DNA of 39,515 bases from a virus. The notes under the pieces are model-generated. The model saw only the letters and a list, made by a program, of their open reading frames with translations. It had not been told where the DNA came from and did no database searches. Of this stretch, positions 1 through 39,515 are shown in pieces. The stretch covers positions 1 to 39,515 of IMG/VR virus record IMGVR_UViG_3300010354_000210; one strand, written 5' to 3'. Position 1 is the stretch's first letter; each line of letters opens with the position of its first letter. The translations under genes and the position numbers were made by a program.

Positions 1-1243
1 CAAGTGTCAGTTCATAAGGAGTTCCGGTTAATCCATTTCTTTCTAACTGAAACTTGAATAGTGCTTCCTTAAGAATATCAACACTTGGAGAACCTTGATT
101 TGCTGAATTGAAAAATCCAGATGCCAATATTCTACCTCCAGTTATGCCGGTTCCATCCAGTTTATATTCAACAGCACTATCATTACCAGCACTTGTCCAG
201 GTTCCTCCTGTAGTAGTTCCTGATGCTCTTACCTGCCAATTATAATTAATACCATTATTAACTCCCATCAAAGAAATAGCTGTTAAAATTACAATAGCAT
301 CTAAACGATTTGGAGATGATTTCAATCTAAGACTAATTATTGGATAAAAAGTTCCAGCAACACTAAGAATATATGGTGATGTAATTGCTGTTCCTACAGC
401 TTGTTGTAATCCACGAAGTTCATAACCACCTTCCGAAATTACAGTAGAACAAACTTGTTTGAGAGTGCTGCTACTTGTGGTAATACCTGTATTGGCAATC
501 TCATATCTCAAAGGAAGTGATCCTGTTGTGATATAAGTTGATTGAATTAAATTTGCGTGATGAAATGAATGACAGTGCCGCATCACTCCATTAATTACAA
601 ATCCCATCCTGACTGAGCCAAGACCCAACCACTCAATATCCATCCAAAGAATTTGTGCTTTGGATTTATCTAAAGTAATTCCAGAAGGTCCAGTACCATC
701 TAACTTATCAACATTCCAGTCTTCCTGTGCTACTCTTGTTTCAGTTCCTGTAGATAAACTTCTCTCAACAAAATATGCTGTTGTACCATCAATCTCAAAA
801 TACATTCCATTATCAGCACCAAAATATCCAATTCTTTGTCTTAGATTTTCTTTTGGAGTCTCTGGAACAAATGTATTCAAAACAAGCAAAGATTTGCCTG
901 GTTGATATGAAAATACTTTTGTCGTTTCTCTAATAACTGAGTTGCCACTTGTAGTTCCAATTCCAATATTGATTAAACCTTGAGCAGTTACAAATCCAAC
1001 TGTAGAACCAGTTCCTACAATCAAACTGTCCCAAAGATTGTTGTCTCTATATCTGTGAGATGAATCAAATAATGTAAGAGGTTGAGATATTCTCATCCTT
1101 CCAAAAGCATCTCCCCCTACAGCCCCAGTACCAGCAACACCACAGTTTCCAATGTTGCCGTATCTATCGGCACACATGATAACTTCATGAAGTGTTCTTT
1201 CCTGATTTAAATAATCTTGTGTATTCTTATTCCACTGTGCCAT
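1..1243 (-). CDS. Virion structural protein, conserved in marine phages (3' end cut by window edge)
   Basis: An open frame of 414 codons starts with ATG at 1243 and runs off the left edge without a stop, so the C-terminus is missing. It starts MAQWNKNTQDYL. Near residues 45-65 it has a GRMRISQPLTLFDSSHRY segment, and near residues 200-245 a stretch of the type WMDIEWLGLGSVRMGF, then HCHSFHHAN, then LPLRYEIANTG. I associate this pattern with an uncharacterised structural protein common in marine tailed phages, probably beta-rich; no Pfam name comes to mind. The start is supported by a GAGGTAAG Shine-Dalgarno sequence that overlaps the TGA of the preceding gene, which suggests translational coupling. 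No signal peptide or membrane segment is visible. The location after the fibre cassette fits an appendage or decoration role, but that is inference. Confidence 0.8.
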   Translation of the reverse strand, partial: MAQWNKNTQDYLNQERTLHEVIMCADRYGNIGNCGVAGTGAVGGDAFGRMRISQPLTLFDSSHRYRDNNLWDSLIVGTGSTVGFVTAQGLINIGIGTTSGNSVIRETTKVFSYQPGKSLLVLNTFVPETPKENLRQRIGYFGADNGMYFEIDGTTAYFVERSLSTGTETRVAQEDWNVDKLDGTGPSGITLDKSKAQILWMDIEWLGLGSVRMGFVINGVMRHCHSFHHANLIQSTYITTGSLPLRYEIANTGITTSSSTLKQVCSTVISEGGYELRGLQQAVGTAITSPYILSVAGTFYPIISLRLKSSPNRLDAIVILTAISLMGVNNGINYNWQVRASGTTTGGTWTSAGNDSAVEYKLDGTGITGGRILASGFFNSANQGSPSVDILKEALFKFQLERNGLTGTPYELTL

Positions 1244-1251
1244 TACTTACC

Positions 1252-1569
1252 TCAAACCCAATCTAATTTTGCTGGATGATATCTTTTATCATCCGTAACT
1301 TTAATCGATTTTTGTAAATTTTCTTTTACGTATATATGGTGAACCATAGATCCTGGATATTCATCCTGAAGATATTCTGTTAATTCAATTTTTGAAGGAA
1401 TTCCATTTTCAGTTACCATAGAGATTCTATGAATGTTTCCACGATAAACGATATCTGCGGAGAACTCTTCAGTTTGTGGTTCTTGTTGACTTCCATCAAT
1501 AATCAAGGTTCCATTGAAGTCCCCTGAAATATTGATGCTTTCTTCTATAAACTCTTTGAATGTTTTCAT
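1252..1569 (-). CDS. Small cyanophage protein with MKTFKEFIEE start, paralogue of part of the upstream 496-aa protein
   Basis: This is a 105-aa protein. The frame is open back to 1620, but the ATG at 1569 is preferred: it lies one base after the TGA of the upstream gene (TGATATG), and MKTFKEFIEES is the typical N-terminus of many T4-like cyanophage proteins. A start at 1620 would overlap the upstream gene by 50 bases. Residues about 35-80 contain YRGNIHRISMVTENGIPS, followed by a YLQDEYPG segment. This lines up with residues 340-380 of the 496-aa neighbour (WRGKTYMNKMFFPQVNMPS, then IQKVYPG), so the two proteins share a small domain. Its function is unknown. It is acidic in the N-terminal half and has no membrane segment. 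Confidence 0.72.
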   Translation of the reverse strand: MKTFKEFIEESINISGDFNGTLIIDGSQQEPQTEEFSADIVYRGNIHRISMVTENGIPSKIELTEYLQDEYPGSMVHHIYVKENLQKSIKVTDDKRYHPAKLDWV

Positions 1570-1570
1570 A

Positions 1571-3061
1571 TCAGCAATTCCAGGCTCTGAGGGACTTATT
1601 GATTCTGCTATTGGGATCATTAGCAGTTTTTGATGAAGTTAGTTTCTTTTTCATACCTTTCATTCTTGCACAGAATGATGCCCTGCGGGGATTTCCAACC
1701 TTCTTTGAAGGTGCCTTAAGGTCGCTTCCAGGATTTTCACGCTCATATGATTTACGACCCTTTTCATTGAGTCCACCACTTTGATTCTTTCCTTCTTTAC
1801 GTTGCCATGCAGCAACTTCTTCGATTGTTTCTTCACCAATTGTTCCATTATTTAAAAGATAATTCTTGGATTTTTGGCGATCATAAACTTGAATCAATGG
1901 TTGTCCTGGCTCTAATCCTGCAACATTATATTGAAGAACTGTTGCTCCAGGATACACTTTTTGAATTTGGTCTGTTATTTCTCTTCTACTTGGCATATTG
2001 ACTTGTGGAAAAAACATCTTATTCATGTATGTTTTTCCACGCCAAGAAATAATTACTGAAATGATATTGCCGTTGGTTGCTGGAAGACGAACTGATTCCT
2101 CAATGGATGAAGGACATTTTTCTTTACCATGAACGGGGCAATCTTTACCCTCTTGAGTGTGAGCACATTCACTTTCTTCACCAACAGGAACACAATTTGG
2201 AACAACTTTTTTACCTTTCTTTTTCATTCCAACTTGCTTGTAACCATCCCAACATTTTTCGTCTAAGTTTAATTCCGAAAGAATTTTTTGTGCAATAGGA
2301 GATAATTCTTCACTTTTATTTCCCCAGTTAGCTGCGCCTTTTTTACGACATTTAACTAACGCACCAGATGCATATGCGCTTGGCCAAACATCATATCTTG
2401 CCTTTACCTTATGATAGCAGGCATCTTTCTTACCGCTACTTTTACCCTTTTTATCTGCCTCTTCATTCATCTCTCCACTGTCAACATAATCGGCAGCAGC
2501 ATCAAGATAATCTGCCGCTTTGGTAATCTTTGATTGAACCCATGCTTCAATTTCTCCCTCACCTTTTCCCATCTTTGCTTTCAGGCGCTTGGCAGCATTC
2601 ATGATAGTAGAGAGTTCTGAACGAGCCATTGAATACTCGTGATCTTTTTCTTCTTTCATTTTCTTTTTTGGACTATCGGTTGAAACATAGGTTGGTTTTG
2701 CAGCACCAGTTTTTTGTTGTTGTCCGGGATCTGCTTCTTTTTTTCTTTTTGCTGCAGAGCGTCTTTCTGCGGGTGTCATTGATGCTCTTTTTTCTGAAGA
2801 AACGCATTTAGGAACACCTTCTCCTGGTTCATCACTAGCGCAAGTGCCGCCAGTTACAACATTAACCCAACCAGGCTTTCCATCTTTTGATTTGCTTTGA
2901 AACCATTTATGAAGACCTTCTTCACTAATGGAAGAACCGTTTTCTTTACGAAGCATACCTTCAGGATCTACCATAAAACCAGCAGGAATTGGTTTACATT
3001 CCTTATTTGTATAACAATAGTATTGTCCCGCAGGGCAAAGCCCATTTTTTTGCTTTTTCAC
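1571..3061 (-). CDS. Cys-rich mosaic phage protein (DUF5872-like and DUF6321-like modules)
   Basis: This is a 496-aa protein with a GTG start at 3061. The ATG two bases upstream is out of frame and meets TGA at once. It looks like a string of short conserved phage modules. Residues 46-130 contain WFQSKSKDGKPGWV, then PKCVSSEKRASMT and AAKPTYVSTD. Residues 140-200 are helical (ARSELSTIMNAAKRLKAKM, then KITKAADYLDAAADYVDSGE). Residues 211-248 contain YDVWPSAYASGALVKCRKKG, which I recall as DUF5872. Residues 270-292 contain CWDGYKQVGMKKKGKKVVPN. Residues 299-317 carry CAH-x6-CPVHG-x3-CP, a possible metal site. Residues 340-380 form the domain shared with the next gene. Residues 418-496 contain GGLNEKGRKSYE, RRASFCARMKGM and the end SLRAWNC, which I recall as DUF6321. 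There are 14 cysteines and long Lys-rich linkers. Such modules recur in cyanophage and giant-virus proteins, but the function is unknown. It has its own late promoter. Confidence 0.82.
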   Translation of the reverse strand: MKKQKNGLCPAGQYYCYTNKECKPIPAGFMVDPEGMLRKENGSSISEEGLHKWFQSKSKDGKPGWVNVVTGGTCASDEPGEGVPKCVSSEKRASMTPAERRSAAKRKKEADPGQQQKTGAAKPTYVSTDSPKKKMKEEKDHEYSMARSELSTIMNAAKRLKAKMGKGEGEIEAWVQSKITKAADYLDAAADYVDSGEMNEEADKKGKSSGKKDACYHKVKARYDVWPSAYASGALVKCRKKGAANWGNKSEELSPIAQKILSELNLDEKCWDGYKQVGMKKKGKKVVPNCVPVGEESECAHTQEGKDCPVHGKEKCPSSIEESVRLPATNGNIISVIISWRGKTYMNKMFFPQVNMPSRREITDQIQKVYPGATVLQYNVAGLEPGQPLIQVYDRQKSKNYLLNNGTIGEETIEEVAAWQRKEGKNQSGGLNEKGRKSYERENPGSDLKAPSKKVGNPRRASFCARMKGMKKKLTSSKTANDPNSRINKSLRAWNC

Positions 3062-3079
3062 ATTAACGATTCTTTTTTT

Positions 3080-3087
3080 TATTTATA
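3080..3087 (-). promoter_or_regulatory. T4-type late promoter, perfect TATAAATA
   Basis: On the minus strand the octamer reads TATAAATA, identical to the T4 late -10 consensus recognised by gp55. It begins where the T-tract of the preceding terminator ends and lies 18 bases upstream of the GTG start of the 496-aa gene. This predicts a very short leader. No separate -35 is expected for this promoter class. Confidence 0.75.
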
Positions 3088-3111
3088 AAAAAAGGGGCAG
3101 TTGCCTGCCCC
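3087..3111 (-). terminator. Intrinsic terminator after the S74 fibre gene
   Basis: On the minus strand GGGGCAG, GCAA and CTGCCCC form a perfect 7-bp GC-rich stem closed by a GNRA-type tetraloop. Seven Ts follow directly. It begins 22 bases after the stop of the 1750-aa fibre gene. This is the clearest terminator in the window and probably ends the fibre-cassette transcript. Confidence 0.88.
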
Positions 3112-3133
3112 AATAAACTTATTCAGTGATTAA

Positions 3134-6100
3134 TCACTTTTTAAGTTCTTCAATTTCTGCTTTGAGAGCAGCGATCATTTCACCTTGCTCACGTACAGCA
3201 GCGATCAGAACACCGACGAGTCCGTTGTAATTAACGGTCTTATGAGTGTCACCTGTTTGTACGAGTTGTGGCAGATGTTCTTCAATTTGTTGAGCAACAA
3301 CACCACAAGTTTCAGCACCACTTGACTTCCAAGTGAAGTGTACACCTTCCAGTTTTCCAACCAGTTCAGATGCATTTTCAATTACGCGGATGTTATCCTT
3401 CAGGTTTCTATCAGAAGTTGAGTTGAAATCGGTTGCAGTAACAACACCAGTTACATTTAATCCCGATGCAAGTGAAATTGAATTAATCCACTCTGAACCA
3501 TTATAAACAAGAAGTTGACCATTCGAAGAAGATGTTAAAGTAACATCTGAAAGATCATTCAGACTATTGACTGAACCAACTCCAGTGGAAAGAGTATTGT
3601 ATGCATAGAATTCAACAACATCTCCTGCAAATGCAGCTTCATTCAGAGTAACTCCAGTTCCATTGCTTGCAGTAAACTCACTTGGAGCAAGTTTAACACC
3701 ATTAATGAATACGTCAAGGAAACCTACAGTATAGTTAACTGTGAATGAAGTTTGACCGGAAGTTGCAGTCTGAACAGAAGTTGTTCTCAGTGTTGGTAGA
3801 GAATCGGTAATTGATGCCCATGAAACACCTGTTCCAACATTCTTCAGAACATAACCAGAAGTTCCAGTGCTATTGTTAACATCTGTCAGAGTTCCATTGA
3901 TATCAATATTATTGAATGTTGAAATTCCAGATGTTGCATTTACATTACCAGTAAGATTGCCAGTTACATTACCAGTCACATTACCAGTTACATTACCAGT
4001 AAGAGGACCAACAAATGAAGTTGCAGTTACAATTCCAGTGGAATTAATGTTGACTGCAGAAATTGAACCAGTTGCAGTCAATGCAGCAACTGATGCTGTA
4101 CCAGTAATTGTTGGCGATGCAATTGTTGGCGAGGTGCCAAATACAAGTGCTCCAGAACCAGTTTCATCAGTTACGGCTGATGCCAAGTTTGCCGATGAAG
4201 GTGTTGCTAAGAATGTGGAAACGTTAGCACCAAGACCAGTAATGTTGGACAATGCCAAATTACCATTAAACGATGATGCAGTAACGGCAAGTCCTGTGGC
4301 GTTAATTCCACCAGAAGTGATCGTTACAATACCAACCCCAGATGAACCAATTCTAGCTGATAAAGATGTTGTAACACCACTAACATTTAAGTTGGTGATG
4401 TTTGCACTCGTATAAGTTGCGTTAGTACCACTGATCGTTGTAACTACTCCAGTAACAATGTTACCTGTAGTTGCATTGAGGGTTCCTAAATTACCAGTTG
4501 TATAGGTGGCAGTTGTACCACTCAGAGTCGTAACTACTCCAGTAACAATGTTGCCTGTAGTTGCATTAAGGGTTCCTAAATTACCAGTTGTATAGGTGGC
4601 AGTTGTACCACTGATCGTTGTAACTACTCCAGTAACAATGTTACCTGTAGTTGCATTAAGGGTGGATACATTTCCTGTAGTACCATTCAGATTTGTATAT
4701 GTGGCAGTTGTACCACTCAGAGTCGTAACTACTCCAGTAACAATGTTGCCTGTAGTTGCATTAAGGGTTCCTAAATTACCAGTTGTATAGGTGGCAGTTG
4801 TACCACTCAGAGTTGGAATAGTACCAATACCAGAAGCATTAATATTGGTAATTGAAAGTGAAGTTGCACTCAGAACTTCAGTACCATTAATTTTGTAGGA
4901 TTTGCCAGAAGCAAGATCAAAGTTTTCGCTTGACTTCAGAGAGTTTGATGTATTATTCCAGGTTAAGGTTTTGCGAACGTTTGCAGAACCAATTCCAATT
5001 CCGGCTCCATCAAGAACAGCATTTGTCGATGCAGTTGTAGCAACACCAACAATGAAATCTGCTAATTCGATCGTACCAGAATTTACAACGAATTGAGCAC
5101 CATCAACATAAAGATCACCTTTAATTCTAACCGCACCAGTGTTGTCTCCAACAGCAGCAGGGTCAATGGTGATAACATCTGGACCAGAAATTACATTGGT
5201 ACTAATACCAATTGCCTGACCTGAAGCACCAGTTACAAACTGAGCAGCAGTTACAATACCAGAAGCAACAACACTTGTCAGTGAAATGTTAGGATCTAAG
5301 TTGACAGTAACTGCATTAGAAGCAGCTGAAGAAGTCAGGTTTGTACCACCTGTGATTGTTAAAGTCTCAGACAGTAAATTGATAGTTTCAGAACCAGAAT
5401 CACCAGCAACTGTTAAAGCGGTGCCAACTGAAACTGTACCAGCGGCAGTTAAACGACCTCTTGAGTCAACGGTAAATGTTGGGACTGCACTAGATGAACC
5501 ATAAGAACCAGCAACGACGCCAGTTGTTGATAAACCAAGAGTAACTGCAGCGGTTTCAGAGCCAGAACCTGAAACAACGATATCTGATGAACCAGCATCA
5601 GCAACAGTGGCAACATAGTTACCTGTTGTGTCTCCGCCAAGAGCAACGCTATTTGGTTGAATTGTAGCGGCAATTGAAACATTAGACGATCCATCAAATG
5701 AGACAGATCCTGCTACGTCACCAGTGATAGCAATTGTTCTAGCGGTCTGCAGAGCAGATGCTGTGCTCGAATTACCCGTAACGTTTCCAGTTAAAGGTCC
5801 AACAAATGAAGTAGCGGTTGCAACACCAGTTACAACTACACCAGAAGCGTTAGTATCAAATGAAGTAGCATTGACTTCACCCGTTAAGTTTCCAGTTAAA
5901 GGTCCAACAAATGAAGTAGCGGTTGCAACACCAGTTACAACTACACCAGAAGCGTTAGTATCAAATGAAGCAGCATTGACTTCACCTGTTAAATTACCAG
6001 AGAAACCACCAGTAGCAGTTACTACACCAGAAGCAACAACGCTTGTCAACGAAATATTTTGATCGAGATTAATTGTTACAGCATTTGATGCAGCTGAAGA

Positions 6101-8386
6101 AGTCAGGTTTGTGCCACCAGAAATTGATAATGTTTCGTTCAAGAAATTAATGGTTTCCGAACCAGAATCTCCAGTGACTGTTAAAGCAGCACCAACTGAC
6201 GCTGTACCAGCAGCAGTTAAACGACCTCTTGAATCAACCGTAAATGTAGGAATAGCTGTAGATGAACCATAGGATCCAGCAACAACACCAGTGGTTGATA
6301 ATCCAAGAGTAACAGCTGCAGTTTCCGAACCAGAACCTGAAACAACGATATCTGATGAACCAGCATCAGCAACAGTAGCAACATAGTTACCCGTTGTGTC
6401 AGAACCTAGTGCAACACTATTTGCCTGAATTGTAGCGGCAATCGAAACATTAGACGATCCATCAAATGAGACAGATCCAGCTACATCTCCAGTAATAGCA
6501 ATTGTTCTAGCGGTCTGCAGAGCAGATGCTGTACTTGAGTTACCTGTAACGTTACCAGTTACATTACCAGTTACATTACCTGTTAAGGGACCAGAGAATG
6601 AAGTAGCGGTAGCAACACCAGTTACGATTACACCAGATGCATTAGTGTCAAACGAAGCAGCATTAACTTCACCAGTTAAGTTACCTGTGACGTTACCAGT
6701 CAGAGGACCACTAAAACTTGTTGAAGTAGTAACACCAGTTACGATTACACCAGAAGCATTTGTATCAAATGCAGCAGCATTGACTTCACCAGTTAAGTTA
6801 CCAGTTACGTTTCCAGTTACGTTTCCAGTCAGAGGACCAGAGAATGAAGTAGCGGTAGCAACACCAGTTACAACTACACCAGAAGCATTGGTATCAAATG
6901 CAGCAGCGTTAACTTCACCAGTTAAGTTTCCTGTTACATTACCAGTTACATTGCCTGTTAAGTTTCCGGAGAAACCACTAGTAGCTGTTACAACACCAGA
7001 GGCATTAACGTTAGTGATTGAAAGTGAAGTTGCACTTAAGACATCAACACCATTAATCTTATATGTTTTGCCTGAAGCAAGATTAAAGTTTTCACTAGAC
7101 TTCAGAGATGTATTTGCATTATCATAGGTTAAGGTATTATTTGGACCAATTTTAATACCAGCACCATCTGCAAGTGCATCAGTTGTTGCTGTAGAAGCAA
7201 TACCAACGATGAAATCTGCAAGTTCAATTGTTGTGGAATTGATGACGGTCTGAACACCATCAACAAACAGGTCACCCTTAATTCTTACAGCACCAGTATT
7301 ATCACCAACACCAGCAGGGTCAATGATAATTTCTGCAGGACCAGAAATTGTGCTTGTATTAATACCAATCGCTTGACCCGAAGCACCAGTTACAAACTGA
7401 GCAGCGGTAATAATTCCACTTGCCTTAACACTAGTGAGATCAATCGAAGGATCAAGATTAATTGTAACTGTGTTTGAAGCAGCTGAAGAAGTTAAGTTTG
7501 TACCACCAGCAACCGTCAAGGTTTCTGAAAGTAAATTAATATTTTCTGAACCAGAATCACCAGCAACTGTTAAAGCAGTACCAACTGAAGCTGTACCAGC
7601 AGCAGTTAAACGACCTTTTGCATCAACAGTAAATGTTGGGATTTGAGTCGATGAACCGTAAGAACCTGGAGTAACTGCAGTGTTTACGAGATCAACAGTA
7701 ATTGTATTGCTTGCTGCAGATGTAGCAACACTACCAGCAGCACCTACGATTGACAGAGTTTCTGTCAAAAGATTAATATTTTCTGAACCACTATTACCAG
7801 CAACAGTAAGTGCAGTGCCAACCGCAGCTGTACCAGCAGCAGTTAAACGACCCTTCGAATCAACAGTAAATGTTGGAATCTGAGTAGATGAACCATAAGA
7901 ACCAGCGGTAACCGCAGTATTTGCCAGAGTAAGTGCAAGACCAACGTTTGCAGTGCCATCAAATGAAACTGCAGCAGCTGTTGCATCTCCAGAAATACTG
8001 AAAGTTCTTGAAGTTTGTAATGCAGTTGCTGAACTTGCATTTCCACTTAAAGATCCAGAGAATGAAGTAGCGGTAGCAACACCAGTTACGATTACACCAG
8101 AAGCATTGGTATCAAATGCAGCAGCGTTAACTTCACCAGTTAAGTTTCCAGTTACGTTTCCTGTTAAAGGACCCTGAAAACTTCCTTCTCCAGATACTTT
8201 AAAATTAGCAGCAGTAACAATACCAGTAATTCTGGCATCACCAACAACTACAAACTTTGAATCTGGAAGTGCTGTACCAATACCAACTTTTGTTGAAGCT
8301 GAGTTGGAAGTAATTCCAATATATCTCGAACTTGCGTCCAGCTCCAAAAATGACGCAAATTGTGATAGTTCTCTATTAAATGCCAT
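3134..8386 (-). CDS. Giant repetitive tail fibre with C-terminal S74 intramolecular chaperone
   Basis: This 1750-aa protein has low complexity and is rich in Gly, Thr, Ser, Ala and Asn. Its C-terminal 93 residues are a Peptidase_S74 (endosialidase-type) chaperone. SDRNLKDNI gives the expected Ser1658/Lys1663 pair, with self-cleavage expected just before the Ser. AQQIEEHLPQLV and a terminal coiled coil (about 1735-1750) follow. In this family the chaperone trimerises the fibre and is then released. The shaft is made of repeats: NVTGNLTGEV arrays joined to AAFDTNASGV and TGVATATSFSGP units, a block of about 256 residues present twice, and four to five copies of a unit of about 30 residues. Residues about 1520-1590 hold a FLDVFINGVKLAPS module shared with the 183-aa protein. 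A strong AAAAGGAGACA Shine-Dalgarno precedes the ATG. It is likely a host-recognition or side fibre; the receptor is unknown. Confidence 0.9.
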   Translation of the reverse strand: MAFNRELSQFASFLELDASSRYIGITSNSASTKVGIGTALPDSKFVVVGDARITGIVTAANFKVSGEGSFQGPLTGNVTGNLTGEVNAAAFDTNASGVIVTGVATATSFSGSLSGNASSATALQTSRTFSISGDATAAAVSFDGTANVGLALTLANTAVTAGSYGSSTQIPTFTVDSKGRLTAAGTAAVGTALTVAGNSGSENINLLTETLSIVGAAGSVATSAASNTITVDLVNTAVTPGSYGSSTQIPTFTVDAKGRLTAAGTASVGTALTVAGDSGSENINLLSETLTVAGGTNLTSSAASNTVTINLDPSIDLTSVKASGIITAAQFVTGASGQAIGINTSTISGPAEIIIDPAGVGDNTGAVRIKGDLFVDGVQTVINSTTIELADFIVGIASTATTDALADGAGIKIGPNNTLTYDNANTSLKSSENFNLASGKTYKINGVDVLSATSLSITNVNASGVVTATSGFSGNLTGNVTGNVTGNLTGEVNAAAFDTNASGVVVTGVATATSFSGPLTGNVTGNVTGNLTGEVNAAAFDTNASGVIVTGVTTSTSFSGPLTGNVTGNLTGEVNAASFDTNASGVIVTGVATATSFSGPLTGNVTGNVTGNVTGNSSTASALQTARTIAITGDVAGSVSFDGSSNVSIAATIQANSVALGSDTTGNYVATVADAGSSDIVVSGSGSETAAVTLGLSTTGVVAGSYGSSTAIPTFTVDSRGRLTAAGTASVGAALTVTGDSGSETINFLNETLSISGGTNLTSSAASNAVTINLDQNISLTSVVASGVVTATGGFSGNLTGEVNAASFDTNASGVVVTGVATATSFVGPLTGNLTGEVNATSFDTNASGVVVTGVATATSFVGPLTGNVTGNSSTASALQTARTIAITGDVAGSVSFDGSSNVSIAATIQPNSVALGGDTTGNYVATVADAGSSDIVVSGSGSETAAVTLGLSTTGVVAGSYGSSSAVPTFTVDSRGRLTAAGTVSVGTALTVAGDSGSETINLLSETLTITGGTNLTSSAASNAVTVNLDPNISLTSVVASGIVTAAQFVTGASGQAIGISTNVISGPDVITIDPAAVGDNTGAVRIKGDLYVDGAQFVVNSGTIELADFIVGVATTASTNAVLDGAGIGIGSANVRKTLTWNNTSNSLKSSENFDLASGKSYKINGTEVLSATSLSITNINASGIGTIPTLSGTTATYTTGNLGTLNATTGNIVTGVVTTLSGTTATYTNLNGTTGNVSTLNATTGNIVTGVVTTISGTTATYTTGNLGTLNATTGNIVTGVVTTLSGTTATYTTGNLGTLNATTGNIVTGVVTTISGTNATYTSANITNLNVSGVTTSLSARIGSSGVGIVTITSGGINATGLAVTASSFNGNLALSNITGLGANVSTFLATPSSANLASAVTDETGSGALVFGTSPTIASPTITGTASVAALTATGSISAVNINSTGIVTATSFVGPLTGNVTGNVTGNVTGNLTGNVNATSGISTFNNIDINGTLTDVNNSTGTSGYVLKNVGTGVSWASITDSLPTLRTTSVQTATSGQTSFTVNYTVGFLDVFINGVKLAPSEFTASNGTGVTLNEAAFAGDVVEFYAYNTLSTGVGSVNSLNDLSDVTLTSSSNGQLLVYNGSEWINSISLASGLNVTGVVTATDFNSTSDRNLKDNIRVIENASELVGKLEGVHFTWKSSGAETCGVVAQQIEEHLPQLVQTGDTHKTVNYNGLVGVLIAAVREQGEMIAALKAEIEELKK
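4405..4815 (-). repeat. Tandem repeat of about 90 bases inside the S74 fibre gene
   Basis: The encoded unit is about 30 residues (SGTTATYTTGNLGTLN followed by ATTGNIVTGVVTT). There are about four close copies and a degenerate fifth. One copy is 35 residues long, with NLNGTTGNVS in the middle. All copies stay in frame. Near-identical DNA between copies indicates recent expansion or homogenisation. Confidence 0.85.
4815..7430 (-). repeat. Large in-frame duplications inside the S74 fibre gene
   Basis: Two long blocks are each present twice. One runs about 6550-5990 and again about 5775-5280. It encodes TARTIAITGDVAGSVSFDG and the following segment, and is offset by 768 bases (256 codons). The other runs about 7430-6985 and again about 5275-4815. 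It encodes TAAQFVTGASGQAIGI, then GDLFVDG and LASGKTYKING. They are separated by NVTGN arrays (6540-6970 and 5775-6000). A GSYGSSTQIPTFTVDSKGRL-type unit also occurs at least four times. Confidence 0.85.
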
Positions 8387-8400
8387 TGTCTCCTTTTAGC

Positions 8401-8451
8401 GGATGGGGGTTTTTTAGATCTAAAAAGCCATCCTCGTGCCGTCGCACTAGG
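8401..8451 (-). other. Structured intergenic RNA ahead of the S74 fibre gene
   Basis: The 77-base gap before the fibre gene holds two stem-loops. On the minus strand the first is CCT-A-GTGC, loop GACG, GCAC-G-AGG (8432-8451). Five Ts (8426-8422) follow a few bases later, so it could be a weak terminator. The second pairs 8401-8406 with 8428-8433 around a perfect 16-base palindrome (TTTTTAGATCTAAAAA, 8411-8426). The two overlap at 8432-8433, as alternative structures would. It could be an attenuator or only an mRNA leader structure. Confidence 0.4.
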
Positions 8452-8460
8452 CTTCAGATA

Positions 8461-8468
8461 TATTTAGA
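8461..8468 (-). promoter_or_regulatory. Candidate late promoter TCTAAATA for the S74 fibre gene
   Basis: The octamer matches the T4 late consensus at 7 of 8 positions and overlaps the TAA stop of the 183-aa gene (TTC-TAA-ATA). The same stop/promoter overlap is seen at 13025 and 26506. It lies about 75 bases upstream of the fibre ATG, so the structured leader would be transcribed. Confidence 0.45.
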
Positions 8469-9015
8469 AACTGCTTAATGAAACCCTCTTCCAACTGTTT
8501 GTCGCAATACAAATATAAAGAAAATCTGAGTCATATGACATTTGACCTGCTAATCCATTTGAGTTTGAAGAAGTTGGTGGATTATGCAAAACGTTTGGAG
8601 AAACTCCTGTTGATGGAGTATTGTATGCATGAAAATCTACAATTTCTCCACCATATGTTGATTCATTAAAAATAACAGATGTTCCATTTGCAGCTGTAAA
8701 GTCTGATGGTGCCAATTTAACACCATTTACAAATACATCTAAAAATCCTACAGTATAGTTTAAGGTAAAAGTATCTGTATTTGCGATCGCAACCGTAGAA
8801 GAAGTATTTCTTAAAACACTACCGGATGCCCAAGTAACTCCAATACCAGTGGATTGTAAATATTGCCCACTCTGACCAGTTGTAGAACCAGAGCTAATTG
8901 ATGTAACAGTGGTAATACCAACAATGTTTACGCCACCAGTTACATTTAAAGCGGATATGGAAGATGATATTCCTACATTTAATTTTGGTAATCTTCCACT
9001 AATAAGTTTTGCCAT
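8464..9015 (-). CDS. Small fibre-like structural protein sharing a module with the S74 fibre
   Basis: This is a 183-aa protein. Residues 1-60 begin MAKLISGRLPKLNVGISSS and are fibre-shaft-like. Around residues 50-70 QYLQSTGIGVTWASG resembles YVLKNVGTGVSWAS of the 1750-aa fibre. Residues about 80-145 hold LNYTVGFLDVFVNGVKLAPS, then FTAANGT and VDFHAYNTPSTGV, clearly paralogous to residues about 1520-1590 of the S74 fibre. The C-terminus (LAGQMSYDSDFLYICIATNS, then WKR) is the GDMYYD-YLYICTATNTWKR-type motif seen at the ends of many phage fibre and capsid-associated proteins. The ATG is preceded by GGGAGAG. It lies between the 113-aa and S74 genes and probably belongs to the same appendage. Confidence 0.8.
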   Translation of the reverse strand: MAKLISGRLPKLNVGISSSISALNVTGGVNIVGITTVTSISSGSTTGQSGQYLQSTGIGVTWASGSVLRNTSSTVAIANTDTFTLNYTVGFLDVFVNGVKLAPSDFTAANGTSVIFNESTYGGEIVDFHAYNTPSTGVSPNVLHNPPTSSNSNGLAGQMSYDSDFLYICIATNSWKRVSLSSF

Positions 9016-9034
9016 TTCTTATTTCACTCTCCCA

Positions 9035-9376
9035 TCACTTCAGTGTTTCAATCACACTTACTGTAAATTTCAAATTAGTTCCATTGCTTCCAGATATTTG
9101 CAATACATCATTAGATTCTAATACCAATTTTCCATCAAGAAAACTTGCAGCGTCATTTGCTGGAATTGTAAAATCTTTTACAATTTCTGTAGTAACAGCA
9201 GTTCCAGCTACGGTTCTTTTGTGAGAAAAAGTTACGGTTTCTGGTTGAGTGCTTGTGTTTGCAACTTGTGCTAAAAGTACAACTCCAGCATATCCAATTG
9301 GAGCTGTATAAATTCCAACAGTGCTTGTCGGTACAACTTGAGTAACTGTTTTAAATACGTTTAATGCTAATGCCAT
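9035..9376 (-). CDS. Small beta-rich virion protein, conserved in marine phages
   Basis: This is a 113-aa protein starting MALALNVFKTVTQVVPTST. Alternating hydrophobic strands and a C-terminal segment of the form PANDAASFLDGKLVLE then SNDVLQISGS point to a small beta-sandwich. I recognise the C-terminal pattern from small hypothetical proteins in many marine phage tail regions, but cannot name a family. There is no signal peptide, membrane segment or Cys. A GGAGG lies about 13 bases upstream of the ATG and overlaps the end of the 525-aa gene, which suggests coupled translation. Its place between two fibre-type genes suggests an appendage or decoration subunit (inference). Confidence 0.75.
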   Translation of the reverse strand: MALALNVFKTVTQVVPTSTVGIYTAPIGYAGVVLLAQVANTSTQPETVTFSHKRTVAGTAVTTEIVKDFTIPANDAASFLDGKLVLESNDVLQISGSNGTNLKFTVSVIETLK

Positions 9377-9385
9377 GACTTTAAA

Positions 9386-10963
9386 TTAACCTCCTAGTGC
9401 TAAGATGTAAGGTGTTACGTTTGCAAGAACACTCTTCTGATAAAAATTACCATATACTGTTCCAGTATTTTGATTGATGACTACACCATCACCAATTCTA
9501 AAGTTTCCAGATTGATCCGTGCTTGTGTATACAACCAATCCACCATTTCTCATATCAACTTCATTTGCTTGAATTGCAACACCACCTTGAGCAGGGAGAG
9601 CAGAACTAATATCAGTTCCCGAACCAATATATTCGAATGCGTGACCAGATGCAAGAATTCTACTCTGCTTAAATATTGGAACGGTTGTTCCAACTCCAAC
9701 AGCATAAGGTAATTGTTCCGCAATTGTAAATGTACATATTCCCGCATGAGGTAAAGTGCATCTTTCAATTGCATAATATTTTGGTTTAACTGTTAGTGCT
9801 ATTGTGGCAGTATTAATTCCAACATCAGGTGCGGATACTGTGACTGTTGGGGCAGTTTCAAATCCTCTTCCGCTTGAAATTAAATTTATTTCATTAAGAG
9901 ATCCACTTGAAATGTCTGCGGTCGCTTGAGCTGTAATTCCCCATGGAGTTTCTGGATCGCTGATTGTAATTGTTGGAGCATTAAAATAACCCGATCCATA
10001 ATTTGTTATCGATACAGTTTCAACTTCATAATATAATTTTTCAAAATAAACTACTTGACCATCAAATAACCTTGTTGTACCGACACCAGAAATTGTAAAT
10101 GATGTTTCTCCGGCATCGGCATTTGATGTAACAATTCCCGTCAACACAGTATTACTTACACCATCTGCAACTAAACCATAATTCCCAAAAGATGAATTTG
10201 AGTTTGTTAAATCACATGCTCCACCAGATCCACAATAAACTGCAATGTCATCACAAATAGTGAATAATGACACTAATTGAGCATAACCACCATTTGTAAT
10301 TGAAACTCCTATACCACCCTGATTATATTGAGTATAAGAGTCTAAAACCATGCTTTTTAAATTACCAGATGCATGGTTACCATTTACGCGCATTCCAATA
10401 CTATTTGGAATAAAATTGGTACAGTTTTGAATATATGGAGATTGAGTTATATTACCAGCACCAGCAGGATTAAATGCAATTACTGCTGCAGTACTCGCGG
10501 CACCAGTAAATGACATTTCTGCAATATAATTACCATTCGTAACATAAAATAAATCATCAGATGTATTTTGTGGAGATATTGATACTTCTCTTAAACTACT
10601 CCCAACAATACTCACTTGCTCCGGAAGATTTATTGGATTATTTTCAATATAATTTCCTGGTGACACTTTAATAACCGTACCGGTAGATGCAATTGCCACT
10701 GCAGCAGCGATAGTTGCTTTTGCATCTCCTAGTTTTTTTCCAGTATTATCATCACTTCCGTCAACAGTTACATATAAAACATTGGTTACTGTTGCGCCAA
10801 TGCCCAATGATACGATGTCAGTACCAATACCCGTTCTTTCTCTACGGGTATAAAGTTCTGCATCGAAAGTATTAAGGCCAAGTTCCCCCAGTTGCAAATC
10901 AGCAACTGTTGGTCTTTTCCCAGGAACGGAAGACCGTTTTATTCTAATATTCGGATTTGCCAT
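9386..10963 (-). CDS. Fibre/appendage protein with pectin-lyase-like beta-helix and GYG repeats
   Basis: This is a 525-aa protein. Residues 5-42 (IKRSSVPGKRPTVADLQLGE, then LGLNTFDAELY) form the short N-terminal motif common to marine phage fibres, related to the tropism-determinant-type N-terminus and also present in the 471-aa fibre. Residues about 63-115 (YVTVDGSDDNTGKKLGDAKA then TVIKVSPGNYIENNPI) are the usual entry into a parallel beta-helix of the DUF1565/pectin-lyase type, which continues to about residue 275. Residues 318-385 hold two glycine-rich repeats, YGSGYFNAPTITISDP and SGRGFETAPTVTVSAP, a module also found in gp7, gp8, gp14 and the 2490-aa protein. No catalytic residues can be assigned, so a binding or scaffold role is as likely as enzymatic activity. 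A strong GTGGAGG Shine-Dalgarno lies close to the ATG. Confidence 0.85.
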   Translation of the reverse strand: MANPNIRIKRSSVPGKRPTVADLQLGELGLNTFDAELYTRRERTGIGTDIVSLGIGATVTNVLYVTVDGSDDNTGKKLGDAKATIAAAVAIASTGTVIKVSPGNYIENNPINLPEQVSIVGSSLREVSISPQNTSDDLFYVTNGNYIAEMSFTGAASTAAVIAFNPAGAGNITQSPYIQNCTNFIPNSIGMRVNGNHASGNLKSMVLDSYTQYNQGGIGVSITNGGYAQLVSLFTICDDIAVYCGSGGACDLTNSNSSFGNYGLVADGVSNTVLTGIVTSNADAGETSFTISGVGTTRLFDGQVVYFEKLYYEVETVSITNYGSGYFNAPTITISDPETPWGITAQATADISSGSLNEINLISSGRGFETAPTVTVSAPDVGINTATIALTVKPKYYAIERCTLPHAGICTFTIAEQLPYAVGVGTTVPIFKQSRILASGHAFEYIGSGTDISSALPAQGGVAIQANEVDMRNGGLVVYTSTDQSGNFRIGDGVVINQNTGTVYGNFYQKSVLANVTPYILALGG

Positions 10964-10994
10964 TCAACCTCCACATGTTCGGTATGTACCGTAG

Positions 10995-11014
10995 ATGCCG
11001 ATATATATCGGCAT
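10995..11014 (-). other. Perfect 20-base palindrome in the leader of the 525-aa gene
   Basis: ATGCCGATAT is followed directly by its reverse complement. A second small hairpin (CGGT-4-ACCG, 10980-10991) lies between it and the Shine-Dalgarno of the 525-aa gene. No T-tract follows, so it is not an intrinsic terminator. It would sit in the 5' leader of a transcript from the candidate promoter at 11034, as an mRNA-stabilising stem or a dimeric protein-binding site. Confidence 0.6.
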
Positions 11015-11033
11015 ATCTATTAGTCATTAAGTA

Positions 11034-11041
11034 TATTTATT
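11034..11041 (-). promoter_or_regulatory. Candidate late promoter AATAAATA for the 525-aa gene
   Basis: It matches TATAAATA at 7 of 8 positions and begins at the last base of the TGA stop of the 63-aa gene (TG-AATAAATA). The ATG is about 70 bases downstream, with the palindromic leader in between. Confidence 0.5.
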
Positions 11042-11232
11042 CAATTATAATGTTCTGAATTTTCAGTATTTTGAAAATCTAGTTCATATTTTTTAATTTT
11101 TTCCTCTAACTCAACTATTTTTGTAAGTGCTTGTTCCAGTTTAGTTTCTGCAACAACAAGTTGTGTAAATAAATCCATTGTCTTTTTTTGATAAGTATTC
11201 AAAAGATACTTCAAATCATTTTCAGTTGCCAT
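11041..11232 (-). CDS. Small coiled-coil protein
   Basis: This is a 63-aa, highly charged protein. Residues about 18-52 (LFTQLVVAETKLEQALTKIV, then ELEEKIKKYEL) have heptad spacing of Leu, Ile and Val, giving a confident coiled-coil call. It contains no Cys, signal or membrane segment. It lies between two fibre genes and has an ATG nine bases after the stop of the 471-aa gene. Small coiled-coil proteins in this position may help fibres trimerise or assemble, but nothing here proves it. I do not recognise a named family. Confidence 0.65.
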   Translation of the reverse strand: MATENDLKYLLNTYQKKTMDLFTQLVVAETKLEQALTKIVELEEKIKKYELDFQNTENSEHYN

Positions 11233-11241
11233 TATTTAAAA

Positions 11242-12657
11242 TCAGAAAGTTCCGCAGTCGATAGTTATATTGATAAGATTTCTTGTAGAACCAGTGCAAG
11301 AAATTACTTGTGAAGATCCAGCACAATCGTTAACATAGAGTGATCCAATTTCTACACTTGCATATCCAGAAGCAGATAATACACCAGAAGATTCTGAAAC
11401 TTGTGAAGCAAGAACAATTCTTGATGCACTATCATCCCAATAAACAGCTGCCTTTTTAGCAGATCCGTCAAAATAGTTTAAAAGTAAACCAAGATCAAGA
11501 TCAAGATCTGTTGATGGTGCAGAACCATTTACAAGACCAACTTCAATCAGAGCATCTTCAACAGTCAATGTTTGAGTATTGACTTGCGTTGTTGATCCGT
11601 TAACAAATAAGTCTCCACCAATGGTTAAATTACCGCTAATACTTCCAGTTGTTGCGGTAACTACGCCAGTAACTACAACCCCTGATGGATTTGTATCAAA
11701 AGCAGCGGCATCAACTTCACCAGTTAAGTTACCAGTTAAATTGCCAGAAAATCCGCCAGCAGAAGTGGTTATACCAGAAACATATAGATTATTCTCAAAA
11801 GTAGCATTTGTTCCGGCAAATCCAATAACTTTATTTCCTCCAGAATTATTAATTTGACTTGCACCAATAGTGCCCTGGAACGCTACGTTTCCACTGTTAT
11901 CATAAACAAAAAATGCATTGGTTCCATTTGCAGACTTATAATATCCACTGCTTGGACTAAAAGAATTTGCCGTTACAATTCCGGCAAATGAACCAGATTT
12001 CCATTTTTTGGATGCATTTCCAATGGTATAAGTATCATCGGTTGTCGGAATTAATCCAGATGCAAATTCTCCACCGACTACAACATTATCTCCCTCTGTA
12101 TCTCCAAGACCAATTGTTCCTCCACGGAAAGTTACAACACCAACAAATTCGGAATATCCTTGTACATTTAAATTTTGACCAATTGTTACATTCTTATTAA
12201 CTCCAAGACCACCATCAATTTGCACTGAACCACTGTTAGCATTTCCAAGTTCGTTATCTGTCGTATCAGTAAAGTTTACTATACCGCTAAAAGATGCACT
12301 TGATGCTGGGTCTGTCCAACTTAAATTACCTGCACCATCATTTGACAGAACATAACCGGCACTTCCTTGAGATCCTGGGAGATAATAAGTAACAATCCCA
12401 GCAAGAGAAGCAGGAGATGCAAGAGTTATAAAACTTGAACCATTATCAGATGCTTCTACAAGATTAACACCACTACCAGTTGTTGAAGTTCCCTTAGTCC
12501 AATATCTATGAGAACCAACAAACTTATTGGTTGCAGTATCTGAAGTTAAACCAACGTATAAATCATAACTATCAGTTGTAAATCCGGGTTCTCCGGCTTG
12601 CAACCCAGGAAGATTAGCTAATAATCCTCTCTTAAACTGAATAACTGGCGCAACCAT
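11242..12657 (-). CDS. Tail fibre protein
   Basis: This is a 471-aa protein. The N-terminus (IQFKRGLLANLPGLQAGEPG, then FTTDSYDLYVG) is the fibre N-terminal motif also seen in the 525-aa protein and probably docks to the virion. The shaft contains GSAGYVLSNDGAGNLSW (about 100-115), a GLIPTTDDTYTIGNASKKWK segment (about 195-215) typical of phage fibre shafts, and FSGNLTGNLTGEVDAAAFDT (about 300-320), which is shared with the S74 fibre. Residues about 335-365 (GDLFVNGSTTQVNTQTLTVE) match the GDLFVDG module of the S74 fibre. The C-terminus (NLINITIDCGTF) resembles that of the next small protein (DNKIDLDAGTF). No chaperone or enzymatic domain is visible. There is no good Shine-Dalgarno, and the upstream gap is AT-rich with a weak ACTAAATA. 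Confidence 0.85.
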   Translation of the reverse strand: MVAPVIQFKRGLLANLPGLQAGEPGFTTDSYDLYVGLTSDTATNKFVGSHRYWTKGTSTTGSGVNLVEASDNGSSFITLASPASLAGIVTYYLPGSQGSAGYVLSNDGAGNLSWTDPASSASFSGIVNFTDTTDNELGNANSGSVQIDGGLGVNKNVTIGQNLNVQGYSEFVGVVTFRGGTIGLGDTEGDNVVVGGEFASGLIPTTDDTYTIGNASKKWKSGSFAGIVTANSFSPSSGYYKSANGTNAFFVYDNSGNVAFQGTIGASQINNSGGNKVIGFAGTNATFENNLYVSGITTSAGGFSGNLTGNLTGEVDAAAFDTNPSGVVVTGVVTATTGSISGNLTIGGDLFVNGSTTQVNTQTLTVEDALIEVGLVNGSAPSTDLDLDLGLLLNYFDGSAKKAAVYWDDSASRIVLASQVSESSGVLSASGYASVEIGSLYVNDCAGSSQVISCTGSTRNLINITIDCGTF

Positions 12658-12690
12658 AGTTATTTTGTATTTTACTTATTTTATTTAGTT

Positions 12691-13002
12691 TTAAAATGTT
12701 CCAGCGTCCAAATCAATTTTATTATCAAGATCAATATCCATACGATTAAGAAATGCTGTAGCATAACCGACAAGTCCTGGTTGATTGGTTTCAGTTGAAG
12801 CGGCCGAGTTTAAAACGACATCTGGATTAACAAGTTTATATTTTTGTGTTGATGCATCATAAACCAAAACATATTGATCTTTATTACCCAGATCAGTTGC
12901 ACTAACATCGCTGAGATCTGAAAGTCTATCAGCCACAATAGTCCTCTCTACAGATACCGTGAATGAATTTGCACCATCCATACTAACAGAATAATCTGCC
13001 AT
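12691..13002 (-). CDS. Small fibre-associated structural protein
   Basis: This is a 103-aa protein starting MADYSVSMDGANSFTVSVER. Residues about 28-62 (LSDLSDVSATDLGNKDQYVL, then VYDASTQKY) match the NDLSDVTLTSSSNGQLLVYN segment near the end of the 1750-aa fibre, a motif common in phage fibre tips. The C-terminus LDNKIDLDAGTF resembles the end of the following 471-aa fibre. It is acidic, with no Cys and no membrane segment. Its role is probably as a fibre or appendage component, but this is inferred from shared motifs and position only. Confidence 0.75.
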   Translation of the reverse strand: MADYSVSMDGANSFTVSVERTIVADRLSDLSDVSATDLGNKDQYVLVYDASTQKYKLVNPDVVLNSAASTETNQPGLVGYATAFLNRMDIDLDNKIDLDAGTF

Positions 13003-13024
13003 AGGAATACTCGCTATTTAAAAA

Positions 13025-13032
13025 TATTTATG
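13025..13032 (-). promoter_or_regulatory. Candidate late promoter CATAAATA for the 103-aa gene
   Basis: It matches the late consensus at 7 of 8 positions. It overlaps the TAA stop of the 107-aa gene (ACA-TAA-ATA) and lies 22 bases upstream of the ATG at 13002. The arrangement is identical to that before gp8. Confidence 0.6.
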
Positions 13033-13351
13033 TAACGAGTGCCATTCCCTCAATAACTCTTGTTTTTTTGCTGGTATTATTATTTGTTATCACAATATTG
13101 TAATAATAACGACCCATATCCAATTCACTTGTCACACTATTTCCCATCGATATTGTCACCTTTCCAGTTGCTACAACTAATGAAGATGAAAATGTGGAAA
13201 TTCCCGTTGTTGCTTCTGGAAATTTTCGTAATGTAGATAATGCACTTGTATCAGTCAAATTATATGGAGTTCCATCTGGATTGGTAATAGTAAATGTTGC
13301 AAAGTAATCTGCACCCTTTTCGATTACTATATTTACTGCTGGTACTGCCAT
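13028..13351 (-). CDS. Small beta-sandwich structural protein
   Basis: This is a 107-aa protein. Alternating beta strands (VNIVIEKGADYFATFTITNP, PYNLTDTSALSTLRKF, MGRYYYNIVIT, TRVIEGMALV) suggest a BppU-N or Ig-like phage tail/baseplate sandwich, although I cannot assign a family with certainty. It is the first gene after gp16 and starts the insertion that separates the two terminase genes. No clear Shine-Dalgarno lies before the ATG. A conserved structural component is likely. Confidence 0.75.
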   Translation of the reverse strand: MAVPAVNIVIEKGADYFATFTITNPDGTPYNLTDTSALSTLRKFPEATTGISTFSSSLVVATGKVTISMGNSVTSELDMGRYYYNIVITNNNTSKKTRVIEGMALVT

Positions 13352-13364
13352 GGTACTTTTTTAA

Positions 13365-13799
13365 CTATTTATTATCCGATCCCAATCCATCCTTTAAAAG
13401 TTTGGAAAGTTCTGCAGTTGATCCGACAAACAGTGCATTTGTAACATTTGTTGGACCACGAACTTGTTTGGTCTCTTCAATATCTTTAAGTTTCTTTTGG
13501 AGATCCATTAACTTATCAGTTGCATCCGAAACATTTTTAATTAATTGACCAGCAACTTCATAAGCTCTAGGCATTTCACTTTCTTGTGCAAGTTCTAAAA
13601 TGCCGTTGATCGCTTCTTGTCCTTTCTCAATAATAGAATACAAATTTCCTCTAGTGTATTCATAGTCTTTTTTAATATCTTCAACCGAAGATGAAATTGA
13701 TTCGATTTTTGTCTCGACAGTTTCCGACTTTGATTCGACTATTTCTCCAGAAATATCAAAAGTCTCGTTTAATTTGTCGAATTTCTTTGTCATTTTCAT
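13365..13799 (-). CDS. 16: Small terminase subunit gp16
   Basis: This is a 144-aa protein (T4 gp16 is 164 aa). Small terminase recognises concatemeric phage DNA and regulates the gp17 motor-nuclease at the portal. Long helices dominate, as in the family. RAYEVAGQLIKNVSDATDKL (about 79-98) corresponds to the T4 RHMEVFATLMGQ segment. Near the C-terminus, NVTNALFVGSTAELSKLL (about 118-135) corresponds to T4 NIQNATVFMGSPTEL. The start overlaps the gp15 stop as ATGA, so translation is coupled. In T4 gene 17 follows directly; here it does not, and gp17 is not in the window. A second ATG two codons in is an alternative start. Confidence 0.88.
   Translation of the reverse strand: MKMTKKFDKLNETFDISGEIVESKSETVETKIESISSSVEDIKKDYEYTRGNLYSIIEKGQEAINGILELAQESEMPRAYEVAGQLIKNVSDATDKLMDLQKKLKDIEETKQVRGPTNVTNALFVGSTAELSKLLKDGLGSDNK
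13366..13373 (-). promoter_or_regulatory. Possible late promoter AATAAATA after gp16
   Basis: It matches at 7 of 8 positions and overlaps the TAG stop of gp16 (AAT-AAA-TAG). The ATG at 13351 is only 14 bases further on, which leaves almost no leader, so it may be a chance match in AT-rich sequence. Confidence 0.3.
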
Positions 13800-14797
13800 G
13801 ATCCACTAAATCCAAAATCGTCGCCAAGTTGTATCAATGCATTATCTGCAGTCGTAATTTTCTTAACTGCAGAACCGTTCACATGAGGTGCAATAACTGT
13901 GTTATCAGATCCTCTTGTAACTTTGAGTGTGTTTCCAGATATTGATTCTACATACATTTCTTCACTATCAATTACAATATATGTTGCTGCAGAAATGGAT
14001 GATGCATCAACAACATCTATAAAATTAGTAGTTGATAATGCATCAATATCTTGTGCAAGATTAGTTGTTACAGTACCAGTATAGTTCTTAGTTGCACGAG
14101 GTTCAACACTATAAGAAAGATCTCTTGATGGACTTGAAGATTGATCTCCACCAATATATCCGATAGTAACTTTTTTGATAATATCTTTGGATATATCTGC
14201 AACTGGGCCAAACAAGTATGTTTTGGCAGTAAATCTAAGAGTATAGTATAAAGATCTTCTAGTATTAAAATCACCTTCATATTCATCTCTCATCGTTATT
14301 CCTTCAAAGACAACTGGAATATCTCTTTTCTCTCCAATCGTTCTTACTAGATCAACTGATAATGTATATGCTGGTTGAAAATATGGCAAAATTTGTTCCA
14401 CAATTTGAAGCATATCATCATTTAATTTTGTATAGATTGCTAACTCAAAACTCATATTATATGGAACTGGCATATAAGTTTTTCTTGGTTTAGTTGTATC
14501 CGAAGCTAAACCAGAAAGAAATGTCTGAGTCGTTGTAACTTTTCTAGAAGGATCATAAGTTAAACCAGTAAATTCAAATGACATTCTTGGTAAAGAAATT
14601 TGAACTGGTTTGTTAAGATCGGGGACTTGTTCCAGTCTTGCTAAAAATTTCTGAGTGGGTCCATAAGCTAATGGAACCTTAATTATACTGGTTACATTAT
14701 CAGAATCATTTGTGTGTTTGATTGAAATATCATTGAACAGAGTACCAAACGCTACAATTGTACTCCTCAATATTTCGTGATAAAAATATTCAAACAT
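13796..14797 (-). CDS. 15: Tail sheath stabiliser and completion protein gp15
   Basis: This is a 333-aa protein (T4 gp15 is 272 aa). gp15 forms a hexameric ring capping the contractile sheath and joins the tail to the neck. The start MFEYFYHEILRSTIVAFGTL mirrors T4 MFGYFYNSSFRRYATLMGDL. DDMLQIVEQILPYFQP (about 128-143) is nearly identical to T4 DDMFQIVEQILPYFQP. Residues about 245-320 are a C-terminal extension holding VIDSEEMYVESISGNTLKVT, then RG and HVNGSAVKKI. This module is also found in the gp7-like and 2490-aa proteins. It follows gp14 with a 46-base AT-rich gap and no clear Shine-Dalgarno, and overlaps gp16 by 4 bases. Confidence 0.93.
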   Translation of the reverse strand: MFEYFYHEILRSTIVAFGTLFNDISIKHTNDSDNVTSIIKVPLAYGPTQKFLARLEQVPDLNKPVQISLPRMSFEFTGLTYDPSRKVTTTQTFLSGLASDTTKPRKTYMPVPYNMSFELAIYTKLNDDMLQIVEQILPYFQPAYTLSVDLVRTIGEKRDIPVVFEGITMRDEYEGDFNTRRSLYYTLRFTAKTYLFGPVADISKDIIKKVTIGYIGGDQSSSPSRDLSYSVEPRATKNYTGTVTTNLAQDIDALSTTNFIDVVDASSISAATYIVIDSEEMYVESISGNTLKVTRGSDNTVIAPHVNGSAVKKITTADNALIQLGDDFGFSGS

Positions 14798-14843
14798 GTT
14801 AGCAATTGCTTATATAATCTATTTAACAAATAAAAATATTTAA

Positions 14844-16223
14844 TTAAGGAGTTCCAAATGGATTTGACTCAGAAAAGTCTACAATTTGGTCTGCTTCGAA
14901 CTCAATAGCATCATTTTGAGCGTATCTATCAACGTTATCATCAGTAGAATACGTTCTCAATTTATATGCTGCAGATGACCCGGCTCCAGTTATAACATCA
15001 CCATTGACAAAGTTTCCATTTATCTTATAAACATTAAGTTCTCCTGTGGGGGCATTCCAAGATTTAACTAATGCGGTTGTTCCACTAATACTTCCCGTAA
15101 CAATTTCTCCATGAATATAAGTGCCAACACCAGATGATGCTGGTGTTGCAATAGTAATAGTGGGTGCAACAGTATATCCAGCACCGGCATTTATAATTCT
15201 AATTGAAGTTACAACACCAACAGTATTGATATATGCTCTTGCTGTAGCATTAATACCGCCAGCTGGTGCCGCAGGAATAGTAACGATTGGTGGAGTTGCA
15301 TATCCACCGCCGCCACTTGTCACTGTGATTACCCCAACAACCCCATTACCAATTGCTGCCGTTGCTGCTGCACCAGCACCACCTCCACCAACAAATACAA
15401 CACCAGGAGCAACAGTATATCCATATCCGGGATTTATAAGTTCAACTCCTTGAATTTTATTTGATATTGTTCCGTTACAATCGACAATAGTATCAATGAA
15501 TGTTGCGACACCAACTGCTGTTAATCCACCAGATGGTGCAGAAGAAATTGCAACCTGAGGAAGAGAAGTGTAACCACGTCCTCGGTTTGTAACAGTAATT
15601 AAGCGTACAGCACCATTAAGTATTCCAGTAATTGCAGTTGCTGTAGTTCCAACTCCAACCAACTTTAATGTTTGCGTATATCCATCATTGAGAATATTAT
15701 CATCAATTTCATCAACATCAGTATTGAGTTCTTCATCCTCATATCTAAAGAGTTCACATTTCAACTCATAGACATAAGTTTTTTGTAATTGATAGAAAGG
15801 TTGTTCATGTTCTACAAATTTGATCTCAAACAATCTATCTCCAAGAGGAAACCAAATTAAGTCTCCTTCTTTTGGTCGTGTAGATAGTTCAACGTTGGGT
15901 TTATCTCTTATTAATGGTGTAATATAAGTTTCAAATCTTTCTCTTGAAATTGTAACTGTCAAATCTGTTAGTGGTTGGATACCAAATTTGGAAAGTATTG
16001 TTCCCTGTCCCTCATATCCATCATAAGTATTGACATAAGCTTCAATTGGAAGTGCTTGATTAAATTTTGATTCAATGACTTCTCTTATGACACTCTTTTT
16101 TGTAATATAACTTCTGGGGATATAATATATTTCAACTCCATACATGCGAAGTTGTTCGTTAATTAAATCTTGAATTAACGATTGTTCGGTTTTAGATCCT
16201 TGAAGAAAAAATGGATTAAGCAT
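14844..16223 (-). CDS. 14: Neck protein gp14 with glycine-rich repeat insertion
   Basis: This is a 459-aa protein (T4 gp14 is 256 aa). With gp13 it forms the neck that closes the packaged head and connects it to the tail. The ATG at 16223 is preferred: it sits one base after the gp13 stop (TAATATG), and MLNPFFLQGS is the usual cyanophage gp14 start. The frame could extend only through a TTG at 16232. The conserved core covers residues 1-170 (LINEQLRMYGVEIYYIPRSY; GQGTILSKFGIQ; GDLIWFPLGDRLFEIKFVEH). Residues about 205-370 are extra: four GYG-type repeats (RGRGYTSLPQVAIS, NPGYGYTVAPGVVF, SGGGGYATPPIVTI, NAGAGYTVAPTITI), which account for most of the excess length over T4. The gp14-type C-terminus (YAQNDAIEFEADQIVDFSES) is retained at the end, so the repeats are an internal insertion. 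Confidence 0.93.
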   Translation of the reverse strand: MLNPFFLQGSKTEQSLIQDLINEQLRMYGVEIYYIPRSYITKKSVIREVIESKFNQALPIEAYVNTYDGYEGQGTILSKFGIQPLTDLTVTISRERFETYITPLIRDKPNVELSTRPKEGDLIWFPLGDRLFEIKFVEHEQPFYQLQKTYVYELKCELFRYEDEELNTDVDEIDDNILNDGYTQTLKLVGVGTTATAITGILNGAVRLITVTNRGRGYTSLPQVAISSAPSGGLTAVGVATFIDTIVDCNGTISNKIQGVELINPGYGYTVAPGVVFVGGGGAGAAATAAIGNGVVGVITVTSGGGGYATPPIVTIPAAPAGGINATARAYINTVGVVTSIRIINAGAGYTVAPTITIATPASSGVGTYIHGEIVTGSISGTTALVKSWNAPTGELNVYKINGNFVNGDVITGAGSSAAYKLRTYSTDDNVDRYAQNDAIEFEADQIVDFSESNPFGTP

Positions 16224-16224
16224 A

Positions 16225-17070
16225 TTATCCAATCATGTCTAATGGTGGTAATTCGTAAGTATTAGACATTCTTTCCATAATCAAATCAATTTCTCTTTGA
16301 GCATCTTCATACATCTGTCTACCATTTAATTCGACTCCACCAGGAAGTTTAACACCAGTGAATTTCATCATGTTCTGACCCCACTGTCGTTTAATTAATG
16401 CGGTCAAATATGGTTTTAAGAAAGAGTCATTCCAAACTCTTGAATAATCATTAGGATCTAATGTTCTAAAACAATCGATGATGATATAATTTCCGACAGC
16501 AGCACTTCCCCAATCAATATCAATATACAATCTATCTTGTCTCTTATTAAATCTAATTTGCTTCTCAGTCGTTAATAAGAAATCAATATCTTCCAGATAA
16601 GTTTTAACCATAGCATAGGTTAAAAGTTCAGTGGTGCCCCAATAGTAAATATCATTTAAGAATAACTGATATTTGACACTAAACATATTGTGAGTAATGC
16701 TATTAGTGCCATCAAATTTATAAATTTTATTAACACCAATTACTGATGGTGGAACTGGCAAATAATTTCCATTTTCTTCAAATTTAAATGAAGTGCTGTT
16801 TCCCAAAGTTTCTGTTACTGTTGTTGTTGTAATCCCAACAGATCCAGAACTACCCCCTCTAGCTCTACCCCTATCAATATCATCTTGAGTAATCTGATAC
16901 TTCATGTATGTTTGATAAACACCATCAAAGTGTCTTTCTTGAAAATACTGAACCGCATCATCAACAAGATCTTCTATTTGCTCATCAGCAACGTTGATTT
17001 CTAAAACTGGATATCCCAGTTTTCTTTTGCAGTAATCAATCAGTTCTTGTCTTGTGCTGGGTTGGGCCAT
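16225..17070 (-). CDS. 13: Neck protein gp13
   Basis: This is a 281-aa protein (T4 gp13 is 309 aa). It is the neck protein that binds the portal/connector after packaging and, with gp14, recruits the tail. The N-terminus TRQELIDYCKRKLGYPVLEI then VADEQIEDLVDDAVQYFQER HFDG (split here at the Arg) matches the family, including the EYHFDG segment of T4. The C-terminus KLPGGVELNGRQMYEDAQRE then LPPLDMIG parallels T4 [20 protein letters not shown] and DPPFGILVG. The ATG at 17070 overlaps the small upstream gene by 31 bases. It is followed one base after its stop by gp14, which implies coupled expression of the neck pair. Confidence 0.94.
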   Translation of the reverse strand: MAQPSTRQELIDYCKRKLGYPVLEINVADEQIEDLVDDAVQYFQERHFDGVYQTYMKYQITQDDIDRGRARGGSSGSVGITTTTVTETLGNSTSFKFEENGNYLPVPPSVIGVNKIYKFDGTNSITHNMFSVKYQLFLNDIYYWGTTELLTYAMVKTYLEDIDFLLTTEKQIRFNKRQDRLYIDIDWGSAAVGNYIIIDCFRTLDPNDYSRVWNDSFLKPYLTALIKRQWGQNMMKFTGVKLPGGVELNGRQMYEDAQREIDLIMERMSNTYELPPLDMIG

Positions 17071-17234
17071 TTGAGTTCGGATAAAACTTCTTCTTGCTTG
17101 AGATATAACTTTATAAACGATTTAGCGAGATTTCTTAGTTCATGAATATCGCTTATACTATCTATATCACGAGCAACCTTTTCATATTCAAAAGATTTAT
17201 TCAAATTTGTAAGTTGAATGTTATTTGGATCCAT
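17040..17234 (-). CDS. Small conserved cyanophage protein ahead of gp13
   Basis: This is a 64-aa protein, MDPNNIQLTNLNKSFEYEKV, continuing with ARDIDSISDIHELRNLAKSF. It is helical and charged. I recall a near-identical small hypothetical in the same place in other T4-like cyanophages, but no function is known. It overlaps the previous gene by 14 bases and gp13 by 31 bases, so its translation is tied to both. The conserved overlap argues that it is a real gene despite its size. Confidence 0.72.
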   Translation of the reverse strand: MDPNNIQLTNLNKSFEYEKVARDIDSISDIHELRNLAKSFIKLYLKQEEVLSELKWPNPAQDKN

Positions 17235-17454
17235 AGGTCAAAACCCTCAAAAGATTTTTAATTTCGTCAATATCATCTTTCAATGCATTCATATCATCTT
17301 CAAGTCTCTGAAGTTTTTGTCCTTCAGATTCCTTTACGGATTTTAAATTTTTATAGTTTTGATAATCGCTCATATTGGTATTTAAAATTGCATTCGTAGA
17401 ATTATCACGAACTAAACTAGTATAACCTTCAACTTTAGAAAATTTTGTATTCAT
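17221..17454 (-). CDS. Small coiled-coil protein after the 2490-aa structural protein
   Basis: This is a 77-aa protein when started at the ATG at 17454, which follows the upstream TGA by two bases. A GTG at 17460 overlapping that stop (GTGA) would add two residues. Residues about 35-70 (LKSVKESEGQKLQRLEDDMN, then ALKDDIDEIKNLL) form a clear coiled coil with regular hydrophobic heptads. It sits in a tight chain with the 64-aa gene and gp13. The function is unknown; chaperone or assembly-factor roles are possible. No family is recognised. Confidence 0.7.
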   Translation of the reverse strand: MNTKFSKVEGYTSLVRDNSTNAILNTNMSDYQNYKNLKSVKESEGQKLQRLEDDMNALKDDIDEIKNLLRVLTYGSK

Positions 17455-17456
17455 AA

Positions 17457-20400
17457 TCACGCAAGAGCAATGACTCTAAGATCTTTTAATCTTGGTGGAT
17501 GAGCCATATCAGATGAAGAACCAATAAGTTTGATGCTAAAATATCTAAAATCGGTCAGGTTATTTGCTGTGAATGTATACTCCTTGTAATCAAGATTCTG
17601 ACTCAGATTAGCAAGATTGTCAGTTTTTGCAATCTTAATATCAGATAATCCATCATTATTAGCAACATCAATTACGTTACCCAAACTATCTAAATTATTC
17701 CATCCTGGGAATGGATAGTAAATGGCATTTTCTGTAGGATCTTTCATAATCGCATATAATGCTCTCAGATCACTATCTCTATTCACATACGCACTTACAA
17801 TTACTTTCAGAGAAGATGCTGGAACTTCGAGTGTGATTGGGTTTGATGCATAGACAAATCCAGATGGATCGTCTTGAAGTGTAGAAACTCTAAAGTCTGT
17901 TGCATAGTCATCAATTGGACTATTAACTCTATTATTGATAAAGATTGCAGATACTCTATCAAGATCAATCATTGGAGAAACATTACGATCAATTGTACTC
18001 ATCTTCACATTCATTGTGAATGATTTATTTCCGGGAAGAGTTGTTAATGCAGAAGATTCATTTACAGATGCGGCAACTATTCTTGGTGAAGATAAGTAAT
18101 TGTTTGAGGTTAATACAATTGGTTCATAACCAGCATCCATGTATGACTCCTCTGTACCATCAACACTGGATCCAGTTACAGATCTGATTGAAGCAGAAAC
18201 TGTAGTTGCCAGTAAGTTCATGATCTGGAGGTTAGGTCTAATGATAGAATAAGGAATGTTTTGTGTTGCATATACATTTGGTCCACCAGCAGATTTTGTT
18301 TGATCAATATAAAGTGGTGGGAATGATGTAGCCACACTTCTATCAACTTGTCCTTGTGGAAGAGATGCAGCATTTCCTGCAGAACTTGTATCAATTTTAA
18401 GATAATAGTAATCTAAATCATAAGTTCTTGTTGATGAGAAACCAACATCTTGAAGCGTATGTGTTTTATTGATTCTTCTCAGAGAAATGCCATTTAACTC
18501 ATATTTAAATACTGGAGTTCCTGCACCATATGTAAACGATTTTGTCTGATCAATTTGTCTAGTAATACCAGTAAGAGTATTGCCAACGACTCCTTCATAA
18601 GCAATGATTTCATCTTCAATTTGAATATAACCTGGGTTAGTCGATGCAACACTTACATTTTCAAATGTTTCAAATCCACTTGCATTTGTAAGAATAATAT
18701 TTCCAGAACTTTCTTTTGCGTATGCGGTGTTTAAAGTAGTTGGAGTAGAATCTGAATATACGCCAGAGATGACAACGTTGTTGTTTAGTGCGTACATACC
18801 ATGATTCTTATGATTTACTTTGATATGCAAACCATCAGATGGCTCAGAGTCAACAGTAACATAACTTGCTGTTACTCCGCCACCATTCAAACTTGTAACT
18901 CCAACACCAGTTGCAACATAAGTGATGGTGCTTCCAGTTCCTGTTGTAAATGTGCCCTGAACATTATCTAAGATGATTTCTTTAATTCCTGTAATTTGTG
19001 GAATAGAAAGTCTTAAATTGGATCCGAGAGTGCTACCACCAAGACTAGAGATACTGAGAACATCACCAACACGATATCCGGATCCACCAGCGTTAATTGT
19101 TGCTGCTACCGCAACATTACTTGAGATCGTAATGTTTGCCGTTGCATTCACACCAGATCCAGTTACATTAGTCAGAGAAACATTGTTAAATGATCCATCA
19201 GAATATCCAATACCAGCATTTGTAATCGTTAGATTTCCTGTTGCAGATCCAGCAGCTCCAACATAATTGCCAGTAGCATTAGAATTTAATTGTCCAACAG
19301 TTGTACCAACAATAAAGTCTGCACTTGTTACTGTTATTCCAAGACCAACACGAACTTTTCTTGAGTTCATGTCAATTGGATTGACTAAAAGATTGGCAAT
19401 TTGCTTATTACCAATACTCAATTGTGGATTATAGAAGTTAATATCTCCAGTTTGATCGGTAAATACTGCTTGATATAGACTAAACTTAAGATCCTCATAC
19501 TGGCTTGGTGTCCAAGTCGAGGCATTTTGTGATTTAAACAATGATCCCAGAAGTGGTTGCTCAGTTACAAAAATCTGTTGCGATTCTGGTAAACCTGCAG
19601 TGGTTCTATCAACTTCACCAAGTCTAGAAATCCAAACTTGATATGAAGTTGATTCTGAAAGAAGAATAACTGCATGTTCTTCTCCACCCTTAAGATATAC
19701 TGGTGATGGGAATGTAACGGTTGTTTTAACACTACCATCATCAGAGATATTAACATCCTTTGGATCAATGCTTACTTCACTGAATGGATACACTGTTTCG
19801 GTAGGTAATCCAAGAGACATTGGACGGAGTTGAACTGTAACTGGCAATACGTCATCCTTTGCAGCAAAATACAAATCAATTTTGGTTACAAATAACCCAT
19901 TTCCTGCAGGAAGATTGAATGATTGTGCTAGTGGATCTCGCCGTGGAGCTGGAGCTTGAACTACTATGGTATTTGTAATGAATACTGGTTGTACTCTTGT
20001 TGAACTTGAAGATGTTGTAGAATTTGATTGAGATCTAGTATCAGATAACGTTGTTGATGTGAACTGAGGACTTCTGACAGAAGTGATAGTTTCTTGAACA
20101 TTATTTAAAAGACCTTGTGCATAATAATTAACTTCACCTTCGGTATATACTGATCCAGGTATTAATGAATTTGTTCTATCATTCGTTAATTTAAATGTTT
20201 TAATTCCAGTTTCAAACGTTGGATTTGTAGGTACATTTGGATTTGGAATTAAATATGAACCAATGATTGTTCCAAGATTATCAGAAACCAATCTTACATT
20301 TGAAATCGTAGCTTCAGCACCACTTGTTTGTCCTTTTAATTTTAATCCAGGTAAAACTCTTCCAGAGAATTGTCCCTGAACTTGTTCAGAAAGACTTGCA

Positions 20401-23400
20401 ATATCTACGTTAAGAAGGGTTGAAGTTGCAGAATAAACCGAAGTTAATGTTCCAGTTGCTTGTTGATCATATGGATTATTTGTATAAACATCCGTTGGTG
20501 CATTAAATGGACCATATTTATGATTTGCTGTCGCAACTCTAAATGAAATCTCAGTTGGGGTAGATCCTGGAGTGGTATTCTGATTTATTGCCGAGGTTGC
20601 AAATGTTCCAACTACGGTTTCTCCAACTTGGAAAATACCAGATACCATTGAAATTTCAAGAAGCTTAGGAACAATGAATGAATTTACATCTTCACCATCA
20701 AAGAAAGCGTATACTTGAGTGTATGGTCTAAAACGTTTAGCGACAAACTCAACGTTTCTTGATCTCATAAATGTAACGAGCTCAGAAGATATTAAAGAAT
20801 CTCCTTGAGAAGTTGTTGTTACTTGTTCAGTAAGTCTTAATTGTGTTCCAGTTCTTCTTTGATCTTCGGTGGTTGTTGTAGTAGTAAATGTAGTGGTAGT
20901 ATCACCAGCGTTTTCAACTCTTTGTGAAGTGGATTGACCAGTCCATGTTGTTTCCCATGCACCCCAATTGACGGGCCCAAGACCTGTTTGTGGGTCAAAT
21001 CCTTGAGATGCTAACTGCTGTTGTGTTGCAGTGAAATTATCCTGAGTAATTGTTCTTGGTGCTATTCTAACCTGATCAGTCCAAACATCTGATGAAGGTG
21101 TCAGAGAAATTGTACCTTCATAGTTTGTTACAAGATATGGAGTTACATTTTCAATTCTTGTAGCATATGGTTGAATTATGAAAGAAGCTTCAGTATAGTC
21201 TAATGTAACAACCTGACCAGTTCTTCTTACATTATTTCCAATTAAATCGGTAACAAATCTTACATCAGCATTTGGATTTACAGAAGATCCAATTCCAACC
21301 AAAGATTTTGATCCAAGTAATAAATCAACTTCTGTTACATATGGTGATGGTCTTAATTCCTGGTTTTCCTGATCAATTGAGTTTTTAATTGTTGTAGTTT
21401 TATTTTGGAAATTAGTTGTTCTAAAATTATCTACAAAGAAACCTGATTTAAATCTATCCAATCCATTAATATCTTTAATACTTAAGGATTGTGTATTTGC
21501 TTCTAAAAGATTTAATGTGGTGTATGATTCAAGATTTTTAATTCTATCCTCAAGTCTAGAAATATCACTCATTTGATATCTCTTATGAGCAATTAAGCTC
21601 ACAGATGCTTTATTTACGTCACACAGATATGGTGGAAGAGATACTGATCCAATTTCAAGAGCATCATCTAAAGATTTTGGTGGTCTTGGAGTTTCTGAAG
21701 GATCTCCTTTGAGGAGTTGTAATCCACCATTTTTTGTTAAGAAAATTCTATCAATTCTTCCAAGATAATAATCAAATGAAAGTAAGATAGATTCATCGGA
21801 TGCAAGAATATTTCTGCCACAATTTTGAGCATCAGAAAAAGTTCTTGATAAAAATTCGAATGGTGAGCGAGATCCTGCAGCAACTGTATATTCAGATACT
21901 CTTGGTCGAATATCTATGATATCACTATTTGCAACCTTTCCTTCTACTGGCGCAATATCACAGTAGTCATAATCGGTATAGGAATTTACAGTTGTAATGT
22001 CTCCAAGATCTGAAGATGCAAAACTTGCAGACTCAAAAACAATTTTGATTTGTTTTGCTGGTTCTTTTGATACAGGATTTCTTACAACTCTAGAGTAATC
22101 ATAAATTGTATTTTTCTGAGAAGTATCCAAAGTAAAATCTGATGTGATATTTTTATCTGATAATGTAATTGCCGAAATAGTTGCATCAATTCCACTTTCT
22201 TCAAATTTTACAACTTCGCCAGATTGGAATGACTTATCATTCAAATAGATGTAATTAACTTGAAGATCATTTACTTTATTTGTAAAGATTGCAACAGCAC
22301 CAGAAGTTTGTCCAGTAAACTTTTCTCCAATTAATAAATCACTAGTTTTATTTGTTGGACCCGTTAATGAACTGAAAGTAACCGCCGCTAAAGATGCTTC
22401 AGATGTTGTTGTGGATTCAAAAACACCATAAAGTTTTGTTACATCCGGAACATTTAAACAAATCTCCTCATCCTGAACTCTTGTTCCATAGGGGAATGTT
22501 CCAAAGGTCAATCCATCATTAATAGTGGTTGATCCAATACCAGAATGTTCGTATTTCGACTTATCGATAATTAAAGTTTTAATTCTGTTTTTGTTTTTGG
22601 CTTTGGCCTTAACTTTGATCTTACGTAAAGTTGCAATAAGTCTTGCTCCACTATCATTTGATCCCAATCCGTAAATTGTCAATTGAGATCCTGTTGCATC
22701 AAATGAAAATTTATCTGCACGTAAAGTTTCAAATGTACCATCAGATCTTACCAATACATATCTCTCTTCGTCAAATGGTAAGAAAGTTTCATTTGCATCA
22801 GCAACTAATGTATTTGATTGGTTGCTCGAAATTGTAACTGCAAATTCTTTCTTAATTGTAAGGTTAGAATCTGTTAAATCTACGGAACTAATGAAGTTCT
22901 TTGGAAGTTTTGTATATAACGTGTTGTCGGTAGAAGTTTGGAAAGATGAGCCCAAGATCGCAAGATCACTTACAGAATTTGCTGTTGCAGGAGGAGAACC
23001 TTCACAAATTCCAGTTACCGTTGTAACTCCAGTAACTACAATAGAGTTTTGGGATACTGTTACAACAGTGTTATAGGTTGGAACTGTAGCCCCTGGAATA
23101 GTATACTTAACTAATCCACCAACCTTTACATTATTTGTAAATGCAAAGTTGCTGTTGCCAACATTTAAACTAATACTACTAATACCACTTGAAGATATTG
23201 CAGTAATTGAAGCAAGTCCAACATTATATGCAATTGTTGGTACAATATCTGCAGTAAATGATGTTGAAGATGTACTGACGTTTGATATTGACTCTACATT
23301 TTGAATTGAGTACTCAGTAACTGCAGTTGATACTCTGCTTGTTGTTTCTACTCCGTTGAAAATAAATTTTTCATTAGCTGCAAAAGAACCTTTTACTCCA

Positions 23401-24929
23401 TATGCAGTAATAATACCAGCGTTGTTAACATCAAATCTGAGGTATCCAGTTGCGCCACTTGACTTTCCTTTAATGTGGACTGGTGTTGTTAAAGTTACAT
23501 TTTGATTAAGTGTAATCTCAGTATATGTTTCAATATCAAATAAAGAAATATCCCATTGATTTAATTTTAAGTTATTGGTATTGTAAGATCCAGATTCTAA
23601 TGCATAATCATAAACTCTTGCTAATCCAATTTCTTTTCCTGGAAGAGTAGCAGAAACAACACCAACTCTAGAATCTCTTAAACTTACAATGAAAGGACTT
23701 CCAAGGTTTAAATTTGGAGCACCAAAAACGTTATTCAATGTAAATGTTGGACCAGTTACGTATGCAAGACTTGCATCTGTAATTGTTTTTGTCGTTCTTG
23801 GCTTTTCAAAGTCTAAGAAATTTGCAGATAAAGATTCTACTTCATATCCTTTAACATACGCTTTTCCTGCACCAATTTTATAAGTGCCTAAACTTTCTTT
23901 TGGAGTTTGATTGTTATATGTTAATTGATCTTGCTGAAATACTCCATTGTTTCCAAGATTATCATTTAAAGTTTCTTTTACTACAATATCAAATGGTCTG
24001 ACATAATAGTCACCAGATTCTTCAGATGTTCTTCTTGCAAGTTCCGTAGAAAGAACATTATATTGAGATGTTGTTGTTGTATTCTTTACTAATTCACCAC
24101 TTCTTACTTCCAATAAACTGATAAAATTCTCTGCAGTCGTTTCAGTTAATCCTTTTTTACTTAAAACTGCCGTAATTTTAAATCTGTCAGCTCCTGGGGC
24201 AGCATAGTTAGAAAATCCCTTTGCATTATCATTTAAGGAATCATCTTCATCTGCAGTGATCGTTTCTTCAATAATATCAAAACCTACTTTATAACTTGGA
24301 ATATTTCCATATGCATCAAGAACTAGTATTTGATCTGATACTTCAACAAAATATCCACGTAAAAAATAAATTCCATTACTGAGAATAGCAGCGGAACCGT
24401 TTCCAGTAGCAGATGATGTAGTGTTTGCAAATCCTTCACCATTTTGAATAATAACAGAATTTTTAGAATAACTTTCGTTTAAAGTTAATTTTTCATTATC
24501 CGAAAATACCTCCTGATCATTTAAACCAGAAGCTAAATAATTTACGTAAAGAGTTGTATATTGGTTATCTAATTGATTTTCTGGTAAAACATATAAAATT
24601 TGTGCTTGTACTTTAGATTCATCACCAGTTATTTTTTTACCTACAAGATCATTAATATAAACACTTACATCTACACCAAGATATGAATTTTCGATCTTTA
24701 CAAATTTATATTGATTTGTATAACTTAGTTGACCTGGAATTACTACGGATCCTTCCTTGAATACATGATTACCAAACTGTTCAATCTGATTTTTTAAAAT
24801 AGATTGTAAGGTGGTTAATTCTCTAGCCTGAACTGGATATCCAGGTTTGAATAAAACCTTATAATAATTCTTATTAGAATCAAAATCATCAAAATATGGA
24901 GAAACGTTGAGATTGGTTGACTCTGGCAT
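17457..24929 (-). CDS. Very large virion structural protein, DUF4815-like N-terminus (gp9-gp12 position)
   Basis: This is a 2490-aa protein. Residues about 8-65 (PYFDDFDSNKNYYKVLFKPG, VQARELTTLQSILKNQIEQF, FKEGSVVIPG) match my recollection of DUF4815, found at the start of large phage baseplate/appendage proteins. LEDRIKNLESYTTLNLLEAN at about 1120-1150 is a probable coiled coil. Glycine-rich repeats lie at about 1895-1960 (NAGIGYSDGSFNNVSL, NAGGSGYRVGDVLSIS), and an IEDEIIAYEGVVGNTLTGIT module lies at about 2100-2125. The C-terminus (about 2390-2490: YYPFPGWNNLDSLG; DYKEYTFTANNLTDFRYFSI; HPPRLKDLRVIALA) is typical of the large cyanophage proteins encoded here. It lies between gp8 and gp13, where T4 encodes gp9, gp10, gp11, gp12 and wac, none of which is seen. 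It therefore probably builds the outer baseplate and fibre attachment (inference). Confidence 0.85.
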   Translation of the reverse strand: MPESTNLNVSPYFDDFDSNKNYYKVLFKPGYPVQARELTTLQSILKNQIEQFGNHVFKEGSVVIPGQLSYTNQYKFVKIENSYLGVDVSVYINDLVGKKITGDESKVQAQILYVLPENQLDNQYTTLYVNYLASGLNDQEVFSDNEKLTLNESYSKNSVIIQNGEGFANTTSSATGNGSAAILSNGIYFLRGYFVEVSDQILVLDAYGNIPSYKVGFDIIEETITADEDDSLNDNAKGFSNYAAPGADRFKITAVLSKKGLTETTAENFISLLEVRSGELVKNTTTTSQYNVLSTELARRTSEESGDYYVRPFDIVVKETLNDNLGNNGVFQQDQLTYNNQTPKESLGTYKIGAGKAYVKGYEVESLSANFLDFEKPRTTKTITDASLAYVTGPTFTLNNVFGAPNLNLGSPFIVSLRDSRVGVVSATLPGKEIGLARVYDYALESGSYNTNNLKLNQWDISLFDIETYTEITLNQNVTLTTPVHIKGKSSGATGYLRFDVNNAGIITAYGVKGSFAANEKFIFNGVETTSRVSTAVTEYSIQNVESISNVSTSSTSFTADIVPTIAYNVGLASITAISSSGISSISLNVGNSNFAFTNNVKVGGLVKYTIPGATVPTYNTVVTVSQNSIVVTGVTTVTGICEGSPPATANSVSDLAILGSSFQTSTDNTLYTKLPKNFISSVDLTDSNLTIKKEFAVTISSNQSNTLVADANETFLPFDEERYVLVRSDGTFETLRADKFSFDATGSQLTIYGLGSNDSGARLIATLRKIKVKAKAKNKNRIKTLIIDKSKYEHSGIGSTTINDGLTFGTFPYGTRVQDEEICLNVPDVTKLYGVFESTTTSEASLAAVTFSSLTGPTNKTSDLLIGEKFTGQTSGAVAIFTNKVNDLQVNYIYLNDKSFQSGEVVKFEESGIDATISAITLSDKNITSDFTLDTSQKNTIYDYSRVVRNPVSKEPAKQIKIVFESASFASSDLGDITTVNSYTDYDYCDIAPVEGKVANSDIIDIRPRVSEYTVAAGSRSPFEFLSRTFSDAQNCGRNILASDESILLSFDYYLGRIDRIFLTKNGGLQLLKGDPSETPRPPKSLDDALEIGSVSLPPYLCDVNKASVSLIAHKRYQMSDISRLEDRIKNLESYTTLNLLEANTQSLSIKDINGLDRFKSGFFVDNFRTTNFQNKTTTIKNSIDQENQELRPSPYVTEVDLLLGSKSLVGIGSSVNPNADVRFVTDLIGNNVRRTGQVVTLDYTEASFIIQPYATRIENVTPYLVTNYEGTISLTPSSDVWTDQVRIAPRTITQDNFTATQQQLASQGFDPQTGLGPVNWGAWETTWTGQSTSQRVENAGDTTTTFTTTTTTEDQRRTGTQLRLTEQVTTTSQGDSLISSELVTFMRSRNVEFVAKRFRPYTQVYAFFDGEDVNSFIVPKLLEISMVSGIFQVGETVVGTFATSAINQNTTPGSTPTEISFRVATANHKYGPFNAPTDVYTNNPYDQQATGTLTSVYSATSTLLNVDIASLSEQVQGQFSGRVLPGLKLKGQTSGAEATISNVRLVSDNLGTIIGSYLIPNPNVPTNPTFETGIKTFKLTNDRTNSLIPGSVYTEGEVNYYAQGLLNNVQETITSVRSPQFTSTTLSDTRSQSNSTTSSSSTRVQPVFITNTIVVQAPAPRRDPLAQSFNLPAGNGLFVTKIDLYFAAKDDVLPVTVQLRPMSLGLPTETVYPFSEVSIDPKDVNISDDGSVKTTVTFPSPVYLKGGEEHAVILLSESTSYQVWISRLGEVDRTTAGLPESQQIFVTEQPLLGSLFKSQNASTWTPSQYEDLKFSLYQAVFTDQTGDINFYNPQLSIGNKQIANLLVNPIDMNSRKVRVGLGITVTSADFIVGTTVGQLNSNATGNYVGAAGSATGNLTITNAGIGYSDGSFNNVSLTNVTGSGVNATANITISSNVAVAATINAGGSGYRVGDVLSISSLGGSTLGSNLRLSIPQITGIKEIILDNVQGTFTTGTGSTITYVATGVGVTSLNGGGVTASYVTVDSEPSDGLHIKVNHKNHGMYALNNNVVISGVYSDSTPTTLNTAYAKESSGNIILTNASGFETFENVSVASTNPGYIQIEDEIIAYEGVVGNTLTGITRQIDQTKSFTYGAGTPVFKYELNGISLRRINKTHTLQDVGFSSTRTYDLDYYYLKIDTSSAGNAASLPQGQVDRSVATSFPPLYIDQTKSAGGPNVYATQNIPYSIIRPNLQIMNLLATTVSASIRSVTGSSVDGTEESYMDAGYEPIVLTSNNYLSSPRIVAASVNESSALTTLPGNKSFTMNVKMSTIDRNVSPMIDLDRVSAIFINNRVNSPIDDYATDFRVSTLQDDPSGFVYASNPITLEVPASSLKVIVSAYVNRDSDLRALYAIMKDPTENAIYYPFPGWNNLDSLGNVIDVANNDGLSDIKIAKTDNLANLSQNLDYKEYTFTANNLTDFRYFSIKLIGSSSDMAHPPRLKDLRVIALA

Positions 24930-24935
24930 GATTTC

Positions 24936-26489
24936 TTAAAATTGCAAAATTACCTTGATATCTTCTTTTTGACTAGACGATCTAGTAACGGAAGGTCTAT
25001 TATCTACATGAATAACGTTTCCAGAATATTTTTGAACTTCTGGATTGGACACACCACTAATAAAATTTTGTCCAAAATAATATGTCCTACTATTTATTGA
25101 GGTAGATATACCATTATAATTGACATCAATTGATAAACTTGCACTTCCACCTTGAATTATAGTTGTACCACCAACACCAGGGGAAGATGTAAATCTATTC
25201 ATATTAAAACCATAAATTGGTGCAGTATTTTTTGTACCATCACTATTGAATCCAACAAGAGTTCTATCTTGCCAATATTTCAAAACGCCAGTGTTTTGGT
25301 CATATGAAACAACTCTACCAACAGCAGTAGATGCTACTCCAACAGTTTGTGTAACTAAGGAGTCCGCAGTAAATGTTGCAGTACTATATCCAGTACCAAC
25401 AAGTTTTAATGCATAAACAGCACTTGCCTTATCTTCAGTAAGAATCGAATTTGAATTGAAAACTAAAGGGTTTTCAATTACACCAACTCTAGAAATTTGG
25501 TTGCCAGTGATAAAATCTGGATTTTGTGTATCATTTTCAATTCTTGCATAAAGTACAACTCTGTTAGCACCAAGTTCTCTATAGATATCTGCACCATGAC
25601 CACCTTTTGGTGGAATAATTACATCAAAAACTGGCCTTGTGGTTCCTGTTGGAACATTTCCAGAAACCAAATCCACAGTTCCATAAGTGTATCCAGAACC
25701 TCCATTGGAAATAGTAATTGATTCTACTTTTGAATTATTGTTGACGATAATAGTTGCTTCAGCTCCAATACCATCACCTTTAATCGGAACTCTAGTGTAA
25801 GTTGTGTTTGCTGTCCCAATACCAACTCCACGATTAGTTATTGTAACGATTTTTATTTGCCCACTGGTTGCAGCATTATTTCTTACCGCAGAATTTGTAT
25901 CACTAGTTTCCCAATCTTTTGGTACGGGGATAAAATTTGAAGTTTCAAATTTGATGATATCGCTAGGAGAAATTGTATACAAATATTTCCAAACATAACC
26001 GTCACCACTAGTACCAGCAGATCTTGGTTCCAAATCGGTGAATGTTGGTTCATCCAAAGAGGGTCTCCCTTCTGGATTTTCTGGATTTGTTCCGTTCTGT
26101 AAACAAATGTAAACACGATAATCCGAGTTTACCACATAATAATTTGCTGCATATAAACTAGTTGCGCCCGAAGGCTTAGATGTATTAGTTCTACTTATAT
26201 CATGTCTATACATGTCATAAGTAGTTCCAGAAGTCCAAGTTATTTTTCTAATTACTTGTTTAATATTTTCTGTAGATATTTTTTTAAGTGCGATTGCAGT
26301 ATCCCAATATGAATTTTCTTCGCTAAAATTATCCTTAGGTGCTGGAGGATTTGTATCCCAGGTTGAACTATATTCCGTAGCATTTGGAAGTCCAACAAAA
26401 ACATAATATGAGTTATTCGAAGAACTTGCTACAGAAACAAAATTCTTAGCACTCAATATTCTAAATTGATCTGTTATAATAGCAGCCAT
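24936..26489 (-). CDS. 8: Baseplate wedge subunit gp8
   Basis: This is a 517-aa protein (T4 gp8 is 334 aa). gp8 dimers join gp7 and gp10 in the baseplate wedge. GDGYVWKYLYTISPSD (about 161-176) matches T4 GDGYVWEYLFEIPPD. The C-terminus IHVDNRPSVTRSSSQKEDIK then VILQF matches T4 IYMENRPPIIMAMDQTEEIN then ILFTF. ISRVGVIENPLVF (about 330-342) corresponds to the T4 RQISIITNPL strand. Residues about 220-275 hold the extra glycine-rich module (TNRGVGIGTANTTYTRVPIK; SNGGSGYTYGTVDL), which is absent from T4 gp8 and accounts for part of the extra length. It has its own candidate late promoter overlapping the gp7 stop, and no clear Shine-Dalgarno. Confidence 0.93.
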   Translation of the reverse strand: MAAIITDQFRILSAKNFVSVASSSNNSYYVFVGLPNATEYSSTWDTNPPAPKDNFSEENSYWDTAIALKKISTENIKQVIRKITWTSGTTYDMYRHDISRTNTSKPSGATSLYAANYYVVNSDYRVYICLQNGTNPENPEGRPSLDEPTFTDLEPRSAGTSGDGYVWKYLYTISPSDIIKFETSNFIPVPKDWETSDTNSAVRNNAATSGQIKIVTITNRGVGIGTANTTYTRVPIKGDGIGAEATIIVNNNSKVESITISNGGSGYTYGTVDLVSGNVPTGTTRPVFDVIIPPKGGHGADIYRELGANRVVLYARIENDTQNPDFITGNQISRVGVIENPLVFNSNSILTEDKASAVYALKLVGTGYSTATFTADSLVTQTVGVASTAVGRVVSYDQNTGVLKYWQDRTLVGFNSDGTKNTAPIYGFNMNRFTSSPGVGGTTIIQGGSASLSIDVNYNGISTSINSRTYYFGQNFISGVSNPEVQKYSGNVIHVDNRPSVTRSSSQKEDIKVILQF

Positions 26490-26505
26490 TTTGGAGTTTT
26501 TTATG

Positions 26506-26513
26506 TATTTATG
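26506..26513 (-). promoter_or_regulatory. Candidate late promoter CATAAATA for gp8
   Basis: It matches the T4 late octamer at 7 of 8 positions. It overlaps the TAA stop of the giant gp7 gene (ACT-ACA-TAA-ATA) and lies 16 bases upstream of the gp8 ATG. A promoter here would keep gp8 and later genes supplied despite the 11-kb gene before them. Confidence 0.6.
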
Positions 26514-29500
26514 TAGTATAATCTCGGTATTTTAAGGGCAAGAGTCTTTGGACTGTTGGTGAACTTGAAACACCCGCAAGACCATTTTTGTAGTTTGTGA
26601 ATGTTTCTGGGAAAGTTCTACTTAATGTAGAAAGTCTACCCCAAGTATATTCGCCATAGAATGAACTAAAACCAAGACCAGACAGATTATTATACGAAGT
26701 AAGACTTACTGTTACCTGGGCAACATAAGTTAATCCAATTCCAGGAACTGCAGTTTGTCCAATTGAAACCGCAACTGCATTATAGATGTTATCTAAACAT
26801 GTTGTTCCAATCCCAACCGTATCACCATTTGCATCTTTTGCAGTAACGCCATTACCCACATTAGAATTTTTGACAACAAAATAATAACCAGTCTGTATTC
26901 CACTGATTCCAGTTGTTGCAATACCTACTGTATTAATAGTCAAGTCTCTCAAGTAGGAGTTTTGTGGAATAAAGAAGTCAAATACTAATCCAGTAGTTGC
27001 TACAGATACTGATGTTGTTTTGATGCCAGTGATGATTCCAAAATCTCCTTCAAAGGTTACATTAGACATCTCTTCTTTTGTAACTTTTGGTGACTGAATT
27101 AAAACAAGTGGTGGATTTGTTGAAGTATAACCATAACCGATTGCAGAAACTCCGATTGAGGTTACAACTCCGTTTGTTATAGTTGCAGATCCAGAAGCTC
27201 TATATGTTGATCCAAGTCCAACTGGATTTGAAACAATCACATCTGGTGCTGAAGTATAACCATAACCACCATCACTAATTACAAAAGATGTAATTGTTCC
27301 TGCAGAAGAAACAACTGCAGTTGCAGATGCACCAGCGACAGCATCCTGAGATGTAACAATAATTTTTTTATAATTCGTATTTCCCGTTGTATTTTCTTTT
27401 TGGGCATCAAAGAAAGTCTTTGCACTTTCGACGAATACAACTGAAGAAGTTACGCCCAGATTGTTAATTATGTTTGTAGTTGGTTGAACAAAAGGTTCAT
27501 AAAGAACTCTGGTCTTTCCAACCTCCAATCCATCAATTATTCTATCTTCGGTTTGATAGCAAAGTGTAACTGGTCTAGTATATGTTTCTCCAAATGTCAG
27601 ACCTGGATTGAAATATGTGTTTGTAAATACATAATCACTTGCAGGAATATCTGTAACAAGTCTTTCATCCTCTGTCAGGAAAATAGAATCATCTATAAGT
27701 TGTAAATTATCTCCAACTTCAATTGGTTCTAAAACATCAACTAATACTACGTCAACATTACTATTTCCTTTATAGAATAAGATTTTTGAAGTATCTCCAG
27801 ACTTTGGTGGTTCTGGGAATGTAATTAAATTACCTCCACGGAAAATATATCCTGTCCCAGGAACTTGTAAAACATCATTAATAAAGACCAATAGTGTAGC
27901 TTGAATATCGAGATTCGATCCTGGTTTAGTTCTGATTGAAGTAAGAACGTCATTTATTTTGATTGGGAACGTTTTTCTTTCACCATCAAATAGAGAATCA
28001 AAAGAATCAAGAACTTGAAGGTCTCCAATTGACCAACCAGCAAACGAATCTGTATGAGTTCTATCGACGCTAATCTGAAATTCTTTGTAAGTCAAACTCG
28101 TATTTGTTGGAATACCAACTGTTCCTCCAATAGCAACCGTAAGAATTTCACTTTGACCATATCCATAACCAGTGTTTCTAATTTCAAAATTAATTACACT
28201 GGAACCTTGTCCAACAACAATATCAATTTCTGCACCACTTCCAACTCCAGATACTGAAGATGAACTGTAAATCAATGGTATGTTACTATATGATAAAGGT
28301 GAATCAAAGAAAACTAGTGGTGGATTTGATGATGTATATCCAACTCCAGGATTTGTAATTGCAACACTTACAATATTTCCATTTTGAACTGTTGCATTTC
28401 CAATAAATTCAATATTTGGAGTTGTTGTACTTGATGTGCCAACACCGACTCTGACAGTTTGTAATCCTGAACGATATCCAGAACCACTATTTCCAATACT
28501 GATTGATTGTATCGTTCCTGCAATAGAAACTACTGCTGTGCCTCCAGCCGAAACTAGTGGTTGGAATCCAAATCCACCAGTTGATCCAACTGAAACAAGA
28601 ATTCCTTTTCTGGGCAATCCAGATGCATTAATATCGTATGATTGTGTCGCATTTCCAGTAAATGAAATTGTTGTGATTCCAGATGATTCTGATAGTGAAT
28701 AATTTCCTTCTATAAAAATTGGAGAAGTATTTCTAGATGGTTGCTGGAAAATTTGATTGATTAATATAACAGCATTACTTGTGCTTATTCCAGTAATGTT
28801 TGACCCTTCAGATTTTAATACAAAACTTGTGTTTACTCCAGTGAAAGACCCAGAAATATCATCAAATACTTTATTATAATAATATGAATCAGTAGAGGAA
28901 TTTACATCTCCAGATTTTAAAAATACTCTGCCACTAAATGATGATCCAGTTACTAATCCAACATAATCTTGCTCATCTGGTCTATTTGATTGATTTGTGA
29001 ATGGAATTTGTCCCCATGGAGAATTTGTGAAATAAATTGTATTCGCATCAATGTTATAATTACCAACTAATTTGGTAACCAAACTACCTACTTGGTGAGT
29101 AGAAATTCCAGTTCCAAGCCATCCTCGTTGAACAATTCCAACATTTGTTGCGCCATATCCAAGTGTATCAAGTCTCATTATTTCATTATCAATTTTTATC
29201 AAATCTCCACTAAAAATTGATGTAATACCAGATAAAGTTATAGTGTTTGTTATTGCTTCTACGTAGGTGCCAACTGTTGTTGTAATTGAAGTTCCTACAA
29301 TTGGAGATTGTATTACATTATCAATTGTTAATATGGTTCTAGAATTTTGATTAGAGCCTTTGACAATATGTGAAGTTCCAATACCAACACTTGTTATATC
29401 TAAGAATTTTGGTGGACTGGACAATGCATCTTCAGCCGTTCCAGCAAATTTTAAGTATAAGTTATCAGTTTTATATACATATAACGTTCTTGGAAGTTTA

Positions 29501-32500
29501 TCTGTCAAACCAATTCCGGTGATTGTAGTTGTTGCAATTCCAATCGCATTAAAACTGCTTGTATCTGAACCAGTATATTCATAATATATTTTTTCTCCAG
29601 TAACAAAGAAGTGTTCTGGAATTTGTAATCTATCGTTTGTAAGGTCCACAATCTCAGTAGAAGACCCTTCAAAATATCTTTCAAAAATTGGTCTTTGTCT
29701 ATGAGTCAACCCAAAATTCTTTCTTGAAGAAATTGCAGTTCCTTCATAAGAACCATGGCCACTGTCTATAGATGCATTATTCAATGATATTTGTCTAGGA
29801 GCATTATGGCTATGAGTGGAAGTTAGTGCCTGTTGGAATACTCTAACTTGTACTTCTATATTTGGTTCTGGTGTGAACTGCAATGCAGTTTCGTCACCAA
29901 TTTTTGTAACCGTAAAATCTCCAATAGATCCATCAGTATGAACATATCCAAATTCTGATACATATGCATTTGATTGGTTTTTCAATACAACCAGTTCTGA
30001 TATTTGATGCTGCATATCAGTTAAATTTTCAACCGATGCAACATAATATGCTGCGTCAAAATCGTATGGGAATTTAGTAACTGTAACAGCTGTAGGAGAA
30101 CCAGATGCTGCAATGCTTGTATAACCAGATCCCACAAAACTATCAAACATACTTGATGTTCCAACACCAACAGCGGATGAATTTGCAATTGAAACTCTGA
30201 TAGTGTTTACGAAGTGATTTGTGGAAAGACCTGCATATGGTACAAGATCAACATTTAATTGTGACCCGGACATGTATACATTAAAAGTTCCTATTCCAGG
30301 AGATCCAAATGAAGAAAAACTACCATTATTCAACTGACCATAATCCATAAAAACTACATCAATATCATTATGGACTACACTAAGTTCATCAACCTCATAG
30401 TATGATCCGTCTTCAGCACCAATTACTACATAAATCTTTGATGCGCGATATGTTGATGCAATACCAACAACGGTAGTTGCAGTTGATGTTCCAGTAACAA
30501 GAGTTTTGGTTGATGAAGCAATACTTACAATATTTCCAAGACTTTGTTCACCAATAGAAGTTGTAAGATCGCTGACAGAAAGATCTGAGAATGAGATATT
30601 ATAATTATTTTCTTCATAATAATTTGGATGGAATTCTAAAACACCCTCAGATCCAAAAATACTAAAATCAAATGCTCCTAAATCATTATCATTATAAATT
30701 TTTCCATATTGATTTAAATATCCATAATTGTTATCATGTAATAATGAAACTAAAAGAACTTGATTTTGATCAGCATAGACTAAATCGTTGACAAAAGTTA
30801 CATACTTTTTATATCTTGCATTCGTTAATGTAAAGACATCAATATTTGAATATTTTGTTGATCTTGGATTGCTATTGAATTCTGGTGAAAGATCATCAAT
30901 CATTAAAACTCTATTTCCAATAGATTCCAAATAATCTTGGAGAATTGCAGAATCAAAGATTATTTGATTTGAAGCATAATTTTGCCCAATAACAATATTA
31001 TTTTCTTTAGCAAGATCAAAGTCTGCTTTACAGTGCAAATTAAGAGATGAATCTAATTCAACAACTACATTAGATTCACTTTCAAGAGTTGATCCTATAC
31101 CTACACCGTCAGGTAAAGATTTTACTTGTAGATCTGCAAACTTTTTGAATCCAACTGGATGATTTAATTCATCAACACTACTATCCCAAGTTTCAAGTGG
31201 AATATTGGTTTTAACAGAATATGAAAAATACTGATAATAGTCATTGTCATGAATTTTTTGAAGATCATTATTTAAAAATCCAGTTTCTTTCTGCCAACCT
31301 TTCTTTACAATTGAAGATGAGTTAACATCATAAATGGAATTGAAGTTTAGAACTCTTACAATTTCAGCTTGAGTTTTAGAAGATTCTCCAGAAACAATTT
31401 CTCCAGAATTAAAATCTAAGTTTGAAGAAACTTTTAATAATGAGTTTTTATTATTCCATCTTATAACATCACCTGATGATGATGGTGAATTTACAATCTC
31501 ACCCTCTAAGAAATCATTAGTTTTAAATTCTGGAGTAAAGATTGGGAGATCTTTTTCTGGTATTATTCTACCTGCAGAATTAATTGGGTCATAATTTCCT
31601 GGTATTTCTCCAACATCCAACAATCCAGAAATATTATACGAAACGGTTCCACCAATTCCACCGATATTTGGATCCAAATTAACAATAGTGAAGAATTGAT
31701 ATCCGTAGTTTTCTGAATTATAACCTTTTGCAGTCGATCCAATACCAACACTAATGTTTTCAATTAAAATTCTATCTCCAATTGCAAATGGATAATCTTG
31801 AGGGTCACTAAAACTAGATCCTAAAGTAACGACAACATCTTGAGATGCTGGTATGTATTTTATAGTACTGATACCAACTCCATTTGTATTATTGACTGGA
31901 CGAATGACTGATGTTTCTTTATCAAGATTGTAAGCATTACTTAAAATAGTTACATTTTTATCATTAAGACTATATTTAAGATTTGCTTGTGAATTTACTT
32001 TTCCAGTTAATTCGTCTACTACAATTAAATCTGGAGCTATATTATAATTTCTTCCTACAGATGTAATTCCAATAGATTTGAATGAATACAAGTCCTTCAC
32101 TTGTAAAATTTGTGGAAGGTTCGCTGTTGGTCTCAAACTTAAATCTGATGGATAATCAAATCCAATATCTTGCAATTCAACTTTATTAATTGATCCAATA
32201 CTGGTGCCATATGAAACTAAAATTGCTCCAGTTCCAATACCACTGTTTACATAAGAAATTTTGGGTAAAGTTCTGTATGATAATCCTTTAGAAATTAAAT
32301 CGATTCCAACGATTGATCCATATACTTGAGTAGAATTTGTGGTATACTTTAATTCTCCATCATTTTGTGTATACAAAATATTTTCGGGATAATTAGCGAT
32401 CGAATATGTAAATTGTGTTCCCCCTGCAGAAATCACTTCATAATTTCCCGAATATAAACTCGTGATAACACCAGAAAGAACAGAAACATCTACATAATCT

Positions 32501-35500
32501 CCACTTTGAAGATTGTGAGTGGATGCAGTAGATACAGTTACTCGATTTAGTGTTGTTGTGCCTTCTAAAGTATTTTCATAATTTGTAGTTAAACTATGAG
32601 TATTTCCCAGACCAATGTTCGTGAAGTAAACTAAAGATGCTGTGGTAGCAATCCCGACAAAAGAACCAGTTGTTCCCAATCCAACTTTAATCGTAGAAAT
32701 TCCCAGTAGATTATCACCAAGACGAGCAGCATAAAGAACACTATCATTTGCGAGTTGCCAACTATTTGCCCCATCCGTAGAAATTGAAATAGCATTTCCA
32801 CCATTAGCGTTGTAAACTAATTGTGTACCAGTTTCTATTTCGTGATTTGGCAACCACAGAGATTGAGTAGGAATTGTAATTTGAGTAAGACCCGCTCCAG
32901 GATTTGTAAATGATAAAGTATATCCAATTCCAGGGCCTGCTGTTGTACCTAGTCCAACAGATTCTTTGGGATCAAAATAAATTTGTTTATCCAACTTCAA
33001 ACTATATGTTGAAGTTGAGATACCAAAAGGTAATATAAACTTTCTTGGTTTTTCTGTAATTGCAATTCCAGCAGAAATTGAAGTTATACCTTGAGTTTCA
33101 TTATAACTACGTCTTACTCTAATTCTAGATGAAAGTGAATCTATATTTAAAACTTTTACCTGTTCATCAAGAACTTGATAGATATCATTTTCTTTGATTG
33201 TAACCAGATTTCCAGATACATTGAAATATGTTACTAATCCAGTGTATCCAGTAGATCCAATTCCAGTAGTTACTAAAAGTTCATTTGCAATCGTTGTAAT
33301 TTTGCCACTCGTATTAATTCCAGAAGATGTGAATGAAACGGTTTCATGATTTAGATAATTGTGTGGATTTGGAGAATAACCAATAAAGTTTTTAGCATCC
33401 GCAATTGGGATCATCTGAACATTACTCAGTGTAGAAGTGGCTATTCCAACACTTGTTACTTGCTTTCCACCTACAATAGAAACTTTCGCAGAGATTCCAA
33501 AACCACCTGTAGTTTCATTATCAAATATAATTTTATCACCTACTTGATAATTTGTTCCACCTGTAGTAATTCCAATAGAATCGATTCCTGCTTTTGTAGT
33601 CCCTTTAATTAAAGATAATTGTTTTTTAATTTTGTTTGAATCTAAAACGTAATCATAATAACTTCTGGATTTTGTAAAGTGATATGGGCGAGTATTTCTG
33701 CTCCAATTAGTATTGTTGATATCAATTTCATCTTGGTTGGAACTTGCAAGATAGTTAAATGATATTGGGTTTGATTTATAAGTATTTCCTATTACATATG
33801 GGAATACGGGTCTTCTAAATGAACGGAATATACCAGTAGAATCATTTACTGAGTTTATAGTGCAGAAATATGCATAAGTTCCATCAGGATACTCTGGGGT
33901 TGGACCAAATTTTCCATTACATGCATCCAAATCTCCTGCGTTTGTGAACTCATAATCTTCAACAAAAAATCCTAAAGGATATCTTAAAATATTGGGTCTT
34001 ACAGAACTAGAAACTTGAGCATATCCCGAAACCATTCTCTTTGTAGATCCATTGGAATCAAATCCATATGGACCATATATTGGATTGCCATCATAAGCCC
34101 AACCAATAATTGGAGAGTGTGATGATGAGTCAATTTCGGATCCTCCAGATGTTCTTAAATCAGGTACATAAATTGGAGTTTCGTCAACCAACTCTTTTGC
34201 TAATGTTGAAGATCTTAATCCTCTAGATGCGTATGCATGACCATATTGTAATCCATAATTTTCATTCTTAGATTTTAATAAGATGCCATCATCAAGATTA
34301 ATTTGATTGAAATATAATAATCTTTCTACTTCATTTATTCTCCAGGATTTGATTTGCGCTTCAAATTGAGCACCTGATCCAGATGCGATCACATCAATAT
34401 TTGTTCCTTCAGAATACCCAAGTCCTTCAAAAATTACCTTTACATCTATTAGTTGACCATTTTCTACGACTGGCGTCAATACAGCACCAGATCCTGTTGA
34501 ACTGTTAATAATCAAATTTGGTGGGCAATTGTAATCATTTCCCGGTTTTGTGACAAAAACTTGTTTAATTTTTCCATCAGAAATTACAGGTATTACTTCT
34601 GCTCCAGATCCACTATTCAGAGAAAATGTTGGTTGTCTGTTATAGTTTACTATTTCCTCACTTCCATACTGAACACCCAAAGAAGTAAGAGAAACTGATG
34701 TAATACTTCCTCTAAAAATTGGTTTTAGAATAGCTTCAAAACTTTGTCCAGATAAAGTTGATATGCCAATTTGACTTTTAATCGTAAGTTGAATTGTGGA
34801 TGCGCTACTTACATATCCACTACCACTATCAATGACTGAAATTGATCCAATTTTTTTCTTTTTAGTAGTTGACAATAATTTGTGATTGCCACTTCCAAAA
34901 GATGTTAAGTCTACAGTATTGATTCCTACTGCAGAATCTGTAAATGTCTTATGAAGTTTGATAGTAAATCCATCTTGGACAGAAACATAATATTTTGCAC
35001 CTGTCGTAAGACCACCAACGTTTGTCCCCCCTTGGGTATCATAGATTACTTCTTCAGAATCTCTAAATTTATGATAGGATGAAAAACCGATCGTATCGTT
35101 GCTTGTATTGACCTGTAATGCCCCTGCAGAAGAGTTGAAGGATGATGAGTGGTCAAACTCGATTAAATTTGGTTTTACTAAAGCCCCAGATCCTCCACCA
35201 CCAGTAATTGTAATAATAGGATCTTCAAGATAATCAAATCCGGGATCAATAATATCTACACGAACTAATGATCCAGTTACTGTGCAGATACCAGTAGCAC
35301 CAAATCCAATTGCATCGGAAATATGGAGAGTTGGTGGATTGATAACATCATAGTCACTTCCAGATGCAGTTGGAACTACTTGTTGCAATGGGCCATAAAA
35401 AATAACATCGGATGTTTTATAGTTAATCAATTCAACACCATTGATGAACATTCCTGTTGTTCCAACAGGAGTATCATATGAAGACCCATCACTTTCGGGT

Positions 35501-37554
35501 GGGGCTATTTTACGAATTAATTTTTGTGGTTCTACTTGCTTAGCATTTAAAAGATCATCACTAAATTCATAAAGGAAGAAAGTATTGTTAGATACTGTTC
35601 CACTTATATTAATGTAATTTTCTGTAAAAATATTTTCTCTACTTCTAGCGATACTTATTGTTGTATTATTAACCCTCTTTACAAAATATATTCCAGGAAA
35701 TAAATCTAATTTATTATTATCATCCGTTGGATTATAAACAATTGCATCACCAGTCAAAAATCCATGAGTTCCAATCGCAAATTCTGTTCCAGAAAAAGAT
35801 CCAGAAAAAGTAATAGATCTATCATTAATTACTAATGGGCGATTGTAATATGATGGAAGAGAGTTTGCTGCAACATACAGCGTATCTTCCAAATCAGTAT
35901 ATACATTTTGAATGTTTGTTGTATATTTGGTTAGACTTGAATAATTTGTGGTTGATACTTTAGAGATATTTTTTCTTACAGTATAAAAAACATTTGTATC
36001 TAATTGACCTTGACCAGTTATATTAAATGCTAATTTACTATCAAAACCAGAAATATTTGAAGTATATACTGAGTCTATATTTTCTGGTATAATTTCGCCA
36101 TAAAATTCCCTATCATTTGATGAAATTAAAGTGATTGAATCACCAATTATAAAATCATGCTCATCAAATAAATTAACTCGATATGTATAAGTTGAAACAT
36201 CTACTAGTTGCAATGACTTTACATCATATCTTACAGATACGTTAAAGAACCAATTGTTAGCCTTTGCAGAACTTAAGTTTGATCCGAGACTTTCTATTTC
36301 TATTCGTTCACCCTTTTCATAATAATAAGTTTTATCAAGAATTTTAAGATCTGATAATACTCCGGTTACTCTAACCTTTACTACAGTATCCGTAGAAATG
36401 CCAACATAACCGTATGCATAGGAATCTAATACAATCTCTTCTTGAGATGTAATTTCAGATGTTACGTTAGAACATCCCAAAAATTGATTTAATGTTTTCT
36501 CTTCATAACTAACAGAAAACTCAGTATCTGTTGATTGATTTATAATTAATGTTCCCGATTGTGGAAATCCAACTGTAGAATCTACTTCAAGAGTTGTAAC
36601 ACCAATTCCTGCTGTTGTTACTACTCTTGTTTTTGGATGAATTGAAAACGTACCATATGCCTGGAAATCTTTATCCTGATCTTGGTCAAGACTGATTATG
36701 AAATACTCTTTTTGCCCTCTAAGTATTCTTTCTACTTTTGAAACCGTTCCTTTTGCAGGTTCAAAAAATCCATCATCTTGATATAATGTAGAACCAACAA
36801 GATCTGACGGATCTCCCTGAATTGCCTCAACAACTAAATCTTTGGTAATATAATATTGAGCATCAGATGGTTGAATTAAGTAATCACTAGGTTTAATAAT
36901 AGAAGCTTCTATATCACCATATAAGGCATAGAATAAAATCTTAAATGAATTATCAGTTCCTTTAGATGAGTAAAAATCTTTTACTTGCTTAACAAATAAA
37001 GACTCATTAATTTGTGAATATAATTCTCTAGAATCAAACCCAGGAGATACTTGCTTTTTAACCTTCAGTAAGAATTCTTTGAGGAAAAGAACACTTAAAT
37101 TGGTTACTGTTGCACCATTTGAATGCTCATCAACGTCAGAATCTTCAAATACAAGTTCATCAATTCTAGAAGCTTCTTGGTAAGATGTTGTACCGACAAA
37201 TCCTCTTTTACAATTTACAAATGAAGTTGAAGTTTTAGATTCATATGTGATAATTTCACTATCAATTAAAATTAATCCATACGAATTGGGAAATCCACTT
37301 GTTGATACTACATTAATTGTAGTATCGTAAAATTCTACAAAAGAAGACAGAGTTGTTGATTCGGTTAAGTTTGTAAGATTATCAATCTTTACATATTGAT
37401 CAATATTTTGTAAAATATCTGATGGACCACTTTGAAAATCTAAAGATTTATAATATTGAGATAGAAATTCGACAAGAAGAGGAAATTCTTCTCTAACATA
37501 AGATGGAACTTGATTTTCAACAATTAAACTTGTCTTTACTCTGAATTCTGACAT
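26509..37554 (-). CDS. 7: Giant baseplate wedge protein, gp7-like (3681 aa)
   Basis: This 3681-aa protein is more than three times T4 gp7 (1032 aa). T4 gp7 organises the wedge. Residues 27-57 (LVEFLSQYYKSLDFQSGPSD) and 188-275 (QVKDFYSSKGTDNSFKILFY; YITKDLVVEA; DLVGSTLYQDD; GTVSKVERI) parallel the C-terminal domain of T4 gp7 (FYSTKGIEASYKFLFKVLY; DLVGQTIYTATG). The next T4 segment (SRSYYVMKIKSNLPSSRW, FVHPVGFGF) reappears only at about 2100-2140 (YQYFSYSVKTNIPLETWD, NHPVGFKKF), so about 1800 residues separate the two halves. In between lies a YHYH-like domain at about 1145-1260 (GWAYDGNPIYGPYGF; TPEYPDGTYAY; FPYVIGNTY). Glycine-rich GYG repeats occur near 755-795, 940-1060, 3020-3090 and 3430-3490. 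Its place between gp6 and gp8 supports the call. It starts one base after the gp6 stop (TAATATG). Confidence 0.88.
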   Translation of the reverse strand: MSEFRVKTSLIVENQVPSYVREEFPLLVEFLSQYYKSLDFQSGPSDILQNIDQYVKIDNLTNLTESTTLSSFVEFYDTTINVVSTSGFPNSYGLILIDSEIITYESKTSTSFVNCKRGFVGTTSYQEASRIDELVFEDSDVDEHSNGATVTNLSVLFLKEFLLKVKKQVSPGFDSRELYSQINESLFVKQVKDFYSSKGTDNSFKILFYALYGDIEASIIKPSDYLIQPSDAQYYITKDLVVEAIQGDPSDLVGSTLYQDDGFFEPAKGTVSKVERILRGQKEYFIISLDQDQDKDFQAYGTFSIHPKTRVVTTAGIGVTTLEVDSTVGFPQSGTLIINQSTDTEFSVSYEEKTLNQFLGCSNVTSEITSQEEIVLDSYAYGYVGISTDTVVKVRVTGVLSDLKILDKTYYYEKGERIEIESLGSNLSSAKANNWFFNVSVRYDVKSLQLVDVSTYTYRVNLFDEHDFIIGDSITLISSNDREFYGEIIPENIDSVYTSNISGFDSKLAFNITGQGQLDTNVFYTVRKNISKVSTTNYSSLTKYTTNIQNVYTDLEDTLYVAANSLPSYYNRPLVINDRSITFSGSFSGTEFAIGTHGFLTGDAIVYNPTDDNNKLDLFPGIYFVKRVNNTTISIARSRENIFTENYINISGTVSNNTFFLYEFSDDLLNAKQVEPQKLIRKIAPPESDGSSYDTPVGTTGMFINGVELINYKTSDVIFYGPLQQVVPTASGSDYDVINPPTLHISDAIGFGATGICTVTGSLVRVDIIDPGFDYLEDPIITITGGGGSGALVKPNLIEFDHSSSFNSSAGALQVNTSNDTIGFSSYHKFRDSEEVIYDTQGGTNVGGLTTGAKYYVSVQDGFTIKLHKTFTDSAVGINTVDLTSFGSGNHKLLSTTKKKKIGSISVIDSGSGYVSSASTIQLTIKSQIGISTLSGQSFEAILKPIFRGSITSVSLTSLGVQYGSEEIVNYNRQPTFSLNSGSGAEVIPVISDGKIKQVFVTKPGNDYNCPPNLIINSSTGSGAVLTPVVENGQLIDVKVIFEGLGYSEGTNIDVIASGSGAQFEAQIKSWRINEVERLLYFNQINLDDGILLKSKNENYGLQYGHAYASRGLRSSTLAKELVDETPIYVPDLRTSGGSEIDSSSHSPIIGWAYDGNPIYGPYGFDSNGSTKRMVSGYAQVSSSVRPNILRYPLGFFVEDYEFTNAGDLDACNGKFGPTPEYPDGTYAYFCTINSVNDSTGIFRSFRRPVFPYVIGNTYKSNPISFNYLASSNQDEIDINNTNWSRNTRPYHFTKSRSYYDYVLDSNKIKKQLSLIKGTTKAGIDSIGITTGGTNYQVGDKIIFDNETTGGFGISAKVSIVGGKQVTSVGIATSTLSNVQMIPIADAKNFIGYSPNPHNYLNHETVSFTSSGINTSGKITTIANELLVTTGIGSTGYTGLVTYFNVSGNLVTIKENDIYQVLDEQVKVLNIDSLSSRIRVRRSYNETQGITSISAGIAITEKPRKFILPFGISTSTYSLKLDKQIYFDPKESVGLGTTAGPGIGYTLSFTNPGAGLTQITIPTQSLWLPNHEIETGTQLVYNANGGNAISISTDGANSWQLANDSVLYAARLGDNLLGISTIKVGLGTTGSFVGIATTASLVYFTNIGLGNTHSLTTNYENTLEGTTTLNRVTVSTASTHNLQSGDYVDVSVLSGVITSLYSGNYEVISAGGTQFTYSIANYPENILYTQNDGELKYTTNSTQVYGSIVGIDLISKGLSYRTLPKISYVNSGIGTGAILVSYGTSIGSINKVELQDIGFDYPSDLSLRPTANLPQILQVKDLYSFKSIGITSVGRNYNIAPDLIVVDELTGKVNSQANLKYSLNDKNVTILSNAYNLDKETSVIRPVNNTNGVGISTIKYIPASQDVVVTLGSSFSDPQDYPFAIGDRILIENISVGIGSTAKGYNSENYGYQFFTIVNLDPNIGGIGGTVSYNISGLLDVGEIPGNYDPINSAGRIIPEKDLPIFTPEFKTNDFLEGEIVNSPSSSGDVIRWNNKNSLLKVSSNLDFNSGEIVSGESSKTQAEIVRVLNFNSIYDVNSSSIVKKGWQKETGFLNNDLQKIHDNDYYQYFSYSVKTNIPLETWDSSVDELNHPVGFKKFADLQVKSLPDGVGIGSTLESESNVVVELDSSLNLHCKADFDLAKENNIVIGQNYASNQIIFDSAILQDYLESIGNRVLMIDDLSPEFNSNPRSTKYSNIDVFTLTNARYKKYVTFVNDLVYADQNQVLLVSLLHDNNYGYLNQYGKIYNDNDLGAFDFSIFGSEGVLEFHPNYYEENNYNISFSDLSVSDLTTSIGEQSLGNIVSIASSTKTLVTGTSTATTVVGIASTYRASKIYVVIGAEDGSYYEVDELSVVHNDIDVVFMDYGQLNNGSFSSFGSPGIGTFNVYMSGSQLNVDLVPYAGLSTNHFVNTIRVSIANSSAVGVGTSSMFDSFVGSGYTSIAASGSPTAVTVTKFPYDFDAAYYVASVENLTDMQHQISELVVLKNQSNAYVSEFGYVHTDGSIGDFTVTKIGDETALQFTPEPNIEVQVRVFQQALTSTHSHNAPRQISLNNASIDSGHGSYEGTAISSRKNFGLTHRQRPIFERYFEGSSTEIVDLTNDRLQIPEHFFVTGEKIYYEYTGSDTSSFNAIGIATTTITGIGLTDKLPRTLYVYKTDNLYLKFAGTAEDALSSPPKFLDITSVGIGTSHIVKGSNQNSRTILTIDNVIQSPIVGTSITTTVGTYVEAITNTITLSGITSIFSGDLIKIDNEIMRLDTLGYGATNVGIVQRGWLGTGISTHQVGSLVTKLVGNYNIDANTIYFTNSPWGQIPFTNQSNRPDEQDYVGLVTGSSFSGRVFLKSGDVNSSTDSYYYNKVFDDISGSFTGVNTSFVLKSEGSNITGISTSNAVILINQIFQQPSRNTSPIFIEGNYSLSESSGITTISFTGNATQSYDINASGLPRKGILVSVGSTGGFGFQPLVSAGGTAVVSIAGTIQSISIGNSGSGYRSGLQTVRVGVGTSSTTTPNIEFIGNATVQNGNIVSVAITNPGVGYTSSNPPLVFFDSPLSYSNIPLIYSSSSVSGVGSGAEIDIVVGQGSSVINFEIRNTGYGYGQSEILTVAIGGTVGIPTNTSLTYKEFQISVDRTHTDSFAGWSIGDLQVLDSFDSLFDGERKTFPIKINDVLTSIRTKPGSNLDIQATLLVFINDVLQVPGTGYIFRGGNLITFPEPPKSGDTSKILFYKGNSNVDVVLVDVLEPIEVGDNLQLIDDSIFLTEDERLVTDIPASDYVFTNTYFNPGLTFGETYTRPVTLCYQTEDRIIDGLEVGKTRVLYEPFVQPTTNIINNLGVTSSVVFVESAKTFFDAQKENTTGNTNYKKIIVTSQDAVAGASATAVVSSAGTITSFVISDGGYGYTSAPDVIVSNPVGLGSTYRASGSATITNGVVTSIGVSAIGYGYTSTNPPLVLIQSPKVTKEEMSNVTFEGDFGIITGIKTTSVSVATTGLVFDFFIPQNSYLRDLTINTVGIATTGISGIQTGYYFVVKNSNVGNGVTAKDANGDTVGIGTTCLDNIYNAVAVSIGQTAVPGIGLTYVAQVTVSLTSYNNLSGLGFSSFYGEYTWGRLSTLSRTFPETFTNYKNGLAGVSSSPTVQRLLPLKYRDYTT

Positions 37555-37555
37555 A

Positions 37556-39469
37556 TTACAATCTGATTAAATTCCCGTTTGTGTAACTTGAGGTTACTGT
37601 GTACGTTGATCCAGAAATATTTGCTCCAGATGATATATCATCTGTTTGCATATTTAATACACTGTTATTAATATCTAGTTGCAAATAAAGATCCTCCTTT
37701 CCAATTACATCATTTGAATTTGGCGATGTGGAAATTTCAACGATTCTCACGCCATCTTTAGTTTTTGCTGCATTTGTGATTTTGATTGGATATAATCTAA
37801 CTTCACCTCGCTCATAATCAATTGTCCCAACATTGTTTCTGACAACTACTGGTTCAGTTGGTGAGTTTAATTTAAATAGGAACAAGGCTCCTGTTTTTTG
37901 ATCTGAGTTTGGTAAATCTCCGATATAAACAGTATCAACAATACCGTCAACATTAAATCCAGAAGTTTTAATGTTGAAACCACTCTTGGTATTCTTGAGA
38001 TGGAATCCATTTCCAAAACAAAGTTCATAATCTGCGAGTATATTTACTTTTGCCTGTAAGTTGCGACGAATAATAATTTTTGTGATATTTGATGTAATGG
38101 CTGAATGACTATCATCAATAATTTTTTGGAATTTGCTATATTTGAATCTAGCGCCATACTTATTCAGTTCAATCGAATCGGAATATGTAGATATATTTTT
38201 TTGAATAAGTGACTGTAATGATCCAGCACCAGGAGATAAGTTTGCATTATAGTATGCAACAGAATCATATTCAACATACAGGTATTTGAGATCAATAATT
38301 TCAGGAACAATTCCAGCCACCGTATATTTTCTTAATTCTGTCTTGATTGTATCTTTAACTATATCGGAAACAATATCTCCATTATAAGGTTTGATTGAAA
38401 TAAAGACTTTTCCATATTTTGGTGGATTTAAAGTTTCTCCACCGAATACTGAGATTGATTCAGTCTCTGGAAAAATTTTTGGAACTATCGCTTCATAATC
38501 TGCAGCAGTTACTGCACGATTTTGGGATGCATAAATCCTTGGTGCATACTTTTTAATTGAATCTACAGACTCAATTTCTTGTCCATTGTTGGATGCAACA
38601 TCAGTTGTAACTGCAGATATCGATTCAACAATGACTGTGCCGTTATTATCTAAGATTCTTCCAGAATATGTAAAATCTGGTACTCCATTACCAAACTTTC
38701 CATTAGTGGTTATATACGAGACTTCAATATAGTTGAGATTATCGAGTTTAACGCCAAATACACCATCTCCAAAAATCAATTCATATCGTTGATCTTCAAT
38801 TTCTTGAATAAAGAAGACTTTAGATTCTGGTCCAATACCAATTAAATTGTCGGAAAGTGTAAATTTCCTTGTAACGGTACTATTTTGAGTATTTCTAACC
38901 GTTACGCGAATTGAAGTTGTATCAATATTTGGATTTGTCAGAATAAATTTTTGATTTGGATTATTTGCATCTACCGTAAACGTCTGAGTAAGATATGTCC
39001 CCTCATAGACTGCAATCGCATCAAATGTTGCAATATCGTTTACAACTGGTTTTGTAATTGAATCAAGAATATTGAATGTATAACTTGTTCCGTCATAAGA
39101 AGAGGAACTTGTACATACAAGACCACTCTGAAGCGTCAATGTGAGTGGTGGAACTGGTGCTGAGGTTGTATCAACATAAAATGAAACTGTTGCAACAGCA
39201 GATCTTCTTGACTTTGGTACATATCCAATGGCTCTTGCGAGAGAGACGACATTTTCTCTTAAAGTTGCAGAATCAATAAAAACTTCGTTGCTAACCATGT
39301 TAGCATTGTACGAAGTAATGTAAGTATTATAAGCAAGTGTATCAATTATCGTCGATAAATTAGAACCTTCGAAATCATAGTCAGTAAAATTTGAGTTGGC
39401 TCTCAAATATTCTTTGAGAGAACTCTTAATTTGATCAAAATCGAGATTGCTAAAGTTTACTAGTGCCAT
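37556..39469 (-). CDS. 6: Baseplate wedge subunit gp6
   Basis: This is a 637-aa protein (T4 gp6 is 660 aa). gp6 forms the continuous inner ring of the baseplate that links the wedges, and belongs to the baseplate J-like superfamily. TDYDFEGSNLSTIIDTLAYN (about 28-47) matches T4 LDYDFEGSRLNVLCDLLAYN. VFIDSATLRENVVSLARAIG then YVPKSRRSA (about 64-92) is the conserved continuation. The central part (ITTNGKFGNGVPDFTY; RAVTAADYEAIVPKIFPETE) is the usual J-like core with the AVTAxDYE signature. The ATG at 39469 directly follows the TAA of the preceding gene (TAAATG), and gp7 starts one base after its stop. The gene is complete and shows no insertion modules, unlike its downstream neighbours. Confidence 0.95.
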   Translation of the reverse strand: MALVNFSNLDFDQIKSSLKEYLRANSNFTDYDFEGSNLSTIIDTLAYNTYITSYNANMVSNEVFIDSATLRENVVSLARAIGYVPKSRRSAVATVSFYVDTTSAPVPPLTLTLQSGLVCTSSSSYDGTSYTFNILDSITKPVVNDIATFDAIAVYEGTYLTQTFTVDANNPNQKFILTNPNIDTTSIRVTVRNTQNSTVTRKFTLSDNLIGIGPESKVFFIQEIEDQRYELIFGDGVFGVKLDNLNYIEVSYITTNGKFGNGVPDFTYSGRILDNNGTVIVESISAVTTDVASNNGQEIESVDSIKKYAPRIYASQNRAVTAADYEAIVPKIFPETESISVFGGETLNPPKYGKVFISIKPYNGDIVSDIVKDTIKTELRKYTVAGIVPEIIDLKYLYVEYDSVAYYNANLSPGAGSLQSLIQKNISTYSDSIELNKYGARFKYSKFQKIIDDSHSAITSNITKIIIRRNLQAKVNILADYELCFGNGFHLKNTKSGFNIKTSGFNVDGIVDTVYIGDLPNSDQKTGALFLFKLNSPTEPVVVRNNVGTIDYERGEVRLYPIKITNAAKTKDGVRIVEISTSPNSNDVIGKEDLYLQLDINNSVLNMQTDDISSGANISGSTYTVTSSYTNGNLIRL

Positions 39470-39515
39470 TTATCGTGTCTGTTGTAAGGCAAATGTCAGT
39501 TGTTGAGGTAAAACA
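39470..39515 (-). CDS. 25: C-terminal end of an upstream gene, probably baseplate wedge gp25
   Basis: Only 15 codons including the stop are inside the window. They encode VLPQQLTFALQQTR and end with TAA directly before the gp6 ATG. In T4-like cyanophages the gene before gp6 is usually gp25, a lysozyme-like wedge/sheath-initiator protein, and a strand-like LTFALQQTR end suits that family. The identification rests mainly on gene order. The frame is open to the right edge. Confidence 0.5.
   Translation of the reverse strand, partial: VLPQQLTFALQQTR

Follow-up and report, generated by a model that had tools for sequence, protein, structure and literature searches.

The locus analyzed here raises the question of what two adjoining genes, one for a large Cys-rich mosaic protein and the other for a small protein resembling one of its modules, do for the phage that carries them. 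The window, i.e., the whole 39.5-kb virus fragment that was analyzed (39,515 nucleotides), has gene matches to T4-like cyanophages (Kyanoviridae). On its minus strand, a tail-fiber-like gene (3134-8386) is followed by the mosaic gene (1571-3061; 496 aa from a GTG start, phrog_727, with a C-terminal DUF6321), a predicted polyprotein of head-internal modules, then by the small gene (1252-1569; 105 aa from the ATG at 1569, phrog_1742), which is predicted to encode an internal head protein tagged with a capsid-targeting sequence (CTS), and finally by a gene for a virion structural protein (2-1243; phrog_1645). The same order, which ends at gp17, is seen in relatives; the two genes fall within the region from head/neck to terminase, adjoining the virion structural protein. 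An earlier note on this DNA had given the two reading frames correctly (496 aa at 1571-3061 on the minus strand; 105 aa from 1569) and had left function entirely unknown, which can now be narrowed: the capsid-targeting-type leader of the small protein, the prohead-protease-type linkers of the mosaic, and data from virion proteomes suggest internal head proteins that undergo processing. The small gene has a longer alternative ORF (122 aa from 1620); PHROG_1742 and the homologues begin at the 105-aa ATG.

A single base separates the mosaic stop codon from the small-gene ATG, and the gap is 1 or -1 nt in 50 of the 56 relatives that have the small gene. Together with its phrog_1645 partner, the small gene looks like an optional cassette. 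Across related loci, which are not independent, both genes are present in 46 and neither in 33, the small gene occurs alone in 7, and phrog_1645 alone in 0. At two loci (L155 and L156), a large protein ~90% identical to that of the window has gp17 directly next to it, and the small gene and phrog_1645 are absent. Between the tail-fiber-like gene and the mosaic gene, positions 3078-3115 of the window hold a GC-rich hairpin (GGGGCAGGCAACTGCCCC) with a run of T after it on the minus strand, which, read by eye, is likely to be an intrinsic terminator.

A capsid-targeting-type leader on the small protein

The N-terminus of the small protein, MKTFKEFIEE|S, matches the T4 capsid-targeting sequence. 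In T4 IPIII, this sequence consists of the first ten residues, of which residues 4 and 7 serve targeting and residues 8 and 10 processing, and gp21 cuts after L/I-x-E (PMC9026906). The T4 proteins IPI, IPII, IPIII, and Alt follow the same leader logic as the small protein, MK-x-[FY]-xx-F-[ILM]-x-E|[SA], with ipII and ipIII starting MKTYQEFIAE|A and ipI starting MKTFKEF. In the window, the leader MKTFKEFIEE (aa 1-10, 1540-1569, minus strand; predicted cleavage after E10) is the sole match to a degenerate pattern, which gave 0 matches in 100 shuffles. Conservation among homologues is strict. In 109 of 109 distinct sequences M1, K2, F7, and E10 are invariant, residue 4 is F/Y, residue 8 is L/I/M, and the leader ends in L/I/M-x-E (IEE|S in the window), so that each of the four positions with a mapped function in T4 (4, 7, 8, and 10) is conserved; S11 is found in 106. 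These homologue counts are not independent events. Because some loci had been fetched with a pattern over the leader region, a separate check was made of the 18 homologues retrieved through the large protein, and their leader conservation is identical.

When the degenerate pattern was run at the DNA level, it gave 23 matches in 13 of 18 phage genomes, compared with 0 for the reversed pattern. Three of these are in T4 (ipII, ipIII, and gene 61.1), while the other 20, in cyanophage genomes, include phrog_1742 proteins and NMNAT-like proteins of phrog_395, whose bodies are unrelated. The T4 gene 61.1 (L234; NC_000866 18966-19130), which encodes a hypothetical protein of 54 aa, starts with the near-perfect leader MKTFKEFIKE, and its product may be an unrecognised internal head protein. 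As for the NMNAT-like proteins (T4-GC190), they combine the leader type of the small protein with an unrelated enzyme body. The S-SCSM1 NMNAT gene (88819-90048; L074/L076) starts MKSFLQFLKEA, and the same leader is seen on NMNAT/cytidylyltransferase-like proteins of the cyanophage loci L051, L061, L064, L066, and L069. Since NMNAT was detected in S-SCSM1 virions by mass spectrometry (PMC9602691) and the T4-GC190 cytidylyltransferase in S-SM1 virions (PMC3037559), among others, the leader occurs on known virion proteins, and it may explain the repeated detection of the NMNAT/cytidylyltransferase-like proteins there. T4-GC190 of S-PM2, as annotated, is without it.

The small protein thus shares with T4 IPI-III and Alt a short chain with a removable leader of ~10 residues (removal being predicted in the small protein) and a late structural neighborhood. 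In contrast to the basic T4 internal proteins, it is acidic (pI 5.0), and no sequence resemblance to them was seen beyond the leader. We therefore describe it as working like the T4 internal proteins, not as a member of the IPI/II/III family. Its homologue in S-SCSM1 carries no virion-protein annotation, although proteins this short readily escape detection. In the open-access literature, "capsid targeting sequence" and "cyanophage" co-occur in a T4 review only.

Modules and linkers of the mosaic protein

The mosaic protein was described in the earlier note as at least five short modules. We find at least eight (A to H), and 18 PHROG families match separate stretches of the protein. In order, all on the minus strand, module A (aa 7-42, 2936-3043) reads CPAGQYYCYTxKxCKPIP and keeps its three-Cys pattern in 51 of 51 copies; module B (aa 48-133, 2663-2920; phrog_12753) has the signature LxxWF...KCxSS...AKPT; module C (aa 139-196, 2474-2647) is a two-helix element, KDHExSMA...ADYxDSGE; module D (aa 210-250, 2312-2434; phrog_38880), with KKDACYHKVKxRYxVWPSAYASGALVKCRKxGAxNWG, has no DUF5872 match; and module E (aa 269-293, 2183-2257; phrog_4359), with CWxGYxxxGMKxxxGKxxPNCV, has two Cys in 109 of 109 copies. 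Module F (aa 299-316, 2114-2167) contains the CAH-x6-CPVHG-x3-CP site in which the earlier note had seen a sign of metal binding. Its Cys and His residues are indeed conserved, C-x-H-x6-C-P-x-H-G-x3-C being found in 40 of 40 module copies, and this pattern makes a metal site plausible; local AlphaFold2 confidence is low. Module G (aa 323-392, 1886-2095) is a β-β-α-β domain paralogous to the small protein, and module H (aa 416-496, 1574-1816) is DUF6321.

The order of these modules is not regular, since 118 non-redundant mosaic homologues display 41 orders or sets; DUF6321 is nevertheless the last module in all 118. The Pfam match to DUF6321 (PF19846) is unequivocal in the window (residues 424-494, E 1.8e-22, 80.2 bits vs. 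a gathering score of 28.5) and recurs in 50 of 50 homologues, so that the mosaic belongs, by its C-terminal 71 residues, with the DUF6321/phrog_727 cyanophage proteins. Of the two Pfam likenesses proposed earlier, this one holds, whereas membership of DUF5872 was rejected, there being no Pfam match at E <= 0.1 in the 50 homologues. DUF6321 has no described function and is not named in the open-access literature. It also has matches in podovirus genomes (P-SCSP1g, 11983-12192; Pelagibacter phage HTVC201P, 19912-20100), and the module is therefore not confined to T4-like phages. Further domains sit between the modules of some relatives. A DUF192 domain is present in 24 of 50 aligned homologues, and in one protein (L214:3995-6160) this domain (COG1430) occupies residues 295-396, inserted before module D. 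In 1 of the 50 (L107:3702-5999), residues 316-425 form an S-adenosylmethionine lyase (score of 30.9 vs. a Pfam cut-off of 28), an anti-restriction-type enzyme that could possibly be packaged.

Structure prediction gave a low whole-protein confidence (AlphaFold2 pTM of 0.26), and our statements on the mosaic are for this reason limited to the module level. The stretches of low pLDDT (42-61, 115-142, 191-211, 264-267, 295-304, 318-328, and 396-431) coincide with the linkers, a disorder that fits a polyprotein. When compared with the PDB by Foldseek, the whole-mosaic model returned nothing below E 0.9; profiles of both proteins gave nothing significant against the sequences of solved structures, and neither protein matches NCBIfam.

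The linkers, which are generally K- and E-rich, contain motifs of the prohead-protease type. Ten [LIVM]xE motifs are found in the window mosaic, nine of them at module edges or in linkers (47, 137, 200, 263, 268, 295, 322, 410, and 415) and the tenth (433) inside DUF6321, so that none of the seven inter-module linkers is without one. Going again from the N-terminus on the minus strand, a predicted ISE|E site (aa 45-47, 2921-2929) precedes module B, an MKE|E motif (aa 135-137, 2651-2659) precedes module C at a boundary that is weak across homologues (30%), and an MNE|E motif (aa 198-200, 2462-2470) lies between C and D. Module E is preceded by LDE|K (aa 266-268, 2258-2266), with LSE (261-263) just upstream, module F by VGE|E (aa 293-295, 2177-2185), module G by IEE|S (aa 320-322, 2096-2104), and module H by IEE|V (aa 413-415, 1817-1825), with IGE (408-410) just upstream. 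In homologues the motif is found at 89% of E starts, 72% of F starts, and 98% of G starts; for C, D, and H the share falls to 30-45%, and many G-H junctions (...LQTE|GAAW) lack a hydrophobic P3. Conservation at the start of module G is position-specific, with [VIML]320 in 49, E322 in 50, and A/S/G323 in 47 of 50 homologues, while residue 321 varies.

These motifs are enriched well beyond composition. In 180 non-redundant linkers, [LIVM]xE[AGS] occurs 126 times vs. 41.7 expected from shuffled linkers (3-fold, z 14.1), while neighboring spacings are not enriched ([LIVM]E[AGS], 0.97x; [LIVM]..E[AGS], 1.12x) and module cores are depleted (1 vs. 8.3 expected for [LIVM]xE[AGS]; 2 vs. 21 for [LI]xE). 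The reversed motif [AGS]Ex[LIVM] is raised too (1.94x), probably because the sites read (E)EAV, and this weakens the control. Repeated counting of related linkers is ruled out as a cause, since the enrichment persists after redundancy filtering, and so is a general property of the phage's proteins, since in S-SCSM1 tail/baseplate proteins are at 0.94x and non-virion ORFs at 1.00x. Among the virion-tagged proteins of S-SCSM1 (47 by the tags of the GenBank record, 45 in the paper), the mosaic homologue ranks fourth (z 2.2), behind gp22 (4.2), a virion protein of unknown function (4.2), and gp21 (2.8). That homologue, YP_010669722, itself bears the annotation "virion protein", and the paper behind the record describes mass spectrometry of virions. 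The second-ranked protein (86357-87328; L076 36357-37328), which starts MDSKTFNSLSEAY, is, judging from its sequence, likely to be another processed head protein. In cyanophage gp23, an [IL]xE site precedes PTNA in 3 of 3 sequences. The mosaic is without a capsid-targeting leader of its own.

Common descent of module G and the small protein

The paralogy between module G and the 105-aa protein proposed in the earlier note is borne out by several approaches. BLASTP aligns mosaic residues 320-397 with residues 8-96 of the small protein (E 8e-5, 28% identity), and the Smith-Waterman score of 63, vs. 31 +/- 4.5 for the null, was reached by 0 of 1000 shuffles. Against 38,880 models, the small protein (3.4e-29) and mosaic residues 326-376 (0.011) both match PHROG_1742, and a profile of ~40 small homologues matches the module in >20 large ones. 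The two share a β-β-α-β order in AlphaFold2 models, with strands 34-42 and 45-53, helix 60-70, and strand 75-81 in the small protein (core aa 34-81, 1327-1470, minus strand; 10-residue block means of 84-95 over residues 31-80), and strands 332-340 and 343-351, helix 359-369, and strand 374-380 in the mosaic. In BFVD, the small-protein model finds matches among DUF6321 proteins of cyanophages. A tree built from 113 sequences (60 copies of the module from large proteins and 53 small proteins) separates the two kinds into one clade each, with support of 99/98 and in all 200 bootstrap trees. Hence there was one old duplication with no exchange since. The earlier suggestion that gene and module exchanged by duplication is therefore right as to the duplication, while recent exchange is ruled out by the tree. 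The homology starts at IEES, at the edge of the cleavage-type site.

Probable packaging and processing, and possible cargo

We consider it reasonably likely that both genes encode proteins of the inside of the head, the small one as a CTS-tagged protein and the mosaic as a polyprotein cut by the prohead protease. The products would probably be packaged and cut, and possibly delivered into the host. The small protein would bind the gp22 scaffold core through its capsid-targeting sequence and be enclosed in the prohead, where the protease (gp21) would remove its first ten residues to leave a β-β-α-β protein of ~95 residues. The mosaic would enter as a chain of eight compact modules, with short disordered linkers between them that each carry an [LIVM]-x-E site, and be cut by gp21 into separate small peptides residing in the head. 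Because its own flanking sites would release each module, the chain could gain, lose, or reorder modules, including whole enzyme domains in some relatives, with DUF6321 always at its end, and the duplication that gave rise to module G and the small protein would have taken place at a cleavage-site boundary. A close parallel in T4 is offered by gp22 and gp67, which gp21 cuts into several fragments. They have several [LI]xE sites per protein, as the mosaic does, and it is with cyanophage gp22 that the mosaic ranks in motif enrichment. However, the fragments of gp22 and gp67 mostly leave the head, whereas the mosaic consists of folded conserved modules with site-bearing linkers, shuffled between phages.

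Much of this evidence also bears on whether the mosaic is cut at all. It might instead be packaged intact, as a multidomain internal or neck/tail accessory protein with E-rich linkers as spacers, next to a separate CTS-tagged small protein, which we regard as rather unlikely. The virion annotation of the S-SCSM1 homologue, the K and E content of the linkers, the position among tail-fiber and terminase genes, and the canonical site often missing at the G-H junction would all suit an uncut protein. Such a protein would, in contrast, leave aside an enrichment confined to a single spacing and to sequence outside the module cores, a Glu322 that is invariant between variable neighbors, and a motif content whose nearest companions are gp22 and gp21. 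It is highly improbable that the [LIVM]xE[AS] junctions are recombination relics, copied from the starts of CTS-tagged genes and without present function in the mosaic. The point at which the module G homology begins would be expected of a relic, but in a relic, the P1 Glu would not stay invariant and P3 hydrophobic while P2 drifts, and modules for which no CTS-tagged single-module relative is known, such as E, also have the site.

Very unlikely, too, is a role of these proteins in the cell, in regulation or nucleic-acid binding, with a leader resembling the T4 CTS by convergence. Nucleic acid or metal could be ligands of the basic, Cys-rich modules, and the β-β-α-β fold of the small protein has a weak likeness to those of T7 Gp2 and RNA polymerase epsilon (Foldseek prob 0.94, E 0.19; VIA Z 4.7, rmsd 3.0 over 50 residues), a common arrangement only, with no sequence similarity. 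However, the leader keeps all four mapped CTS positions and is common to the virion-detected NMNAT, while the mosaic homologue is annotated as a virion protein and the genes sit among late structural genes. An RNA polymerase inhibitor was rejected as the main explanation because these fold statistics are too weak. Since cyanomyoviruses are without alt, modA, and modB (PMC2984593), it would be interesting if a modulator of RNA polymerase were packaged.

If the mosaic is a polyprotein processed in the head, it could, more tentatively, form a modular cargo system, in which a domain placed between gp21-type sites would be co-packaged, released in the head, and delivered with the DNA. The DUF192 (24 of 50) and S-adenosylmethionine lyase (1) domains found between modules would perhaps be such cargo, and free CTS-tagged genes, such as those for NMNAT and the small β-β-α-β protein, might conceivably represent its single-cargo version. 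The T4 internal protein IPI, which is injected, counters a restriction enzyme (PMC9026906 and PMC9958956), which makes enzyme cargo in the mosaic chain a testable idea.

T4-like cyanophages abound in the ocean, and the non-DNA content of their heads is mostly unannotated. A recognizable head-targeting leader makes virion-packaged, potentially injected proteins predictable from sequence. The polyprotein reading, if true, would account for the recurrence of short Cys-rich modules, differently ordered, in one cyanophage protein after another, would assign DUF6321 proteins to head biology, and would show a route by which phages can swap head cargo through recombination.
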